Below are positions 1-64,000 of a stretch of 64,000 bases of DNA, piece by piece. The stretch is from Truepera sp. (GTDB lineage: Bacteria > Deinococcota > Deinococci > Deinococcales > Trueperaceae). A program made the position numbers and the translations under genes. The stretch covers positions 539,356 to 603,355 of the forward strand of contig JAVSMU010000001.1 of NCBI GenBank assembly GCA_032027045.1. Direction: 5' to 3'. Position 1 is the stretch's first letter; every line of letters starts with the position of its first letter. The notes beneath the pieces are model-generated. The model saw only the letters and a program-made list of their open reading frames with translations, was not told the origin of the DNA and made no database searches.

Positions 1-820
1 GCGTGCCGGTGCTGCCCGAGGTGTAGAGCACGTAGGCCGGGTGCTCGGCATCGACGGGCACGGCGGGGCAGACGTTCGAAGTGCCGGACATGAGCTCGTG
101 GTACCACTCGTCGCGGCCCGCCTCCATGTCCACGACGTTCTCGGCGCGCCGCACCACTATCACGTTCTCGACGCTGGGCGCGGTCGCGAGCGCCTCGTCG
201 ACGGCCGGCTTGAGCGGCAGGACGGCGCCCCGGCGGTAGCCGCCGTCGGCGGTGATCACCAGCTTGGCCTGGGCGTCGTTTATGCGGTCCGAAAGGGCGT
301 GAGACGAGAAGCCACCGAACACTACCGAGTGCGTGGCGCCGATGCGGGCGCACGCCAGCATGGCGACGATGGCCTCGGGGATCATGGGCATGTAGATGGC
401 CACGCGGTCGCCGAGCGTGACGCCCTTCCCCTTGAGGACGTTGGCGAAACGGCTCACCTCGTCCAGCATCTGGCCGTAAGTGATGGTGCGCTTGTCGCCC
501 GGCTCGCCTTCCCAGAAGAACGCGACCTTGTTCGCGCGGCCCTCTGCCACCTGGCGGTCCAGGCAGTCGTAGGCGAGGTTCGTCTTGCCGCCCGAGAACC
601 ACTTGACGTGCGGCTCCTCCCACTCCAGCACGCTGGTCCACGGCTCGAACCAGTGATGACGCTTGGCGGCCTCACCCCAGAACTTCACCGGCTCGTCGAG
701 CGACTGCCGGTAGAGGCGCTCGTACTCCTGCGTGCTGTTGAGCAGGGCGTGGCGTTGGAACGACTTCGGGGGTGGGAACTCCCGCGCCTCTTGAAGTACG
801 GATTCGATGGTGTCGGACAT
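1..820 (-). CDS. acs: acetyl-CoA synthetase, N-terminal part (runs off the left edge)
   Basis: Activates acetate to acetyl-CoA through acetyl-AMP in the cytoplasm. Reading the minus strand from an ATG at 820 gives about 273 residues of a protein normally near 650. It opens with the Acs N-terminal region ([13 protein letters not shown], then [11 protein letters not shown]), continues through the AMP-forming core ([24 protein letters not shown]) and reaches the ATP-binding YTSGSTGT motif exactly at the window edge. A GGAGG ribosome site lies 5 nt before the ATG. Catalytic and C-terminal domains are outside the window, so completeness cannot be judged. The 191 bases between this gene and trkH hold its leader; a TATGCT box on the minus strand at 888-893 is a possible -10 element. 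Confidence 0.93.
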
Positions 821-1011
821 GGGTCCTCCAGGGGTGGACGGCCGGGAGTGTGGCCGTGACGGGTTTCGATACGCCTTTTCGAGTAAGAGCATAGCTTAGG
901 ACGTAGTCGAGGGCGGGGCGCCTGACGAGCAGAGGCGGGTTCGGGCGGACCCGCGTGTCGTGCGCGGAACGTCGAAGCGCGCAGGGTAGGGTGCCGCGAA
1001 CCGTTCAACCC

Positions 1012-2508
1012 TCATGCGCGTCGTCGCGACCGCGGCAACCGCCACCAGCCCGGAACGAAGACGACGAACACGGTCACGACCTCGAGCCGGCCGGCGTACA
1101 TGGCGAACATCAGGATGACCTTGCCCAGGGGCGGGAGGTAGTCGAGCTGCCCTATCGGCGCGAGCGGCGCCAGCCCGGGCCCGGTGTTCCCCAGTGAAGC
1201 GATCGAGGCGCTGAAGGCGCTGGTGAAGTCGGCGCCCAGCAGCACCAGGGACAGAGTGACGAAGGCGAAAAGTCCGATGTAGAGACTCAGGAAGGCCGCC
1301 ACGGAGCGCACTGCCTCCTCCGGGACGACCCGGGTACCGAGGCGCACGGGTAACACGGCACGAGGGTGCAGCGCCCGGCGCACCTCGCGGGCAGTGTTCT
1401 TGAAGACGATCATCCAGCGGACGACCTTGATGCCGCCGCTGGCCGAGCCGGCGCAGCCGCCGACGAACATCAACGCCAGCAGCACGGCCTGTGCCGACAT
1501 GCCCCACTCCCGGTATTCGGTGGACGCGAAGCCGGTCGTCGTGACCATGCTCACGGCCTGGAAGAGCCCGTGCCGGATGGCCCCCGCGGGGCCGTAATCG
1601 TCCATCAGTAGCAGGCTCAAGATGGCGCCGGAGACCAGGAGGATGCCGAGGTAGACGCGGAACTCCGGGTCGCGCAGGAGCGTTTGGGGCCGGCCCGACA
1701 CGGCCCGATAGATGAGGAAGAAGCCGGCCCCTGACAGGGTCATGTAGAAGATCGCGATCCACGCCACGGCCGGCTGTTCGTACTCGACGAAGCTCTGCGC
1801 GTTGGGGCTGAAGCCGCCCGCGGCCAGCGTGCCGAAGGCGTGCGACACCGACTCGAACAGCGGCATGCCCGCCATGGCGTAGGCGACGGCGCAGGTAAAC
1901 GTGAGCGTGGCGTAGAGGGCCACGACCGGCACTGCGGTCTGCCGCAGGCGCGGCGTCAGGCGCTCCTCCTCGGGCCCGGGCATCTCGGCGTGGAACATCT
2001 GCCGCCCCGCGATGGCGAGCCTGGGGAAGACCGCCAAGAACATGACGAGGATGCCGACTCCCCCGACCCACTGCGAGACCGCGCGCCAAAGCAGCAGCGA
2101 CTCGGGGATCACGCTGAAATCGAGGATGGTGGTGGCGCCCGTGGTCGTGAAACCGCTCATGGACTCGAAGAAGGCATCGAGGGGTTGGAGTTGGCCGCCC
2201 ACGCCGTAAGGGATGGCGCCCATGGCCGGCAGTGCCAACCACGACAGCAGCACGGCCGTCAGGGCCTCGCGCCTGCTCGGGTCCGCCTCGGCGCTGCCCA
2301 GGCGCCGCAAGAGTAGGCCCACCGGGAGGGCCAGCAGGGCGGTGACGATGAAGCCGGACCGCGGCTCTCCGGCCAGGACGGCGTAGATGGTAAAGGCAAC
2401 GGCCGCGCCCCCAAGCGCCATGAAACCCGTGCCCAGAACGTATGGAACGAAACGGCCGCGCCGGTTGCCGACACCGACGGCCGGGTACGGCTGCGCGGCT
2501 GCGCTCAC
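1012..2508 (-). CDS. trkH: TrkH-family potassium uptake channel subunit
   Basis: Integral inner-membrane K+ transporter subunit, 498 aa, the usual TrkH/KtrB size. Four selectivity-filter loops are visible: GFTTTGATT near 119-127, FGTLAAGGFS near 225-233, MVTTTGFAS near 321-329 and SLGNTGPG near 438-445, each followed by a hydrophobic helix. The GTG start overlaps the stop of trkA (GTGA), so the channel is probably translated by coupling to its regulator. The pair TrkA-TrkH is a standard operon. A KtrB name is possible, but the partner has the double-RCK build of TrkA, which favours Trk. Confidence 0.93.
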   Translation of the reverse strand: MSAAAQPYPAVGVGNRRGRFVPYVLGTGFMALGGAAVAFTIYAVLAGEPRSGFIVTALLALPVGLLLRRLGSAEADPSRREALTAVLLSWLALPAMGAIPYGVGGQLQPLDAFFESMSGFTTTGATTILDFSVIPESLLLWRAVSQWVGGVGILVMFLAVFPRLAIAGRQMFHAEMPGPEEERLTPRLRQTAVPVVALYATLTFTCAVAYAMAGMPLFESVSHAFGTLAAGGFSPNAQSFVEYEQPAVAWIAIFYMTLSGAGFFLIYRAVSGRPQTLLRDPEFRVYLGILLVSGAILSLLLMDDYGPAGAIRHGLFQAVSMVTTTGFASTEYREWGMSAQAVLLALMFVGGCAGSASGGIKVVRWMIVFKNTAREVRRALHPRAVLPVRLGTRVVPEEAVRSVAAFLSLYIGLFAFVTLSLVLLGADFTSAFSASIASLGNTGPGLAPLAPIGQLDYLPPLGKVILMFAMYAGRLEVVTVFVVFVPGWWRLPRSRRRA

Positions 2509-3857
2509 CCGGGTTGGCTCCGTGCCCTGCGCTCCTCGAGCCAGGCCTCTACCGCGTCCACCTCGTCGGGCGTGGTCACCACGTAGAGGTGGTCACCGGG
2601 CTCGATGATGGTCTCCCCGTGAGGCACGATGATGCGCTCGTTGCGTCGCACCGCGCCGATCAGCATGGAGGCCGGCGTTCCCAGGTCCATCACGCGGCCA
2701 CCCACGCAACCGAGGGGGAAGGTAGCCTCCATCACCTCGGCGCGGTCCTCGATGGTGGCCAAGTGCTCCACCTCGTCGACCTCGAGCCAGTTGAGGACCT
2801 CCTGCACGGCGGCGGCGCGCGGCGTGAGCGGGGCGTCGATGCCCACGCGCGTGAACAGCCGCCGGTTGCGCGCGCGCCCGACGCGCGTGATGACCTTCGG
2901 GATGCCCAGCTGCTTACTCAGGAGGGATACGAGGAGGTTCTTGGCGTCGTCGTCCGTGACGGCCACCACCACGTCGGCGTCCTCGGCCCGCTCCTGCTCG
3001 AGAAGTTCGAGGTCGGTGCCGTCGCCCTTGAGTACGAGGGCGTGCGGCAGCCATTGCGCCAGCTTCTCGCAGCGCTCCGGGTCCTCTTCGATGATGGTCA
3101 GGTCGGAGCGCCCATGCGCCAACTGTTGCGCCACCATGAAGCCCACGTTCCCACCACCGACGATGAAGACCCTGGGGGAGCGAACGTGGGGCGCGAAGCG
3201 CCGGTGCAGCTCCCGCATGCGCTCGGTGATGCCCATGAACACCACGCGGTCTCCGGGCTCGAACGTCGTGGCGCCCGTGGGGATCACGAACGAGTCGCCC
3301 TTGATGGCCCCCACGGCGAGGACCCCCGGAGGCAGCGAGATCTGCCCGAGGCTCTCGTGGAGGAAGGGATCGAAGGGTGCCATCAGGAACTCGAGCAAGG
3401 TGATGCGGCCGCCCGCGAACCGTGCGCTGTCGACGGCCCGCGGGGCCCTCACGATGTCGGCTATCTGGTGGGCGAGGATCCGCTGAGGCCACAGCACGCG
3501 GTCGATGAGCAGGCCGACGGACTCGAAGGCGCCGTCACGCTTGAAGGCGTCCACGTAGCGTTGCCGCGTGACGAACGCGAGCGTCCGCTTGGCGCCCAAG
3601 CCCTTCGCCGCCAGGCAGGAGAGGACGTTGACGTCGTCGTTGGACGTGCACGCTATGAACGCCGCGGCGCGCTCCACCTGGGCCGCGCGCAGATCGTCGG
3701 GGTCGGTACCGTTACCGCGCAGGAACTGGACGTCCATGGCCGCGAAGGCGGCCTCGCGTTCCGGAACCTGATCGACGATGACGACGCTGTGCGTACGGTG
3801 CAGGGCCCCGGCGATCAACGCGCCGATCTCGCCTCCGCCAACGATGACGATCTGCAT
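2505..3857 (-). CDS. trkA: TrkA, NAD-binding regulatory subunit of potassium uptake
   Basis: Cytoplasmic gating subunit that binds NAD(H) and controls TrkH. The 450 residues form two tandem RCK units: Rossmann motifs VIVGGGEIG near residues 4-12 and FIVGGGNVG near 231-239, each followed by an RCK-C domain (the last ending near the HLYVVTTPDEVD stretch). Full length for the family. A TAGGAT box lies 9 nt before the ATG with no ribosome site, so the trkA-trkH transcript may begin at or next to the start codon. lnt lies 28 nt upstream on the same strand. Confidence 0.94.
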   Translation of the reverse strand: MQIVIVGGGEIGALIAGALHRTHSVVIVDQVPEREAAFAAMDVQFLRGNGTDPDDLRAAQVERAAAFIACTSNDDVNVLSCLAAKGLGAKRTLAFVTRQRYVDAFKRDGAFESVGLLIDRVLWPQRILAHQIADIVRAPRAVDSARFAGGRITLLEFLMAPFDPFLHESLGQISLPPGVLAVGAIKGDSFVIPTGATTFEPGDRVVFMGITERMRELHRRFAPHVRSPRVFIVGGGNVGFMVAQQLAHGRSDLTIIEEDPERCEKLAQWLPHALVLKGDGTDLELLEQERAEDADVVVAVTDDDAKNLLVSLLSKQLGIPKVITRVGRARNRRLFTRVGIDAPLTPRAAAVQEVLNWLEVDEVEHLATIEDRAEVMEATFPLGCVGGRVMDLGTPASMLIGAVRRNERIIVPHGETIIEPGDHLYVVTTPDEVDAVEAWLEERRARSQPG

Positions 3858-3866
3858 CAGGCGCCC

Positions 3867-3872
3867 ATCCTA
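3867..3872 (-). promoter_or_regulatory. -10 box TAGGAT before trkA
   Basis: TANNNT hexamer on the minus strand, 9 nt before the trkA ATG at 3857; one of the series described in the findings. Confidence 0.5.
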
Positions 3873-3885
3873 CCGGGTGCGGTGG

Positions 3886-5460
3886 CTAGCGCCTCCGCCG
3901 GCCCAAGCCGTCTGCCGCCGCGCTCGCCGCCAACGCCATGAGCAACGAGGCAACCAACAGCCAGGGCAGCAGGCTGCCGTAGCGGACCCAGAAGGTGAGG
4001 TCGCTTAGGGTCTCGAACGAGCCTGCCAGCGTGGTCGGCACCCCGCGCGGAACTTCCGACACCACGCGGCCCCACGGGTCAATGAACGCGGTGATGCCGT
4101 CGTTCCCCGCGCGTAAGAGCCAGCGACGCGTCTCCACGGCGCGCAGCCGGCCCATGTCGAAGTGTTGCGTGGCGCCCGCGCCGAGCCCGAACCAAGCATC
4201 GTTGGTGCCCAGGACGAGGACCTCGGCCCCGCGCGCCACCAACTGCCTTGCCACTTGAGGGAAGACCGACTCGTAACAGATGAACGCCCCGGCCGGTCCC
4301 ACCCCGGTCGTGATGGGCAACACGCGTTCGCCCGCCGTAGTGCTCGCGAGCAACGGTAGGCCGAAGGAACGGAACACCGCCGCGTACACGCCGTTGAGCG
4401 TCTCGTAAAGGGGCCAGCGTTCGCCGAACGGCACCAGGTAGTGCTTGTCGTAGCGCCCCACGACGGCACCGCGCCTGAGGGCGAGAAGAGAGTTGAAGCT
4501 CTTGACGCCGTCGTACACGCGACCGCCGATGACGAAGGTCGCGCCGGGAGCGGCGGCCGTGATGGCCTCGCGAAGCGGCGCCGCGTCGGCCTTGGTGAGG
4601 TCGATGCCGAGGACGGCGCCCTCGGGCCAGATCACCAGGTCGAAGGGCCGCCGGCCGGCCTCGGCCGCGGCGGCCACGCCGTCCTCCGTGAGCAGCAGGT
4701 GGACGCCCAAGTCGTGTGACGCGCTCGAAGTGCGCGCGAACGGGTCCACGTCGCCCTGCACGAGCAGTGCCCTGAGGGCCCCGGGCGGGTCCACCTCGCC
4801 GATCAGCGCCGGGGCGCCTCGCGAGGCGCCCGACCCTAGCCAGAACGCCGCCCCCACGAGCGCCGAGGCGACGACCAGGGAAGCGACCACCGTCCCCGCG
4901 CGCGGGCTATCGACCCGCGCCCATGGCCAGGCGAGGACAGCGGCCGGGACGACGACCAGGAGGCTCAGCCCGTAAACGCCGCCGAACGCGGCGAGCTGCG
5001 CGACGGGCGTATCCAGCCAGGTGTAACCGAGAGTGCCCCAGGGGAACGCGAAGTAGCCTTGCGTGCGCGCCCACTCTACGAGCACCCAGAGGACGGGAAG
5101 GTAGACGAGCGTCCACTTGGCCGTGGCCCGCCGCGCTGCGCCGCGCCCTAGGGCAGCCAGGCGCCACGCAGCCCAGGTCGTCAGGCCCCAGAAGAGCGCA
5201 AGGGCGGCCAGCAGGAACGGGTAGACGACCCAGAAGCCCGCGCCGAACAGCTCGGCGAACGACCTTGGCAGCCACAGGATGTAGAGGGCGAAGAACGGCG
5301 CGGCGAAGGCGGCGCCGAGCCAGAACGCGCGGCGCGACGTCTGGGCCCGCGCGATGAGCGCGAAGACCGGCGCCAGCGTGAACGCGAACGGCCACCAGCC
5401 GAGCGGCGGCAGGGCGAGCGAGAGGAGGAGCCCGCAGGCGGCAGCCAGCAGCACGGGCAT
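3886..5460 (-). CDS. lnt: apolipoprotein N-acyltransferase
   Basis: Adds the third acyl chain to the N-terminal cysteine of lipoproteins at the periplasmic face of the inner membrane. The 524 aa show an N-terminal set of hydrophobic helices (residues 1-210), a nitrilase-like catalytic domain and a C-terminal membrane helix. The catalytic triad is visible as E280 (WPEGAV), K339 (GRYDKHYLVPFGE) and C395 (FICYESVFP). The gene starts 5 nt after the stop of the M20 peptidase and is probably co-transcribed with it. Presence of lnt points to a cell with an outer membrane and triacylated lipoproteins. Confidence 0.95.
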   Translation of the reverse strand: MPVLLAAACGLLLSLALPPLGWWPFAFTLAPVFALIARAQTSRRAFWLGAAFAAPFFALYILWLPRSFAELFGAGFWVVYPFLLAALALFWGLTTWAAWRLAALGRGAARRATAKWTLVYLPVLWVLVEWARTQGYFAFPWGTLGYTWLDTPVAQLAAFGGVYGLSLLVVVPAAVLAWPWARVDSPRAGTVVASLVVASALVGAAFWLGSGASRGAPALIGEVDPPGALRALLVQGDVDPFARTSSASHDLGVHLLLTEDGVAAAAEAGRRPFDLVIWPEGAVLGIDLTKADAAPLREAITAAAPGATFVIGGRVYDGVKSFNSLLALRRGAVVGRYDKHYLVPFGERWPLYETLNGVYAAVFRSFGLPLLASTTAGERVLPITTGVGPAGAFICYESVFPQVARQLVARGAEVLVLGTNDAWFGLGAGATQHFDMGRLRAVETRRWLLRAGNDGITAFIDPWGRVVSEVPRGVPTTLAGSFETLSDLTFWVRYGSLLPWLLVASLLMALAASAAADGLGRRRR

Positions 5461-5465
5461 GCGCT

Positions 5466-6602
5466 TCAGAGCTCTGCCAGCAGCCCTGTCAGCAACGCCA
5501 GGCGCTCGAGCGATTCCTTGAGGCGGATGTGCTCGTGCCGCGCGTGTGGGCCGCCGCCCACCGAACCGAGGCCGTCCAAGGTGGCGACGCCGAGTGCCGA
5601 GGTGAAGTTGCCGTCGGAACCGCCGCCGACGACGCCGGCGTCGAGCCGCAGGCCGAGACCGTCGAGGACGTCCAGGGCGGCGGAGTAAAGCGCCTCGTTG
5701 GCCCGCGTGAGCTCGAGTGGCGGCCGGTTCATTCCGCCGCTCACGGTGAGGCTGACGCGCGAGTCTCGGGGCGTGTAGCCGTTGATGGCGTTGGTGACGC
5801 GATCCGCCTCGCTCATCTTGAGGACCCGCACGTCCACGAACGCCTCCGCTTCTTCGGCTATCACGTTGGTGGCGAAGCCCGCCTTGGCCACCGTGACGTT
5901 CACGGTGGTGCCCGCTACCTCATCGCCCAGGTCCTCGACGAACAGGAGCATGTGCGCCAGCTCGCGCAGGGCGCTGGCGCCGTCGGACGGGTTGTTGCCG
6001 GCGTGAGCTGAGCGGCCCCGGAGCCGCAGCTCGAAGGTGCCGACGCCCTTGCGGCCGATCTTGAGCGCGCCGTCGTCGCGCCCGGGCTCCAGCACCAGCA
6101 CCCGGTCGTGCCGGCCCGCTAACTCCTCGATGAGGGCGCGTGACGCATGCGAGCCGGTCTCCTCGTCACTGGTGACGAGCAGCGTGACGTCGCCTGCGAG
6201 CCGTAGGTCCAGTTCGTCGAGGAGCCCGAACGCCGTGAGGGCGGCCGTGATCCCCGCCTTCATGTCCACCGCTCCGGGTCCGAAGACCTTGTCGCCGTCG
6301 CGGTGGAAGGGCATGAACGCCAGGGTGCCGAAAGGCCAGACCGTGTCGTAGTGGCACAAGATGAGCGTGCGGTCGCCGCCGTTGCCCTCGCGCCGCGCCT
6401 CGAGGATGTCGCCCGCTTCGTCGCGGGCGTGGCGCGTGACGCTGAGGCCGCGCTCCGCCATGCGTGCCGACAGGTGCGCGGCGAACGCGTCGCACGCGGC
6501 CTTGTCGTGCGAAGGAGTCTCACGCTCCACCAGGTCTTGAAGCAGACTCAGGTAGGGCGCCTCGGCGGCGTAAGCGGCTTCCAGGATGGCTTTGAGGCTC
6601 AT
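5466..6602 (-). CDS. M20-family metallopeptidase (carboxypeptidase G2-like)
   Basis: Zinc-dependent hydrolase of the M20A family, 378 aa, most like glutamate carboxypeptidases that cleave C-terminal glutamate from peptides or folates. Metal ligands and catalytic residues fit: H84 and D86 (CHYDTV), D113 (GAVDMKAG), E147/E148 (SDEETGS), and a later conserved His in the HARHEH segment near the C-terminus. The dimerisation lid begins at RGRSAHAG. No signal peptide is visible, so it is probably cytoplasmic. A TAACAT box sits 6 nt before the ATG. The exact substrate cannot be read from the sequence; desuccinylase-type or amidohydrolase functions remain possible. Confidence 0.85.
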   Translation of the reverse strand: MSLKAILEAAYAAEAPYLSLLQDLVERETPSHDKAACDAFAAHLSARMAERGLSVTRHARDEAGDILEARREGNGGDRTLILCHYDTVWPFGTLAFMPFHRDGDKVFGPGAVDMKAGITAALTAFGLLDELDLRLAGDVTLLVTSDEETGSHASRALIEELAGRHDRVLVLEPGRDDGALKIGRKGVGTFELRLRGRSAHAGNNPSDGASALRELAHMLLFVEDLGDEVAGTTVNVTVAKAGFATNVIAEEAEAFVDVRVLKMSEADRVTNAINGYTPRDSRVSLTVSGGMNRPPLELTRANEALYSAALDVLDGLGLRLDAGVVGGGSDGNFTSALGVATLDGLGSVGGGPHARHEHIRLKESLERLALLTGLLAEL

Positions 6603-6608
6603 GGCGCG

Positions 6609-6614
6609 ATGTTA
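6609..6614 (-). promoter_or_regulatory. -10 box TAACAT before the M20 peptidase
   Basis: TANNNT hexamer on the minus strand exactly 6 nt before the ATG at 6602; no ribosome-binding sequence intervenes, consistent with a leaderless transcript. Confidence 0.6.
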
Positions 6615-6661
6615 CCCGCTAGGGCGCTACGCAAAGCGGCCGAGGCTACTGGTTGCCGCAA

Positions 6662-7123
6662 CTACTGCGAGCGTCCGCTCCCGCGTTGAGGTCGCCCGCC
6701 TCGGCGGCCCTGGCGCTCCGAGCGGCCGCCGGCGTCCTGGCGCTGCCCGCCCTGAGCCTTGCCCGACCGGCGTGACCGGGCGGAGCGAGCGTCCTTGGGC
6801 ACGGCAACGGGCGGCCTCGTCAGCCGCTCCGTCCACAGCGCCTCCGCCAGTTGCCTGACGGTGGGCTCGAAGGTGGTGCGAGCGTAGCTGTACCCGAGGC
6901 GCAGGTCGCTGTCGGCCTTGAGAGGGTCGGTGTCGCGGCCAAGCAGGTAGCGCGACAGGTACACCTGCGCAAGCAGCACGTCGCGCATCCGCTGCGGCTT
7001 GACTGCGTGCAGGTCGCGTAGCGCGTCCTCGTAGGCGACCATCGCTCCCCGCGTGTCGCCGCGTTCGCTCAACGCCTTGCCGCGCTTGAAGTGCTTGGCG
7101 GCGTTGTAGAGGAGTTCGCGCAT
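6662..7123 (-). CDS. small TPR-like protein with basic disordered tail
   Basis: Unrecognised 153-aa protein. Residues 1-100 are helical and resemble tetratricopeptide units (AAKHFKRGKALSERGDTRGAMVAYEDAL is a clear TPR-like start). From about residue 105 the sequence is low-complexity Arg/Gly/Gln/Ser-rich (GRRGGRPQRGSGRSQ at the end), typical of a disordered nucleic-acid- or protein-binding tail. No signal peptide or membrane helix. The start at 7123 is supported by a TAGAAT box 6 nt upstream. It lies between the diguanylate cyclase and the M20 peptidase on the same strand. Function unknown. Confidence 0.7.
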   Translation of the reverse strand: MRELLYNAAKHFKRGKALSERGDTRGAMVAYEDALRDLHAVKPQRMRDVLLAQVYLSRYLLGRDTDPLKADSDLRLGYSYARTTFEPTVRQLAEALWTERLTRPPVAVPKDARSARSRRSGKAQGGQRQDAGGRSERQGRRGGRPQRGSGRSQ

Positions 7124-7129
7124 GTGGGC

Positions 7130-7135
7130 ATTCTA
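7130..7135 (-). promoter_or_regulatory. -10 box TAGAAT before the TPR-like gene
   Basis: TANNNT hexamer on the minus strand, 6 nt before the ATG at 7123. It overlaps the stop region of the upstream diguanylate cyclase gene. Confidence 0.6.
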
Positions 7136-8830
7136 ACCGCGTGCCCCGGAGCCGGCGGCTGCGCCGGCAGGGGCCTGGACTATGCGGTTGCGGCCGTCGC
7201 GCTTAGCCATCCCTAGCGCGGCATCGGCGCTGGTGACGAGCGCCCGCAACGAATCGGCATGAACGTCACGGCCGGCCGTTCCCGCGATCCCCACCGACAC
7301 GGCCAGGGGCCACGCGATGGGGCTCAAGTTGGCGCCGTAGAGCTGGTGCCTTACGCGCTTCAAGACCTCCACGGCTTGCTCGGGCTCCGCGTCGGGGAGG
7401 ACGACCACGAACTCCTCGCCGCCCCACCTCACCGCCTGGTCGCGTGGCCTCAGGTGCTGCCGCAAGATCGCTGCCAGTGCCTTCAGCGCCTCGTCGCCTA
7501 CTGCGTGGCCGTAGACGTCGTTCACGCGTTTGAAGTGATCTATGTCGAGCATCGCCACGCTGATGGGCGAGTCGTTGGCCTGTGCCTCGGCCACCAGAAG
7601 ATCGGAGCGGACCTCGAGACCCCGGCGGTTGAGGAGTCCGGTGAGGGGATCGCTGAGTGCGGCCGCGGCCCACCGGTCCCGGTCGCTCAACAGGCGGATG
7701 CGCGCCGCCAGCATGGGCGTACACATGTCGAGCACGGTGGATTGGGCCGGCTTCTGCCCGAAATAGAGGCGCCCGACCTCTGCGCCCCCGGTCACCAGCG
7801 GGTAGGCGTAACCCTCGAGGCTGCCCAGCGCGGCTTTGTCGTGGACCTCGATTCCCCGCGTGCCCGGCAACCGCTCGAGGGAGTTCGTGAGGATGGAGGC
7901 GAGGGCCTCCTCGTGACTGGCGTCGGAGACCGTGTCGAGCAGTTGGGACCAGAGCCGCAACTCCGCGGTGGCGGCCTCGCGGCTTGCTCGGCTGGTAAGG
8001 AGGGCGAGGACTACGACGGCGAACTGCACGTAAGCCAGCAAGATTATGACCACCAGCACGTACGGGCTGGCCACCATGCCGACCCTGGCGAACGCTATCA
8101 GCAAAGCCGCGCTGACTGCCTGCAGCGTGGCGATGGCCACCGCCACGGGCACGAACTCCGCATGCTGGTCGTCCATTTCCAGCTGAACGCCGAGCCCGAG
8201 GCTCAGGTAAGACAGGAGCCACAGCAGCATGGCGTCCATGCCCGCTCCCGTGCTCTGGAGCCACGCGTATGAGCCCGAACCCAGCGCCCGCAGGTAGAAG
8301 GCGAGCACCACCAGCACGCGCCCCTCCGATGCTCCGCCCGTCATGGTGCCGCCGAGGAGAGGGAGTGAGGCCACGACCAGCAGTGTCTCCAGGGCGGGGA
8401 ACGTCAGCGTGACCGTCGCCGGCGAATCGAGGAACAGGAGCAGGACGAGCAGTGCGATCGCGGGAACCACGGCGATCAGCAGGGAGCGGGGCATGCGCTT
8501 GCCCGGCATGAGCAGGATGGCCACGAGCCAGACGAACAGGCCGGCGTAGTAGGTGATCTCCGTCACCGCCGAGGTGCCGCTGATGCCCGTCACGCGCTCC
8601 ACGGCCCACGCGACCTCTTCGAGTGCCCAGAGAACCGCTGCCGCGGTCGCGAGCCGCCAGGGCAGCGTCCGTGCCCGGCGCAGCAGCATGATGAGCGCCA
8701 CCGCTACGGCCGCTAGGGCCAGCGCGGCGGCCATGAACTTCGGCCCGAACGCGGCCAGCACGAGGATGGCCGCAAGCACTGCCGCGGTGGCAGCCCCCCT
8801 TGGTTTGACCTTGTCCGCGGTTACGGACAT
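7133..8830 (-). CDS. membrane-bound diguanylate cyclase (GGDEF)
   Basis: Makes cyclic di-GMP from two GTP. The 565 residues split into an N-terminal block of roughly eight hydrophobic helices (about 15-275), a linker with a degenerate GAF-like fold (about 295-375) and a C-terminal GGDEF domain (about 390-550). The active-site signature is GGEEF at 470-474, and an RxxD inhibitory site (RPRD, 461-464) stands exactly five residues before it, so product feedback inhibition is expected. DHFKRVNDVYGH matches the substrate and metal loop. No EAL domain is attached. The 217 bases upstream to the next gene hold a TAGAAT box on the minus strand at 8959-8964, which would give a leader of about 120 nt; I see no recognisable riboswitch in it. 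Confidence 0.92.
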   Translation of the reverse strand: MSVTADKVKPRGAATAAVLAAILVLAAFGPKFMAAALALAAVAVALIMLLRRARTLPWRLATAAAVLWALEEVAWAVERVTGISGTSAVTEITYYAGLFVWLVAILLMPGKRMPRSLLIAVVPAIALLVLLLFLDSPATVTLTFPALETLLVVASLPLLGGTMTGGASEGRVLVVLAFYLRALGSGSYAWLQSTGAGMDAMLLWLLSYLSLGLGVQLEMDDQHAEFVPVAVAIATLQAVSAALLIAFARVGMVASPYVLVVIILLAYVQFAVVVLALLTSRASREAATAELRLWSQLLDTVSDASHEEALASILTNSLERLPGTRGIEVHDKAALGSLEGYAYPLVTGGAEVGRLYFGQKPAQSTVLDMCTPMLAARIRLLSDRDRWAAAALSDPLTGLLNRRGLEVRSDLLVAEAQANDSPISVAMLDIDHFKRVNDVYGHAVGDEALKALAAILRQHLRPRDQAVRWGGEEFVVVLPDAEPEQAVEVLKRVRHQLYGANLSPIAWPLAVSVGIAGTAGRDVHADSLRALVTSADAALGMAKRDGRNRIVQAPAGAAAGSGARG

Positions 8831-9047
8831 GCGTGCCCCCCGGGTAGACCGGATTACCTGCCTTCGCGCCAGGCCTTCCTCATACCCGCCAACCCCCCGG
8901 GGTCTCTCCGGAGCATGTGGCGAGCAGTCGGGGTGCCCGCGTCAGCCAGTTGCCCGCGATTCTACCCGAGCCTTCCCGCCGGCGTGAAGGCGGCCCCGCG
9001 CGGGCTCCGCCAGTCGCGCCTTTCAGCGGTCGGCCGTCCTTGGGCGG

Positions 9048-10106
9048 CTAGTTGCCCTCCGATGTCGGCTGCCCCGCGCCTGTCGCCGCCGCGGCGCCGA
9101 ACGGCTCGACGAGGCCTGAGGTCGCCGCCTCCGCCGCCTCGAGCGGCGCGTAGCTCAGGGCCAGCACGCCCCGGTAGGAGCGCAACGCGGCGTCGCGCTG
9201 TCCGGCGAGGTCGTAGACCTGGCCCAGGCGCGCCAGCAGGAAGCCGGGCAGGTAGTAGGGCTCCTGGAAGTCGCTGCGAAGCGCCTTTTCCAAGACCTCC
9301 AGGGCCTCGGCCGGGTGGTCGTTCTCGAGGAGGATGTTGGCCTCGTGATACAGCGCCTCTGAGCTGTTCAGCTCCCTTAGCGCACCCAAGAGTGCGGCCG
9401 GATCGTCTGCGTCGCCACGCATGGCGGTGTCGAGCAGCGCGCGCTCGCGCGCCTCCGGGCTCACCTCCTTGGCTGCGCGCAAGGGTTCGAGGTCGACGCG
9501 GCCTTCCAGCGCGCGTGTGATCTGCGGGAGCTCATCGGCCCCGGCCAGCAGCGCCACGCGCTCATAAGGCAGGGCCAGCACGCGTTCGGCGACGATCTCC
9601 GAGCGGGCCTCCAGCCAACCGGTTCCGGGACCCTCGCCGAACTCCTCGGCCCGTTGCCGCTGGTAAGCGTCGATCGCGGGGAGCAGTTCCTCGTGCACCC
9701 GCCGGAGGTCTAGGGGCCTACCGAGCAGCTCCTCGACCGGCGCCTGCGCCCGGTGCACGCGCCGCAGTCGTTCCTGACCCGCCTCGAAGCGGCCGAGATA
9801 CTCGACGAACTCACTCTCGTCCTCCGCCTCGCCCGGCTCGCCCGGGCCGCCGGCAAGGCTGGCGACCTCGTGCAGCGGCACGCCTGCTCGGTTGGCCCAG
9901 GGAACCACCGAGAGTGGCAGGGCGATCTCGTCGGTCGCAAGCCATTCGGTGCCCTGAAGCGCGCCCGGGGGCAGGGTGGCCAGGGCCAGGGCCTGGGCGC
10001 CCGAGGCCCTAAGCGCGTCGCGCAAGTCGACGGCGTTGTAGCGAGGGAAGCGCGTGTGGAACGGACCCACCAGGGGCGCCGTCAACACCAGGGATGCTCG
10101 GTTCAT
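9048..10106 (-). CDS. uncharacterised protein with C-terminal TPR-like repeats
   Basis: 352 aa, not recognised. Residues 1-75 resemble an alpha/beta fold (ASLVLTAPLVGPF, then ALALATLPPGAL). The middle is acidic and helical, and residues 240-325 look like two or three TPR units (ALYHEANILLENDHPAEALEVLEKAL, then LARLGQVYDLAGQRDAALRSYRGVL-type spacing). No signal peptide or membrane segment. A TAGCAT box lies 6 nt before the ATG. It is divergent from the membrane-protein gene that starts at 10186, with 79 nt between the starts. Confidence 0.7.
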   Translation of the reverse strand: MNRASLVLTAPLVGPFHTRFPRYNAVDLRDALRASGAQALALATLPPGALQGTEWLATDEIALPLSVVPWANRAGVPLHEVASLAGGPGEPGEAEDESEFVEYLGRFEAGQERLRRVHRAQAPVEELLGRPLDLRRVHEELLPAIDAYQRQRAEEFGEGPGTGWLEARSEIVAERVLALPYERVALLAGADELPQITRALEGRVDLEPLRAAKEVSPEARERALLDTAMRGDADDPAALLGALRELNSSEALYHEANILLENDHPAEALEVLEKALRSDFQEPYYLPGFLLARLGQVYDLAGQRDAALRSYRGVLALSYAPLEAAEAATSGLVEPFGAAAATGAGQPTSEGN

Positions 10107-10112
10107 GTCCCC

Positions 10113-10118
10113 ATGCTA
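10113..10118 (-). promoter_or_regulatory. -10 box TAGCAT before the TPR-like gene
   Basis: TANNNT hexamer on the minus strand, 6 nt before the ATG at 10106. Confidence 0.6.
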
Positions 10119-10185
10119 CGGGTCGCGCCCCATGCATCGGCGCGGTAAGGTGGCGAAGCGGTGCGACCGAACTAGGACGGAGCCA

Positions 10186-11628
10186 ATGTACCGAACAGAA
10201 CGACAACCGGCCTGGCAACGCGATCTCACGTGGGTCAGCGCCCTGCTGTTGGCCGTGACGGTGGCAGTGGGCGCAGTGCTCTTCAGCCTCGCTCAACTCA
10301 GTGGGGTGAGGCAGGGTAAGGACATCATCCAGGGCGTCCTGGAACTGACGCTGTTACCCGCTGAGGGCGGCACCGCCGTGGGCGTCAAGACGCTCACCCA
10401 GTACCGTTCGGGCGAGTCACTGATGCTGCTGCCGGGCCTCGACGTCTATGCCGACGCCACCGAGATACCTACCTTCACGGCCGACGCCGCGGTCAACCGC
10501 GCCGCGGGCGTGCTGGCGGACAAGCTCGTCACGGGCGGGAAAGCCGCCCTGCTGGCTGCGGTGTCCAACGCCGAGCTCCGCAAGCAGCTCGAGATCGCGC
10601 TGGGTGGGCCCGTCACGGAACTGGTGACGGCCGAGGTAGGCAGGGAACTCATACCGGCCGGGCTCGACGATGGCAGCCGCCTCGCCGACTGGCCCGCGCA
10701 GATGGCGGCCAACCCCGGAGAGCCCGTACAACCCATCGTCGGGGTCTTCGTGACCTTCCCACCGCGCCAGCTTCAAGGGGCGAGCAACCGTGAGATCGGC
10801 AACGCCGTCCTCGCCGCCCTGGTGGCGAAGGTGCTGGACGGCGGTCTGCAGCAGGCAACCGCGGTCGTCACCAACGACAACCTGCGCACGCGACTGGTGC
10901 GCGGCGTGGACACCCGGGCGCGCGCGCAGCTCCATGAACTGTTCTCCGCCATCCTCAGCGGGCACGTAGGCGAGATGCAGGCGCGGCTGGACGAAGCCAA
11001 GGGCGTGCTCGAGGGCGCGGCCGACGAGAGCGCGGGCGGGCTGGGCGGCCTGTTGCCCGCCTCCAGCCTGGCCGGCCTCACCCCCCAACAGGCCGACGCC
11101 CTCGTGCTGCGGACGCTGGCAGAGCGCGCCTACGAGGGCGGTGGTGTGCTGGCGGCTCAGCAGCTCACGCGCGCCGATCAGTCGCAGCGGGTGCGCGCCG
11201 TGGCGCCGGTCCTCGACGCCTTCGGCGCCGCGGCGCACGGGCGTTACCTGGGCTTCACGTACCTGGCCGGGATCGTCGCCCTCCTGCTCGTCGTGGCGCT
11301 CGTGGCCTTCTCGCGCGGCCTGCAGCGGCTCGTCAACCCCGGCTTGGTCACGCTCCTCGCCGCCGCTCCCGGTGCTTGGCTGCTGGAGCGCGTGCGCCTC
11401 TGGTCGGACCCGAACGCGGCGCTGCCGGTCGGGGCGGCGGCCGAAGGGGTGCCCTCCACGCTGGCGGGACTGGCGGCCTACTCCCTCGCCAGGCTGCCCA
11501 CCGACCTGATCGCGATTCCCCTACGCAACCACGTGGCACTGCTGCTCCTGGGTGCGTCGCTCATCGTCCTGGCGCTCGTGGCGTGGCTCCTTCGCGGCGT
11601 CAGGCCGCGTCGCCGCGGTTTCCGGTGA
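10186..11628 (+). CDS. uncharacterised membrane protein
   Basis: 480 aa, family not recognised. One N-terminal hydrophobic helix (about residues 14-37) is followed by a large domain of some 300 residues that should lie outside the membrane, then three C-terminal hydrophobic helices (about 360-385, 395-410 and 450-475) ending in an Arg-rich tail. The large domain contains repeated short helical motifs around GKAALLAAVSNAELRKQLE and RVRAVAPVLDAFGAAAHG. The ATG at 10186 is chosen because AGGACGG precedes it by 5 nt; an upstream in-frame extension to 10054 would run back over the neighbouring start region and looks spurious. Not obviously in an operon. Confidence 0.72.
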   Translation: MYRTERQPAWQRDLTWVSALLLAVTVAVGAVLFSLAQLSGVRQGKDIIQGVLELTLLPAEGGTAVGVKTLTQYRSGESLMLLPGLDVYADATEIPTFTADAAVNRAAGVLADKLVTGGKAALLAAVSNAELRKQLEIALGGPVTELVTAEVGRELIPAGLDDGSRLADWPAQMAANPGEPVQPIVGVFVTFPPRQLQGASNREIGNAVLAALVAKVLDGGLQQATAVVTNDNLRTRLVRGVDTRARAQLHELFSAILSGHVGEMQARLDEAKGVLEGAADESAGGLGGLLPASSLAGLTPQQADALVLRTLAERAYEGGGVLAAQQLTRADQSQRVRAVAPVLDAFGAAAHGRYLGFTYLAGIVALLLVVALVAFSRGLQRLVNPGLVTLLAAAPGAWLLERVRLWSDPNAALPVGAAAEGVPSTLAGLAAYSLARLPTDLIAIPLRNHVALLLLGASLIVLALVAWLLRGVRPRRRGFR

Positions 11629-11716
11629 GGCCCCGAAGCGGCTGACTGCTTAGGGGCGCCGCCTTACGTAACGGTCCCCGGGCCTCCGCCTGACGTCGTT
11701 GCCCCCGAGCCCAGCC

Positions 11717-12829
11717 TCACCTGAAGGCTTCGGGCTGCAGGCCGTTCATGAAGGCGGCGATGGGCCCGTCGGACGGCGCCAGGTCGGCGACCTCGGAGTA
11801 CGGCAAGGTGACGAGGAACGCCCCCTGTACGTAGGGCCCCATGGCGTAAGGATCGAACACGAACGTGATGCCCGTGGGCCCCAGGGCGAAGGTCGACAGG
11901 TCTTCGGGCGTCACGCTCACGCTCCCGTCTTCTATCCAGGCGGCCCCTTGCTTGGCCAGGTCGGCGGTTATCAGGTCCGTCACGGGTTCCACCCAGTCGA
12001 CGTTCTTCGAGAACAGGTCGCCGAGGTCGAGAAGGCGCGCCCCGCCAGGCTGCAACTCGTAGAGCCGCGAGCCGTAGTAGGAGTTCGGGTGGGCGCCGCC
12101 CGTGTAGTTGGTGGTGCTCAGGAGGAAACTCACGTAGTCGCCCGCTGCACCCGCCAGGTCGACGTAAGCGTCGTTCGTCCAACCCCAGCCGAGGTTGTCC
12201 TCGTCGACGCCCTCGCGGCCCTCGGAGATGAACGTTCCGACGTTGCCGTTGGCCTCCGCCTCGAAGGCGTTGCCGACGACTTGGAGGGCTCGCGAACCGA
12301 AGCGCGGCCACGCGGCGCCGGCGTCGAGCCTGCCCTCGGTCAAACGCAGGTACGCGTACTGCGCTACCCGTGGCAACGTGGTGGCCTGCGAGTGGCCGTT
12401 CAGCGTGAGCGTCATAGTCAGGTTGGCGCCGTCGTCCTGCCAACTGGGGTTCAGGCGGGCGCTCAGGTGGCCCGTTGCGGGTACGGCCTCCTCGTCGCCG
12501 GCGCCGTTGATCAGGTAGAGGAGGGCGAAGCTGGGCGTGGAGGTGGGAACGTCCGGGTGCAGGTCGATCTCGATGCTGTCGGCGTCTTTCACCGTTCCCG
12601 ACCCGGTAAGCATTACGCCTTCCTTGGCGAGCAGCACCCTCGCGTGCGCGCTGGTGGCATCGATCAGGGTCAGGTCCACGACCACGTTGTCGGTAGCCAA
12701 CGCGCCCGCGTAGAGCGCGCGCCAGGGGGCGGCGTCGGCCGCGGCGGCCACCCCGAGGAGTGCGGCCACCAAGAGGGCGACGACGTGGCGCACCGACCAA
12801 GGCAGTAAGTTGTGTGCTCGTTCAATCAT
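11717..12829 (-). CDS. exported DUF3298/DUF4163-type (RsiV-like ectodomain) protein
   Basis: 370 aa with a clear signal peptide (Arg near the start, hydrophobic core VVALLVAALLGVAAAADA, cleavage probable after ADA). The C-terminal third carries the hallmark of DUF3298 proteins: FALGPTGITFVFDPYAMGP followed by a GAFLVTLPYSEV segment. This fold is known from the RsiV anti-sigma factor ectodomain, which binds lysozyme, and from uncharacterised exported proteins. No transmembrane or sigma-binding domain is attached here, so I call it an exported stand-alone copy of unknown ligand. An ATG at 12868 is also in frame, but the TACACT box 6 nt before 12829 and the signal peptide geometry favour 12829. 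Confidence 0.78.
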   Translation of the reverse strand: MIERAHNLLPWSVRHVVALLVAALLGVAAAADAAPWRALYAGALATDNVVVDLTLIDATSAHARVLLAKEGVMLTGSGTVKDADSIEIDLHPDVPTSTPSFALLYLINGAGDEEAVPATGHLSARLNPSWQDDGANLTMTLTLNGHSQATTLPRVAQYAYLRLTEGRLDAGAAWPRFGSRALQVVGNAFEAEANGNVGTFISEGREGVDEDNLGWGWTNDAYVDLAGAAGDYVSFLLSTTNYTGGAHPNSYYGSRLYELQPGGARLLDLGDLFSKNVDWVEPVTDLITADLAKQGAAWIEDGSVSVTPEDLSTFALGPTGITFVFDPYAMGPYVQGAFLVTLPYSEVADLAPSDGPIAAFMNGLQPEAFR

Positions 12830-12835
12830 GCCCTC

Positions 12836-12841
12836 AGTGTA
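12836..12841 (-). promoter_or_regulatory. -10 box TACACT before the DUF3298-type gene
   Basis: TANNNT hexamer on the minus strand, 6 nt before the ATG at 12829; it decides between two in-frame starts. Confidence 0.6.
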
Positions 12842-12936
12842 GCGGTGATCGGGTCGAGGTCCGGGCATGGGGCACTGCGCGCCGAGGATTGGACGCCCTG
12901 CTTCGCGGCGGACCCGGCCAGGGCCGTGGGCGGTGC

Positions 12937-12942
12937 TACGCT
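12937..12942 (+). promoter_or_regulatory. -10 box TACGCT before trmFO
   Basis: TANNNT hexamer 7 nt before the ATG at 12950, with no ribosome site between. It lies in the 120-nt divergent region shared with the DUF3298-type gene. Confidence 0.6.
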
Positions 12943-12949
12943 GGCGCGG

Positions 12950-14287
12950 ATGAAGCTGACCACGGAGCGCATAACGGTCGTCGGCGCCGGGATGGCCGGC
13001 AGCGAGGCCGCCCTGGCCGCCGCGCGCCTAGGCGTGCCCGTGGACCTGATCGAGATGCGTCCCGCCAAGTCGACGCCTGCGCACCGCACGGGCGAATTCG
13101 CCGAGCTGGTGTGCTCCAACTCGTTCGGCGGTGAGGGCGAGAGCAACGCCAAGGGGCTCCTTCAGGCCGAGATGGTCGCGGCCAACGGCGTGGTGATGAC
13201 GAGCGCGCACGCCAACCGCGTGCCGGCGGGCGCGGCCCTGGCCGTGGACCGTGACGCCTTCTCCGCGGCCGTGACCAAATCACTGCGTTCGGAGCCGCTC
13301 ATCACCGTCCACGAGCGGGAACTGGAGCGGATGGAGGACGGCGTCGTCGTGCTCGCGACCGGGCCGCTGACCTCGGACGCGCTGGCCGCCGACCTGGAAC
13401 GGCGCCTTGGCCAGGGCTTCCTCGGCTTCTACGACGCGGCCGCGCCCGTCGTGGCGTACGACTCGATCGACATGAACGTCGCCTTCCGCAAGGGCCGTTA
13501 CGGTCAGGCCGCCGACTACATCAACCTCCCCTTCACGGTGGAGGAGTACGACGCCTTCTACGCCGCTCTGGAGGGGGCCCGGTCGCACACGCCACACGAT
13601 TGGGAGAAGCTCGAGTTCTTCGAGGGCTGCATGCCCATCGAGGAACTGGCCCGCCGGGGCCGCGATACGTTGCGCTTCGGCCCCATGAAGCCCGTAGGAC
13701 TCGAGCACCCGGAAACGGGCGAGCGCTTCCACGCCGTGGCGCAACTGCGCCAGGAGGACCAGGACGGCCGCATGTGGTCGCTGGTCGGGTTCCAGACGGG
13801 GCTCAAGTGGGGCGATCAGAAGGCCCTGGTTCAGCTCATGCCGGGCCTGCGGGAGGCCGAGGTCGTGCGCTACGGCGTCATGCACCGCAACACCTACCTC
13901 AACGCGCCACGCTTGCTGGCGCCCGGCCTGGCCCTCAGGGAGCGGCCGAACGTGTTCGTCGCGGGCGTGCTTGCCGGCACCGAGGGCTACCTGGAATCGT
14001 CGGCAACGGGTTGGCTGGCGGGCACCAACGCCGCGCGCAGCGTGCTCGGCATGGAGGGCGTCGTGCCCCCGGAGGAGAGCATGCTGGGCGGCCTCGTCCG
14101 CTACCTCTCGAGCGCCAACCCCGACGGCTTCCAGCCCATGAACGCCAACTGGGGCCTGGTGCCGCAGTTGCCCAAGGCCAGGGGTCAGGGTAAGCGCGAG
14201 CGCCGGGAGGCCATGTACCGCCGCGGGCTCGCGGCGTTCGGCGCCTGGCTGGCCGAGGTGAACCTAGGGGTGGCCGAGACGGCCTGA
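12950..14287 (+). CDS. trmFO: TrmFO, folate/FAD-dependent tRNA (uracil-54-C5) methyltransferase
   Basis: Forms ribothymidine at position 54 of tRNA with methylenetetrahydrofolate as carbon donor and FADH2 as reductant. The 445 aa begin with the FAD dinucleotide motif [12 protein letters not shown], followed by the family signatures [23 protein letters not shown] and, near the C-terminus, [18 protein letters not shown]. Length is typical. The open frame extends upstream to 12812, but the residues before 12950 do not resemble TrmFO, and a TACGCT box 7 nt ahead of this ATG supports the start. Confidence 0.95.
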
Positions 14288-14359
14288 ACCGACCGCGAGC
14301 GCGAGGGGGCGACCTGCCGTGCGCTCGGCCCGTTGCGCTCCCTCCGCCGCGCTCGGTCA

Positions 14360-14365
14360 TACAAT
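14360..14365 (+). promoter_or_regulatory. -10 box TACAAT before ltaE
   Basis: TANNNT hexamer 5 nt before the ATG at 14371, in the 83-nt gap after trmFO; it suggests ltaE starts its own transcript. Confidence 0.55.
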
Positions 14366-14370
14366 GCCGC

Positions 14371-15405
14371 ATGTTCGCCGTCGACCTGCGTTCCGATACC
14401 GTGACCGTCCCTACCGCCGAGATGCGTGAAGCCATGGCTCGCGCCGAGGTGGGCGATGACGTTTACGCCGAGGACCCCACCGTCAACCGCTTGCAAGACT
14501 TGGCCGCCGAGATGATCGGGTTCGAGGGCGCACTGTTCGTGCCCTCGGGCACCATGAGTAACCAGATCGCGCTGGCCGTTCACGTCAGGCGTGGCTCCGA
14601 GGTGATCGTCCCGATGGGGGCGCACGTCTACGAGTACGAGCCGGGAGCCATGGCCGTCATCTCGGGCGCCCTGCCCCGCCTGGTGGAGGCGCCACGAGGC
14701 GCCCCGACTCCTGGGGGCGTGCGGGCCGCCATCAGGCGCAGCGGGCACCAGGCGCCCACGGGCCTCGTCGTGCTCGAGAACACCCACAATCTGGCGGGCG
14801 GCGCAGTGGTGCCGCTGGCAACGGTGGCCGCGATCCAGGCGGTGGCCGCGGAGGAGGGCCTGCCCACCCATCTCGACGGCGCCAGGGCCTTCAACGCGGC
14901 CGCGGCGCTGGGCGTCACCATCGCGGACGTAACACGCGGTTTCGACAGCGTATCGATCTGTCTATCTAAAGGCCTAGGGGCTCCCGTGGGTAGCCTCCTG
15001 CTCGGCAGTAACGCGTTCCTGCAGGAGGCACATCGTTACCGCAAGTTGCTCGGCGGGGGCATGCGCCAGGCCGGCGTACTGGCCGCGGCCGGCATGATCG
15101 CCCTGACGCGGATGCCGCAGCTACTGCCGGCAGATCATGCCCGGGCGCGGCGCCTGGCGGAAGCGCTGGCCACCACACCCGGCATCGGCATCGACATGGG
15201 CTCGGTGCAGACGAACATGGTCTATGCCACCGTGGCCGACTCGGCCGCCTTGGTAAAGCGCTGCGCGGCTCGCGGCGTTGGCGTTGGCGCCATGGGACCG
15301 ACCACGGTGCGGTTGGTGACGCACCACCAAGTGAACGACGCCGACCTGGAACTCGCCACCCAGGTCGTTACCGAGGAGGCCCGCGCCCTGGCCGCCGCGG
15401 CGTGA
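14371..15405 (+). CDS. ltaE: low-specificity L-threonine aldolase
   Basis: PLP enzyme that cleaves L-threonine and L-allo-threonine to glycine and acetaldehyde. The 344 aa show the family opening [25 protein letters not shown], the PLP-contact stretch [21 protein letters not shown] (aspartate to the pyridine nitrogen) and the Schiff-base lysine K200 in [14 protein letters not shown]. Full length. It is the first gene of a chain ltaE-aroE-phosphoesterase-DUF983; its stop overlaps the aroE start. Confidence 0.93.
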
Positions 15406-16274
15406 CACGGGCGCTGGAGCAGCGGTCGGCCTGGATCATCGCTCACCCCGTGGGCCACTCCCTGAGCCCGGTGATGCACAACGCCGCGTTCGCCGCCACC
15501 GGTTTCGCGGCGCGTTACGCAGCGCTCGACGTGGCGCCGGCCGCCCTGACCCAGGTCTTCGGGCGGCTGCGCGGCGCCGACGCCCTGGGGGCCAACGTGT
15601 CGCTGCCGCACAAGCAGGCGGCGGCCCGGCTGGTAGACGAGCTCGCGCCCGAGGCCGCCGCGCTGGGAGCGGTCAACACGGTCGTTAACCAGGCCGGGGT
15701 GCTGCTGGGTAGCAACACCGACGTTGGGGGGTTCCTGGACGGCCTGCTCGAACTGGCGCCCGAGCTGGGGCCCGGCGGTTTCACCGCGCTCGTCCTGGGC
15801 GCCGGGGGCGCCGCGCGCGCCGTGGTCTGGGGCCTCGTCGGCCTGGGGGCCGAGGTCGTGATCGTCAACAGGGACGCCGTCCGCGCCGGGGAGCTGGTGA
15901 GCCGGCTCGAGACCGCCGGGCTCAGACGGGGGCGGGCGCTCGCGGCAACCGCAGACAAGATCGAACCCGGGGCCTTCGACCTCGTCGTCAACACCACCAC
16001 GGTCGGCATGGCGGGCGGGCCGGCCGCTACAGCGCTCCCGCTTCTCGAGCGGTCCCAGTTGGAGCGCCTGCGCGGGGGCGCCGTGGTCTCGGACCTGGTG
16101 TACCGCCCTGCCGTCACGCCGCTGCTCGCGGCCGCCGCCGAGGTCGGCCTCAGGCGCCAGAACGGCGTGGCCATGCTCGTGGGCCAGGGGGCGCGCTCGT
16201 TCGAGGCCTGGACCGGGCTGCCCGCCCCCGTGGCCGTCATGCGCGCGGCCGTAGAGGAGGCGCTGGCCGGTTGA
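15402..16274 (+). CDS. aroE: shikimate 5-dehydrogenase
   Basis: NADPH-dependent reduction of 3-dehydroshikimate in the chorismate pathway. The 290 residues carry the shikimate-binding SLS pair (S20, S22 in [14 protein letters not shown]), the catalytic Lys71 in SLPHK, the partner Asp in GSNTDVGGF, and the nucleotide motif [14 protein letters not shown]. The GTG start overlaps the ltaE stop as GTGA; the nearest GAGGAGG is over 20 nt upstream, so translation is probably by coupling. No other aromatic-pathway gene is nearby. Confidence 0.93.
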
Positions 16275-16283
16275 GCCACTTGG

Positions 16284-16289
16284 TACGAT
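16284..16289 (+). promoter_or_regulatory. -10 box TACGAT before the phosphoesterase gene
   Basis: TANNNT hexamer 7 nt before the GTG at 16297; could give a second transcript inside the ltaE chain. Confidence 0.5.
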
Positions 16290-16296
16290 CGACGCC

Positions 16297-17178
16297 GTGC
16301 GTATAGCGGTTCTAGCAGACGTTCATGGCAACCTTCCCGCCCTCGAGGCGGTGCTGGACGACATTGAGCGCCAGGACGTGGACCGGATCATCGTCAACGG
16401 AGACTCCGTCAACCGGGGAGCGCAGAGCGTGGAAGTCTCGCGCCTGCTGGCCCAACTGCCACACGAGGCCACGCTAGGTAACCACGACGACCTGATGGTC
16501 ATGGTGCACGAACGGCACAAGGACCTCTCCGATAGCCTCGACGATCCCTTCTGGGCGGGCAACGTCGTGACCTCGAACCTGCTCGCGGACGCCGGTTTCC
16601 TGGGCGGCATCCGCGAGTTGCCCATGACCTTGCGGATCGAGGAGCCCGGCGCTCCTTCCATGCTGGTCTCTCACGGCAGCCCGCGCCATTACCGAGAGGG
16701 GTACGGACCGTCCCTCACGCCCGAGGTCATCTCGGAGATCGTCGAGGATTACCCGGCCGACGTTCTCGTAGGCTCTCACACGCATAGGCCGCACCTGCAG
16801 CGCTGGGCGCGCTACACGGTCCTCAACACGGGTTCCGTGGGGGCGCCGTTCAACGGCGACCCCCGCGCGCAGTACCTCATCCTCAGCCTGCGCGGTGGCA
16901 CCTGGCTGGCCGATTTCCGGCGCGTGCCCTACGACCTCAGCGAGGCCGTTGCGGCCTACGACGCCTCCGGCCTGCTGGACCGGGGCGGCCTGTCGACGCA
17001 CATCTTCCGCGCCGAGCTGGCGCACGCGCGCTCGTACATCGTGCCCTTCCTGATGCGTTGCGAGGAGGGCCGGCTGACGCGCGACTGGAAGGGTTGGGAG
17101 GAGTACAAGGTCTTGCGGGCGGAGCGCTTCGAACTCCCGACGATGGAGGGGGCGATCCGGTCGTCGCCCGAGCCGTGA
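16297..17178 (+). CDS. calcineurin-like metallophosphoesterase
   Basis: 293-aa cytoplasmic phosphoesterase of the YfcE/MJ0936-like group. All metal-binding motifs are present: LADVHGN (D8, H10), VNGDSVN, GNHDD, a His in LVSHGSPRH, and GSHTHRP. After the roughly 220-residue catalytic fold there is an extra helical tail of about 60 residues ending GAIRSSPEP. Starts with GTG; a TACGAT box precedes it by 7 nt. Substrate is not predictable: cyclic nucleotides, nucleoside diphosphates or protein phosphates are all known in the family. Confidence 0.85.
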   Translation: MRIAVLADVHGNLPALEAVLDDIERQDVDRIIVNGDSVNRGAQSVEVSRLLAQLPHEATLGNHDDLMVMVHERHKDLSDSLDDPFWAGNVVTSNLLADAGFLGGIRELPMTLRIEEPGAPSMLVSHGSPRHYREGYGPSLTPEVISEIVEDYPADVLVGSHTHRPHLQRWARYTVLNTGSVGAPFNGDPRAQYLILSLRGGTWLADFRRVPYDLSEAVAAYDASGLLDRGGLSTHIFRAELAHARSYIVPFLMRCEEGRLTRDWKGWEEYKVLRAERFELPTMEGAIRSSPEP

Positions 17179-17567
17179 CCTCGGCGCGCAAGGGCGGAGG
17201 GCGGTGGCGCGACCTCGGGGCCATGCTTGGGGCCATGGCGGGCCGGTGCCCGAACTGCGGCGCCCCTGGGGCATTCTCGAGTCCGTGGGGCCTCAAGGCC
17301 ACTTGCGACTCCTGCGGCGTGAGGTTCGAGCGGGAGCCCGGGGCGTGGCTGGGCGCCTGGGTGTTGACGTACGCCGCCGCCACGCTGGCCCTGGTCGTCC
17401 TCGCGCTGGTGTTGATCCTCAACTTCGGGCTCTTCGCCGGGCTCGAGTGGTTGCTGGTGGTTGCCGGCGCGCTCTTGGTCGTCGCGTTATACCGGCCGGT
17501 GAAGGGCTGGTGGCTCTGGTGGCTGTGGGCCGCCGGATTCGTGACCCGTGACGGTGAGACCGACTAG
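17175..17567 (+). CDS. DUF983-like zinc-ribbon membrane protein
   Basis: 130 aa. An N-terminal zinc ribbon with two cysteine pairs (CPNCG and CDSCG, about 18 residues apart) is followed by two hydrophobic helices with a short loop and an RPVKGWW amphipathic turn, which is the DUF983 layout. I chose the GTG at 17175 because it overlaps the stop of the phosphoesterase as GTGA, the junction style used across this window; ATG codons at 17223 and 17235 are alternatives and would still keep the ribbon. Function unknown; DUF983 proteins occur near cytochrome oxidase genes in some bacteria, but none is here. Confidence 0.68.
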   Translation: MTSARKGGGRWRDLGAMLGAMAGRCPNCGAPGAFSSPWGLKATCDSCGVRFEREPGAWLGAWVLTYAAATLALVVLALVLILNFGLFAGLEWLLVVAGALLVVALYRPVKGWWLWWLWAAGFVTRDGETD

Positions 17568-17589
17568 TCTATATATGCGCCTGAGGGTG

Positions 17590-18027
17590 TTATCGAGCGG
17601 GTGAAGTGGCCACCGTGCGGGGCCGGTTCGCCTTGAGGACCAGCAACACGGTAACGAGGACGAAGGCGACGAAGGACATCGTGGGTATCGTGATGAACCC
17701 CAGCCATTCGATGTACTTGACGTTGCAAGGCACCCCGCTCGAGCACACGCCCGCGCCGAAGCCGGGGATGCGTTCCACCAGGATGTGATAGCCGCTCACG
17801 AGCACGCCGAGAACGCTAAGAGGCAGCGCGTACTTGAGGACGCCGCGGTCCTGCTTGAACGTGGCCACGCCTAACAGCAAGACCAGCGGGTACATGAGGA
17901 TGCGCTGGTACCAGCAGAGCGTGCACGGCGGGAAGTGCCTGATCTCCGAGAAGTAGAGCGAGCCCAGGGTGGCCACGATGGCCACCACCCAGGCGGGATA
18001 GAGGAGGCCCGGGCGGCCGGTCCTCAT
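17590..18027 (-). CDS. dsbB: DsbB/BdbC-family disulfide bond formation protein
   Basis: 145-aa four-helix membrane protein that reoxidises a DsbA-type oxidase with quinone. Two cysteine pairs fit: C35/C38 (PPCTLCWYQR) after the first helix and C95/C101 (GVCSSGVPC) in the second periplasmic loop. Short and without the extra loop of the E. coli protein, as in BdbC. The ATG overlaps the stop of the DsbA-like gene (ATGA), so both are made together. Confidence 0.9.
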   Translation of the reverse strand: MRTGRPGLLYPAWVVAIVATLGSLYFSEIRHFPPCTLCWYQRILMYPLVLLLGVATFKQDRGVLKYALPLSVLGVLVSGYHILVERIPGFGAGVCSSGVPCNVKYIEWLGFITIPTMSFVAFVLVTVLLVLKANRPRTVATSPAR

Positions 18028-18668
18028 CGCGAGGCGGCCTCAACGGCGCTGCGGATATTGGCGAGGGAGGGGTTGGCGAGAAGGACTCCGTCGATCAGCA
18101 CGGAGGGCGTTCCGGTCACGTTGGCCTCGCGTGCGATGGCCTCGTCGGTGCGCACGGCGTCGGCCGTGGCACTCGTCGAGACGCACGTGCGCAGCTGCGC
18201 GGCGTCGAGCTCGGGGGCGTACTCGACGGCAAGGTCGAGGGCCCTGCTCGTGTCACGCGCGACCTGGCTCTGAGCCCGCATCCAGATGGGCTCGAGCTTG
18301 AAGAAGGCGTCGTTGCTCTGCTGGTAGACGCACTCGCCGAGCACGGCCAGGTAGCGCGAGCGCACCGCCGGGTCGATGACCGGGAAGTTGAGGTAGTAAA
18401 GCGACGCCTTGCCCGTGTCGACGAACTCCCTCACGATCGTCGGCGCCTCGTTCTCGCTGAAGTCGGCGCAGTGGGGGCAGAGGAAGTCGAGGAACACGGC
18501 GATCTTCACGGGTGCGTCCGGATCGCCAAGGCGCGGCTGGGCCGAGTAGTCGATGGTCGCCACGGCCGCGGGCTGCTTGCTCGAGGTGAGCCGCGGCACG
18601 ATGACGGCCGCGAGGACCACCAGCACCGCGATGATTATGGTCAGCAACGTCAGGCGTTGAGAGTTCAT
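18024..18668 (-). CDS. DsbA-like thiol-disulfide oxidoreductase, membrane-anchored
   Basis: 214 aa. Residues 6-26 form an N-terminal signal anchor (LTLLTIIIAVLVVLAAVIV), followed by a thioredoxin fold with the active site CPHC (C64, C67) and a cis-proline loop GTPSVLIDG near residue 190. Two further cysteines (GECVYQQ and RTCVSTS) may form a structural disulfide, as in BdbD-type proteins. It should introduce disulfides outside the cytoplasm and be recharged by the overlapping dsbB product. A TACACT box lies 7 nt before the ATG. Confidence 0.9.
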   Translation of the reverse strand: MNSQRLTLLTIIIAVLVVLAAVIVPRLTSSKQPAAVATIDYSAQPRLGDPDAPVKIAVFLDFLCPHCADFSENEAPTIVREFVDTGKASLYYLNFPVIDPAVRSRYLAVLGECVYQQSNDAFFKLEPIWMRAQSQVARDTSRALDLAVEYAPELDAAQLRTCVSTSATADAVRTDEAIAREANVTGTPSVLIDGVLLANPSLANIRSAVEAASR

Positions 18669-18675
18669 ACCGCGC

Positions 18676-18681
18676 AGTGTA
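18676..18681 (-). promoter_or_regulatory. -10 box TACACT before the dsbA-like gene
   Basis: TANNNT hexamer on the minus strand, 7 nt before the ATG at 18668. Confidence 0.6.
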
Positions 18682-18720
18682 ACTAACGCCGCAGGACATC
18701 TGGGCGGCGTATGAGCGGGC

Positions 18721-18726
18721 TAGCAT
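18721..18726 (+). promoter_or_regulatory. -10 box TAGCAT before the YhdH-type gene
   Basis: TANNNT hexamer 5 nt before the ATG at 18732; it argues against the in-frame ATG at 18711. Confidence 0.5.
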
Positions 18727-18731
18727 GGGGC

Positions 18732-19745
18732 ATGTCCGAGTTCGTTCCGCCCGCCACTTACCGCGCGCTGCGCGTGTTCGCCGAAGGCGACTCAGTGCGC
18801 CGTGAGGTAGTCGACGTGCCGTGGGATTCGCTCCCTGACCACGACGTCACCGTCCGCGTCAGCCACTCGAGCCTCAACTACAAGGACGCCCTGTCTGCCA
18901 CGGGGAACCGCGGCGTGAGCCGCAACTACCCACACACACCGGGGATAGACGCCGCAGGCACGGTGGTCGCTTCGCGAGATCCGCGCTTCGCTCCCGGAGA
19001 CGAGGTTCTGTGCACGGGCTACGACCTGGGGATGGACACGCCCGGGGGGCTTGCCGAGTACGTGAGGACGCCAGGGGACTGGCTCGTCAAGCGGCCCGCG
19101 GGCCTGGCCGCTCGTGACGCGATGGCCCTCGGCACCGCCGGGTTCACCGCGGCGTTGGCCGTGGACCGGATGAAGCAGGCGGGGGCCACGCCCGAGCTCG
19201 GGCCGGCAGTGGTCACGGGGGCCTCGGGCGGCGTGGGCACCATGGCGGTGGCGCTTCTCGCCGACGCGGGCTACGAGGTCGTGGCCAGCACGGGCAAGCC
19301 GGGGGCCGCGGGCCTTCTCGAGCTGCTGGGGGCCGCGTCCATTGCCGCTCGCGAGGAACTGAGCGCCAGGAGCGAGCGGCCCCTACTGAAGGCGCGGTAC
19401 GCCGGTGGCATAGACACCGTGGGGGGCGACACGTTGGCGGGGCTCATCAAGAGCACCGCCATCGGCGGCGCGGTCGCGGCGTGCGGCCTCGTAGGCGGCG
19501 CCGAGCTGTCGCTCACCGTCCTCCCGTTCATCCTGCGGGGGGTGGCGCTGATGGGCGTCGACTCCCAGCACGCCCCGGCAGCGGTGCGCACCGCCATCTG
19601 GGACCGTCTCGCCGGTGACGCGCGCCTGAGGTCGCTGCTGGCGCATGGCGAGCTGGTGCGCGTCGTGGGCCTCGAGGAGCTCGAGCCGCGCATCCTCGAC
19701 ACGCTTGCCGGCCTTGCCGTGGGGCGCGTGGTCGTAAAGCTGTAA
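18732..19745 (+). CDS. YhdH/YhfP-family quinone oxidoreductase (acryloyl-CoA reductase type)
   Basis: 337-aa zinc-free medium-chain dehydrogenase/reductase that uses NADPH. Signatures: SSLNYKDALSATG and PGIDAAGTV in the catalytic half, then the nucleotide loop VTGASGGVGTMAVALLA, and the family C-terminus GRVVVKL. E. coli YhdH (AcuI) reduces acryloyl-CoA to propionyl-CoA; the family is broad, so the substrate here is a guess. Two in-frame ATGs exist (18711 and 18732); the TAGCAT box 5 nt before 18732 favours the second. Confidence 0.87.
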   Translation: MSEFVPPATYRALRVFAEGDSVRREVVDVPWDSLPDHDVTVRVSHSSLNYKDALSATGNRGVSRNYPHTPGIDAAGTVVASRDPRFAPGDEVLCTGYDLGMDTPGGLAEYVRTPGDWLVKRPAGLAARDAMALGTAGFTAALAVDRMKQAGATPELGPAVVTGASGGVGTMAVALLADAGYEVVASTGKPGAAGLLELLGAASIAAREELSARSERPLLKARYAGGIDTVGGDTLAGLIKSTAIGGAVAACGLVGGAELSLTVLPFILRGVALMGVDSQHAPAAVRTAIWDRLAGDARLRSLLAHGELVRVVGLEELEPRILDTLAGLAVGRVVVKL

Positions 19746-19776
19746 CCGCTAGACGAGAGCCCGAAGCTTTCGCTGC

Positions 19777-19782
19777 TAGACT
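19777..19782 (+). promoter_or_regulatory. possible -10 box TAGACT upstream of sodA
   Basis: TANNNT hexamer about 107 nt before the sodA ATG; unlike most genes here it would give a real 5' leader, which ends in an AAAGGAG ribosome site. No good -35 box is seen. Confidence 0.35.
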
Positions 19783-19889
19783 CGAATGGCAACAGTGAGC
19801 CACGGCACCCTCGTCGTCCGGACCGGGGTGACGGCGCCGGGCGAGGATCCACCCGCGCCGACCGCTCGACTCGAAAGGAGCTTCACCAA

Positions 19890-20501
19890 ATGGCCTTCAA
19901 ACTGCCCGATCTACCCTACGCCACCAACGCTCTGGAGCCGCACATCGACGCGCGCACCATGGAGATCCACCACGACAAGCACCACGCGGCGTACACCAAC
20001 AACCTCAACGCGGCGATCGAGAAGCACCCCGAGCTGGCGAACAAGAGCGCGGAGGAACTCGTTTCCAACGTCGCCGGTCTGCCGGAGGACATCCGCACCG
20101 CCGTCCAGAACAACGGCGGCGGCTACCTCAACCACAACCTCTTCTGGGAGATCATGGGCCCGAAGGGCGGCGGCGTACCCTCCGGTGCGCTCGCGGCGGC
20201 CATCGACAAGGCCTTCGGCTCCTTCGCAGCCTTCCAGGAGAAGTTCGCCGCCGCGGCAGCCAGCCGCTTCGGTTCCGGCTGGGCCTGGCTCGTCGTGACC
20301 GGCAGTGGCGGCCTCAAGGTCTACTCGACGGCCAACCAGGACTCCCCGCTCATGCAGGGCGACAAGCCCGTGCTTGGGCTCGACGTCTGGGAGCACGCCT
20401 ACTACCTGCACTACCAGAACCGCCGCCCAGACTACGTGAAGGCCTTCTGGAACGTCGTCGACTGGCACGCGGTGGCCGCCAAGTTCGACGCGGCGAGCTA
20501 G
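19890..20501 (+). CDS. sodA: superoxide dismutase, Mn (or Mn/Fe) type
   Basis: Dismutates superoxide to oxygen and peroxide. 203 aa, full length, without a signal peptide, so cytoplasmic. The four metal ligands are visible: H27 (MEIHHDKHH), a His in [11 protein letters not shown] near 83, and Asp and His in [10 protein letters not shown] near 166 and 170. GPKGGG after the second ligand and the DVWEHAYY context are usual for Mn enzymes. AAAGGAG lies 9 nt before the ATG. Manganese enzymes of this kind are abundant in oxidative-stress-resistant Deinococcota. Confidence 0.96.
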
Positions 20502-20593
20502 TAAGGTAGACGACTGCACGCCAGCTAGGTCGGTTGCCGGCACCCATAGCGTGATTTGCTGCCCGGCTGCTGCCTAGAACCCGTAGGTCTTTC

Positions 20594-20621
20594 GCCCGGG
20601 ACGGAGCCCTCCGTCCCGGGC
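20594..20621. terminator. perfect 12-bp hairpin between sodA and comEA
   Basis: GCCCGGGACGGA, a GCCC loop and the exact complement TCCGTCCCGGGC. It lies 92 nt after the sodA stop and ends 7 nt before the comEA -10 box. No T-run follows, so it may be a factor-assisted terminator, an RNA-stabilising 3' end for sodA, or a control element of comEA. Confidence 0.6.
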
Positions 20622-20628
20622 GTAACCG

Positions 20629-20634
20629 TAGCCT
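20629..20634 (+). promoter_or_regulatory. -10 box TAGCCT before comEA
   Basis: TANNNT hexamer 5 nt before the ATG at 20640, just after the 12-bp hairpin. Confidence 0.5.
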
Positions 20635-20639
20635 GCGGC

Positions 20640-21137
20640 ATGCGCGCCATCCACCGTGACCGCCTCACGCAGGTGTTGCTCCTGGGCTGCCTCGGCCTGG
20701 TGGCGCTCGTTGCCGCGGAGGCGTGCGCGCGGCCCGTGGCGCCCCTGCTGGTCCAGCCTGCAATCAGGATGTCGGTCGAGGGCGAGGTCGCCCGGCCCGG
20801 GGCGTACGAGGTCGACTTCGGGGCGCGGGTCGCCGACTTGGTCGACCTCGCCGGCGGGTTCTCGCCGGCGGCGGCCCGCGCGCTGGTGCCGCTCGCGGCG
20901 CCGTTGACCGATGGGCAGGTCGTGGTGGTGCCCGGGGTAGGCGGCGCGGGCAACGCGCCCCGGGTTTCGCTCAACGCCGCAACCCTTGGAGAGTTGGAGT
21001 CGCTACCCGGCGTTGGCCCCGCCACCGCCCGCCGCATAGTCGAGCACAGGCCCTACTCGCGCGTGAACGATCTGTTGCGCGTGCCGGGTATCGGCCCGAA
21101 GAAGCTGGAGATGCTCCGCCACGCGGTCACCCTGTGA
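20640..21137 (+). CDS. comEA: ComEA-like DNA receptor for natural transformation
   Basis: 165 aa: an N-terminal membrane anchor (QVLLLGCLGLVALVAA), a SLBB-like domain (SVEGEVARPGAYEVDFGARVADLVDLAGG) and a C-terminal helix-hairpin-helix pair (LPGVGPATARRIVEHRP and VPGIGPKKLEML) that binds double-stranded DNA. This is the complete ComEA arrangement. It captures incoming DNA at the membrane and hands it to ComEC, whose gene overlaps it (GTGA). The ATG at 20640 is preferred over the longer frame from 20556 because the anchor then sits at the true N-terminus and a TAGCCT box precedes it. Confidence 0.9.
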   Translation: MRAIHRDRLTQVLLLGCLGLVALVAAEACARPVAPLLVQPAIRMSVEGEVARPGAYEVDFGARVADLVDLAGGFSPAAARALVPLAAPLTDGQVVVVPGVGGAGNAPRVSLNAATLGELESLPGVGPATARRIVEHRPYSRVNDLLRVPGIGPKKLEMLRHAVTL

Positions 21138-23485
21138 GATCGCCGGGTGGTGGCCGCTCGCGGCCGGGCACCTTCGTGCCGTGGTCGCTGCCGCTCGCTG
21201 CCGGCACCGTTCTCGGCGCGCTGGGGGCCGCGGTGGCGGGCGCAGGGCCCACGCTCATCGGCTCCGTGCTTCTCGCCGTAGGCGGCGCGCTCCTCTGGTG
21301 GCGGCTCGGCTGGCGCTGGCCGCACGTCGCGAGCGGCGGCGCGGCGGCCATGATCGCCTTCGCTCCGGTGCTGCTGCTCTCCTTCGCTCTCGGCGCGGCG
21401 CGCATGCAGGCGTGGCGTTCGGGCCCATCGGAGCAGGCGCGGGCCGCGGTAAGCGCCGAGTGGAGCGGGGCCGAGCGGGAGTGGCGCGGCAGGTCGGACG
21501 GCGACTACCTGTACGCCACGCAACCCGCGCGGGCCAAGCTGGCACTCGTCATGCCGGCGGGCGCCGCGGCGCCGGTGGGTGACGTGGTGGTGACGGGCAC
21601 CGCCGAACCGGCGCCGGGAAAGCGCAACCCGGGCGGCTTCGACTACGCCGGTCACCTGGCGCGGCGCGGGGCGGCGGGCCAACTCTTCGCGCGAAGCGTG
21701 GTGCTTGTCCGGCCCGCTACCCGTGTGAGCGACTTGCTGGCCAGGGGCGTGACCGCCGGCCTCCCGGCCGAAGCGGGCGCCCTCATGCTCGCCATGACCC
21801 TGGGGCGGCGTGACGACCTCGCCGCGCTGCGAGAATCGTTCGGGGCGGCCGGCATGTCGCACCTGTTGGCGCTCTCGGGGCTCCACGTCGGGGTACTCCT
21901 TCTCGCCCTCGGGGGCGCCCTCAGGCGACTGCCCCGCGGGCGCGTTCCGCTGGTCGCCGGTGGGGCGCTGGCGTTCGTCATGCTCGTGGGGCCCAGCCCG
22001 AGCGTCGTGCGCGCTACCACCATGGCCCTCGCGGTGCTATTGACCTCCGCCTTGGGCTCGGGCCGTGCCGGTGTCTGGGCCGCCCTCGGCCTGGCGGCAC
22101 TCATCGGCACGCTCATGGCCCCGCAGATGGTCCTCGACCTGGGTTTCCAGCTTTCCTACTTGGCGGTGGTGGGCATGCTGCTCTTCGTGCCGCCGTGGAC
22201 CGCCCGGCTCGGTAGCCTGGTCTCGCCCCTGCCTGCCGGAGTCACGGGTTTAAGACGGGTTGTTCTCGCTGTCAGGACGGCCGCGGTCTTGGGTGCGCTC
22301 GCCAGCGCGGCTGCTCAGTTGCCCACGCTCTCCCTCGTCGCCGGCACGTTCCTGGCGGTCCCACTGGCCTCCCCACTCGTGAACGTGGCGGCGGTGCCGC
22401 TGGCCGGGCTGCTGGTGCCCTTCGGGTTCGCTGCCGGGCTGGCGGGGCTCGTCGCCGAGCCGCTGGCGTGGCTCCTCAACCAGGTCGTCGGGCCGCTGGC
22501 AGGCTGCCTCATCTGGTTGGCGCGAGTCGGTGCGCGCTTGCCCAGCCTGCCCTGGGGGGAGGTGGCCGGCGTCGGACACGTTGCGTGGGCGGGGTTGACC
22601 GCGGCCCTTGCCGCCTGGGCCCGGGGGCGGTTGAGGCTCGCCCAGGTGCTCGCCGTTGCGCTCGTGCTTGGAGGCGTCACGAGCGCCGTCCCTGCGCCGA
22701 CGCCACCGCCCGACATCTGGTTCCTGGACGTCGGCCAGGGCGACGCCGCCCTGGTGCGCCTCGGGCCCGGCACCGCCGTGCTCGTCGACGGCGGAGGTTC
22801 GCCCTTCTCCGACTTCGACGTGGGCAAGCGGATCGTCGTTCCCGCCCTGCGCGCCCTCGGCGTCAGGCAGCTGAGTGCCGTGATCGCCACCCACGCCGAC
22901 GCCGACCACGTCGAGGGGCTCGTTCCCGTCCTCGAGAACTTCCGCGTTGGGCTGCTCGTCACAGGACCGCCGCAGCCCGGCAACCTACTCGACGAGCGCC
23001 TCAGGTCCGTGGCTGCGCAGCGTGGGGTGAGGGTTCACGAGGCCCGCCGGGGTGAGCGCCTGAGCCTGGGCGGTGCCGTGCTCGAGCTGTTGAACCCACC
23101 CGCCGACACGTCGGGCTTGAGCCCGAACGACGCCTCGGTGGCCTTCGTGCTGCGGCTGGCGGGTGTGCCCAGGGCCCTGTTCCTCGGGGACCTGGGGGTG
23201 GGCGTAGAACCCGACCTCGCCGTTCCTCCGCTGGACGTGCTCATGGTCGGCCACCACGGTTCTCGGCACAGCACCAGCGAGGGCCTCCTGAAGGCCGCGA
23301 GCCCCGGCCTGGCCGTCATCTCCGTCGGGCGCAACGGTTACGGCCACCCAACCGCCGAGGTCCTCGAGCGCTTGGCCGCTCATGGGGTGGAGGTCATGAC
23401 GACGCGCGAGCACGGCGCCATCAGGGTCGACCTCTCCGGGGAGCCCAGCTGGACGCCGAGCGTAGTGCCGGCAGCACCGCCTTGA
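21134..23485 (+). CDS. comEC: ComEC/Rec2 DNA uptake channel
   Basis: 783 aa. Order: N-terminal hydrophobic segments and a small DUF4131-like domain (about 1-190), the Competence membrane domain with many helices (about 200-500; [17 protein letters not shown] is its hallmark), then a metallo-beta-lactamase domain (about 530-780) with [24 protein letters not shown] and GHHGSRHST. It passes one DNA strand across the inner membrane and the hydrolase-like domain probably degrades the other. The GTG start overlaps the comEA stop; the open frame continues upstream to 20723, but that part is a shadow of comEA. Confidence 0.93.
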
Positions 23486-23602
23486 CGAATGGGGGCGCAC
23501 TCGACGCCGAGCGGCCGGAAGCGGACCGGCCGGAGGCGGACCGCCGGGCGCGCCGAGGGCCGACGGGGGCCGTTCCCCGCGTGTACTCGCGGCAAGGCGT
23601 GA

Positions 23603-23608
23603 TAGATT
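23603..23608 (+). promoter_or_regulatory. -10 box TAGATT before the kinase gene
   Basis: TANNNT hexamer 7 nt before the ATG at 23616; it also overlaps a possible TTG start at 23607, making that start unlikely. Confidence 0.55.
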
Positions 23609-23615
23609 GTTCACA

Positions 23616-24374
23616 ATGCTCATGACGGTGCGGGTGTTATCGGAGCAGGGTCCCGTGAGGGTTGAGCTGGCTCGTTGGGGGGACCGCCTAGTGGTGGTCA
23701 AGCGTCTACGGTCATTTCATCCCGTCGCGAGCCAGCGTCTGGAACGAGAGGCGGCGGTGGTCGGCAGGCTCAGGCACGACAACATCGTGCCGCTGCTCGG
23801 CGTCTCCGAAGGCGCGTCGCTCATCTATGCGTACTGCCCCGGCGTGTCGCTCGAGGCCGCGCTGGAGCGCGGACCATTGCGCGTCCGCCGCGCCATGAAG
23901 ATCGCCCAGGACGTGCTCAGCGCGCTCGCTTACGCTCACGGCCAGGGCGTCATCCACCACGACGTGAAGCCGGCCAACATACTCGTGAAGGGCGAAAGCG
24001 CCCTTCTCACGGACTTCGGTTTCGCCAAGGACCTGGGGCTCACGGCCATCACCGCCCAAGACATGCTGCTCGGCACCCCGAGTTACATGGCGCCGGAACA
24101 GTTCAAGGGCGTGCGCACCGACCAGCGCTCCGACCTGTACGCCACGGGCGCGGTCATCTATCACATGCTCACCGGCGCGCCGCCCTACGGCTCGCAGGTC
24201 GTCAGGTGGCTTGCGGGCGACGACCGCGTGCCACTGGCGCCCCTTCCCGACTCGGCGGCGGCCTACCGGACGATCGTCGAGCGGGCGCTGTCACGTGACC
24301 CGAGCACCCGCTTCGCCAGCGCCGACGACTTCCTGACGGCGCTCCAGGAAGTGTCCTTCGGGGCCGTCGCGTGA
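23616..24374 (+). CDS. small soluble Ser/Thr protein kinase (Hanks type)
   Basis: 252 aa, only the kinase domain: no transmembrane helix, PASTA or other sensor. Present: ATP-anchoring Lys29 (VVVKRL), the helix-C Glu near 45, the catalytic loop HHDVKPANIL (D116, K118, N121), DFG at 133-135, the activation segment GTPSYMAPEQF and the structural DLYATGAVIYHMLTG. Two oddities: the glycine-rich ATP loop is not recognisable, and the residue before the catalytic Asp is His, not Arg (non-RD). Probably active, constitutively or through partner binding. It is followed 13 nt later by holA. Confidence 0.88.
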   Translation: MLMTVRVLSEQGPVRVELARWGDRLVVVKRLRSFHPVASQRLEREAAVVGRLRHDNIVPLLGVSEGASLIYAYCPGVSLEAALERGPLRVRRAMKIAQDVLSALAYAHGQGVIHHDVKPANILVKGESALLTDFGFAKDLGLTAITAQDMLLGTPSYMAPEQFKGVRTDQRSDLYATGAVIYHMLTGAPPYGSQVVRWLAGDDRVPLAPLPDSAAAYRTIVERALSRDPSTRFASADDFLTALQEVSFGAVA

Positions 24375-24387
24375 GCCGAACCACGAA

Positions 24388-25374
24388 GTGATCCTGGCGT
24401 TCTCGGGCGACGAGTTCCTCGTCCGCCGCGCCGCCCGGGCCGCCCTCGTGAAGTTGGGCGTGGACCCTGGGGGGGCGCTGGAGCTGGGTGAGGGCATGAC
24501 GGCCGACGCCGTGCTCGAGCTTGCCTCCCAGGGCGGCCTGTTCGGCCAGGCAACGCTGGTCCTCGACATGGGGGCCGCGTTCCAGGGCCAGGCGGGCGTC
24601 AAGCCGCGCAACGAGGTGATGCGGGCACTCGAGCGCGTAGGGTCGGGCGCGGTCGTCCTGGTGCTCGACCCGGGCGCCACGCCGGCGCGCCAGAAGGCGT
24701 TGCGGGCGCTGGGCGACCACGAACACCTGCCGCTGCCCCGCGGCGACCGGCTGGTCGCCTGGGCCGCCGCGGAGTTGCGGGCCGCCGGAGCGAGGTTCGA
24801 ACCCGAGGTGCCCGCCTACCTGGCGGAGGTCTTCGGGGAAGACGTCGCGGCCATCGCCTCGGAAGTCCAGAAGCTGGCGGCCCTGGACGAGGACCTGGTG
24901 GCGGCTCGGGTGAGAGAAGTCGTCAACCGCGAGGCCACCCACAACGCGTTCGACATCATCGAGCGCATCCAAGCCGGGGACGTCGCAGGCGCCGTGGCGT
25001 TCACCAGGCACCTTCTGGACTCCGGAGAGGCCGTGCCGCGCGTGTTCGGGGCGCTCACGTGGCAGTTCATGCTGGTGGCCAAGGCGGTGGGGTTGCGGCA
25101 ACGCGAAGGGGGCAAGCGCATCGGTGGGGGACAGGCGGCCGCCGCGCTGGGCGCCGCGCCCTACGCCGCCGAGAAGGCCTTGAGGTTGGCGGGCAAGCTG
25201 GATGAGGAGGCAGTCGCCGCGGCGCTGAGCGACCTGCTCGCGGCCGACGTGGCGGCCAAGTCCGGTGGTGACCAGGACCTCGCGCTCGAGGCGGCGGTCA
25301 TAGGGCTGGCCCGTAGACTGGGCGCCTCGGCCGGCGCTAGGGCCGGCGGTTCCATGAAGCAGTCGCCGAGTTAG
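24388..25374 (+). CDS. holA: DNA polymerase III delta subunit (clamp-loader wrench)
   Basis: 328 aa, full length. The opening ILAFSGDEFLVRRAARAAL is the usual HolA start, and the GLFGQATLVLDMG, ALDEDLVAARVREVV and C-terminal FGALTWQFMLVAKA segments follow the family pattern (AAA+-like lid and collar domains, no Walker motifs needed). It opens the sliding clamp as part of the clamp loader. The start is GTG with no ribosome site, 13 nt after the kinase stop, so it is probably co-transcribed with the kinase. Confidence 0.88.
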   Translation: MILAFSGDEFLVRRAARAALVKLGVDPGGALELGEGMTADAVLELASQGGLFGQATLVLDMGAAFQGQAGVKPRNEVMRALERVGSGAVVLVLDPGATPARQKALRALGDHEHLPLPRGDRLVAWAAAELRAAGARFEPEVPAYLAEVFGEDVAAIASEVQKLAALDEDLVAARVREVVNREATHNAFDIIERIQAGDVAGAVAFTRHLLDSGEAVPRVFGALTWQFMLVAKAVGLRQREGGKRIGGGQAAAALGAAPYAAEKALRLAGKLDEEAVAAALSDLLAADVAAKSGGDQDLALEAAVIGLARRLGASAGARAGGSMKQSPS

Positions 25375-25435
25375 CCTGCGCCCGTCGGGTCCGGGCCGAG
25401 GCCCGGGAGGCGCGCCGCACACGCTCGCCGTGGGT

Positions 25436-25441
25436 TAGCCT
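25436..25441 (+). promoter_or_regulatory. -10 box TAGCCT before meaB
   Basis: TANNNT hexamer 6 nt before the GTG at 25448; no ribosome site between. Confidence 0.55.
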
Positions 25442-25447
25442 CGCGGC

Positions 25448-26383
25448 GTGGAAACCTTGAGGCAACGCTTGTTGGCCGGGAGCGAGCGGGCGCTCGCGCG
25501 CGGCATGACGCTCATCGAGGCGGGTGACCCGGCCGGCCAGGAACTCCTCAAGAGCTTGCGAGAGCGCACGGGGCGTGGGGCCGTCGTGGGGATAACCGGC
25601 TCGCCTGGGTCGGGGAAGAGCACCCTGACCGACGGCCTCATCGCGGTGGCCCGGGCGGAGGGGCGGCGCGTCGGCGTCGTGGCCATCGACCCCACCTCCC
25701 CCTTCAGCGGCGGGGCGATTCTCGGTGACCGCATCCGAATGACGCGTTGGCACTCGGATCCCGCGGTGTTCATCCGTTCCATGGCCGCGCGCGGTCACCT
25801 CGGTGGGCTCGCCGCGGCCACGTTGCAGGTGGTGGCCCTCCTCGACGCGGCGGGCTTCGACACCATCTTCGTCGAGACGGTCGGGGTCGGTCAGTCGGAG
25901 GTCGACGTGGTGCAGGCGGCGGACACTACCGTCGTCGTGCTGACGCCCGGCCAGGGCGACGGGGTGCAGGCGTTCAAGGCGGGCATCATGGAGATCGCCG
26001 ACGTTTTCTGCATCAACAAGTACGACCAGCCGGGCGCCGACCGCCTGCGCCGCGAGATCCGGGCCGCCATGGAACTCAGCGGACACCCGGAAGGCTGGGT
26101 GGCGCCGATCGTCGGCACCGTGGCCTCGAAGGGCGAGGGCGTGGAGGAACTCCTGACGCGCCTGGACGAACACCGCGAGTACCTGATTGGCACCGGCGGC
26201 ATCGAGGAGGCACGCCGGCGCCGCGTGCGGGCCGAGGTGACCGCCGTGCTGGGCGAGCGCCTGCGCCGCTCCTTGGCCGCGCACGAGGCCCATGCCGTCG
26301 ACGCCGTCCTGTCTGGCCGCCTGGGGCCCGGCGAGGTGGTGGACGGCCTGTTGGCGGGCTTGAGTAAGGACACCGCCCGCTGA
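25448..26383 (+). CDS. meaB: MeaB/ArgK-family GTPase, methylmalonyl-CoA mutase chaperone
   Basis: G3E-family P-loop GTPase that protects and reloads adenosylcobalamin-dependent methylmalonyl-CoA mutase. 311 aa with Walker A GSPGSGKST near 47-55, the switch region VVAIDPTSPFSGGAILGDRIRM, ETVGVGQSE (Walker B side) and the base-specificity NKYD. Full length. The mutase genes themselves are not in the window. Older names (ArgK, arginine transport kinase) are misassignments for this family. Confidence 0.92.
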   Translation: METLRQRLLAGSERALARGMTLIEAGDPAGQELLKSLRERTGRGAVVGITGSPGSGKSTLTDGLIAVARAEGRRVGVVAIDPTSPFSGGAILGDRIRMTRWHSDPAVFIRSMAARGHLGGLAAATLQVVALLDAAGFDTIFVETVGVGQSEVDVVQAADTTVVVLTPGQGDGVQAFKAGIMEIADVFCINKYDQPGADRLRREIRAAMELSGHPEGWVAPIVGTVASKGEGVEELLTRLDEHREYLIGTGGIEEARRRRVRAEVTAVLGERLRRSLAAHEAHAVDAVLSGRLGPGEVVDGLLAGLSKDTAR

Positions 26384-26409
26384 GGCACTCGCAGGGGGTT
26401 CCGCACGGC

Positions 26410-26928
<519 letters not shown>

Positions 26929-27004
26929 GGCTTGTGAGGCTTCTTAGGCCGCGGGCCGCGGCGCCCGGCATCTTGCAGCACCTTCCTTCTCGGTAGGTCG
27001 CACG

Positions 27005-27010
27005 TATACT
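27005..27010 (+). promoter_or_regulatory. -10 box TATACT upstream of hslO
   Basis: Close to the consensus TATAAT, in the 157-nt gap after coaD. It would give a leader of about 70 nt ending in a GAGAGGAACC ribosome site. No matching -35 box at the normal distance. Confidence 0.45.
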
Positions 27011-27085
27011 CGCGGGCGGGCCGTAAGGCACCGTGCGCGAGAGCTGGTTCGACCGGCCTGCGCACCGAACGAGAGGAACCTCAGC

Positions 27086-28078
27086 ATGTCTCACCTCATC
27101 CGCGGCTTGTCAGCCGGCGGTGGCATCCGCGTCGTGGCGGCCGACACGACCCTACTGGTGCGCCACGCCACCGAGAAGCACCAGGCAAGCCCCACCGCGG
27201 GTGCTGCGCTAGGGCGCACCCTCACGGGGGCCCTGCTGCTGGCGCACGTGCTACTGAAGGACCACCGCGACCGCGTGACGCTGAAGCTCCGCGGCGACGG
27301 CCCATTGGGCGGCGTCATCGCCGACGCCGGCCTCGACGGCACCGTGCGCGGTTACGTTCACGACCCGCTTGCCGACTTGCCGTTACGGCCCGACGGCAAA
27401 CTCGACGTCGGTGGAGGCATCGGTCACAAGGGCGACATCAGCGTCATCCGGTCGCACGCGCCCTACGGCGAGCCGTACGGCAGTTCCAGCGACCTCGTGA
27501 GCGGCGAGGTCGCCGAGGACATCGCGACATACCTGGCCCGCTCGGAACAGATCGCCTCGGCCGTCCTGCTGGGCGTTTACTACGACGAGCGGGGCAAGGT
27601 GGCAAGCTCCGGTGGGGTGATCCTGCAGGCGCTGCCGGGCGCCGACGAAGCCGCGTTGCCGCTCCTGGAGGCCAACGTCAAGGCCCTTGGCCAACTCACG
27701 ACCGCCATGCGCCGTGCCCCGTTGGTCGACGTGGTGAGAAACGAGTTGATGTGGGGCATGGACTTCGAGCTACTCACCGACCCGCCGCTGCCCGTGAGCT
27801 TCGCGTGCCGCTGCAGCGACGAGAAAGCGCTGGCGGCGCTGGCGTACTTCACGCCCGCCGAGCGCAGGACCATGATCGACGAGGACGGGGGCGCCGAGGT
27901 CGTGTGCCACTGGTGCGGCGAGAAGCGTTGGGTCGGCCCTGAGGCCCTGAACAGCATCAGTGCCGACGAGGTGCGCTGCCCGGATTGCGCTACCCTCTGG
28001 TACCGCGGGGGCCAGACGCGGATGGTGCGCGACGAAGAGCTCTGCGCGTGCGGTCGCCGGGTCGAACTGCCGAACTGA
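27086..28078 (+). CDS. hslO: Hsp33 redox-regulated chaperone with an extra C-terminal cysteine cluster
   Basis: Cytoplasmic holdase switched on by oxidation of its zinc site. 330 aa, longer than the usual 280-300. The substrate-binding core is normal, with the family switch-region cysteines C241, C243 (CRC) and C274, C277 (CHWC) about 30 residues apart. Beyond the usual end there are 50 more residues with a CPDC pair (C298, C301) and a CAC pair (C320, C322), a spacing that could bind a second zinc. GAGAGGAACC lies close before the ATG. The core assignment is firm; the role of the added cluster is inference. Confidence 0.93.
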   Translation: MSHLIRGLSAGGGIRVVAADTTLLVRHATEKHQASPTAGAALGRTLTGALLLAHVLLKDHRDRVTLKLRGDGPLGGVIADAGLDGTVRGYVHDPLADLPLRPDGKLDVGGGIGHKGDISVIRSHAPYGEPYGSSSDLVSGEVAEDIATYLARSEQIASAVLLGVYYDERGKVASSGGVILQALPGADEAALPLLEANVKALGQLTTAMRRAPLVDVVRNELMWGMDFELLTDPPLPVSFACRCSDEKALAALAYFTPAERRTMIDEDGGAEVVCHWCGEKRWVGPEALNSISADEVRCPDCATLWYRGGQTRMVRDEELCACGRRVELPN

Positions 28079-28150
28079 GCTGCCCAGCGGAGCGGCTCAA
28101 TTGACCGGCCCAGCTGATCTGCCGAGGCGTCCGAGGTCGGAGGCGTAAGG

Positions 28151-29137
28151 GTGCGTCCAGGCATGCTGCTACTGCTGCTGTTCCAGATGATGCTCTGGGG
28201 CAGCGCCTACCCCATGATCAAGCTGGGCCTGACGGGCCTTTCGGCCCAGCACCTGACGCTGCTGCGCCACCTCGTCGCGTCGGCCGCGTTCGTTCCCCTG
28301 CTGCTGGTGTTCAAGGGGCGCCTCAGGCCCGTGCGGGCAGACGTGCCCTACCTGTTCCTGGTCGGCGTCCTCGGCTACACCGTCTATCACCTCGCGCTCA
28401 ACTTCGGGGAGCTGCACGTGAGCGCGGGCGCGGCGAGCCTCATCATCGCCACCGCGCCCGCCATCACGGCGCTGCTGGCCGTGGCCATGGCGGGCGAGCG
28501 CCTCGCCCCCCTGGGGTGGGCCGGGTCCGTGGTGTCTTTCCTGGGCGTCATCGTCATCGTGATGGGCGATTCCCGCGGGGGCATCTCCTTCAACGTCTGG
28601 GCCTGGCTCATAGTCCTCTCGGCGGTGTCCACGTCGTTCTACGCCGTTCTCCAGAAGCCGCTGTTCACGCGCTACAAGCCTATAGAGGTGGCGGCGTTCG
28701 CCACGTGGGCCGGCACCGTGCCGCTGCTCGTGTTCCTGCCGGGGCTCGGGGGCGAGGTCCTGGGCGCCCCCGCCGAGGCGCTCGGCGCCACCTTGTACAT
28801 CGGGCTCTTCCCGTCCGCCGTCGCGTACACGATCTTCGCGTTCGCGCTGTCGAGGACGCCGATCACGGTCGTGACCGCCTTCCTCTACCTGGTGCCCGTC
28901 TTCGGCCTGCTGTCTGCGTGGTTGCTGATAGGCGAAGTCCCGGCACTCGTTACTCTGGTCGGTGGCGCGATAGCCGTCCTCGGCATCGTGCTGGTCAACC
29001 TGTCCAAACGCAGGGAACGCTCAGTGGCGCGCGGACTCCCGCTCCCCGAGGCGGCGCTCCTCGCCGGCGAGCAGCCTGCGGATGTTGTCGCGGTGGCGGT
29101 AGATGGCCAGGGCGGTGAGCGCGACAGCCAGCAGTAG
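28151..29137 (+). CDS. DMT-superfamily (EamA) transporter
   Basis: 328 aa with ten hydrophobic helices in two EamA repeats (residues about 3-135 and 148-285), each with the typical opening (LLLLFQMMLWGSAYPMIKLGL and the second VWAWLIVLSAVSTSFYAVLQ). Exporter or importer of a small metabolite; the substrate cannot be told. GTG start with GGAGG 8 nt upstream. The last 39 codons run antisense over the end of plsY and are Ala/Gly/Gln-rich, unlike the membrane core. Confidence 0.85.
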   Translation: MRPGMLLLLLFQMMLWGSAYPMIKLGLTGLSAQHLTLLRHLVASAAFVPLLLVFKGRLRPVRADVPYLFLVGVLGYTVYHLALNFGELHVSAGAASLIIATAPAITALLAVAMAGERLAPLGWAGSVVSFLGVIVIVMGDSRGGISFNVWAWLIVLSAVSTSFYAVLQKPLFTRYKPIEVAAFATWAGTVPLLVFLPGLGGEVLGAPAEALGATLYIGLFPSAVAYTIFAFALSRTPITVVTAFLYLVPVFGLLSAWLLIGEVPALVTLVGGAIAVLGIVLVNLSKRRERSVARGLPLPEAALLAGEQPADVVAVAVDGQGGERDSQQ

Positions 29138-29686
29138 GTGAGGCCACACGAACACGCCCTTGACGATGACGAAGAGGGGCAGCGCGACCATTCCCACGAG
29201 CGAACCGAGCGACACGTAGCGGCTGACCAGGATCGTGAAGACGCCGAGCAACACGCACATGAGGGTCACGAGGGGGTCGATGACCAGGAACACTCCGATG
29301 CTGGTGGCGATCCCCTTGCCGCCCTTCAGCCTCAGCAGGACGTTGAAGTTGTTGCCGAGCACGGCGGCCAGGCCGGCCAGGACCACGCCCCAGGCGCTCA
29401 GCCCCAGGAGCCCGGGGAGCAGGGTGGCGACGGCGCCCTTGAGCGGATCGAGGATGACGACGACGATGGCGGGCCCTACCCCGAGCGCCCGCAGGACGTT
29501 GGTTGCCCCGATGTTGCCCGAGCCCACCTGTTGGATGTTCACGCCGCTCAGCTTGGCGACCAGGTAGCCCGAGGGGATGGTGCCAAGGAAGTAGGCGATG
29601 ACGATGGTTACGGCGGCCAGCGTTACGTCGAGCAAGGGATGCCTCCAGGCCCCGCCGCACGAGTGGAGGGAACCGTTCCCGATCAT
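29021..29686 (-). CDS. plsY: glycerol-3-phosphate acyltransferase PlsY
   Basis: Membrane enzyme that transfers acyl from acyl-phosphate to glycerol-3-phosphate, first step of phospholipid synthesis. 221 aa from this start. Three conserved motifs are clear: GTIPSGYLVAKL, GSGNIGATNVLR and the LKGGKGIATSIG loop. I chose the ATG at 29686 because GGAGG lies 5 nt upstream. A TTG at 29635, also with GGAGG close by, would start right at the first helix and is a real alternative (204 aa); the ATG at 29698 has no ribosome site. The 3' end overlaps the DMT transporter gene. Confidence 0.92.
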   Translation of the reverse strand: MIGNGSLHSCGGAWRHPLLDVTLAAVTIVIAYFLGTIPSGYLVAKLSGVNIQQVGSGNIGATNVLRALGVGPAIVVVILDPLKGAVATLLPGLLGLSAWGVVLAGLAAVLGNNFNVLLRLKGGKGIATSIGVFLVIDPLVTLMCVLLGVFTILVSRYVSLGSLVGMVALPLFVIVKGVFVWPHLLLAVALTALAIYRHRDNIRRLLAGEERRLGERESARH

Positions 29687-29759
29687 AACGGCCTCCATGA
29701 AACGCGGCTGAGGTAAGTGAACAGGCTGGGCTAACGAACCTTCGGGCTGCCCGGGGCGG

Positions 29760-29765
29760 TACCAT
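29760..29765 (+). promoter_or_regulatory. -10 box TACCAT before the rhomboid gene
   Basis: TANNNT hexamer 7 nt before the ATG at 29773, no ribosome site. Confidence 0.55.
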
Positions 29766-29772
29766 CCTGGCG

Positions 29773-31353
29773 ATGACCACCGCGACCCTCTTCCTCATCA
29801 TCGTGGCCGTGTCGGGCGTGTCGTCCGTGCGGTGGGCCTCCCGTCTCGCTCCTTTACCCAACGAGTTCCCCGCCAAGACGCTGCTCGCAGCGCTCGTGGC
29901 CGGCGCGCTGGCCGCGGCCACGGCAGGGAGCTGGCGGGCGCCGGCCGCGCTGACGGGGGTCGTGGTGGTGCTCACGCCGCTGTACGTCTTCGGCCCCTTG
30001 GGCCTGTTGGCGCTCGTCCGCGCGGGTGGCTGGCGTGCAGCCCGGTCCCTGGTCGCCATCCTCTACTGGACCCCAGGCGGCAGGGAGGCCGTGGGCAGGC
30101 TGCTGGCGCAGGCAGCGCTGCAACAGGGCGACGCCGAGGCGGCCCTGGCCCTCACCACGCGTCACGACCCGGTCCTCCTGGGTCAGGCGTACCTCTTGCA
30201 GGGCGAGTACCAGAAGGTCTTGGACCTCGAGCAGCCGCCCGCCTCGTGGGGGGCCGACAACGCGCACCTGCTTGCCGCCGCGCGCGTGGAGGCACTATTG
30301 GGGCTCGGACACCTGGAGCAGGCGCGGCACGAGACGGGGATCATGAGGACGCGCTTCGAGGCCGGGAAGCAGGGTCCGCTGGAATACCGCGCGGTAGTCC
30401 TCTCCGAGGCGCGGCTGGCGGCGAACGCGGGTGACTTCGAAGGGGCCCGAAAGTTGCTCGAGCAGCCCCTGGCGGGCGTGAGCCCCGCCACTCTCTACGA
30501 CATCTTGGGCAGCGCCGCGGAGCGGGCCGGGCTCAAGTCGGTGGCCATCAAGGCGTACGCGGCGGCCTACACCGCCTCCAGAGGCCGGACGCGAAGAGCC
30601 TACGAGGCGCGCCTGCGTTCGCTTGGCGCCCCGCCCCCGACACCCGCGGCAACTTTGGCGAGGCGTCCGCTTGCGACGTACTTGCTGGGCGCCGTCCTCG
30701 CGCTGACGTACTTGGTGCAAGTGCTGGCCGACAAGTACATAGGACTGTTGTCGGTCGGAGGCCAGGGAATCCACGCGAGCAGCGTGGTGGCGGCGTTCGT
30801 TCAGGGCGTGCCGGGCGTCCCGGACGCGAACGTCTGGTGGCGCTACCTGACCTACGCGTTCATCCACGGCAGCATCTTGCACATCGGCCTGAACGTCTGG
30901 GTGCTCCTCGACATCGGACGTCTCTACGAGCGGCGCCGCGGCTGGGGAGACGTGCTGGCCGCGTTCACGCTCGGTACCGCCGCGGGCGCGCTGGCGACCA
31001 CCATCTTCCAGGCCGGGCAACCGTTGGTGCTGCTCGGCGCCTCGGGCGGCATCCTGGGCGTGGCGGGGGCCCTGTTGGCGGAGGCGGCGCTGAGCCGTTC
31101 GGCCTCCGACCGGCTGCTGCTGCGGAGCCTGCTGCAGTGGGTGGCCCTGCTGCTCGTGTTCAGCATCGCCATACCCGGCGTGTCGCTTTGGGGCCACGTG
31201 GGCGGGATCGTCGGCGGCTTCGTCTACGGCGCCGTGCGGCTGCGCTCCGGAGTCGGGCAACGCTTCTCCCAGGCCGCCGGCTGGTTCTGCGCGGGGCTCC
31301 TGGCGTTGGCCGTCATCAGTGCCCTGACGAGCGTGGTGCCGCTGCTGCCCTGA
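29773..31353 (+). CDS. rhomboid intramembrane protease with N-terminal TPR-like region
   Basis: 526 aa. Residues 1-95 contain two or three hydrophobic helices; 100-275 look like TPR-type helical repeats (ALLGLGHLEQARHETG and LEQPLAGVSPATLYDILGSAAERAGL); 295-520 are the rhomboid core with HIGLNVWVLLDIG, the catalytic serine in GASGGILG and histidine in WGHVGGIVGG. Cuts membrane proteins within the bilayer. TPR-carrying rhomboids are known elsewhere, but the substrate is unknown. Preceded by a TACCAT box; divergent from plsY. Confidence 0.9.
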   Translation: MTTATLFLIIVAVSGVSSVRWASRLAPLPNEFPAKTLLAALVAGALAAATAGSWRAPAALTGVVVVLTPLYVFGPLGLLALVRAGGWRAARSLVAILYWTPGGREAVGRLLAQAALQQGDAEAALALTTRHDPVLLGQAYLLQGEYQKVLDLEQPPASWGADNAHLLAAARVEALLGLGHLEQARHETGIMRTRFEAGKQGPLEYRAVVLSEARLAANAGDFEGARKLLEQPLAGVSPATLYDILGSAAERAGLKSVAIKAYAAAYTASRGRTRRAYEARLRSLGAPPPTPAATLARRPLATYLLGAVLALTYLVQVLADKYIGLLSVGGQGIHASSVVAAFVQGVPGVPDANVWWRYLTYAFIHGSILHIGLNVWVLLDIGRLYERRRGWGDVLAAFTLGTAAGALATTIFQAGQPLVLLGASGGILGVAGALLAEAALSRSASDRLLLRSLLQWVALLLVFSIAIPGVSLWGHVGGIVGGFVYGAVRLRSGVGQRFSQAAGWFCAGLLALAVISALTSVVPLLP

Positions 31354-31413
31354 CCGCCTGGTGCACCGGGCCGGGACCTTGGCCCGCCCCGACTCTAGAG
31401 GGCCCGGTGTAAT

Positions 31414-31430
31414 CTTGTACTCAGTACAAG
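31414..31430. promoter_or_regulatory. 17-bp perfect palindrome, probable repressor operator
   Basis: CTTGTACTCAGTACAAG: two 8-bp arms around a single base, 61 nt before the acyl-CoA dehydrogenase start and overlapping a possible -10 box TAATCT at 31410-31415. Size and symmetry suit a TetR- or GntR-type dimer. The regulator gene is not adjacent. Confidence 0.6.
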
Positions 31431-31490
31431 GAAGTTCTGGTTCTCGCCGGCCGCAACCCAATCGTTAGCCGGTAGTCCCTGGAGGAGAAG

Positions 31491-33245
31491 GTGGCAGACG
31501 TGGACAGTCACGCGAAGGTCGCGGCCCCGACGGGCGGCGCGTTCCTGATAGAGCGGCAGAACGCGGACTCGGTGCTCATCCCCGAGGCGTTCGACGACGA
31601 GTTGAAGCAGTTCTCGAAGACGGCCAGGACCTTCGTCGAGCGCGAGATATTGCCCGACTTCGAGCAACTCGAAGCGCTCGACTACGCCCTCTCGCGCCAG
31701 AAGATGGCCAAGGCGGGAGAGCTCGGCCTCCTGGGCGTGGAGATCCCCGAGGAGTACGGCGGCCTGGGTGCAAGCAAGGCCGCCTCGGCCGTGATCACCG
31801 AGGCCATCTCGGGCTCTGGCTCTTTCAACGTGACCTTCAGCGCCCACTCCGGCATCGGCACGCTGCCCATCGTCTACTTCGGCACCGAGGAGCAGAAGCG
31901 GCAGTACCTGCCCAAGCTGGCCAGCGGCGAGTGGATCGCCGCATACTGCCTCACCGAGCCCGGTTCCGGTTCCGACTCGCTGGCGGCCAAGACGCGCGCC
32001 GTGCTCGACGGCGACGAGTGGGTGCTCGACGGCACCAAGATGTGGATCTCGAATGCCGGCTTCGCCGACCTGTTCATCGTCTTCGCCAAGGTCGACGGCG
32101 AGAAGTTCACCGGCTTCTTAGTGGAGAAGGGCACGCCCGGCCTGAGCCTGGGGGCGGAAGAGAAGAAGATGGGCATCAAGGGCTCCTCCACCCGCATGGT
32201 GATCCTGGAGGGGGCCCGCATACCCAAGCAGAACCTGCTGGGCGAGATCGGCAAGGGCCACCACATCGCCTTCGGCATCCTCAACATCGGCCGCTTCAAG
32301 CTGGCCATGGGCGCATCCGGCGGCGTGAAGAACCTGATCGACGTGGCCCAACGCTACGCCAGGGAGCGCCAGCAGTTCGGCGTGCCCATCGCCACCTTCG
32401 GGCTCATCAAGCAGAAGGTCGGCGCCATGACGGCCGAGGGCTACGCGCTCGAGAGCGCCGCCTACCGCCTGGTAGGCAGCATGGACGCCGCCCTGGAGGG
32501 CAAGGAGTCGAGCGCGGAGCAGCTCGGCGCGCTCAACGAGTACGCCGTGGAGTACTCGTTCATCAAGGTCTTCGGGTCCGAGATCCTCGACTTCGTGGTC
32601 GATGAGGCGCTGCAGATCTACGGCGGTTACGGCTTCTCCGCCGACTACCCCATCGAACTGCCGTACCGCAACAGCCGCATCAACCGCATCTTCGAGGGCA
32701 CCAACGAGATCAACCGCATGCTGACCGTCGACCAGCTCCTCAAGCGCGCCATGCGGGGCCAGCTCGACCTGCTGGGGCCGGCGCAGGACGCCATGATGGG
32801 CAAGCCCGCTACGGAAGCGCACGGTCCCGAGGTGTTGGCGGACGCCAACCTGGCGCTGGCCAACCTGAAGCTCGCGACTTTGATGGTGGCCGGCATGGGC
32901 GCCATGGCGTACATGCAAGGGCTCGAGCAGGAACAGGAGCTCATGGCGCGCGTGGCCGACATGGTGGGCCTGGCATACTTCGCGGAGAGCGCCCTGCTGC
33001 GCGCCGAGCGGCTGCAGGGCACCCGCAGCGCCGAGACCGCGACGCTACTGGCGCGCATCTACGCCTTCGCCGCGGTGGACCGCGCGCGCGACCTGGGCGT
33101 AGAGGCCCTCAGGCGCATCCCGCGCGGCAAGGAGGCCATGCCGCGGCTGCAGGCGTACCTCGCCGAGCACGGCGTCGACCTGATCGAACTGCGTAGGGGG
33201 GCCGCCGAGGCGGTTTACGAGGCTGACGGGTACCCGTTGGGCTGA
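31491..33245 (+). CDS. acyl-CoA dehydrogenase
   Basis: FAD enzyme of fatty-acid or branched acyl-CoA oxidation, first step of the cycle. 584 aa, the long type with an added C-terminal domain of about 170 residues. Seen: the FAD loop AYCLTEPGSGSDSLAA, WISNAGFAD, the mid-domain RQQFGVPIATFGLIKQK, and the catalytic segment IYGGYGFSADYPIELPYRNSRI followed by FEGTNEINRML. The GTG start has a strong GGAGGAG site 3-5 nt upstream. Probably controlled through the palindrome at 31414. Ends by overlapping the converging ABC transporter gene by 31 bases. Confidence 0.93.
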   Translation: MADVDSHAKVAAPTGGAFLIERQNADSVLIPEAFDDELKQFSKTARTFVEREILPDFEQLEALDYALSRQKMAKAGELGLLGVEIPEEYGGLGASKAASAVITEAISGSGSFNVTFSAHSGIGTLPIVYFGTEEQKRQYLPKLASGEWIAAYCLTEPGSGSDSLAAKTRAVLDGDEWVLDGTKMWISNAGFADLFIVFAKVDGEKFTGFLVEKGTPGLSLGAEEKKMGIKGSSTRMVILEGARIPKQNLLGEIGKGHHIAFGILNIGRFKLAMGASGGVKNLIDVAQRYARERQQFGVPIATFGLIKQKVGAMTAEGYALESAAYRLVGSMDAALEGKESSAEQLGALNEYAVEYSFIKVFGSEILDFVVDEALQIYGGYGFSADYPIELPYRNSRINRIFEGTNEINRMLTVDQLLKRAMRGQLDLLGPAQDAMMGKPATEAHGPEVLADANLALANLKLATLMVAGMGAMAYMQGLEQEQELMARVADMVGLAYFAESALLRAERLQGTRSAETATLLARIYAFAAVDRARDLGVEALRRIPRGKEAMPRLQAYLAEHGVDLIELRRGAAEAVYEADGYPLG

Positions 33246-35032
33246 GGATCTTGATAGCTTTCCGCCTGCATGTGCCAGAGGGTGGCGTAATGGCCGTCTT
33301 GGAGCATCAGTTCGTCGTGCGTGCCGGATTCGATCAGCCGGCCTTCTTTCAGCACGTGGATGGTGTCGGCCATCCTTACTGAGCCTAGCCGGTGAGTGAT
33401 CAGTAGCGTGGTTACGCCGTGAGCGAGTTCGGCGAACTGCGCGTAAAGAGCGTGCTCGCTTCGGGGATCTAAGGAGGAGCTGGGCTCGTCCAGGATGAGT
33501 AAGTGCGAACGGTGGCGTCTGGCTAGAGCCCTGGCTAGCGCCACCTTCTGCCATTCGCCGCCGGAGAGCTCGGTTCCGCCGAACTGTTTGCCGAGGCGGC
33601 TGCGGATTCCCTCTTCTAACCGCTCGGCCACGTCTTCGAGCCCGCTGAGACGTAGCGTCTCCGCAGCGTTTTCAGGGGTCAACGGCTCAGCGGCCAGGGT
33701 GATGTTCTCTTCGAGCGTCAACTGGTAACGCCCGAAGTCTTGGAAGATCGCTCCGATTCCGTCGCGCCACTCGCTCAGGTCAAGGGTGCGCAGGTCTTGA
33801 CCTTCGACGAGCACCACTCCGTCGCTGGGGTCGTAGAAGCGCGCAAGCAGCTTGGCGATGGTCGACTTCCCGGCGCCGTTCTCGCCCACCAGCGCTGTCA
33901 CCTGGCCGGGTGCGAGCGTGAGGGAGACGTTGTGGAGGGCCTCGCGGCCATCCGGGTAAGCGAAGCTCACGTCCTTCAGTTCGGTGCCGCGGGTTCCTAG
34001 CCTTGGTACGGGGTTGGTCGAGTCGGCTGTGGCCATCGGCGGCTCGTACGCCAGAAAGTCCGTGAGTTTACTGAAATACCGCAACGTGTCTTGGAGCATG
34101 GTGACGTCCTGGGTGAGGAGCAGGAGGTTCTGCTGCACGTACAGGAGTGACTGCACCAGCAACACCACGCTGCCGGGGCCGACATGGCCGAGCGCGGCGC
34201 GGCTTGCTACCCAGTAGAAAGCGAAGCCGTTCCCGAGGGCGCTCACGCCGGTCAGGGCGTTGGACCACGCGCTTTGTCTTACGCGGACGCGGCGCGTAGC
34301 CTCGTGCGTATCCTCGAAGGCTGCCTGGTAACGGTTCATGAGCCACGGGCCGTAACGGTACAACCTCGCCTCTTTGGCGTGCTGGTCCGTGAGGAGGAGC
34401 GAACTGAGGTACTGCATGAGCCGAGCGTTGGGACTCTTCCACACCATCGTTTCCCAGGAGAGGCGTTGCAGTCTGAAGAGCACGAGGGCGTGCGGTAACG
34501 ACGCGGCCATGATCAACAGAGGCAACCACAGAGCGATGGAGCCTAGAAGCAGCAGTACCGAACCCACCACCACGATCTCGCGCAGGCCGTTGGTGGTGTA
34601 TACCAGCAGGTTCACCGGCTGGTAGGCCGCTTGATCCCTGAGCAGCTGAAGGTCGTCGTAGAAGTCGCTCGACTCGAAGGCGCTCAAGTCGGGTAATGAA
34701 TCGGCTTTCGCCATGAGTGAGAGGTTGACTTGCGCGGTGAGCTTCTCGTTGAGGTTGCCTTGGATTGCCGCGGTCCAGGGCGCCAGTGACGACTCCAGTA
34801 GCAACCCCGCAATCCACATGAGCGTCAAGCTCAGTAGACGGGAGGGCTCGAAGCTGCCTGCAGAGACCGCCAGTGCCAGCAGGTCGATCACTGTCTTCGT
34901 GATCCAGATGAGCGCCGCGGGCACGATGCCCTGCAGCATCAAGCAGCTCAATAACGCCCCGGCCTCGCGGGGCGAGGCGCGCCAAACGAAGGCAAGCGAC
35001 GTGACCAAGCGGCGAGGGCCCATAGCCGTCAT
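33215..35032 (-). CDS. ABC exporter, fused membrane and ATPase domains
   Basis: 605-aa half transporter. Residues 20-310 hold six hydrophobic helices of the exporter membrane domain; 345-590 are the ATPase with Walker A GENGAGKST, signature LSGGEWQ, Walker B HLLILDEPSSSLDP and the switch His in LLITHRLGS. Probably works as a homodimer exporting a lipid, peptide or drug; substrate unknown. No clear ribosome site. The gene is visibly less GC-rich and less C-ending in its codons than its neighbours, which suggests transfer. It ends 31 bases inside the converging acyl-CoA dehydrogenase gene. Confidence 0.9.
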   Translation of the reverse strand: MTAMGPRRLVTSLAFVWRASPREAGALLSCLMLQGIVPAALIWITKTVIDLLALAVSAGSFEPSRLLSLTLMWIAGLLLESSLAPWTAAIQGNLNEKLTAQVNLSLMAKADSLPDLSAFESSDFYDDLQLLRDQAAYQPVNLLVYTTNGLREIVVVGSVLLLLGSIALWLPLLIMAASLPHALVLFRLQRLSWETMVWKSPNARLMQYLSSLLLTDQHAKEARLYRYGPWLMNRYQAAFEDTHEATRRVRVRQSAWSNALTGVSALGNGFAFYWVASRAALGHVGPGSVVLLVQSLLYVQQNLLLLTQDVTMLQDTLRYFSKLTDFLAYEPPMATADSTNPVPRLGTRGTELKDVSFAYPDGREALHNVSLTLAPGQVTALVGENGAGKSTIAKLLARFYDPSDGVVLVEGQDLRTLDLSEWRDGIGAIFQDFGRYQLTLEENITLAAEPLTPENAAETLRLSGLEDVAERLEEGIRSRLGKQFGGTELSGGEWQKVALARALARRHRSHLLILDEPSSSLDPRSEHALYAQFAELAHGVTTLLITHRLGSVRMADTIHVLKEGRLIESGTHDELMLQDGHYATLWHMQAESYQDPQPNGYPSAS

Positions 35033-35169
35033 CTAAACCGCCGATCGTCGTCGGTGCGCAAACTCAATACGACGGATTTGTCTCCACGTTGGAACGCGTC
35101 TGCCCAGACCCGGCATGTTGGCTCCACGATAGGATATCGAGCCTTGGCCTACAGCGAAGGGCCGATCGC

Positions 35170-35568
35170 CTACATCTCGTCAGGATGGACGACTTCCAGT
35201 TCGGAGATCTCGCTGGTAAAGTCCTTGCGGTTGTTCGTTACGAACCGCTCCGCCCCCACCTGGACGGCGCTGGCCAAGTGAATGGCGTCGGGTGCCTTCA
35301 GTCGGTAATGCGCGGCGAGGCTTACTGCCAAAGCAGCGATCTCGCCGGTCAAGGGCACCAGCGTCAACCGGGCCAAGCAGGCCGTCAACGCATGCAGTTC
35401 CGCCTCGTTAGCCAGCTGGGTCGGCTTGATGAGCAGTTCGACGAGCAGGAGTGTCGCACCGAAGCGCCCTCCATCCGTGTCATCAAGTGCTGCCCACACC
35501 GGCTTCCCCAACCGATGCCCAGGCGTCGCGGCATAGGTGAGAACGTCGCTGTCGAACGCGGTGCGCAC
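35170..35568 (-). CDS. PIN-domain toxin (VapC-like ribonuclease)
   Basis: 132 aa. Acidic metal-binding residues of a PIN nuclease are in place: Asp in AFDSDVLTYA near the N-terminus, Glu in LLLVELLIKP near 44, Asp in KAPDAIHLASA near 92 and the late NNRKDF. Likely an RNase inhibited by the product of the gene directly upstream, whose TAA stop touches this GTG start with no base between. Strict coupling and the shared operator upstream make this a toxin-antitoxin module. Confidence 0.87.
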   Translation of the reverse strand: MRTAFDSDVLTYAATPGHRLGKPVWAALDDTDGGRFGATLLLVELLIKPTQLANEAELHALTACLARLTLVPLTGEIAALAVSLAAHYRLKAPDAIHLASAVQVGAERFVTNNRKDFTSEISELEVVHPDEM

Positions 35569-35862
35569 TTAATCCCAGCTGTCGCGTTCGGCCCGCAACT
35601 CTTCGACCATTGCCTCGGCCCTGGCGGGCTCGATGCCCTGGCCCCGCTCCGGCAGATCCTGCCTGGCATGCGCCAGCGCAGCCACGAGTTCCTCCGCTGC
35701 GGCAGTACTAGGGGTCGTTATCCGCAGCTCGAGTCTGGACGGGTGCACCAGGGCCGCTACCACGCGGTCGTTCTGGGTGATCGTGAACTCCTCGCCCTGC
35801 TTTACACGTTCCAGCACACCCTTGAGTTGAGCGCGCAACTCCGTGACGCCGATGGTGGTCAT
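35569..35862 (-). CDS. antitoxin, Phd/YefM-like
   Basis: 97 aa. The N-terminal half follows the Phd/YefM fold (IGVTELRAQLKGVLERVKQGEEFTITQ split as DNA-binding region, then RVVAALVHP); the C-terminal half is charged and probably disordered until it wraps the PIN toxin. Expected to bind its own promoter. Upstream lie two TGTACA half-sites at 35871-35886 that overlap a TACACT -10 box 6 nt before the ATG, which fits autorepression. Phd-type antitoxins paired with PIN toxins are known. Confidence 0.83.
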   Translation of the reverse strand: MTTIGVTELRAQLKGVLERVKQGEEFTITQNDRVVAALVHPSRLELRITTPSTAAAEELVAALAHARQDLPERGQGIEPARAEAMVEELRAERDSWD

Positions 35863-35868
35863 GGCCTT

Positions 35869-35874
35869 AGTGTA
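35869..35874 (-). promoter_or_regulatory. -10 box TACACT before the antitoxin gene
   Basis: TANNNT hexamer on the minus strand, 6 nt before the ATG at 35862, partly inside the operator. Confidence 0.6.
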
Positions 35875-35886
35875 CAGCGTTGTACA
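35871..35886. promoter_or_regulatory. probable toxin-antitoxin operator, two TGTACA half-sites
   Basis: TGTACA, four bases (GCGT), TGTACA. Each half is itself a palindrome. Its overlap with the -10 box would block transcription when the antitoxin or the complex is bound. Confidence 0.6.
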
Positions 35887-35910
35887 GGAGGAGTCGAGCG
35901 CGGGCCGGGC

Positions 35911-38067
35911 CTACCGCACCTCGACCCGCACCCGCGCCGCGCGACCCTCGGCGTCGAGCACCGACAGCGTCACGAACCCCGGTCCCTCCACGGCCAGTCG
36001 CGTTTCGCGGTCGAAGGTCCCGATGGCCACCGGCTCGCCGTCGGCGAACCAGGTGAAGGGCGCCCGTCCCCGCTCGACCCGGGCAAGGATCTCGCCCGCC
36101 AGGGGCACGATGGCGGCGCCGTCGGGGGGGAAGGTCAGCCGTGGCGCGTCCTCCGTCCCGACCAGGCGCGCCCCGAACTGCCGCAAGGGAAGGGGTAAGT
36201 CTCCGTTGGACGCGGCGACGAGCGTTCCCGGCGGGGCCGGAGCCAAGGGGACGGGACGGGGCCCCAGGCGGGCGAATACCTCGAACAGGACCGGCAGGGC
36301 CACCTCCGCGCCGTACATGCCGGGCACCGGCGTACCGTCCGCGCGCCCCGCCCATACCCCGGCCACGTGCGCACCGTCGAAGCCCAGTGCGAGGGCGTCG
36401 CGGTGGCCGCTCGACGTGCCCGTCTTGACGGCGAGCTGCCAGTCAGGCAGCGTCGCGGCGCGGTGCGTGCCCGCCAGCACGTCCGCGACCAGCCACGCTG
36501 CCGCCGGCGCCATGATGCGAGCGTTCGGGCCTGGGGCCATGGCTCCCGTGGACGACAGCGCCACCGCCTCGCCACCGCGCGCGATGGCGGCGTACAGCTG
36601 CACCAACCCTTCGAGGCTCACGCCGATGCCGCCCAGGCTTATGGCCAAGCCGGGCGCGTCGCCGGGGACCACCGCACTTACCCCGGCCTGTCGGATGGCC
36701 GCGAGTACCGTGGCCGGCCCAAGCGCTTCGGTCAGCGCGATCACCGGCAGGTTCAGGGAGGCTTGCAGGGCCTCGCGAGCGGTGACGGGCCCCCGGAACA
36801 CGCCGTCGAAGTTCTGCGGCGCGTAGCCCGAGTAGTCCTCCGGCCGGTCGTTCAGGAAGGTTTCCGGGTGGGCCATGCCGGCTGAGAACGCGAGCCCGTA
36901 CACCAACGGCTTGAGCGTGGAGCCGGGCGAGCGCAGTGCCTGGGTCATGTCGACGAAGCCCTGTCGCGCGCCCGCAGCGTAGTCGGCCGAGCCGACGCTC
37001 GCGAGGATCGCCCCACTGTCGACGTCGGCGACCAGGAGAGCCAGTGTGGCCTGTGCCGGTAAGCCTGCAAGCGCGCCCGCGGCGAGCGCCTCCAGCGCGG
37101 CCTGCAGGTCGGCGTCGAGCGAAGTGTGGTGGAGCTGGCGTTCTGGCTCGGCCGCGCGTAGGCGGTCAGCGAGGTGAGGAGCCAACGTCGGGAACGGCCT
37201 GCGCGCGGTGGGCAACGCCTCGCGCATGGCTGCTCTGGCGGCGTCCGGGTCGATCGCGCCCACCGCCGCGGCGCGGGCCAGCACTCGGTCCCGCGCCGCC
37301 CGCGCGACCTCGGGGTGCTCGTCGGGGGTGCGCAGGCCCGGTGCCTGCGGAAGGGCGATCAGGAGCGCCGCCTCCGCCTCGGTCAGGCGCCCGGGTTCCT
37401 TGCCGAACCAGGCCAGGCTGCCCGCGCGCACGCCTTCTAAGTTGCCTCCCATGGGCGCGAGCTGGAGGTAAAGCGCGAGGACCTCGTCCTTGCTCAACAC
37501 CCGCTCGAGGGCCAAGGCGACCCGCAACTGCCTCAACTTGCCGGCCATGGTGCCGGTGGACCCGTCCTCGAGCAGGCGCGCTACTTGCATCGTCAGGGTC
37601 GAAGCGCCCGAGACGACCTGCCCATGGCGGAGGAACTGCCAGGCGGCGCGCGCGAGCGCGCCGAAGTCAACGCCGTGGTGCGCGTAGAAGCGCCGGTCCT
37701 CGTAAGCGACGAGCATGGCGAGGTAGCCGGGGTCCACGCTCGCGGGCGTCACCGCCAGCCGCCAGCGGCCGTCCGCCACCGTGAACGCCCGCAGCAGCCG
37801 GCCGTCTTGCGCCAGCACCTCCACCGAAGTCTCGACCGTCAGCGGCGGCAGGTCGGTGGCCCCGACCCAGCGGTCGACCACGGCCCAAAGGCCGGTGCCG
37901 AGCGCCAGCAACACGGCCACGGTCCACGCGGCGCGGCGCGCTCGACCCGCGTTCCCCGCCCTAGCCGCGCTCCGCGCTCGACCCGCGTTCCCCGCCCTAG
38001 CCGCGCTCCGCGCTCGACCCGCGTACCCCGCCCGAGCGGCGTGCCCCGCCGGAGGCCGCCCGCTCAT
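35911..38067 (-). CDS. pbpC: penicillin-binding protein 1C (glycosyltransferase/transpeptidase)
   Basis: 718 aa. Order: a cytoplasmic Ala/Arg/Gly tail made of 12-residue repeats (about 8-43), one membrane helix (TVAVLLALGTGLWAVV), GT51 glycosyltransferase (YEDRRFYAHHGVDFG, SGASTLTMQVARLL), transpeptidase with S383-x-x-K386 (GSTLKPL) and K548 in KTGTSSG, and a C-terminal BiPBP_C-like beta domain. The ATG overlaps the stop of the alpha-2-macroglobulin gene (ATGA), the same partnership seen in many bacteria. The open frame continues upstream to 38214 but only as a shadow of that gene. Confidence 0.93.
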   Translation of the reverse strand: MSGRPPAGHAARAGYAGRARSAARAGNAGRARSAARAGNAGRARRAAWTVAVLLALGTGLWAVVDRWVGATDLPPLTVETSVEVLAQDGRLLRAFTVADGRWRLAVTPASVDPGYLAMLVAYEDRRFYAHHGVDFGALARAAWQFLRHGQVVSGASTLTMQVARLLEDGSTGTMAGKLRQLRVALALERVLSKDEVLALYLQLAPMGGNLEGVRAGSLAWFGKEPGRLTEAEAALLIALPQAPGLRTPDEHPEVARAARDRVLARAAAVGAIDPDAARAAMREALPTARRPFPTLAPHLADRLRAAEPERQLHHTSLDADLQAALEALAAGALAGLPAQATLALLVADVDSGAILASVGSADYAAGARQGFVDMTQALRSPGSTLKPLVYGLAFSAGMAHPETFLNDRPEDYSGYAPQNFDGVFRGPVTAREALQASLNLPVIALTEALGPATVLAAIRQAGVSAVVPGDAPGLAISLGGIGVSLEGLVQLYAAIARGGEAVALSSTGAMAPGPNARIMAPAAAWLVADVLAGTHRAATLPDWQLAVKTGTSSGHRDALALGFDGAHVAGVWAGRADGTPVPGMYGAEVALPVLFEVFARLGPRPVPLAPAPPGTLVAASNGDLPLPLRQFGARLVGTEDAPRLTFPPDGAAIVPLAGEILARVERGRAPFTWFADGEPVAIGTFDRETRLAVEGPGFVTLSVLDAEGRAARVRVEVR
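37938..38045. repeat. 36-bp tandem repeat, three units, inside pbpC
   Basis: Units begin at 37938, 37974 and 38010; the first two are nearly identical and the third has drifted. In frame each unit encodes 12 residues (RAGNAGRARSAA type). Confidence 0.85.
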
Positions 38068-41000
38068 GGCCCGATGGTCACGCTGCCCGTGGCGCTGACG
38101 GCGAAGTTGGCCGGCCGGTACATGTCCTCCACCTGTGCCGCGGGGTAGTGGTAGGTGCCGGGCGAGACCGCGCGCATGACGTAAGCGAGCCGCAGCGGCT
38201 CGCCGGTGGTCCAATCGACCGCCGCAAGGAAGCGGTCGGAACGCGCCTCGGTCATCTCGGCGCCGACGTTCACCCTCAGCCAGTCGAGCGCGCGGATGTC
38301 GCCCTCACGCAGGAGGTTGGGGCTTTCGATCTCGAAGCCCGCTGCCAGGGCGTCGTCGATCATGAGCCGGCCGCCCGCCACGCCTCTATCGGGGCGCACT
38401 TCGAGGACCACGACCAGGCGGTCGCCTACCCTCACGTTGCTCAGGTCGGTCGGCTCACCGTCGGCCGTGTAGTGGCTGCGGGTGATGGTGTAGCCCACCC
38501 CGCCGGCCTTCGGCGCCTCCACGGGCACGCCCACGGTCGTGATGGTCACCGTCACGCGGGAGTCGCCGGCGTTGCGTATGACCGCCGGCGTCCCGTCGAA
38601 CAGCCGCACGACGTTGCCGGCCACGGGCCTGCCGTCGAGGACGAGCCCGTGAGCCTCGGCCCCCACGGCGATGGCCGCCCGGAGCGTCCAGGCCGCCTCC
38701 TGGGTGGACAACCGGTTCGCCGGGCCGCCCTGCGCTACGAGGTTCGCGAGTTGCACGCGGTCGACCACGCCGCTGCCCGCCTCCACAGCGAGCGCCAGCA
38801 GCCCGGCCCGGTCGCGGAGCAAGGAGCCGTAGTCGGCGCGCCAACCGCCCTGTTCGGCGCCCGCCAGCGCCAGGGCGCGAGCTTGGGCGAACATCGCCTC
38901 AGCGCGTTCCCGCTCCCCGTAAGCCGCGAGCGCGGCCCCCAGGTGGGCGGCCGCCAGCGGCGTGTCGAAGCGCTCGGCCAGGGTGCCGGCGTAGTAGCGC
39001 AGGTCGCCGATGGCGGCCTCGCCGGCGCGAGCCAGCACGTAGAAGGCGTACGCGTACCCGGCGGCGCCGTCTTGCATGCTGCCGGCGCGCGCCACTTGGT
39101 TGCGCAAGTTGTCGAGCGCCATGCGAAGCGCGGTCTCCGGAACGCCGGCGCCGTGCGCCTCGGCGAGCAACAGCACGTCGGTGGCGTAGGCGTCCAGCCA
39201 CAGGTCATAGCCGCCCGCGCTCCACACCCCGAACCTGCCCGTGCGTCCCTGACGCGTGAGGAGGCGGTCGATCCCGGCCTGAAGCTCCTCGCGCACCTCG
39301 GCCCGGGTCGACAACCCGAGCTGAACCACCGTCTCAGGTGCAAGCAGTAGCGGCATGAGGCTCGAGGCGATCTGCTCAGTGCAGCCGAACGGGTAAGTGA
39401 CGAGCCGCATGACAGTTCCCGGCAGGTCGAGGGCCGCTCCCGCGCCCGCGATCAGCGTTGTGCGCGTGGTGCCCGGCCGGAAGCCGGCCAGCGCGGCGTC
39501 GTCGAAGCGGTAGCGCTCACCCGGCGCCAGCACGAACTGGGTGACGCGCGCCGTTTCGGGGTCGGTGTATTGGACGCTCAGGCGCGCCTCGCGCGTGAGC
39601 ACGTGCCCGTCGGGCGTGGTCAGGGTGATCCGGTACGTGTGCTCACCCACGCTCGTGGCCTGCAGCGGCAGGTCGAGCACCGCCCGCCCGCCGGCGGTCA
39701 ATTCGACCGTCTCCGGCGCCTCACCCAGGCCTTCCCCCGCGACCTCGAGCTGCATGACACCGGCCGGCCCGGTGACATGAGTCAACTCGAGCCGCAGCCG
39801 GCTGCCGTCGCCCGGGGCCAGGAAGCGGGGCAGGCTTGCCTGCACGACCACCGGGTCGCGCGCCAGCACGTCGGCCTGCGCCTGGCCCACGGCGCGACCC
39901 GTCCAGGCCACCGCCATGAGGCGGACGGTGCCGTTGAACGCCGGTAGGTCGAACGTCACCTCCGCGCGGCCACCAACGAGCGTGATGGGCCCCGAGAAGA
40001 GCGCGAGTAGCTCCTCGGCGGGGGCGGGACCGGCACTGTAGTTCTCCATCTCGAGACCGCCCCCGGAACGGACCTGGCCCAGGGCGCCCTGGCCGGCGTC
40101 GATGAGCCTTCCGTAGAGGTCACGAACCCCGACTCCCAGGCGCCGCTGGCCGAAGTAGTAGCCGAGTGGGTCGGGCGCCGAGTAGCCGGTGAGCGTGAGA
40201 ACGCCCAGGTCGACCGCGGCGACGGTGGCGTAGGCGGGCCCGTCGGGCACGCCCTGCACCTCGAGCACCACGTTCAGCGGTCCGCGCGGGTCGGCCTCGG
40301 CCGGCGCCAGCAGCACGGCATGCAGGGCCCTGTCGCCGGGCGCGACCGCGGCGTGGGCCACCCCGAGGCTGCGCGCCGGCGCGTGCCCGTCGACGTCGCT
40401 GGGCCGGATCAGGCTGGCCGTAACGTAGGCGCCGGTGCCCCAGGCCTCGGTCACCGGAAGTTCGACGGTCGTCTCGCCGTCAACCGCCACCATCCGTAGG
40501 TCGACGACGGCGTCCGACAGCACCGCGACGAGCGCCGTGCCGGCGCCCTCGGGAACGATGCGCAAGGTAGCCACGTCGCCGGGCACGTAGGTCGGCGCGT
40601 CCAGCGAAACTTCGAGCAGGTCGGGCGTGTCACGCGAGGCGTCGACGCCGTACCAACCCGCGGCGAACGCTACGGAGGCGCTGGCGAACGTGGTGCCTTC
40701 GTAGGTCACCCGGAGCTCGTGGCGGCCCCACGTCACGGGCACGCTGATGCCGGCGGGCCGGCCCGCGACCGCCGCGACCCCCTCGCCGACGCGTTGACGC
40801 TCGGTCACGGGCTCCCAGTACCAGCGGCCGTTAACGGCGTACCACTGGTAGCGGGTCACGACGCGGTCCAGCTGCCAGCGCAGGTCGCCGGCCATCGGGT
40901 CGCCGTTGGGGTCGACCAACGCCAGGTCGAAGGTGGCGGCCGTGTTCTCGGGCAGCGCGTCGTCGAAGCCGGGTCGGATGCCGACCACGGGCCCCGTCGG

Positions 41001-43526
41001 GCGCAGCGCGCGGGTCACGTCACGCTCCACGGGGCGCGCCGACCCGTCGAGGAGCGTCGCTCGCACGGTGAGTGCGTAGGGGCGCGCGTCGAGCTCGAGG
41101 TGGCCGAGGGGCAATGGGGCCACCAGGTGCCCGTCGGCGTCCGTCAAGCGGCCGGGCTCGAACTCGCGCCGCTGCACGTCGAGGCGCTGGTCGTGGCGGC
41201 CGAAGCGGAAGCCCGGCCAGCCGGCCAGATCGGTGGTGGTGGCGACGCTCACGCTACCCGATAGGGCCAGGCCGGCCGCGGGAGCGCCGAAGAGGTAGCG
41301 GGCATCGACCTCGAGGTCGGGTGGCGCGGCCGGATCGACCGGGCCTTCGGTGTCAAGCTTCACGTCGAAGTCGATGCGATCGGGCAGGAAGTCCTCGACC
41401 AGCACCTTCTCGCTGGCCAGGGCGGGTTCGCCCGGGTCGGCGTAGGTCTCTACTCGCCACACGCCGCGCGGCACGTCGGCCCCCAACGCCAGTGCGACCA
41501 CGTGACCACCGGCTTGGCCGCCGTCAGAAACGACGCGCGAGTATTCGACGCCATCGGGCCGCAGCAACAGCACGGTGAGCGGCAACCCCTCGATCGCGCT
41601 CGCTCCGCTGTCGCGCACGAGCGCCGTCAGGTGGATCGTCTCGCCGGGGCGGTAAGCGCCGCGGTCCGTAGCCAGGAACACGTCGATGGGGCCGGCGGCG
41701 GCGCGCCCCTCGACTCCCCGGTCCGAGAGGTCGAACTCGGGCTCCTCGAGCGACAGCACGGCCAAGTCGTCGGTTCCCTCGACCAGGACCATGGCCGGGG
41801 CCGAGTTGCCCGAACCGCGCGCTAGCGCGGGAGCGAAGCGCACGTGGCCCTCCGCGTCCGTGTCGGCCTCGGCGAGCACCCGGTTCGAGCGCGCGACGAG
41901 CGCCACGCGCAGGCCCTCGACCGGCCGGCCGTCACCGAGCCGCTGCACCACCACGTGCAGGCCGTCGGTGCCCGAAAGCGTCGTGACACCCAGGTCCGAG
42001 ACCATGAACCACTGCGTGGCGGGCGCGACGTCGTACGGGTCGGCGCCGGGCACACTCGCGCGCAGCACGTAGACCCCGGGCTCGAGCGTCCCGACCTCGT
42101 CGAGCGGGAGCCGCGACGTGGTCTCTTGGTTAAGGCTGCCCTCGAGGATCGCCTCGCCCTCCCAGACCACCTCCGCCAGGAGCTGCTCGAAGCGCTCGCC
42201 CTCCCACGCTCCGAGTGCCTGCAGGAAATCGCCCTGCTTGGTGGCGGTTACCAGGTTGCGATCCGACACCCGCAGGAGCCGCAGGTCCAGGTGGTCGGCG
42301 TTCACCGTCTCCACGGGCAGCGCACGCGGGCCCCGTGCGGGCAGCACGTAGGTCCGGCCCGCGAACCGCACCGACGGCGCGCGGTCGCGAACGTAGACGT
42401 CGAGGGGCACGTCCCTCACCAGCGAGTCCCCCGTCGCGCTCGGTAGGCCGGCGCGAAGCGTCAGGGCGTAGCTCTCCCCGAAGACGACCCCGATGACGCA
42501 GAGCTGTTGCCCCTCGACCTCCAGCGCGAGACCTGGTACGGGCCGTTGGACGTACGGCCCGTAGTCGCGCATGGGGGAGAGGCCCTCGGAGAAGGTGACG
42601 CAGATGCGTGGCGCCGCGGTGCTGGCGTCCACGTCGTGGGTCAGGACGCGGAAGCCGAACGCCTCGCGCAAGCGCGCGAGCTCGTCGGGGGCGATGCCGG
42701 GAGCGAGCCGGTCGGCCAGGCGCGCGGCGCCCAGCGCGGCCTCGCCCCGGTAGGTGGCCTCCAGCGCCTGCGCCATGACCAGGAGCGCATCCGCGCGGCC
42801 GGCGTCGGGGAGGCGTAGTGCCGCGTTGAGCGCGGCGAGGACGGCGCTGCGGTTGAGTTGGAAGCGGCGGTTCGAGTCGCTCTCGGCCTGCACCGCGAGG
42901 GCGCGCGCGTGCGCCAGCCAGGCGGCGCCGCTATCGGCCACCGTGACGGCGGCGCCCGTCGCCCAGGTGGCCTCGGGTGGCTCCTGCTCGCCTGCCGTGT
43001 CCAGCCAGGCGGCCTCCGACCACTTGCCGGCCTGGTAGCGCTCGGCCACGGTTTCCGCCTGCTCGAGGGCGTCGTCGAAGTCGCTGCGCCCGAGGAAGTC
43101 CATGGTCGCCGCGGCCGCCTTCGCCCGCTCGAGGGCGGCGGCGCTCTGCTGCTTGACAACTCCGGAGAGAGCATCCTCGAAGGGCACCTGCTCGCCGAGG
43201 ACGTCCTTGAGGAAGCAGGCGCCGTTCTTCTGGTCGAAGGTGAAACCGGCGCAGCCCCCCTCGCGCATGCAGGTGGCGTGGCACTGGGCCAGCGTGACGT
43301 TGAAGAGGGTCGTGAGGTCGCCGCCGGGGTAGTCAGTGTCGTCCCAGGTGGTGGCGAAGCGTTCGGGGATGGGAGCGTCCTGGGCCCACGCCTGGAGCGG
43401 AGCGGACAGCGCTACGAGCGCCAGGACGGCGAGGCGCAAGGAGGACCTCATGCCGCTGAGGTCGAGTGGGGAGCGCCTCTCGAGAATCTTCTCGAACCCG
43501 AGTGACTTGCGGCTGGGCGTCGCCAT
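38064..43526 (-). CDS. bacterial alpha-2-macroglobulin with thioester motif (YfhM-like)
   Basis: 1820 aa, envelope-located. A signal or signal-anchor (RLAVLALVALSAPLQAWA) comes after a 28-residue N-terminal extension; then a small cysteine-rich PAN-like module (CHATCMREGGCAGF...ACFLKD) near 80-110, MG domains, the MG2/bait region, the A2M domain and the thioester domain with CTEQ at C1382 (YPFGCTEQIASS). It is thought to trap foreign proteases and link to them covalently. Start 43526 is chosen for the GGAGG 6 nt upstream; the ATG at 43451 gives a neater signal peptide but no ribosome site. Co-translated with pbpC. Confidence 0.93.
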   Translation of the reverse strand: MATPSRKSLGFEKILERRSPLDLSGMRSSLRLAVLALVALSAPLQAWAQDAPIPERFATTWDDTDYPGGDLTTLFNVTLAQCHATCMREGGCAGFTFDQKNGACFLKDVLGEQVPFEDALSGVVKQQSAAALERAKAAAATMDFLGRSDFDDALEQAETVAERYQAGKWSEAAWLDTAGEQEPPEATWATGAAVTVADSGAAWLAHARALAVQAESDSNRRFQLNRSAVLAALNAALRLPDAGRADALLVMAQALEATYRGEAALGAARLADRLAPGIAPDELARLREAFGFRVLTHDVDASTAAPRICVTFSEGLSPMRDYGPYVQRPVPGLALEVEGQQLCVIGVVFGESYALTLRAGLPSATGDSLVRDVPLDVYVRDRAPSVRFAGRTYVLPARGPRALPVETVNADHLDLRLLRVSDRNLVTATKQGDFLQALGAWEGERFEQLLAEVVWEGEAILEGSLNQETTSRLPLDEVGTLEPGVYVLRASVPGADPYDVAPATQWFMVSDLGVTTLSGTDGLHVVVQRLGDGRPVEGLRVALVARSNRVLAEADTDAEGHVRFAPALARGSGNSAPAMVLVEGTDDLAVLSLEEPEFDLSDRGVEGRAAAGPIDVFLATDRGAYRPGETIHLTALVRDSGASAIEGLPLTVLLLRPDGVEYSRVVSDGGQAGGHVVALALGADVPRGVWRVETYADPGEPALASEKVLVEDFLPDRIDFDVKLDTEGPVDPAAPPDLEVDARYLFGAPAAGLALSGSVSVATTTDLAGWPGFRFGRHDQRLDVQRREFEPGRLTDADGHLVAPLPLGHLELDARPYALTVRATLLDGSARPVERDVTRALRPTGPVVGIRPGFDDALPENTAATFDLALVDPNGDPMAGDLRWQLDRVVTRYQWYAVNGRWYWEPVTERQRVGEGVAAVAGRPAGISVPVTWGRHELRVTYEGTTFASASVAFAAGWYGVDASRDTPDLLEVSLDAPTYVPGDVATLRIVPEGAGTALVAVLSDAVVDLRMVAVDGETTVELPVTEAWGTGAYVTASLIRPSDVDGHAPARSLGVAHAAVAPGDRALHAVLLAPAEADPRGPLNVVLEVQGVPDGPAYATVAAVDLGVLTLTGYSAPDPLGYYFGQRRLGVGVRDLYGRLIDAGQGALGQVRSGGGLEMENYSAGPAPAEELLALFSGPITLVGGRAEVTFDLPAFNGTVRLMAVAWTGRAVGQAQADVLARDPVVVQASLPRFLAPGDGSRLRLELTHVTGPAGVMQLEVAGEGLGEAPETVELTAGGRAVLDLPLQATSVGEHTYRITLTTPDGHVLTREARLSVQYTDPETARVTQFVLAPGERYRFDDAALAGFRPGTTRTTLIAGAGAALDLPGTVMRLVTYPFGCTEQIASSLMPLLLAPETVVQLGLSTRAEVREELQAGIDRLLTRQGRTGRFGVWSAGGYDLWLDAYATDVLLLAEAHGAGVPETALRMALDNLRNQVARAGSMQDGAAGYAYAFYVLARAGEAAIGDLRYYAGTLAERFDTPLAAAHLGAALAAYGERERAEAMFAQARALALAGAEQGGWRADYGSLLRDRAGLLALAVEAGSGVVDRVQLANLVAQGGPANRLSTQEAAWTLRAAIAVGAEAHGLVLDGRPVAGNVVRLFDGTPAVIRNAGDSRVTVTITTVGVPVEAPKAGGVGYTITRSHYTADGEPTDLSNVRVGDRLVVVLEVRPDRGVAGGRLMIDDALAAGFEIESPNLLREGDIRALDWLRVNVGAEMTEARSDRFLAAVDWTTGEPLRLAYVMRAVSPGTYHYPAAQVEDMYRPANFAVSATGSVTIGP

Positions 43527-43841
43527 GGCAAGCCTCCAAGACAGTAGATGGAAGTCAGGCTAGCACGCGTTATGGCTTGATGGGAGCGTGCCTCTCCGGA
43601 GCGGCATATCGTCTCATGCAGCGCAACGCCACTTGTCTTTTCATTCGAACGCGGGGCCTGCCCTCGGGTCGTCCGCCGAGGACCGCAGCCGGCCGAGATC
43701 ATGAAGGCTCGAGGCCGGCTGACGGCGCCCGCTGGGGCGCTCTTCATGTGACATCGGGCCGGCGACGTGTTGCGGTCGAGGTTTAGGGTCGAACCATCGC
43801 GATGACCGAAGCGCCACCGCGACACGAAAGGGAGGCTGACT
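43527..43841. other. 315-bp divergent intergenic region
   Basis: Separates the alpha-2-macroglobulin gene (minus) from the cupredoxin gene (plus). It contains the GGAGG of the former (43533-43537), a possible minus-strand -10 box TACTGT just upstream of it, and an inverted repeat AGCCGGCC (43687-43694) / GGCCGGCT (43713-43720) with an 18-nt loop. I see no convincing gene, tRNA or mobile-element remnant. Confidence 0.6.
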
Positions 43842-44657
43842 ATGCCCACTTCGGGCCTTTCCCGCGACAAGATCATGGTGCGCGTCGTCGCTGGCGCCGC
43901 GGCGCTCGTTTCGTTCCTGGCACTGATGGCCGGCAGCGCCTTCGCCGCCGGCTCGAGCTTCGTAGTGCCCGCGGCCATGGACACCAAGGAAGTCCACATG
44001 CCGGGCGACTACTTCGCGCAACCGGTGATCGTGGTGCATGCCGGCGATACCGTCACCTGGATCAACGATGACAGCGTCAAGCACTCGGTCGTGTCGTTTC
44101 CCGGTCTGCCGGTCGACTTCCACCTCGAACTCGACGCCGGCAAGTCCGGCACCTTCCAGTTCGACCAGCCCGGCGTTTACCGCTATTACAGCGACCAGCA
44201 AGCTACCTACGGCAAGATGATGGACGACGCGAAGGCCGATAAGGGAACGGGCGTCTACCCCGCGCCGATGCGCGGCGCAGTCGTGGTGCTGGACGGCAAC
44301 GACGGTCTGCCGGCCAGCAGCAGCGCGACCGTTGACATCCCCGGGGACAGCATGAAGTTCACCCCCTGGGCGCTGGTCGTGAAGGCCGGCGACACCGTCA
44401 CCTGGACGAATCATGACGACGACATGCTGCACATGGTGAGTAGCGTGCCCGACCATGCGGCCGCCGCCATCCCCCCCATAAGCCTGCCGGCCGCAACGGG
44501 AACGGGCACCTTCACCTTCACGCAGGCCGGCGTGTACTACTACTATTGCCCGGTCCACGCCTCCTACAAGGCCGACGAGGGCATCTTGTACCCGCTCGAG
44601 AGCTACGGCATGTTCCCGTACTTGATGGACGGCATCGTGATCGTGACGCCCAACTGA
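43842..44657 (+). CDS. exported tandem cupredoxin (plastocyanin-like copper protein)
   Basis: 271 aa with a signal peptide (VVAGAAALVSFLALMAGSAFAA). Two cupredoxin domains follow, about residues 45-150 and 155-270. The second keeps type-1 copper ligands: His in MLHMVS, Cys and His in YYYYCPVHASY, with a Met further on. The first has the fold and one His (VKHSVVSF) but a Ser-Asp pair (YYSDQQA) where the Cys ligand should be, so it probably holds no copper. Likely a periplasmic electron carrier. GGGAGG lies 6 nt before the ATG. No redox partner is adjacent. Confidence 0.87.
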   Translation: MPTSGLSRDKIMVRVVAGAAALVSFLALMAGSAFAAGSSFVVPAAMDTKEVHMPGDYFAQPVIVVHAGDTVTWINDDSVKHSVVSFPGLPVDFHLELDAGKSGTFQFDQPGVYRYYSDQQATYGKMMDDAKADKGTGVYPAPMRGAVVVLDGNDGLPASSSATVDIPGDSMKFTPWALVVKAGDTVTWTNHDDDMLHMVSSVPDHAAAAIPPISLPAATGTGTFTFTQAGVYYYYCPVHASYKADEGILYPLESYGMFPYLMDGIVIVTPN

Positions 44658-44676
44658 CGGAGGGCCGCGCGTCACT

Positions 44677-45222
44677 TCAGAGGGGCTTGAAGCGCTCGAA
44701 CGTCTCCTCGCACGCCTCGCAGGTCCGGATCTCCCGGCAGAGGGTAGAGCCGAACGGGTTCCGCAGGCGCGTGTCCGGGTGGCCGCAGCGCGGGCAGCGC
44801 ACCGGCGCGTCGAGCGCTATCTGCAGCAGCCCGCCATGCGGCTGCGGCGGCGCGATGCCGAACTCCTCGAGCTTCCGGCGCGCCTCGTCGGTCATCTCGT
44901 CGGTCGACCAGGGTGGCGAGAGGCGTCTGCTCACCTCGACGTGCTCGACGCCCGCACCGCGCACCGCCGCGGCCACGTCGGCCTCTATGACGGCGAGGGC
45001 CGGGCAGCCGGAGAAGGTGGGGGTTATGACCACGCTCACGACGCCACTGCGTTGCCCCGTGGCGGCGGCGTCGGCGGCCGGCCGCGCGTGAGCTACTTCG
45101 CGCACCAGCCCCATCTCGACGATGTTGAGGACGGGTATCTCCGGGTCATGCACGGTCGTCAACGCTTGCCAGACGCGGTCCAGCACGGGGTCGGCGGTGA
45201 CCTGGGGTCGCATGGCGCTCAC
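44677..45222 (-). CDS. paaD: PaaD, phenylacetyl-CoA epoxidase maturation factor
   Basis: 181 aa. N-terminal MIP18/DUF59 domain (VHDPEIPVLNIVEMGLV, VVITPTFSGCPAL) implicated in metal-cofactor delivery, and a C-terminal zinc-ribbon-like part with CPRCG, a single Cys (STLCREI) and CEAC. Needed for assembly of the PaaABCE epoxidase rather than catalysis. The GTG start overlaps the paaC stop (GTGA); an ATG nine bases later is the alternative. Last gene of the paaABCD run. Confidence 0.92.
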   Translation of the reverse strand: MSAMRPQVTADPVLDRVWQALTTVHDPEIPVLNIVEMGLVREVAHARPAADAAATGQRSGVVSVVITPTFSGCPALAVIEADVAAAVRGAGVEHVEVSRRLSPPWSTDEMTDEARRKLEEFGIAPPQPHGGLLQIALDAPVRCPRCGHPDTRLRNPFGSTLCREIRTCEACEETFERFKPL

Positions 45223-46019
45223 CAGCCCTCGGCCAGCGGGTCGTTGCGCGCCACCGACTGCATCTCGGCGAGAAGTGCGACCAGCGGACCGCCGGAGGAC
45301 CGGGCGCGCCGGTCGGATGGCTCACTGCGCGCCGCCGCGGCCTTGGGTGGCGCTACGTCGACGCGTTCCAGCGCCCCCTTGATGCGCTGCATGACGGCCC
45401 CCTCGAGCTCGGAGGTGTCCGGGTAGATGCCGGCAACCGTCAGTGAAGCGTCGCCGGGAAGGGGCGCCAGCAACTGCGGGAGCAGCGGCCAGAGCGTGTC
45501 GAGCGCGGCCACGAGCCGCCGCCGCGACTCGTCGGTGCCGTGCGCCAGGCGCTCGAGCCAGAGCGCGCTGTGGCGCAGGTGGAACAGTTCCTCGCGGTTC
45601 ACCTTGGCGGCCACCTCCGCCACCGGTGCGTAGCTCGAGCGCATCAGGCGGGGGAGGAGCTCGGCCTCGTAGCTGTCGAAGAGGAACTGGCGGAGCATGG
45701 TGAACGCCCAGTCGCCCTTGGGCTGCTCGACCAGGCTGGTGCTGCGGAAGGCGACGGCCTCGCGGGTGAAGGCGAGCTCGTCCGGCTCGGGGCCGCCAAG
45801 CCCCTGCACCAGTTCGTACCAGAGCACCGCGTGGCCGATCTCGTCTTGGGCCACGTTGGCTATGGCGATGTCCTCCTCGAGGATCGGGCCGTGGCCCGTC
45901 CACTCGGAGTCGCGGTGCCCGAGCACCAGTTCGTCGTCGCCGAGCGCTGTAAGGCGCTCGATCAGGGCCTCGCGGACGGCGGCCGTCAAGGGGAGGGGAG
46001 GGCCAGGGTCCTCGCTCAT
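45219..46019 (-). CDS. paaC: PaaC, structural subunit of phenylacetyl-CoA epoxidase
   Basis: 266 aa, ferritin-like helical protein that pairs with PaaA in the epoxidase but lacks a working di-iron site. Signatures: LGDDELVLGHRDSEWTG, EEDIAIANVAQDEIGHA, FDSYEAELLPRL and KVNREELFHLRH. The ATG overlaps the paaB stop (ATGA), which fixes the start; the frame is open further upstream only as a shadow of paaB. Confidence 0.94.
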   Translation of the reverse strand: MSEDPGPPLPLTAAVREALIERLTALGDDELVLGHRDSEWTGHGPILEEDIAIANVAQDEIGHAVLWYELVQGLGGPEPDELAFTREAVAFRSTSLVEQPKGDWAFTMLRQFLFDSYEAELLPRLMRSSYAPVAEVAAKVNREELFHLRHSALWLERLAHGTDESRRRLVAALDTLWPLLPQLLAPLPGDASLTVAGIYPDTSELEGAVMQRIKGALERVDVAPPKAAAARSEPSDRRARSSGGPLVALLAEMQSVARNDPLAEGW

Positions 46020-46615
46020 TCGGGCACTCCCTCCTCCGCGTCCTTGCGGGCGACGGCGCTGCTCGAGTAGATGGACTGTTGCTTGTAGGTCTTGTCGAGC
46101 GCCGGCCCGAACCAGGGGTCGGCGACCGCGGGGTCGGAGCGGACCACCGCGTCCGCTTCGATGAGCCACAGGGCGAGGATGGGAGCGTCGGCGAACTCTC
46201 GCAGCGCGCGCGCTAGGGCGCCCTGCAACGTGGGCGCCGCGACCTCGCCCACCAGGTCGCCGAACGTCATCGAGCGGCGGTTGCTCGACTTGCGCACAAC
46301 GTAGTAGCGCTGCGCTGCGGCGGTCTCATCCGGGGTCGGCTCGGCGGAAGCCGCCTCGGCGTGGCCCTCCAGCTCCTGCGCCGTCCAGGCGTGAACGCAC
46401 GCCGCCGGCGCCACCCACATGCTCACCGCCGAGGGCCGGCGCGCGAAGACGGTGCGCGCCATCAGCAGCGCGTGCTCGGCGTCGGCGGCGTGCACGGAGC
46501 CGACGGCCTGATGCGCCTTGCGCTCGTTGTCCTGCTTCAGCACTTCCCAGCGCGGCCACTGGCTGTCGCCCGGTGCCGCGTTATCGGAGGTGGCTCGGGG
46601 CCGCAGCTCGCTCAT
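46016..46615 (-). CDS. paaB: PaaB, phenylacetyl-CoA epoxidase subunit, double-length form
   Basis: 199 aa, about twice the E. coli subunit. Residues 20-75 match PaaB well ([44 protein letters not shown]). After an acidic linker, 100-180 form a second PaaB-like unit ([24 protein letters not shown]) that has diverged. PaaB bridges the catalytic PaaAC pairs. Start overlaps the paaA stop (ATGA). Confidence 0.9.
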
Positions 46616-47673
46616 CCGTCCGCCCTCGCTCGCCGCGCGCTCGGTTCAGGCTCCGCCGCCGTGCCGTCCGAGTGCGCCGCACTCGCTGCTTGTGCCGCAC
46701 GCTGCGTGTGTGCCGCACGCTGTGCGTGCGCCGCACGCTGGGCGTGCGCCGCCATGGCCTCGCGCACCCAGCGTCCGTCCTCGTGTGCCTTCCGCCGGGC
46801 GGCCAAGCGTTCGGCGTTGCAGGGACCGTCGCCCTTCACCACGCGCCAGAACTCGTCCCAGTCGATGGGCCCGTGGACCCAGTGGCCGGTCTCCTCGTCG
46901 AAGCGCAGGTCGGGGTCGGGGATCTCCAGTCCGGCGGCCATCAGGTCGGGCGCGTGCTCGTCGAGGAACTCCTGGCGCACCTCGTCGTTGGTCTTCACCT
47001 TCACGCCCCAACGCTTGAGCTGCGGGGTGTTCGGCGAGTCGGAGTCGTGCGGCCCGAGCATCATGAGCGACGGCCACCACCAGCGGTTTAGCGCGTCCTG
47101 CGCCATCTTGCGCTGCCCCGGCGTGCCGGCGGCATAGCGGCGGATCATCTCCTGGCCCTGCTTGTGGTGGAACGTCTCCTCGGCGCAGATGCGCACCATG
47201 GCGCGCGAGTAGGGGCCGTACGAGGCGCCCGCCAGCATGACCTGGTTCTTGATCGCCGCGCCGTCGACCAGCCAGCCGATCATGCCCACGTCGGCCCAAG
47301 TGAGAGTCGGGTAGTTGAAGACGCTCGAGTACTTGGCCCGCCCCTCGAGAAGGGCGTCGACCATCTCCTCGCGCGAGATCCCGAGGGTCTCGGCCGCGTG
47401 GTAGAGGTACTGGCCATGCCCGGCCTCGTCCTGCACCTTCGCGATGAGGATGAGCTTGCGGCGCAGGCTGGGGGCCGACGTGATCCACTCGCCCTCCGGC
47501 AGCATCCCCACCCACTCGCTGTGGGCGTGCTGGCTGATCATGCGGATGAGCTGGCGCCGGTACTCGGCCGGCATCCAGTCGCCGGGCTCGATCTTCTCGC
47601 CGGCGTTTATTCGCGCTTCGAACGCCGCCAGGAGTCGCTGCTCCTCGGCGTCGCTCAAGGGTAGACCGGGCAT
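46612..47673 (-). CDS. paaA: PaaA, catalytic di-iron subunit of phenylacetyl-CoA epoxidase
   Basis: 353 aa. Oxygenase subunit that epoxidises the ring of phenylacetyl-CoA. Di-iron ligands are visible as Glu and His in [15 protein letters not shown] and [26 protein letters not shown] and [18 protein letters not shown] are family signatures. The start at 47673 follows a strong AAGGAGG; longer in-frame starts lack one. The C-terminus ends in an Ala/His/Gln/Arg tail of six-residue repeats (AAHAQR) not needed in the family. First gene of paaABCD, divergent from E1-alpha. No paaE reductase is adjacent. Confidence 0.95.
46694..46747. repeat. 18-bp tandem repeat, three units, in the paaA tail
   Basis: Units at 46694, 46712 and 46730, each starting GCCGCACGCTG; on the coding strand they read [18 protein letters not shown] in reverse order of position. 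Confidence 0.8.
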
Positions 47674-48047
47674 CCGACCCCTCCTTTCCGGCGCCATGGG
47701 CGCCGAGGGTGCGCGCGTCTCGCTGGACGCGCCCGGCAGCCGCACGCCGGTGGCGGGGCCGTGCCGGCCGCTCTCGCCGCCGCCGTCGTTGGCCGGTGCC
47801 AGCGCGCCGCTGCGTCGACTCGGTGGTGAACACTCATGTCGTACCTAGAAGCTAACCCAATGGCCGCACCTTCGCCCGAGGTCTTGTCACCATCGTGCGG
47901 CCGCTAAGTACACAAGCTGGTTGGTGCTTGAGCCTGGTCATGCCCCGCTGACCGCGCGGTAGCGTGACCGTAATGATCCGCGGCACCCTCCGGCCGGCCT
48001 GGCCGGGGGCCGGCAACTGGCCCCGGGAGCCGCGTGAGGAGGGACGC
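47674..48047. other. 374-bp divergent control region, paaA and E1-alpha
   Basis: Holds the AAGGAGG site of paaA, a minus-strand TAGCTT box at 47849-47854 that could serve paaA with a leader near 170 nt, and for E1-alpha a TAGCGT box at 47960-47965 plus a GAGGAGG site before 48048. A weak inverted repeat CAAGC/GCTTG lies near 47912-47930. Several long open frames cross it, but all are GC-rich shadows; I find no supported gene. Confidence 0.55.
47960..47965 (+). promoter_or_regulatory. -10 box TAGCGT before E1-alpha
   Basis: TANNNT hexamer 7 nt before an in-frame ATG at 47973 and about 83 nt before the ATG with a ribosome site at 48048. Confidence 0.5.
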
Positions 48048-49076
48048 ATGGATACGGTCCGCTTCGTCTCCCCGAAGGGGGAAGTCGTGGGGGAGCTGCC
48101 CATCAGCGACGAGGAGCTGCTGGCAGGTTACGAGGCCGTGGCTCGAGCCCGGCACTTCGACGAACGCGCGGTGGTCCTTCAGCGCCAGGGCCGCCTCGGC
48201 GTGTACGCGCCTTACAGGGGGCAGGAGGCCGCGCAGGTGGGGACGGCCATGGCCCTCCTCCCCAGCGACTGGTTGGTGCCGAGCTACCGCGAGACGGCCG
48301 CCGCCCTCACCCACGGACTGCCGCACAGCCAGCTCCTGCTCTATTGGCGGGCCCATGCCGAGGGCTGGAACTATCCCGAGGGCGTGCGCGTTCTTCCCTT
48401 CTACATCCCGATAGCCACGCAACTGCTGCACGCCGTGGGCCTAGCCATGGCGGGCCGGTTCCAGGAGGAACCGTGGGTAACGATGGTGTACGTGGGAGAC
48501 GGCGGCACCAGCGAGGGCGACTTCCACGAGGCGCTCAACTTCGCGGCCGTGTACAAGGCGCCGGTGGTGTTCGTCGTGCAGAACAACGGTTGGGCGATCA
48601 GCGTCCCGACCGAGAGGCAGATGGGGAACGTGCGCATCGTCGACCGGGCCGTCGGCTACGGCATGCCGGGCGTGCGCGTCGACGGCAACGACCTCGTGGC
48701 TTGCCTCGTCACCGCGCGTGAGGCGGTCGAGCGCGCGCGCCGAGGTGAGGGACCGACGCTCATCGAGGCCGTCACGTACCGCCTGGCTCCGCACACCACG
48801 AGCGACGACCCGCTGCGGTACCGCGACGAGGAGGAGACCGTCAGGCGTGAGGAAGAGGAACCCCTGCGCCGGCTGCGCGCCCTCCTCGCCGCGCGGGCCG
48901 TCTGGGACGACGAGCGCGAGGCCGCCCTCGTGGCGCGGCTCGAAGAGGAGTCGCGGGCCGCCCTTGCCGTGGCGGACGCCACGCCCGAGCCGCCCCCCGA
49001 GAGCATCGTAGAGCAGGTCTTCGCCGACCTGGGCCCCGATCAGAGGCGCGCGTGGGAGGCCCTCCGTGAAGGCTGA
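48048..49076 (+). CDS. 2-oxoacid dehydrogenase E1 component, alpha subunit
   Basis: Thiamine-diphosphate decarboxylase subunit of a pyruvate or branched-chain 2-oxoacid dehydrogenase. 342 aa with the ThDP/Mg motif from [11 protein letters not shown] (150-160) to VVQNNGW, the phospho-loop region [12 protein letters not shown], and [15 protein letters not shown] near the N-terminus. The start at 48048 has GAGGAGG 5 nt upstream; the ATG at 47973 behind a -10 box would add 25 residues without homology. The beta subunit gene overlaps its end by 11 bases. E2 and E3 are not in the window. Confidence 0.92.
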
Positions 49077-50088
49077 GGCGGTCGGCATCCGCCAGGCGGG
49101 CGAGGCGGCGCGCGGCGTCACGATGGTGCAGGCCATCAACGATGCGCTGGGCGTGGCCCTGGCGCGGGACGACCGCACGCTGCTCTTCGGCGAGGACGTC
49201 GGCCACATGGGCGGCGTCTTCCGTGCCAGCGACGGCTTGCAGGAGCGTTTCGGCACGGACCGGGTGTTCGACACGCCCCTCGCGGAGGCGGGCATCATGG
49301 GCCTTGCCATCGGGCTCGCCCTGGGTGGCATGCGGCCGCTGGCCGAGGTGCAGTTCGCGGGCTTCCTCTACCCGGCCCTGGATCAGGTGATGTCGCACTT
49401 GGGTCGGTACCGGCACCGCACCCGCGGGCGCTTCTCGCTGCCCGTGGTCGTGCGCGCGGCCTACGGCGGAGGCGTCCACACGCCCGAGCAGCACGCCGAC
49501 TCGCCCGAGGGAGTGCTCGCGAGCGTGCCCGGAGTGAAGGTCGTCATTCCCTCCTCTCCAGAGCGCGCCAAGGGGCTGCTGCTGGCCGCGATCGACGACC
49601 CGGACCCCGTCTTCTTCCTCGAGGCCATCAAGCTCTACCGTTCGCAGCGCGAGGCCGTGCCGGAGGGTCATTACACGCACCCGCTGGGCCGGGCGCGCGT
49701 GGTGCGCGAGGGGGACGCCGTCACGCTCGTCTGCTACGGCGGCATGGTCGAGGTCTGCTCGAAGGCGGCCGAGGTAGCGGCGCGCGAGGGCGTGGAGCTG
49801 GAGGTCATCGACCTCGAGACGCTGGTGCCGCTGGACGAGGCCACGCTGCTCGAGTCGGTGAAGCGCACGGGCCGCATGGTGGTGGTCTACGAGGCGCCCC
49901 GGAGCGGCGGTTTCGGCGCCGAAGTGGTGGCCCGCATGGCCGAGGAGGCCATCTACTACCTCGAGGCCCCGCTGCTCAGGGTTGCGGGCTGGGACGCCCC
50001 CTACCCGCCCTACACCTCACTCGAGCATCACTACCGCCCCGACGCCAGGCGCGTGCTCGAGGCGGTAAGGAAGGTGCTTTCCACCTAG
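49066..50088 (+). CDS. 2-oxoacid dehydrogenase E1 component, beta subunit
   Basis: 340 aa transketolase-like beta chain. Family stretches: [66 protein letters not shown] and the C-terminal [25 protein letters not shown] start with GGGAGG 6 nt ahead, inside the end of the alpha gene. Together they form an alpha2-beta2 E1. Branched-chain versus pyruvate specificity cannot be decided. Confidence 0.93.
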
Positions 50089-50129
50089 GCCCTCTAGGCC
50101 GCCGCCGCTTGCGCAGCCGGCGCCCCATG

Positions 50130-50157
50130 CCTTAGTATTTAAGGTACTTCTAAGGTA
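50130..50157. promoter_or_regulatory. repeat-rich recA promoter region
   Basis: Contains CCTTAG (50130-50135) and CTAAGG (50150-50155) as an inverted repeat, and two direct copies of TAAGGTA (50140-50146, 50151-50157) exactly 11 bp apart. TAGTAT at 50133-50138 is a possible -10 box. This is where a damage-response regulator would be expected to act. Confidence 0.5.
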
Positions 50158-50195
50158 GTGGCGCCGACAGGCCCACGCGTGAGTGGAGGCAGACG

Positions 50196-51251
50196 ATGGA
50201 TAAGGAACGCGCTAAGGCACTCGAGTCCGCTTTGTTGCAGATCGAGCGGCAGTTTGGTCGTGGGGCGATCATGCGGTTGGGGGCTGAGCCGGTTGGGGTG
50301 TTGGGGTCTGGGGTTATTTCGACTGGGTCTTTGAGTGTGGATGTGGCGTTGGGGGTTGGGGGTTTGCCGCGGGGGCGGGTGGTGGAGGTGTATGGGCCGG
50401 AGTCGGGGGGTAAGACGACTTTGGCTTTGCATGTGGTGGCTGAGGCGCAGGCGGCTGGTGGGGTGGCGGCGTTCGTGGATGCTGAGCATGCGTTGGATCC
50501 GGCTTATGCGGCGGCGTTGGGGGTGGACGTTGATGAGTTGTTGGTGTCGCAGCCGGATACGGGTGAGCAGGCGTTGGAGATCGTGGAGTTGTTGGTGCGG
50601 TCGGGGGCGGTGGATGTGGTGGTGGTGGATAGTGTGGCGGCGTTGACGCCGCGGGCTGAGATCGAGGGTGAGATGGGGGATGCGCATGTGGGGTTGCAGG
50701 CGCGGTTGATGTCGCAGGCGCTCAGGAAGTTGACGGGGGTGTTGTCGAAGTCGCGGACGACGGCGATTTTCATCAATCAGATCCGGGAGAAGATCGGGGT
50801 GATGTATGGGAATCCGGAGACGACGCCGGGGGGTAGGGCGCTTAAGTTTTATGCGAGTGTGCGGCTTGAGGTGAGGCGTAAGGGGGATGTGAAGGTGGGG
50901 GTCGAGCGGGTGGGTAATCGGGTGCGGGTGAAGGTGACGAAGAACAAGGTGGCGCCGCCTTTTCGTGAGGCGGAGGTGGACATCGTGTTCGGTAAGGGGT
51001 TCGATAAGTTGGGGGATCTGGTGGCGGTGGCGAGTGATCTTGGGATCGTGGTTAAGAGCGGGTCGTGGTTCTCGTATGGGGACACGCGGTTGGGTCAGGG
51101 TAAGGAGCGGGCGGTGGAGTTCATCGCTGCTAATCCCGAGCTGATCGGTGAGATCCGCGGCAAGGTCATGGACGCCCTCAAACTCGGAGGCAAGACCGGC
51201 ACCACGGCCTCGGGCGACGACGCCGAAGAGGTGGAGGCGATGGAGGCATAG
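50196..51251 (+). CDS. recA: RecA recombinase, with GT-rich codon usage
   Basis: Strand exchange and SOS co-protease. 351 aa: helix with [22 protein letters not shown], Walker [10 protein letters not shown] (67-75), Walker [11 protein letters not shown], loop L1 [19 protein letters not shown], loop L2 with [17 protein letters not shown], and an acidic C-terminus. GGAGG lies 7 nt before the ATG. The protein is a normal RecA, but from about 50250 to 51130 the coding strand is almost free of C: for example 7 C in 50341-50400 and 5 in 50581-50640. Leu is nearly always TTG, Val GTG, Gly GGG or GGT. Both ends of the gene revert to the C-rich style of the neighbours. Confidence 0.97.
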
Positions 51252-51320
51252 GCCAGTACAAAGTCAAGCGGCGGGACAACCGGACCGGCACGATGGCGTT
51301 ACTATGGCCCAAGACTCGAG

Positions 51321-51340
51321 GGGGTGACGAGCGTCACCCC
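51321..51340. terminator. 8-bp perfect hairpin after recA
   Basis: GGGGTGAC, loop GAGC, GTCACCCC, 70 nt after the recA stop and 128 nt before korA. No T-run. It may end recA transcripts or sit in the korA leader, since a TACTAT box lies just upstream at 51300-51305. Confidence 0.5.
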
Positions 51341-51467
51341 GATTCTGCGGGAAGTCGGGCCCGAGCCATCCACCCTGCTGACGCAGCAGCCTTGCAAGTG
51401 TCACCCCGCGAGGCGCGACGGTAAGGCCAAGGCGGTTCCGGACAACCCCTGGAGGTGCGATTACCAA

Positions 51468-53294
51468 ATGGGTGTCACCGTACCGCTGAACCGCCGGCAA
51501 GACTCGCTTGCGGCGGACACCATCGTCAACGACTTCTCGCTCGTCGTGGCCACCGCCAACGGCACGGGTAGTCAGACCGCCAACATGACGCTCCTGCGCT
51601 CCTTCTTCAAGATGGGCATCCCCGTCCACGGGAAGAACATCTTCCCCTCGAACATCCAGGGGCTGCCCACCTGGTACCACATCCGCGTGAGCAAGCACGG
51701 CTACGTCGCGCGCCGGCCGTCCGAACTGCTGGTGGCGTTCAACCCGGCAACCCTGCACGAGGACGTCGCCAACCTGCCCGCCGGCGGAGTAGTGATCCAC
51801 AACTCCGACCTGCGGCTGCGGCCCGAGCGCGGCGACCTTACCTACTACCCGGTGCCCGTCAAGGAACTCCTCAAGGGCGTCGAGGTGAAGGGCAAGATCA
51901 AGGAGTACATCGCCAACATGACGTACGTCGGGGTGGTCGCGCACCTCCTCGGCGTGCCACTCGAGGTGATAGAGGAGGCGCTAGGACACCACTTCGGCAA
52001 GCGCCAGAAGCTGGTGGACAGCAACCTCGAGGTCGTGCGCCTGTCCCACTCGTGGGCGGTGGACAACCTACCCAAGAACGATCCCTACCGAGTGGAGCCG
52101 ATGAACGCCACCGAGGGGCTCATCATGATGACGGGCAACGAGGCGGGAGCCCTCGGGAGCGTGTTCGGGGGCGTCAGCGTTGCGGGCTGGTACCCGATAA
52201 CGCCGTCCACGAGCTTCATCGACTCGCTGCGCGAGTATCTCGGCAAGCTCCGCGTCGACGAAGAGGGCAGGGCCAGCTTCAGCGTCATCCAAGCCGAGGA
52301 CGAACTAGCCGCCATCGGCATCGTGATCGGTGCCGGTTGGGCGGGCGCGCGCGCCGTGACCGCCACCAGCGGGCCGGGGCTCTCGCTGATGGCCGAGTTC
52401 CTCGGGTTGGCTTACTACGCCGACGTTCCCGCAGTGGTGTGGGACATCCAACGCGTCGGACCAAGCACCGGCCTCCCGACGCGCACCAGCCAGGGCGACG
52501 TATCCTTCGCCTACTACCTCGGCCACGGCGACACCAAGCAGGTGCTCCTGTTCCCCTCTTCCATAGAGGAGTGCTTCGAGTTCGGCTACAAGGCGCAGGA
52601 CTTGGCCGACAGGCTCCAGACCCCCATCCTCGTGCTCTCCGACCTCGACCTCGGCATGAACAACTGGATGGGCCGGCCCTTCGAGTACCCGGACACGCCG
52701 CTCGATCGCGGCAAGGTCCTGTCGGCGGAAGAGGTCGCGGAGCTTCCCAACTTCGGTCGCTACCGGGACGTGGACGGGGACGGCATCGCCTACCGCACGC
52801 TGCCCGGCAACGAGAACCCTCGGGCCGCCTGGTTCGGGCGCGGTACCGGTCACGACGAGAACGCCAAGTACTCGGAGCGCCCGGAGGACTGGGTGGAGAA
52901 CATGGCGCGCCTGGCCCGTAAGTTCGACACGGCCAGGAACCTGGTGCCCGCCCCGGTCGTCGACGAGCAACCCGGTGCGAAGCTGGGCATCATCGCTTAC
53001 GGCACCACGCGCTACGCCATCGAGGAGGCCCGCGACCTGCTCGTTGCAGAGGGCATCCCCACGGACTTCATGCGCCTACGCGCCCTTCCGATCGGCCCCG
53101 AGGTCGCCGAGTTCGTCGCCGGCCACGATGACGTGGTGGTCATCGAGATGAACCGCGACGGTCAGCTGAAGGCCATCCTCCGCGACGAGCTTCCCGAGCA
53201 CGCCGCCAAGCTCGAGCCCATCGCCTTCCTCGACGGCATGCCGCTCACCGCGGCATGGGTCGTGGAGCGCATCAAAGCCCACTTAGGGGAGTGA
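51468..53294 (+). CDS. korA: 2-oxoacid:ferredoxin oxidoreductase, fused gamma-alpha subunit
   Basis: 608 aa, probably 2-oxoglutarate-specific (KorA/OorA). Residues 20-200 are the gamma domain (VVATANGTGSQTANMTLLRSF, VHGKNIFPSNIQGLPTW); from about 215 the alpha domain begins with GNEAGALGSVFGGVSVAG and YPITPSTS, then EDELAAIGIVIGAGWAGARA and a C-terminal transketolase-like part. Makes acyl-CoA and reduced ferredoxin together with KorB. The ATG at 51468 follows GGAGGTG by 11 nt; the frame is open upstream to 51324, but those residues are not family-like. Pyruvate as substrate is not excluded. Confidence 0.9.
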   Translation: MGVTVPLNRRQDSLAADTIVNDFSLVVATANGTGSQTANMTLLRSFFKMGIPVHGKNIFPSNIQGLPTWYHIRVSKHGYVARRPSELLVAFNPATLHEDVANLPAGGVVIHNSDLRLRPERGDLTYYPVPVKELLKGVEVKGKIKEYIANMTYVGVVAHLLGVPLEVIEEALGHHFGKRQKLVDSNLEVVRLSHSWAVDNLPKNDPYRVEPMNATEGLIMMTGNEAGALGSVFGGVSVAGWYPITPSTSFIDSLREYLGKLRVDEEGRASFSVIQAEDELAAIGIVIGAGWAGARAVTATSGPGLSLMAEFLGLAYYADVPAVVWDIQRVGPSTGLPTRTSQGDVSFAYYLGHGDTKQVLLFPSSIEECFEFGYKAQDLADRLQTPILVLSDLDLGMNNWMGRPFEYPDTPLDRGKVLSAEEVAELPNFGRYRDVDGDGIAYRTLPGNENPRAAWFGRGTGHDENAKYSERPEDWVENMARLARKFDTARNLVPAPVVDEQPGAKLGIIAYGTTRYAIEEARDLLVAEGIPTDFMRLRALPIGPEVAEFVAGHDDVVVIEMNRDGQLKAILRDELPEHAAKLEPIAFLDGMPLTAAWVVERIKAHLGE

Positions 53295-53299
53295 CGAGA

Positions 53300-54340
53300 A
53301 TGGACAGACCCGCACCCGCCGTCAAGCTCAACCGCGTTGGGCTCAGCAAGAACGACTACGTCGGTAGCCCCTCCACGCTATGCAAGGGCTGCGGCCACAA
53401 CTCGGTCGCTGCCCAGCTGGTTCAGATCGCCTACGAGCTCGACCTTCAGCCGCACGAGATCATCAAGCTCTCCGGCATCGGCTGTTCCAGCAAGTCACCC
53501 GCCTACTTCCTCGGGCAGTCCCACGGCTTCAACTCCTTGCACGGCCGCATGCCGTCGCTCGGGACGGGCGCCCTGCAGGCCAACCGGACGGTGAGGGCCA
53601 TCGGCATCAGCGGCGACGGCGACACGGGCTCCATCGGCCTCGGTCAGTTCAAGCACATGATCAGGCGCAACGTGCGCATGGTGTACATCGTGGAGAACAA
53701 CGGCGTGTACGGCCTGACGAAGGGCCAGTTCTCGGCCACCTCGGAAGAGGGCCACAAGCTGAAGTACGCGGGCACCAACCAGTTCCCGGCGCTCGACCTC
53801 TGCATGGAGGCCCTCGCCGCCGGCGCCGGCTTCGTGGCAAGGACGTTCGCCGGTGACGCCAAGCAGGTGCGCGAGGTCATCAAGGCGGGCCTCTCGTATC
53901 GCGGCACGGCGGTGATCGACATCATCAGCCCGTGCGTGGCGTTCAACGACGAACCCGACTCGCGCCACAGCTACGCCTACGGTCGTGAGAACGAACGCGC
54001 GCTGCAGGAGGTCGGCTTCATACCGGCCGAGGAAGAGATCCTCATCGACGACTACGACCCTGGCACGACCCAGGTGGTCGAACTGCACGACGGCTCGCGC
54101 ATGACCCTCCGCAAGCTCGAAGCCGACTTCGATACGTCCGACCGCGTGAAGGGCATGGCCCGTCTTCAGCAGGCCGACGCCCTGGGCGAGCTGCTCACGG
54201 GCATCGTCCACTACGACGACAGCCGTCCGTCGCTGGCCGAGGTGAGCGGCATGTCCGAGACCCCGCTGTCGGGCCTACCAGACGAGAAGCTGCGGCCCTC
54301 GGCCGCCGCCCTGGACTCTCTATTGGCCGGTTACGCCTGA
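53300..54340 (+). CDS. korB: 2-oxoacid:ferredoxin oxidoreductase, beta subunit
   Basis: 346 aa ThDP-binding subunit. STLCKGCGHN (C28, C31) with a later Cys in SGIGCSSK and one in ISPCVAF supplies the [4Fe-4S] ligands; ISGDGDTGSIGLGQFKH to YIVENNGVYGLTKGQ binds ThDP. Starts 5 nt after korA with GGGGAG upstream. The pair needs ferredoxin, which is not encoded here. Its TGA stop overlaps the likely CTG start of the next gene. Confidence 0.93.
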   Translation: MDRPAPAVKLNRVGLSKNDYVGSPSTLCKGCGHNSVAAQLVQIAYELDLQPHEIIKLSGIGCSSKSPAYFLGQSHGFNSLHGRMPSLGTGALQANRTVRAIGISGDGDTGSIGLGQFKHMIRRNVRMVYIVENNGVYGLTKGQFSATSEEGHKLKYAGTNQFPALDLCMEALAAGAGFVARTFAGDAKQVREVIKAGLSYRGTAVIDIISPCVAFNDEPDSRHSYAYGRENERALQEVGFIPAEEEILIDDYDPGTTQVVELHDGSRMTLRKLEADFDTSDRVKGMARLQQADALGELLTGIVHYDDSRPSLAEVSGMSETPLSGLPDEKLRPSAAALDSLLAGYA

Positions 54341-55602
54341 GCCAGGGCGCACCTGACGCCCGCCGCCCTGCCGGCGAGCGTGGCGGGCGGCTACGCGTCG
54401 TCTGGGTCAGCGAGACCTTCCTGCCGAAGGTCGACGGCGTCGTCACGCGCCTCACCGCCACGCTTACCGCGCTGGAGAAGTCGGGCCACGAGGTCCTGCT
54501 ACTGGCGCCCCCCGGCGCGCCCGAGCGTTACGGCGCCCACCGCGTGCTGGCGGCGCCCGGCATGCCGTTCCCCTGGTACCCCGAGCACCGGGCCGCGTTG
54601 CCCTCGGCGCGCCTGGCGCGGGCCGTGCGCGAGTTCGAGCCGGACCTGCTTCACGTCGTCAACCCCATCTTCTTCGGCGCCTGGGGGGCGCTACTGGCGC
54701 GGCGTGCGCGCCTGCCACTGGTCGCAAGCTTCCACACCGACCCGAAGGTGGTGCACCACTTGGGTCTCGGCCTCGTAAGGCGCCCGCTCGAGGTCCTCGA
54801 CCGCGAGGTTCACAACCTGGCCCACGTGAATCTGTGCACGAGCCCGCAGATGATCGAGCTGGCGCGCGGCCTCGGCATCAGGCGGGTGCGGCTGTGGCAG
54901 AAGGCGGTCGACACGGAGCGCTTCGACCCGCGGTTCCGGAGCGCAGCCATGCGCGTCCGGTTATCCGCAGGGCATCCGGAGGCGCCACTGGTCGTTTACG
55001 CGGGCCGCGTGTCGTTCGAGAAACGCGTGGACGTCCTGGCAGACGCCGCCATGGCGCTGGCGGCGGAGGGGGTGCGGTTCGCGGTCGTGGGCGAAGGCCC
55101 GGCGCTACCCAACCTCAAGGAGCGGCTGAAGGGAACCGCTACGGTGTTCACGGGATTCCTGCAAGGAGACGAGCTGTCGGAGGCGTACGCGAGCGGCGAC
55201 GTCTTCGCTTTCCCCTCCACCTCGGAGACGCTCGGTTTCGCGGCGCTGGAGGCCATGGCGGCGGGCGTGCCGGTGGTGGCGGCCGCCGCGGGCGGCCTGC
55301 CGCACATCGTCAGGGACGGCGAGAACGGGGTGCTGGTGGCGCCGGGCGACGCGCGCGCGCTGGCGGCGGGCATAAGGCGCCTGCTCGACGACGAGGACCG
55401 GCGTGAGCGGCTGGCGCGGGCAGGCCGCGCGGACGCCGAACGGTGGTCGTGGGACGCCGCGACCGCAGACCTGGTAATTCGTTACCGGCAGGCCATGCGG
55501 GTGGCGCGGCTCGCCCGGGGTGGGCAGCGCTCCGCCCCGCCGCAACCCGCCGCCTCGGTGGGAAGCCCGCGGGCGCCGGGGGTAGAACCAGAGAGGCGAT
55601 GA
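54337..55602 (+). CDS. glycosyltransferase family 4 (GT-B fold), probable CTG start
   Basis: About 421 aa. N-terminal Rossmann half opens RVVWVSETFLPKVDGVVTRLT, the family start for mannosyl- or glucosyltransferases of the PimB/MgtA kind; the C-terminal half has VVYAGRVSFEKRVDVL, GEGPALPNLK, a GFLQGDELSEAYAS helix and PSTSETLGFAALEAMAAG with the Glu-x7-Glu donor motif. The first GTG in frame (54544) would delete the N-terminal sheet, and no ATG, GTG or TTG lies between the needed residues and korB. A CTG at 54337 overlapping the korB stop (CTGA) is the best candidate. Product and acceptor unknown; a glycolipid is plausible. Confidence 0.8.
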   Translation: MSQGAPDARRPAGERGGRLRVVWVSETFLPKVDGVVTRLTATLTALEKSGHEVLLLAPPGAPERYGAHRVLAAPGMPFPWYPEHRAALPSARLARAVREFEPDLLHVVNPIFFGAWGALLARRARLPLVASFHTDPKVVHHLGLGLVRRPLEVLDREVHNLAHVNLCTSPQMIELARGLGIRRVRLWQKAVDTERFDPRFRSAAMRVRLSAGHPEAPLVVYAGRVSFEKRVDVLADAAMALAAEGVRFAVVGEGPALPNLKERLKGTATVFTGFLQGDELSEAYASGDVFAFPSTSETLGFAALEAMAAGVPVVAAAAGGLPHIVRDGENGVLVAPGDARALAAGIRRLLDDEDRRERLARAGRADAERWSWDAATADLVIRYRQAMRVARLARGGQRSAPPQPAASVGSPRAPGVEPERR

Positions 55603-55632
55603 GGCGATTCAGGCGAGGCTGGGCCGCGGCGA

Positions 55633-57351
55633 CTAGACGGCCTCGGCCTCCGGCGCCTTCTCGGCCAACATGAGCTTGAAGGCCTCCATCGACGTTGGGG
55701 TGGCCACGACCGTCAGCTTGTCGCCCGCGCTCAGTCGGCTCAAGCCGTCAGGAATTATGGCCACGGCATCGTGGAGGATGCTGACCACGAGCACGTCGGA
55801 AGGGATGGGCAACTGGCGGATCTCGAGGCCGACCACGACGCTGTCCTCCGGCACCTCCGTCATGTACACCATCTCGTTGCCGTCGGACATCGGCACGCCC
55901 TCACCGCGGCTGAGCCGCTCGACGAACTCGCGATCGAGGATCGTGGGGTCGAGCGTGACGACCCGCTTGCGCAACAGGTTGACGACGGTTTGCAGGTACT
56001 CACCCTGATGCACAGGCGAGTCACCCAGGTTCTCGACGGCCGACTCGTAAAGCGTGGGGTACTTCGCCCTGTGGCCCAGCCGTTCCTGCACCATGAAGCT
56101 GATGGCCACGGCCAACATGGTGGGCAGGATGAGCTGGTAACCACCGGTCATCTCGGCCACCATGATCAGCGTCGCGAGCGGCACGCGCGCCGCGCCGGCG
56201 AACACGGCCGCCATGCCGACCACGGCGAAGGCCTGGGGCGCCGGCGCGGACGTTGTCACTCCGTGAAGCGCGGCGGCCATGCCGCCCCCAAGCATGACGC
56301 CCACGTACAGACTGGGGCCGAAGATGCCACCGGAGCCACCGGAGCCGATGGTGAGCGCCATCGTCACGAGCTTGCCCAGCGCCAGGGCCAGCATCAACCA
56401 CAGCCCCAGGTTCCCGTCTATGGCGAGTTGCATCCAGCCGTAACCGGTGCCCAACAACTGCGGGAAGACCATGGCTATGAGGCCCATGGCCAGCCCGCCG
56501 ACCGCGGGTTTGAGGTGTTTGGGCATGCGCAACTTGCCGAAGGCATCGCGGATCCCGTAATAGACGCGGGGCATGAGCGCGCCGAGAAGTCCGGCCATGA
56601 TGCCGAGGAGCGCGTACCAGGGCAGCTCTCGCGCGCCGGTGAAGCCTATCGGTCCGACGAGCTTGAAGAGGGGCGCGAAGCCCGTGAAGCTGCCGCTGAT
56701 CGCGTAAGCCGTCGCCGCGCCGATGAACGTATACACCAGCACGGCGCTCTCGAACGCCAACCCCGAGTACAGCACCTCGACGGCGAGGATCGCCGTCCCG
56801 AGCGGGCTGCGGAAGATGGCGGAGAGGCCTGCGGCCATGCCGACGAGCATGAGGGTGCGGCGCTCGTCGTCCGGCAGTTTGAGCCAGGTGGCCGTGATCG
56901 AGCCGAACCCCGAGGCGATCTGTGCGGTGGGACCCTCGCGCCCGGCCGACCCCCCGGACCCGATCGTCAGCGCGCTGGCGATTATCTTGACGATGGGCAC
57001 CCGGGTACGCACGTAGCCGCCCAGCCTGTGGAACGAGCGAATGGCCGCGTCGGTGCCGTGCCCCTCGGCTTCAGGGGCGACGCTGAAGACGAGGATCCCG
57101 GCCAGCAGACCCCCTAGCGTGGTCGAGACGGGTATCAGCCAGTTGAGGAGCGGCAGGGCCGGCGACGCACCCAACTCCGAAGCCTCTTGCGTCGTGAGCA
57201 CCGGCATGTGCCCGATGCCGACGATAAGCAGGTCGCTGACGCGCTCCACCATCCACAAGAAGAAGTGACTGCCGGCCGCGCCGACGACCCCCACGATGAT
57301 GCTGAGGAACACGAGGCGTGATGTCTTGTCGAGCTTGAGGAGCCACCTCAT
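55633..57351 (-). CDS. ClC-family chloride channel or H+/Cl- antiporter with RCK-C domain
   Basis: 572 aa. The ClC selectivity motifs are present: GSGGSAGREGP (gating Glu near 139 in GREGP) and GSGGSGGIFGPSLY, with a late Tyr region before YPTLYES. The cytoplasmic tail has no CBS pair but ends in a TrkA-C/RCK-C domain (VVVGLEIRQLPIPSDVLVVSI, LSAGDKLTVVAT). The ATG at 57351 follows GGGAAGG by 5 nt; a TTG at 57375 is open in frame but less likely. Whether it is a channel or antiporter cannot be read directly. Confidence 0.91.
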   Translation of the reverse strand: MRWLLKLDKTSRLVFLSIIVGVVGAAGSHFFLWMVERVSDLLIVGIGHMPVLTTQEASELGASPALPLLNWLIPVSTTLGGLLAGILVFSVAPEAEGHGTDAAIRSFHRLGGYVRTRVPIVKIIASALTIGSGGSAGREGPTAQIASGFGSITATWLKLPDDERRTLMLVGMAAGLSAIFRSPLGTAILAVEVLYSGLAFESAVLVYTFIGAATAYAISGSFTGFAPLFKLVGPIGFTGARELPWYALLGIMAGLLGALMPRVYYGIRDAFGKLRMPKHLKPAVGGLAMGLIAMVFPQLLGTGYGWMQLAIDGNLGLWLMLALALGKLVTMALTIGSGGSGGIFGPSLYVGVMLGGGMAAALHGVTTSAPAPQAFAVVGMAAVFAGAARVPLATLIMVAEMTGGYQLILPTMLAVAISFMVQERLGHRAKYPTLYESAVENLGDSPVHQGEYLQTVVNLLRKRVVTLDPTILDREFVERLSRGEGVPMSDGNEMVYMTEVPEDSVVVGLEIRQLPIPSDVLVVSILHDAVAIIPDGLSRLSAGDKLTVVATPTSMEAFKLMLAEKAPEAEAV

Positions 57352-57561
57352 GTTTGCCTTCCCTGCACCGACCAAGCCTTCCTGGCCCCGGCCGAGCTGC
57401 CGTCCACGAACGTCTGGCGCCGCCGGTACGCCCGGTCAACCCCGGATTCTACGCCCGGTGCGCTCATCTGCGTGGGAGGTGGCCCCGGAAGCCGCGGGAG
57501 TTGGCGTCAGCGGTCTTGGCGGAGGGCCCTCCCGGACATGCCCGAAAGGGGTCCGCGGTGT

Positions 57562-57567
57562 TAGCAT
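57562..57567 (+). promoter_or_regulatory. -10 box TAGCAT before the MFS gene
   Basis: TANNNT hexamer 13 nt before the ATG at 57581, implying a leader of only a few bases. Confidence 0.4.
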
Positions 57568-57580
57568 CCGCGGCACCGCG

Positions 57581-58780
57581 ATGCTCCTCGCCATCTACCT
57601 CCCCGCGACGCTCCTGGCCATCTGCGACGGGTTGCTGATACCCACGCTGCCGGTATTCGTCGAGAGCCTGGGCGCGGGGCTGGCCGTCGTGGGCCTCGTG
57701 CTGGCGGCCGAGGGCCTGGGGACCCTGTTGTCCGACGTGCCGGCCGGTCACGTCGTCAACGGGATGCGGCCCCGTCCCGCCATGCTGCTGGGCATCGGCA
57801 TCGTGACGGTCGCCGCGCTCGCCAGCGCCCGGGCGCCTAGCCTCGCGTGGTTGTTCTTCTTCAGGCTGTTGTCGGGTGCGGGCCTGTCCGTGTGGAACGT
57901 CTCGCGCCACGCTTTCCTCGCCGGCGCCACCAGCAGCGCCAACCGCGGCCGGACGATGGGCGTGTTCGGCGGCGTCACCCGCTTGGGCGGCTTCTTGGGG
58001 CCGGCCATCGGCGGCCTGTTGGCCAGCGCGGTCGGCCTGCGGGCGCCCTTCTTGCTCTACGCCCTGGTTGGCGCCGGCACCATGGTGCTCCTCGCCTCCA
58101 TCTTGCCGCCGGACGCCATGCGGACCCCGGCCCACCGGACGGCGGACGGTTGGGGGGAGCGTAAAGCACGCCGCGCCGCCCTTGCCGCCTCGCGGGGCAA
58201 GCTCCTCAACGCGGGTGGCGCCCAGCTACTGGGTCAGGCCGTGCGCGCCGGCCGGCGAGTGCTCGTGCCGCTCTACGCCACGCAGGTCCTCGGACTCGAC
58301 GTCGGAGTCGCCGGCCTCATCGTGAGCGTCTCGAGCCTGGCCGACATGTCGCTCTTCTACCCCGCCGGCCTGATCATGGACCGGCTGGGCCGGAAGTTCG
58401 CGATCGTCCCCTCGTTCGTCGTGCAGGCGTTGGGGATGGCCCTCGTCCCGCTGTCGGGTGGGGCCTTCGGCTTGGGCGCCGCGGCGGTGCTCATGGGCGT
58501 CGGCAACGGGTTGAGCGCCGGCACCATGATGACGCTGGGCGCCGACCTGGCCCCCAGGGGGGCGGTGGCGGCCTTCCTGGGGCGTTGGCGGCTGGTAGGT
58601 GACGCCGGCTTCGTGGCCGGACCGCTGGTCGTCGGGTTGGTGGCCCAGCAGTTGGGGCTCGGCACTTCGGCGCTGGCGGTGGCGGCGATCGGCGCCGGGG
58701 CGGCCTCCTGGTTCGCCTTCGGTGTACCCGAGACCCTCAAGCGGCAACCAGCTGAGGCGGCAGTTACTCCCCCCAAGTGA
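57581..58780 (+). CDS. major facilitator superfamily transporter
   Basis: 399 aa, twelve hydrophobic segments. The loop after helix 2 carries DVPAGHVVNGMRPRPAML, a relaxed form of the MFS GxxxDRxGRR signature, and the equivalent later loop reads GLIMDRLGRKFAI, which is a good match. Drug- or metabolite-efflux members look like this; the substrate is unknown. The open frame runs upstream to 57296 but over non-membrane, low-complexity codons. The 3' end overlaps the converging dipeptidase gene by 17 bases. Confidence 0.86.
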   Translation: MLLAIYLPATLLAICDGLLIPTLPVFVESLGAGLAVVGLVLAAEGLGTLLSDVPAGHVVNGMRPRPAMLLGIGIVTVAALASARAPSLAWLFFFRLLSGAGLSVWNVSRHAFLAGATSSANRGRTMGVFGGVTRLGGFLGPAIGGLLASAVGLRAPFLLYALVGAGTMVLLASILPPDAMRTPAHRTADGWGERKARRAALAASRGKLLNAGGAQLLGQAVRAGRRVLVPLYATQVLGLDVGVAGLIVSVSSLADMSLFYPAGLIMDRLGRKFAIVPSFVVQALGMALVPLSGGAFGLGAAAVLMGVGNGLSAGTMMTLGADLAPRGAVAAFLGRWRLVGDAGFVAGPLVVGLVAQQLGLGTSALAVAAIGAGAASWFAFGVPETLKRQPAEAAVTPPK

Positions 58781-59807
58781 GCCTCAGGACCCGCAGCCAG
58801 TTCAGGTAGCCGATCTTGCGCAGGCTCTCGTCGTCGTAACCCGCCTGCGCGAGGGCGTTCATGAGGTTCGGGACGTGAGCCACGTCCTTCACCGCGTCGG
58901 GCATGGTGGCGCCGTCGAAGTCGGAGCCGAGCGCCACCCGGTCTATGCCTAGCGTGTCGACGAGGTGATCGACGTGACGCACCATCACGTCCAGCGGCAT
59001 GTCGGTCTCACGCTTCCCTTCCGGATGGAGGAAGCTCGTGTTGTAGTTGAGGCCCACCACGCCGTCCGATGCCTTCACGGCGGCCAACTGCTCGTCGGTG
59101 AGGTTACGGGGCGACGGGCAGACGGCGTGGGCGTTCGAGTGCGTAGCCACCAACGGCTTCTCCGAAAGCTCGGCCACGTCCCAGAAACCTCGTTCGGTCA
59201 TGTGCGAGAGGTCGAGCATGATGCCGAGCTCGTTGCAGCGCCTGACGAGGGCGCGGCCATGCGGCGTGAGCCCCGGCGCCACGTCGGGGCTGCTGGGGAA
59301 GAGGAACGGCACGCCGAAGCCGAACAGGTTGGGCCGGCTCCAGACCGGCCCCAGCGAGCGCAGGCCCGCGGCGTAGTAGGTGTCGAGCGCCAACAGGTCG
59401 GGGCCGATGGCCTCGGCACCCTCGAAGTGCATGATGCCCGCCATCACGCCGTCGTCGAAGGCGCGCTCGAGCTCCGCCGCGCTCTTGACCAGCCTGAAGC
59501 GGTCCTCGGGGTCGGCGTCCCAGGCCAGCAGTTGGGCAACGCACCTGTCGGCGTGGGCGCGGGCCACGGCGATGTCGACGGCGCCGGCGGGCGCCACGGG
59601 GAGGTCGCGGCCCTCGCTGATGTCCTTGTACTTTTCGGGCAGGGGCGCCGACGGCGTCCACACGGCGAAGAAGCCTCCGACCACGCCACCCTCACGGGCG
59701 CGGGCGTAGTCGAGGTGACCGTCCTCGTGGCGCGCGAAGAAGTCACGGGTCGGGTCTGCCAAGTGCATGAGCAGCGTGTCGTTGTGGCCGTCGAAGACTG
59801 GGATCAT
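58764..59807 (-). CDS. membrane-dipeptidase-like zinc peptidase (M19)
   Basis: 347 aa amidohydrolase-fold enzyme that splits dipeptides, often with a D- or dehydro-residue. Metal ligands: FDGHNDTL (HxD), Glu in MHFEGAEAIG, His in DLSHMTERGFWD and in ATHSNAHAVCPSPRNLTDEQL-type segment, and Asp in ALGSDFDG. No signal peptide, so cytoplasmic despite the family name. A TAACCT box lies 7 nt before the ATG. Overlaps the MFS gene tail to tail. Confidence 0.92.
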   Translation of the reverse strand: MIPVFDGHNDTLLMHLADPTRDFFARHEDGHLDYARAREGGVVGGFFAVWTPSAPLPEKYKDISEGRDLPVAPAGAVDIAVARAHADRCVAQLLAWDADPEDRFRLVKSAAELERAFDDGVMAGIMHFEGAEAIGPDLLALDTYYAAGLRSLGPVWSRPNLFGFGVPFLFPSSPDVAPGLTPHGRALVRRCNELGIMLDLSHMTERGFWDVAELSEKPLVATHSNAHAVCPSPRNLTDEQLAAVKASDGVVGLNYNTSFLHPEGKRETDMPLDVMVRHVDHLVDTLGIDRVALGSDFDGATMPDAVKDVAHVPNLMNALAQAGYDDESLRKIGYLNWLRVLRLTWGE

Positions 59808-59814
59808 GCCCCAG

Positions 59815-59820
59815 AGGTTA
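59815..59820 (-). promoter_or_regulatory. -10 box TAACCT before the M19 dipeptidase gene
   Basis: TANNNT hexamer on the minus strand, 7 nt before the ATG at 59807. Confidence 0.55.
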
Positions 59821-59902
59821 CCGCCAACGTGGCCGACCGGGCCGCACTCGATTAAGCTGGCCTGGCGACACGGTTTCCAAGTGCACGCGAGGAGAGTGTG
59901 GG

Positions 59903-60877
59903 TTGGCCGACGACAGTGGCGACAAGCGTAGGACGCGCAAGCGGCGTCAGGCCCGACGGTCCGACAAGGACGAGGCCGGTAGCGGTTTCGGCGTAACCGT
60001 CAGGGCCCGCGACCTACCCGTCAAGGCGGAGGTCAAGCGGGTGCGGCGCAAGCCGCGGGCCAAACGGCAGGCGGCCGAGTTGGTCAGCCCGGGCACGGAC
60101 GGCGCCCAGCACTTCACCGACCCGGACCTGCGGCGCCTTCACTCGCGCGGCTACTTCGACGAGTTCGTCGGCCTTATCAAGGGCGGCAAGGAAGCCACGG
60201 TGTTTCTCGTGAGGCGCGGTGAAACGCGCCTGGCGGCCAAGGTGTACGCCGACATCGAGGCGCGCTCGTTCCGCAACGACGCCCCTTACTGGGAGGCGCT
60301 GAAGTTCGAGGACGAACGCCTGGCGCGGGCCATCAAGCGCAAATCGCGCGCCGGCCGCAAGGCTCAGGTAGCCCTTTGGGTCATGCGCGAGTACGCGAAC
60401 CTGTGGCGGCTGCACGAGGCCGGCGTGCGCGTTCCCGTGCCGGCGCTGCCGCCGGAGCCCAGTGCCTGGGCGGCCGCCGGCAGCGTGGTGCTCATGGAGT
60501 TCGTGGGCATCGGCGACGAGCCGGCCGAGCGCCTCGCCGACGTCCGGCTGGCGGCCGAGGAAGCCCAGGCGGCGTACGAGCAGGCAGCCGACCTGGTGGT
60601 GAGGCTGGCGGCGTTGGGGGTGGTGCACGGCGACCTCTCCACCTACAACCTGCTGTGGCATTCGGGCGAGATCGTGCTCATCGACCTTCCACAGCTCATG
60701 GACGTGCGCGTCGGACATGCGGCCCGCGAGCTGCTGGATCGCGACCTGGCCTCCCTCACCTCGTCGTTCAGCGCGTTGGGCGCGACGGTCGACGAGGGGG
60801 CGCTGGCCGCCAGGGTCATGGCCGCGCTGCCGCCAGAACCCCCGAGGGAGGACCTGCTGGGCCCTCAGGGTTCCTGA
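59903..60877 (+). CDS. RIO-type atypical protein kinase
   Basis: 324 aa. Residues 1-60 are very basic and probably disordered (RRTRKRRQARR, RVRRKPRAKRQ), a likely RNA- or ribosome-contact region. The RIO domain follows: ATP loop GGKEATVFLV, Lys in LAAKVYADIEARSF, the RIO insert, catalytic HGDLSTYNLLW and metal-binding LIDLPQ. RIO1-like kinases mature the small ribosomal subunit in eukaryotes and archaea; the bacterial versions are poorly characterised. Start is TTG at 59903 with GAGGAGA about 8 nt upstream; no closer in-frame start exists. Confidence 0.88.
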   Translation: MADDSGDKRRTRKRRQARRSDKDEAGSGFGVTVRARDLPVKAEVKRVRRKPRAKRQAAELVSPGTDGAQHFTDPDLRRLHSRGYFDEFVGLIKGGKEATVFLVRRGETRLAAKVYADIEARSFRNDAPYWEALKFEDERLARAIKRKSRAGRKAQVALWVMREYANLWRLHEAGVRVPVPALPPEPSAWAAAGSVVLMEFVGIGDEPAERLADVRLAAEEAQAAYEQAADLVVRLAALGVVHGDLSTYNLLWHSGEIVLIDLPQLMDVRVGHAARELLDRDLASLTSSFSALGATVDEGALAARVMAALPPEPPREDLLGPQGS

Positions 60878-60925
60878 GCAGCACGGCACGGCGCTCCTTG
60901 GTTGCGCGTTCGGCGCACGGCAGTT

Positions 60926-60933
60926 GATAAAGT
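60926..60933 (+). promoter_or_regulatory. possible promoter of the M20 amidohydrolase gene
   Basis: GATAAAGT as a -10 region with TTGCGC at 60902-60907 at a -35-like distance (18 nt). It would give a leader of about 120 nt. Sole candidate in the 183-nt gap after the RIO kinase gene. Confidence 0.3.
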
Positions 60934-61060
60934 GGCCCCCAAGTCATTAGCAAGGCGGACGGCGGCGCGCTCGACGAGCGGGCCCCGGCGGCCGCTCCAG
61001 CTGGTCGCGCCGCATGGGCGCTAGCCGGCAGCCGTGGAGTCCGCCAGGCTGGGAGGCAAC

Positions 61061-62299
61061 ATGAGCCCGTTGGATCCGAAGCGAACCGTACGAGAACTGA
61101 AGGAGCTGCGCGCTCTGACGGGCGACGAGAACGGCGCCTGGCGAGTGGCCTGGACGGACACGTGGCTGAAGGCCCGCGAGTTCATGCGGGCCAAGACCGA
61201 CGCCCTCGGCCTGGAGACGCACATGGACGTCGCCGGCAACGTCTGGTCGACGTTGCCGGGCGAGTCGGACGTCGAGCTGCTGATAGGCGGGCACATGGAC
61301 AGCGTGCCGGGCGGCGGTTGGCTGGATGGCTGCCTCAACGTCCTCGCCGGCCTGGAGACCGTCAGACGCATCAGCGAGCAGTACGGCGGCAAGCCGCCCG
61401 TGACCGTGCGACTCGTCGACTGGGCGGACGAGGAGGGCGCGCGCTTCGGCCGCAGCCTGCTCGGGTCGAGCGCGGCGGGTGGAACGCTCGTGCCGGACGA
61501 GGAGCGCGACCGTAAGGACGCCGACGGCGTCCTGCTCGTCGACGCGCTCAAGCGCTGCGGGGTGGACCTGGACCGCATGAACGACGCCCACGCCGAGCTG
61601 AAGAAGGCGGGCGCCTACCTCGAACTGCACATCGAGCAGGGGCCGGTGCTGCTCGACCTCGACCTGCCCCTGGGCGTCGTGCTCGGCACCTTCGGGGTAG
61701 AGCGTCACGGCATCCACTTCCGCGGCCAGGCCGCGCACTCGGGTTCAACCCCCATGAACCGCCGCCGGGACGCCTTCCTGGCCGCCGGCAAGATGAGCCA
61801 GGAGATCTACGAGATCACCGACGACTTGGGCGGCGTCTGCACCATCGGCAGCTGCATCACGCGGCCCGGCATAGTGACCTCGGTCGTGGCCGAGTGCGAC
61901 ATCACGCTCGACCAGCGGCACCTCGACCGCGAGGCGCTCACGAACATGTACCGCCGCGCCGTGGAGGCCAGCGAGCGCTTCGCGGCCGAGGGGAACGTGG
62001 AGGTGTCGTGGAGCAACATCTGGGGCATCGACCCCATGCCCTTCCACCCCGACCTGATCGCGCTGGCCGACGAGGCCGTGCGCGAGGCGTCCGGCACCTC
62101 ACACCAGTTGCCCAGCGGTCCCTTGCACGACGCCGCAGAGGTGGCGCGCGCCGGCATCCCGACGGTCATGCTCTTCGTGCAGAGCCTCTACGGCATCTCG
62201 CACAACAAGATCGAGGACACGCGCGAAGAGCACATCGAGCAGTCGGTCGTGGCCCTCGACAGCCTGGCAAGCAAGACCATGGCCTGGCTGCAGCGCTGA
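61061..62299 (+). CDS. M20 amidohydrolase, N-carbamoyl-amino-acid hydrolase/allantoate type
   Basis: 412 aa. Di-metal site as in hydantoinase/carbamoylase enzymes: GGHMDSVPGGGWLDG (His, Asp, Asp), ADEEGARFG (Glu pair) and a late His in SGPLHDAAEVA with SHNKIED near the C-terminus; LHIEQGPVL is a family hallmark. Probably opens an N-carbamoyl or ureido amide in amino-acid or purine breakdown. The ATG at 61061 has GGGAGG 5 nt upstream; a GTG at 61034 is in frame but lacks a site. No hydantoinase or allantoinase gene is adjacent, so the substrate is open. Confidence 0.87.
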   Translation: MSPLDPKRTVRELKELRALTGDENGAWRVAWTDTWLKAREFMRAKTDALGLETHMDVAGNVWSTLPGESDVELLIGGHMDSVPGGGWLDGCLNVLAGLETVRRISEQYGGKPPVTVRLVDWADEEGARFGRSLLGSSAAGGTLVPDEERDRKDADGVLLVDALKRCGVDLDRMNDAHAELKKAGAYLELHIEQGPVLLDLDLPLGVVLGTFGVERHGIHFRGQAAHSGSTPMNRRRDAFLAAGKMSQEIYEITDDLGGVCTIGSCITRPGIVTSVVAECDITLDQRHLDREALTNMYRRAVEASERFAAEGNVEVSWSNIWGIDPMPFHPDLIALADEAVREASGTSHQLPSGPLHDAAEVARAGIPTVMLFVQSLYGISHNKIEDTREEHIEQSVVALDSLASKTMAWLQR

Positions 62300-62412
62300 G
62301 GTGAGGGCCGGCCGCGCCGCTGATCGCCCGTGGCGCGGCAGCGCCGCAGAGGCGCGGCACCGGCCCGGCGGCGTGACACCGCCCCAGCGGCGCGGCACCG
62401 CCGCTCCGGCGG
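62300..62412. repeat. GC-rich inverted and direct repeats between converging genes
   Basis: About 113 bases between the converging amidohydrolase and FAD-oxidase genes. GGCGCGGCACCG occurs twice and its complement-like GCGGTG/CACCGC pieces allow several strong hairpins. Probably a bidirectional transcription end; no gene. Confidence 0.4.
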
Positions 62413-63810
62413 CTAGCCCCGCTTGCCCCTGATCCAGTTGCCGATCTTCGCCCTCACGCTCGGCCGGCCGGTTCGGGCCTCCGCCCGGTCGGCGGAGCGC
62501 GTGAGCCACAGGCCCGCATTGACCCCCAGGTACCGAAGAGGCTCGGGCTCCCAGTCACGCCAGCGGTGCTGCACCCACGGGAGGCCGGTGCGTTCAGTCT
62601 CGCGCCCCAGCGTCAGCTCTGCCAGCGTGCGCCCAGCGAGGTTGGAGAGCGCCACGCCGTCACCCACGTAGCCGCCGGCGAAGCCCAGGCCCGAGGCGGT
62701 GTCGTAACTGACGCTCGGACGCCAGTCACGGGGCACCCCTAGCGGGCCGCCCCAACGGTGGCTGATCCGCACGCCGTAGAGGTCGGGGAAGAGCTCCACC
62801 AACAACCTGTCGAGGTGAGCGTGCACCACGGCATCGGCGTCGTAGTCGGCCTGGATGGCCGAGCCGAAGTGATACGGCGCGCCCCGCCCCCCGAGCGTCA
62901 CGCGCCCGTCGGCCGTCCTCTGGCCGTAGATCACCATGTGGCCGTAGTCGGCGAACACCTCGCGGTGGGGCAGCCCGACGGCGGCCAGCCGCGCCTCGTC
63001 GAGTGGCTCGGTTGCGATCATCAAGGAATACAGGGGTATCAGGGTGCGGCGCTCGCCGGGCAGGTCGCGCGTGTAGCCCTCCGTGGCCCTGAGGACGCTG
63101 CGCGCGGTGGCTGTGCCGGAGCCCCGGGCGCTCTCGAACGTCACGCTGCCCGCCGCGAGCGCGGTGGCGTCGGCATCCTCGTAGATGGTCACCCCCAGGC
63201 GTTCGACGGCCACGGCCAGGCCGTTGACCAAGAGGGCCGGCTGCAGGGCGGCGGCGCACGCCATGAAGCTGGCGCCCTGCACCCCGGACATGCCGGTGAG
63301 CCGCCGCGCCTCCTCGGCGCTCAGGTACCTGACGTCCTCCGCCGTGAGGCCTAGCGCGTGCTGCTCGGCCACGTCCTCGCGGGCCCGCGCCGCCTGCAGC
63401 TCGGAGCGCGCCAGGAGGAGGCGGCCGCCCATCTCGAAGTGGCAGTCGATGCCTTCTTCGTCGCTGACCCGTCCGACCTCGTGGACCGCGTTCATGGCCG
63501 CCCGCTGGAAGGCCATGGCATTCTCGCGGCCGTGGCGATGAGCGAGCGTTGCCAGCCCGAGCGGATACTCGGGGTGGCACCAGCCGCCGTTGCGCCCGGA
63601 CGCCCCGAAGCCGACGTGCTCGCGCTCGAGGACCACCACGCTCAGCGTCGGCTCGAGGTGCTTGAGGTAATAGGCGGTCCACAGGCCCGTGAAGCCGGCC
63701 CCGACGATGACCACGTCGGCAGCCACGTCGGCCGGGGGCGGCGTGCGAGTTCGGCCCGCGGGTACCTCTTCCCACCACAGGGGTGATGTCTTGGCTTGGT
63801 CTAGCGGCAT
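62413..63810 (-). CDS. FAD-dependent amine/amino-acid oxidase (DAO family)
   Basis: 465 aa. FAD site VVIVGAGFTGLWTAYYL then VVLEREHVGFGASGRNGGW; the late GYVGDGVALSNLAGRTLAEL closes the FAD fold. Closest in style to PuuB-like gamma-glutamylputrescine oxidases and related secondary-amine oxidases. No signal peptide. GGAG lies 5 nt before the ATG and a TATCCT box is visible about 55 nt upstream. Substrate not determinable from sequence alone. Confidence 0.86.
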   Translation of the reverse strand: MPLDQAKTSPLWWEEVPAGRTRTPPPADVAADVVIVGAGFTGLWTAYYLKHLEPTLSVVVLEREHVGFGASGRNGGWCHPEYPLGLATLAHRHGRENAMAFQRAAMNAVHEVGRVSDEEGIDCHFEMGGRLLLARSELQAARAREDVAEQHALGLTAEDVRYLSAEEARRLTGMSGVQGASFMACAAALQPALLVNGLAVAVERLGVTIYEDADATALAAGSVTFESARGSGTATARSVLRATEGYTRDLPGERRTLIPLYSLMIATEPLDEARLAAVGLPHREVFADYGHMVIYGQRTADGRVTLGGRGAPYHFGSAIQADYDADAVVHAHLDRLLVELFPDLYGVRISHRWGGPLGVPRDWRPSVSYDTASGLGFAGGYVGDGVALSNLAGRTLAELTLGRETERTGLPWVQHRWRDWEPEPLRYLGVNAGLWLTRSADRAEARTGRPSVRAKIGNWIRGKRG

Positions 63811-63895
63811 GCGGGCTCCAAGGGGCCACGGGCGCGGCCTGGTTCGGCTCGCTGTCAGGATAACGCGTACGCCTCGGCGCGTTGACGGCGGTGGC

Positions 63896-63988
63896 GGTCG
63901 CGGGTCGGTCGCCTCACGGCCCCAGCGGTCGCAGGTAGGTCGGCTCGCGCCCCCAGGGGTCGCGGGTAGGTCGTCGCGCCGGCCGGTT
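63896..63988. repeat. 31-bp imperfect tandem repeat at the right edge
   Basis: Three units start at 63896, 63927 and 63958, each opening GGTCGCRGGTMGGTC; the rest of each unit has drifted. Non-coding as far as visible; the array may continue outside the window. Confidence 0.65.
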
Positions 63989-64000
63989 GCAGCGGGTGTG

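Follow-up and report, generated by a model that had tools for sequence, protein, structure and literature searches.

The window, a stretch of 64,000 nucleotides from Truepera sp., carries fadE, a gene for an acyl-CoA dehydrogenase that follows a gene for a rhomboid-domain protein, and the 137-bp gap between the two contains a palindrome. The source genome consists of one 2.92-Mb contig, in which fadE lies at C1:570846. The features discussed here are the following, with window positions for all except the last, which is given in contig coordinates.

29773..31353, plus strand: rhomboid-domain protein gene, upstream and outside the system (domains)
31414..31430, no strand: 17-bp perfect palindrome (sequence)
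31415..31429, no strand: putative FadR operator core TTGTACTCAGTACAA, 0 mismatches to TTRNACYNRGTNYAA (PMC5597230)
31481..31485, plus strand: likely Shine-Dalgarno GGAGG of fadE (read from the sequence)
31491..33245, plus strand: fadE, acyl-CoA dehydrogenase, 584 aa, GTG start, the gene predicted to be regulated (NCBIfam, domains)
C1:1640088-1640726, minus strand: P0003, FadR orthologue, 213 aa (TetR_N; best solved match TtFadR)

The fadE product passes the NCBIfam FadE model NF058590 with 719.3 bits (cut-off 600), contains three acyl-CoA dehydrogenase domains with an extra C-terminal PF21263, and is 80% identical to a protein of an uncultured Trueperaceae bacterium. Elsewhere in the window, a PIN-domain protein gene (PF01850) on the minus strand at 35170-35568 possibly encodes the toxin of a toxin-antitoxin pair. 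The sequence-only reading had described a perfect palindrome of 17 bp before fadE, and this description is correct: CTTGTACTCAGTACAAG, at 31414-31430, is composed of two 8-bp arms flanking one base. Its centre lies 69 bp downstream of the stop codon of the rhomboid-domain gene and 69 bp upstream of the GTG start of fadE, and the putative operator core precedes a fatty-acid degradation gene. Symmetry alone is uninformative, as the window contains four palindromes of this kind and 30 dinucleotide-preserving shuffles of it gave a mean of 2.8 and a maximum of 8. The significance of the palindrome rests on its identity and its conservation, not on its symmetry.

The identity comes from Thermus thermophilus. 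No position of the core TTGTACTCAGTACAA departs from the 15-bp pseudopalindrome TTRNACYNRGTNYAA, which the available text of PMC5597230 gives as the consensus selected in vitro (REPSA) for the TetR protein FadR of this species (TtFadR). TtFadR binds its own consensus with a KD of 0.17 nM, and in a T. thermophilus fadR mutant the operon TTHA0890-0892, which encodes a dehydrogenase, a thiolase and an acyl-CoA dehydrogenase, is up 26-35-fold (PMC5597230, available text). Two further TetR regulators from the same phylum, T. thermophilus PfmR (TTHB023) and SbtR (TTHA0167), have fatty-acid genes among their targets. Their consensus sequences are given in the accessible part of PMC7022988 as TACCGACCGNTNGGTN or the aYgAAYGryCRgTcRg type for PfmR and as TGACYrnnyRGTCA for SbtR, and the source-genome site, compared by eye, fits neither.

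Conservation was assessed in 41 genomes, from which the 27 with a full-length fadE match (44-100% identity, L002-L028) were counted; the 14 others, in which matches were confined to shorter paralogues with identities up to about 40%, were left out. The upstream scan was anchored by tblastn at all 27 fadE loci. Of the 27 genomes, 23 have the site, either ahead of the fadE orthologue itself or ahead of the first gene of its operon. In 16 of these it lies within 250 bp upstream of fadE with at most one mismatch (13 exact, 3 with one mismatch), while in seven more it heads a fadN-fadA-fadE operon, in which a 3-hydroxyacyl-CoA dehydrogenase and a thiolase precede fadE as the third gene (5 exact, 2 with one mismatch, the latter resembling the TTHA0890 site). 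Neither gene nor operon has the site in the remaining four (G010, G013, G021 and G025). Across the 16 directly upstream rows the 15 site columns average 1.52 bits compared with 0.28 and 0.20 in the flanks, a contrast that is in part built in, as the rows were picked and aligned by the site. The genus has nine exact sites in six genomes and none for a reversed control; five of them precede fadE, two precede a thiolase gene and two lie inside an open frame. The narrower pattern TTGTACTNAGTACAA with at most one mismatch occurs at 48 places, spread over 26 of the 101 genomes scanned, compared with 8 for the reversed pattern (row sums). Of the loci inspected by eye, many precede acyl-CoA or 3-hydroxyacyl-CoA dehydrogenases and others do not.

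Related genomes show further arrangements. In the f4 genomes (L037, L039-L041, L043, L044 and L046) the site precedes an acyl-CoA dehydrogenase gene, and in six of these seven loci a divergent old-yellow-enzyme-like gene lies across the site (by eye; not seen in L039). The family-level relatives G014 (loci such as L049) and G006 (L055) have many sites, ten at up to one mismatch in G014, and their FadR regulon looks larger; some of these sites precede another acyl-CoA-dehydrogenase-like open frame, which starts with MPxYKAPLRDMRFVMHE.

Within the source genome, the consensus TTRNACYNRGTNYAA occurs exactly twice, where composition predicts 0.26 occurrences and the reversed control gives none. 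A thiolase gene, followed by a FadJ-like gene, begins at the second exact site, C1:2540680; the thiolase is closest to FadI and, like the FadJ-like protein with respect to its own model, scores below the cut-off. The same arrangement with the site is present in G004. For G002 and G003, whose second exact site is located within a long open reading frame, chance may be the explanation. This second target is visible with the published consensus and is missed by the window's own core. The sequence-only reading had pictured a false lead as a motif both unique in the genome and unconserved upstream of orthologous genes; the core is indeed unique at up to two mismatches (reversed control 2) but is conserved before the orthologues. 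At one mismatch to the consensus there is no enrichment in the genome (9 matches, 20 for the reversed control), and inspection by eye of the open-frame lists around the seven one-mismatch sites revealed no fatty-acid gene. The earlier idea of a dispersed regulon is thus borne out in the form of one additional target, the fadI-fadJ-like operon at C1:2540680, but not as a broad regulon, and its proposed link to phenylacetate genes gains no supporting evidence. As there are two exact sites and no enrichment at one mismatch, the genomic data support a small dispersed regulon, predicted to comprise two operons at this stringency.

The regulator of this putative regulon is encoded far from the site. 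A TetR-type protein whose gene is not next door had been expected, and both expectations agree with P0003, a FadR orthologue encoded at C1:1640088-1640726, 1.07 Mb from fadE. P0003 has a TetR_N domain (PF00440, 53.7 bits, cut-off 24), and its best match among solved structures is TtFadR (3ANG; residues 3-194, 1.7e-38, 135.6 bits), followed by a match at 5.2e-12 and 49.2 bits. The source genome has eight TetR genes; the comparison with solved structures and the tracking across genomes covered three of them, P0001, P0002 and P0003. The AlphaFold model predicted from the P0003 sequence alone was of low quality (mean pLDDT 44.9) and was set aside.

A P0003 homologue is found in one copy each in 28 of the 41 genomes. 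All 23 site-bearing genomes have the FadR orthologue, as does one of the four genomes that lack the site (Fisher 0.0014, uncorrected for kinship). In that one, G025, the FadR relative is weak (32% identity) and the operon has no site. G021, in which no FadR orthologue was found, contains an exact copy of TTGTACTCAGTACAA (L051, G021:C1:265738) between genes that by eye are unrelated to fatty acids, and this copy is probably a chance occurrence or a relic. The orthologue is also carried by G006, G014, G022 and G037, which belong to the 14 uncounted genomes. Placement upstream of fadR was examined at 27 of the 28 loci (G001 was unplaced), and the control scan covered the 25 loci with sufficient flank. 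Some relatives have the site upstream of fadR, with two exact copies and four at one mismatch among these 25 stretches, and five control patterns gave none. The fadR of the source genome has no site upstream at up to one mismatch and none in its locus at up to two. An operator before the regulator's own gene is common among such systems and not required.

The site thus resembles the system of T. thermophilus FadR (TTHA0101; PDB 3ANG, 3ANP) in its 15-bp consensus, in having an orthologous TetR regulator and in the type of target, which is a dehydrogenase-thiolase-fadE operon in Thermus and fadE plus a fadI-fadJ-like operon in the source genome. Unlike in Thermus, fadE is a lone gene beside the rhomboid gene, the second operon belongs to the fadI-fadJ type, the exact sites number only two, and no operator of its own is seen at fadR. 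FadR of Bacillus subtilis (PDB 1VI0, 3WHB) is likewise a TetR repressor of beta-oxidation genes, but its operator probably differs from the source-genome site. While the FadE of the window falls in the NCBIfam family named after Bacillus (NF058590), P0003 matches the Bacillus regulator weakly (8e-7) and, at 36.6 bits, stays far under the NCBIfam FadR cut-off of 200.

Two other explanations of the palindrome have to be weighed. A different acyl-CoA-sensing TetR protein could use it as its operator, for instance P0001 or P0002, both of which are related to fatty-acid regulators: the best solved match of P0001 is 6EL2, which we take to be FadR of the archaeon Sulfolobus acidocaldarius, at 8e-35, and that of P0002 is 3WHB (Bacillus FadR) at 8.6e-13. 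However, homologues of these two proteins (E <=1e-12) are missing from many site-bearing genomes, whereas those of P0003 occur in all 23; in G012 the site occurs without either protein, and the site-bearing f4 genomes gave no match to P0001 or P0002. Both were dropped as FadR candidates because the distribution of their homologues does not follow that of the site, and this explanation is very improbable. The P0001 gene itself (L147 1078-1812; G000:C1:208282-209013) adjoins, by eye, a ketoacyl-synthase/HMG-CoA-synthase-like open frame.

Even less credible is the view that the inverted repeat arose by chance or forms a non-regulatory hairpin, located perhaps where the rhomboid transcript ends. 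As the shuffles show (4 against 2.8), the window would be expected to contain bare palindromes of such a size. Against this view, the same 15-mer pattern recurs in 16 otherwise dissimilar upstream regions, and the site precedes fad genes even in genomes with a different upstream gene. No terminator-like site was found. The site, its consensus match, its conservation, its co-occurrence with the regulator and its second target were all computed.

The palindrome is therefore best described as a predicted FadR operator of the ordinary kind, and a well-supported one. Judged from sequence, the protein that docks at this place before fadE is very probably FadR, a known fatty-acid-sensing repressor. 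TetR dimers of this family bind such palindromes and block the promoter, which in the case of TtFadR is freed again by acyl-CoA binding. We infer binding, repression and acyl-CoA release for P0003 along the same lines, and have strong confidence in the following model. A P0003 dimer would bind with one subunit per TTGTACT half-site and keep fadE from being transcribed; once fatty acids become available, their acyl-CoA thioesters would bind FadR by analogy and make it leave the DNA, which would switch on fadE and the distant fadI-fadJ-like operon. The sequence-only reading had placed the palindrome over the likely promoter; a consensus scan of the GC-rich window at 31300-31520 found no sigma-70-like promoter. 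In G012, the TTGTAC of the site is followed after 17 bp by TATAAT, so that by eye the left operator half reads as a -35 element, a reading that fits a blocking of RNA polymerase.

On balance we lean towards a history in which the pair of FadR and operator is ancestral to the order, perhaps to the phylum. In the window's genus the fadN-fadA-fadE operon would have been broken up, with the lone fadE keeping its operator and the fadI-fadJ-like operon acquiring one, while lineages that lost FadR would have lost the operator too. The 2017 study, in its available text, reports no sites in Deinococcus orthologues by BLASTn and some by regulon inference (PMC5597230), and literature listings, which mostly do not cover subscription papers, showed no published work on FadR in Trueperaceae among the entries listed. 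A conserved element is hereby given a named candidate regulator, and the small predicted regulon of two operons has one strong candidate repressor among eight TetR genes. The regulon derived from Thermus would thereby reach Trueperaceae as well as further families of the order, a less studied branch.

Follow-up and report, generated by a model that had tools for sequence, protein, structure and literature searches.

G/T-recoded recA and tuf pairs in apparent gene-conversion tracts of a Trueperaceae genome

We analysed a window of 64,000 nucleotides (the whole stretch of DNA under study), which occupies positions 539356-603355 of a genome of 2,919,400 bp assembled as a single contig (G000:C1). 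The window holds a recA gene in an uncommon setting: it stands alone between pyruvate dehydrogenase (PDH) and kor genes, whereas the usual arrangement is cinA-recA-rny. We refer to the setting of the window copy as the second locus, and to the other recA of this genome as the cinA-linked copy. In window coordinates, the features are:

47964..50088, + strand: genes for PDH E1 alpha and E1 beta, 5' of recA, with ordinary codons (E1 beta by NCBIfam; synteny with genomes G007 and G021)
50129..50145, + strand: 17-bp palindrome GCCTTAGTATTTAAGGT, the probable LexA/SOS box of the window recA, shared with the orthologous second-locus recA genes and with a lexA-like gene
50196..51251, + strand: recA, the window copy, 351 aa (G000:C1:589551-590606; NCBIfam TIGR02012, 540 bits)
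50223..51204, + strand: putative gene-conversion tract of 982 bp, 100% identical to the cinA-linked recA (self-BLAST, 589578-590559 against 836406-835425, and alignment)
50231..51119, + strand: keto-recoded (G/T) segment of recA, nested in the conversion tract (change-point fit, lnLR 34)
51120..51251, + strand: C-terminal end of recA, with ordinary C-rich codons (codon listing and alignment)
51324..54340, + strand: korA and korB (2-oxoacid:ferredoxin oxidoreductase alpha and beta), 3' of recA, with ordinary codons (NCBIfam TIGR03710 and PorB_KorB-type)

Both RecA copies match TIGR02012 over their full length at 540 bits, against a cut-off of 325. Codon usage changes abruptly within the gene. 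When two change points were fitted to the synonymous third positions of recA, G or T made up 92.8% of these positions within 50231..51119 and 41.2% outside (lnLR 34). In the core, Leu is written TTG and the remaining codons are NNG or NNT, with A or C nearly absent from third positions. The 900-bp core has a GC skew of +0.52 and a TA skew of +0.26, and no other 300-bp stretch of the window comes near it (SD 0.09). The GT-rich, C-poor core that the first-pass annotation placed at 50250-51130 is thus real and extreme, and its borders were nearly exact. Long antisense ORFs run across recA on the minus strand (50139-50687 and 50504-50776) and are found again in the cinA-linked copy; they are by-products of the C-poor coding strand and not genes.

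To see how unusual this segment is, we ranked the 1655 ORFs of at least 450 bp found by an ORF scan of 81% of the genome. The top four by G/T skew of the coding strand are two recA and two tuf genes. Across the 1655 ORFs, G or T occupies a mean fraction of 0.437 (SD 0.057) of synonymous third sites, compared with 0.851 in the window recA, 0.849 in the cinA-linked recA and 0.969 and 0.913 in the tuf genes; the next ORF stands at 0.707. Third-position GC skew, with a mean of -0.13 (SD 0.12) over the same ORFs, singles out the same four genes, at 0.90 and 0.83 for tuf, 0.67 and 0.66 for recA and 0.29 for the fifth ORF. Many other genes with such a skew, which the first-pass annotation had named as evidence against its reading, do not appear among the 1655 ORFs; tuf alone shares it. 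In 80 control recA genes from named GTDB genomes, the median G/T fraction is 0.45 and the highest value 0.62.

Skews of the opposite sign occur at G000:C1:1-4500 and 422500-425200, where the plus strand has a GC skew of +0.3 to +0.4 over minus-strand genes, leaving the coding strand A/C-rich. The genes there (SNF2-type helicase, Rad52-like, ArdC-like) look mobile or defence-related. Weak G/T skew is seen in an IS21-like transposase gene at G000:C1:2398594-2400177 (0.29) and in a 100% identical pair of transposase-like ORFs at 132251-133468 and 153859-155076 (0.21). Perhaps these weakly skewed transposase ORFs represent an early stage of the process that affected recA and tuf.

The first-pass annotation saw one recA; the second copy lies 246 kb away at G000:C1:835390-836433 on the minus strand, adjoining cinA and an RNase Y-like gene. 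Outside the identity tract, the copies differ in their first codons, in the C-terminal tail (from about 51205) and in all flanks. The skewed segment sits inside the tract, the 5' borders being 8 bp apart and the 3' skew border 85 bp inside. Judging from this pattern of identity, the two genes are held identical by gene conversion between resident copies. The suggestion that an internal segment was acquired from a foreign recA by gene conversion is therefore borne out as to conversion and fails as to source: the apparent exchange is between two resident recA copies, and RecA groups with its own family. Sharp compositional borders within recA would suit a foreign core brought in by a single horizontal conversion event. 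However, the nearest relatives of RecA are those of its own genus and family, in a tree in which skewed and unskewed family members group together; the skew borders coincide with the limits of identity to the resident copy or fall just within them; none of the 80 named genomes has a keto-rich recA; and tuf shows the same skew. Contradicted by both tree and synteny, a foreign core is extremely improbable.

Relatives in the Trueperaceae carry recA at the same two loci. G007 has both, with the order PDH E1 alpha-E1 beta-recA-korA-korB at one and cinA-recA at the other, and pieces of the same two loci are present in G021 and G001. The korA/korB synteny at the second locus is kept in all three, and G003, G004 and G005 have the second locus in a matching neighbourhood (with a homologue of the gene at 570.8 kb of G000). 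Truepera radiovictrix (G017) has two copies that are 99.2% identical, the second at another site. Since the same two loci occur in several genera, the duplication is old. Within one genome the copies are 99-100% identical, and between genomes the protein differs by up to about 30%; in G007, for example, the recA cores are 100% identical over 947 bp, while its RecA is about 72% identical to that of G000. In a tree of RecA proteins, copies from one genome are identical, and different genomes stand well apart. Paralogues are thus closer within than between genomes, and the synteny of both loci argues against fresh duplication. Near-identity over about 1 kb at old loci is the signature of repeated gene conversion, and the recA pair is, as synteny and identity together indicate, under long-lived concerted evolution by this process. 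In the openly licensed literature, we found no earlier report of recA in long-lasting concerted evolution and none of such evolution combined with keto recoding.

Many of these relatives are fragmented metagenome-assembled genomes (MAGs), in which copy number was read partly from contig ends. Drafts show two 5' and two 3' pieces of recA, cut off where a contig ends or a scaffold has a gap, which is what the collapse of an identical core during assembly would produce. The G027 assembly joins cinA-recA to korA. With recA and tuf collapsed, broken or chimeric in this way, marker-gene counts are unreliable in Trueperaceae MAGs. In the G050 draft, a recA match lies in an open frame of 560 residues that contains an in-frame TGA, reflecting either an assembly error or a disrupted gene.

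The two copies appear to differ in their control. The second-locus recA copies examined have ACCTTA-N5-TAAGGT, or a one-base variant of it, about 50-80 bp upstream. The same palindrome as in the window precedes the second-locus recA in G003, G004, G005, G007 and G021, and it is degenerate in Truepera (G017). It was absent upstream of the cinA-linked copies examined. The sole perfect 17-bp site in the scanned part of the genome lies 4 bp 5' of a lexA-like gene, whose product has LexA DNA-binding and S24 peptidase domains and matches LexA at 99.2 bits, below the NCBIfam cut-off (110.95) and above both Pfam cut-offs. The window recA site is one of the two next best, and by chance 0 such palindromes are expected in the window. 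The lexA-like gene and the window recA thus have a putative operator in common. Because the conserved palindrome is shared with lexA and missing at the cinA copy, the window recA is, unlike the cinA copy, probably SOS-inducible. The two copies may have been retained for dosage or for separate control, one basal and one SOS-induced. The other of these two sites, a near-perfect palindrome at G000:C1:1914953-1914969, lies upstream of a gene for a TnsA-like transposase endonuclease, where a Tn7-like element is possibly under SOS control.

The other skewed pair, tuf, lies at 877757 and 1074715 of G000, 197 kb apart. Its copies are 99.9% identical over 1221 bp (2 of 1215 bases differ), with G or T at 97% of synonymous sites, a GC skew of 0.54 and a TA skew of 0.35. 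One copy begins 29 bp after the end of fusA, in which the G/T share is 36% as against 97% in tuf; fusA and the ribosomal-protein genes beside tuf use ordinary C-rich codons.

In the converted stretches of recA and tuf, A/C has given way to G/T on the coding strand at almost all synonymous sites, and also at some where the amino acid changes. When G000 is compared with its congener G003, G and T replace each other at 40 of the 42 four-fold sites that differ in tuf and at 34 of 38 in recA. Drift is free within the keto state, and departures from that state are very rare. In the skewed RecA and EF-Tu, Val and Gly are more frequent and the Val/Ile and Arg/Lys ratios are raised, and clear residue replacements that gain keto bases outnumber those that lose them by 9 to 0 in RecA and 11 to 2 in EF-Tu, most being Ile to Val. 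Simple cytosine deamination of the coding strand does not account for this pattern, as it would give T, yet G rises most and A vanishes too. In recA the few C that remain follow a context rule (ATC, TTC) that tuf does not show, and the rule was dropped.

It is tempting to look to gene expression, as recA and tuf are important and regulated or highly expressed, and both are skewed on the coding strand. Selection on codons or mRNA could act through translation tuning, C-poor transcripts that escape Rho, or mRNA stability. However, fusA and the ribosomal-protein genes beside tuf stay C-rich, G and T are interchangeable provided that the site stays keto, amino acids shift as well, and single-copy recA in sister families is ordinary. 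This makes such selection highly improbable, and the earlier proposal that the skew tunes expression is disfavoured with it, given a C-rich fusA only 29 bp from tuf and the changed amino acids.

A mutational asymmetry tied to transcription or replication would explain why the G/T-rich strand is always the coding one, and transcription asymmetry can yield an excess of G+T on coding strands. Replication cannot set the strand, as the identical recA copies are oppositely oriented within one replichore and each is G/T-rich on its coding strand. General transcription asymmetry cannot set it either, because fusA, which is adjacent, co-directional and strongly expressed, is untouched; moreover, none of the scanned single-copy ORFs comes near the skew of recA and tuf. 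We consider mutational asymmetry of this kind very unlikely. A process that is strand-specific, independent of replication, absent from fusA and accompanied by amino-acid shifts fits better at the DNA level than as codon tuning, and what fits better among DNA-level processes is one tied to exchange between copies, together with a lineage factor.

The need for a lineage factor emerges from other repeated genes. The E. coli tufA/tufB pair, with 13 differences in 1185 bases, has a G/T share of 48-49%, so conversion in general does not force the keto state. We searched recA and tuf motifs in 111 genomes of the phylum, among which comparisons are not phylogenetically independent. The tuf pairs are identical or nearly so in most of the 111, and keto-rich in some clades only: fully in many Trueperaceae, and at four-fold sites only in the Thermus-like genus g20 and in G038. 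In the g20 motif, four-fold sites are all G and two-fold pyrimidine sites are still C, a G-only recoding. Identical tuf pairs in an Oceanithermus-like genus and in families f2 and f5 are C-rich. For recA, 15 of 21 Trueperaceae have a fully keto motif, as opposed to 0 of 35 genomes in families f3 and f4, each of which yielded a single recA. Several of these single-recA genomes have G-rich identical tuf pairs, and G038 combines a skewed identical tuf pair (0.51) with an unskewed single recA (-0.10). In G001, the tuf copies differ in the 5' motif, and that part is C-rich. Short motifs of G001, G009 and G016 hint that keto content may decay once copies have diverged. The skewed form of recA is common to several genera, while Truepera and G007 have recA pairs with no skew. 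In recent IS copies that are identical to each other, skew is absent or weak, which rejects the idea that any near-identical repeat becomes skewed. That every converting pair does so is refuted by the Oceanithermus-like, f2 and f5 tuf pairs and by the recA of Truepera and G007. Conversion alone is thus insufficient, and a lineage-specific factor is needed besides.

Selection could also favour the skew because a G/T-rich coding strand is a preferred pairing sequence of RecA, so that better recombination stops the members of the recA pair, and of the tuf pair, from drifting apart. In its favour, TGG- or TG-rich DNA gives the most stable RecA filaments (PMC3763553, citing Tracy and Kowalczykowski), G/T is exactly the composition of the recoded strand, and recA and tuf are each a conversion pair. 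The first-pass annotation had offered a form of this idea, in which GT-richness makes the locus a good RecA substrate; the TG preference is real, but the effect cannot be peculiar to recA, as the tuf pair is recoded even more completely. In addition, amino-acid replacements in two highly conserved proteins suggest a push and not a benefit, many identical tuf pairs are kept without skew, and selection of such strength over about 300 synonymous sites is hard to credit. Altogether, selection for RecA pairing seems unlikely.

We favour the explanation that the copies are kept uniform by conversion, and that a strand-asymmetric, DNA-level bias from A/C to G/T acts in the recA and tuf tracts; we consider this probable. 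The bias would act during or after conversion, pushing A/C to G/T on the coding strand, and could be directional if one strand always invades, is resynthesised or is corrected. Candidate sources are G:T-type errors in conversion-associated synthesis and mismatch repair that favours one strand, after which overall GC pressure would convert much of the T into G.

The closest known parallel comes from polyketide synthase genes, in which skewed, gene-converting repeats called GRINS were described in 2021. As defined in two later papers, GRINS are about 1 kb long, >90% identical to another region and high in positive GC and TA skew; they are apparently recoded with the protein kept, and are linked to gene conversion (PMC10394414, PMC9899208). 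The recA and tuf tracts resemble them in length, identity, skew and the link to gene conversion. Both GC and TA skew exceed 25% over about 1 kb in the recA core (0.52/0.26) and in tuf (0.54/0.35); over the full recA identity tract the TA skew is 0.22, just below the 25% cut and above the 0.15 cut of PMC9899208. Identity is 100% over 982 bp in recA and 99.9% over 1221 bp in tuf. Unlike GRINS copies within the same polyketide synthase, the tracts here are separated by 246 kb in recA and by 197 kb in tuf, within two unlinked housekeeping pairs of a Deinococcota host, with no polyketide synthase context. Here, too, the effect is uniformity rather than diversification, and the conversion enzyme's own gene is hit. 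The tracts work like GRINS, and we do not file them as members. No origin of GRINS in polyketide synthases was found in the openly licensed literature.

Concerted evolution itself has ample precedent. A survey of 26 prokaryotic genes (tufA/tufB and 25 others) found it for tuf, a textbook case, in 29 orders, Deinococcus-Thermus included (PMC6053082). The recA pair resembles those tuf pairs in being old duplicates at two syntenic loci, near-identical through apparent gene conversion; recA has 0 occurrences in that survey, which does not mention GC skew either. In Salmonella, conversion between tuf copies has been observed using strains and selection (PMC5485169). Multiple recA genes are known from Myxococcus xanthus, Bacillus megaterium, Acaryochloris and Deinococcus deserti (PMC2669436, PMC7029660). 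Like G000, these bacteria carry recA more than once, and their copies differ in how they are regulated or in what they do. In Myxococcus, recA1 and recA2 are functionally divided, and in D. deserti the chromosomal and plasmid RecA are 81% identical, while two plasmid copies encode identical proteins (PMC2669436, PMC7029660). In contrast, both copies of G000 are chromosomal and essentially identical since before several genera split.

With two unrelated housekeeping pairs in one small genome, and unskewed sister pairs for comparison, the origin of the skew becomes testable in compact genes, and tractable relatives exist, as Thermus and Truepera can be grown in culture. A bias that arose from conversion itself would be a strand-directional counterpart of GC-biased gene conversion, and would have consequences for analyses of codon usage, for molecular dating and for trees built from tuf and recA, which are in wide use as markers. 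Their identical copies also explain why MAGs of Trueperaceae so often lack recA and tuf or have them in pieces. Our results suggest that gene copying can push DNA one way in some bacteria. It is plausible, though we advance it tentatively, that in some bacterial lineages conversion has a strong bias from A/C to G/T, specific to one strand, which recodes long-lived pairs almost to NNK only and alters their proteins, with GRINS as one case. Here such a bias would act on recA, the gene of the conversion enzyme and a DNA-repair gene, in a relative of the radiation-resistant Truepera.
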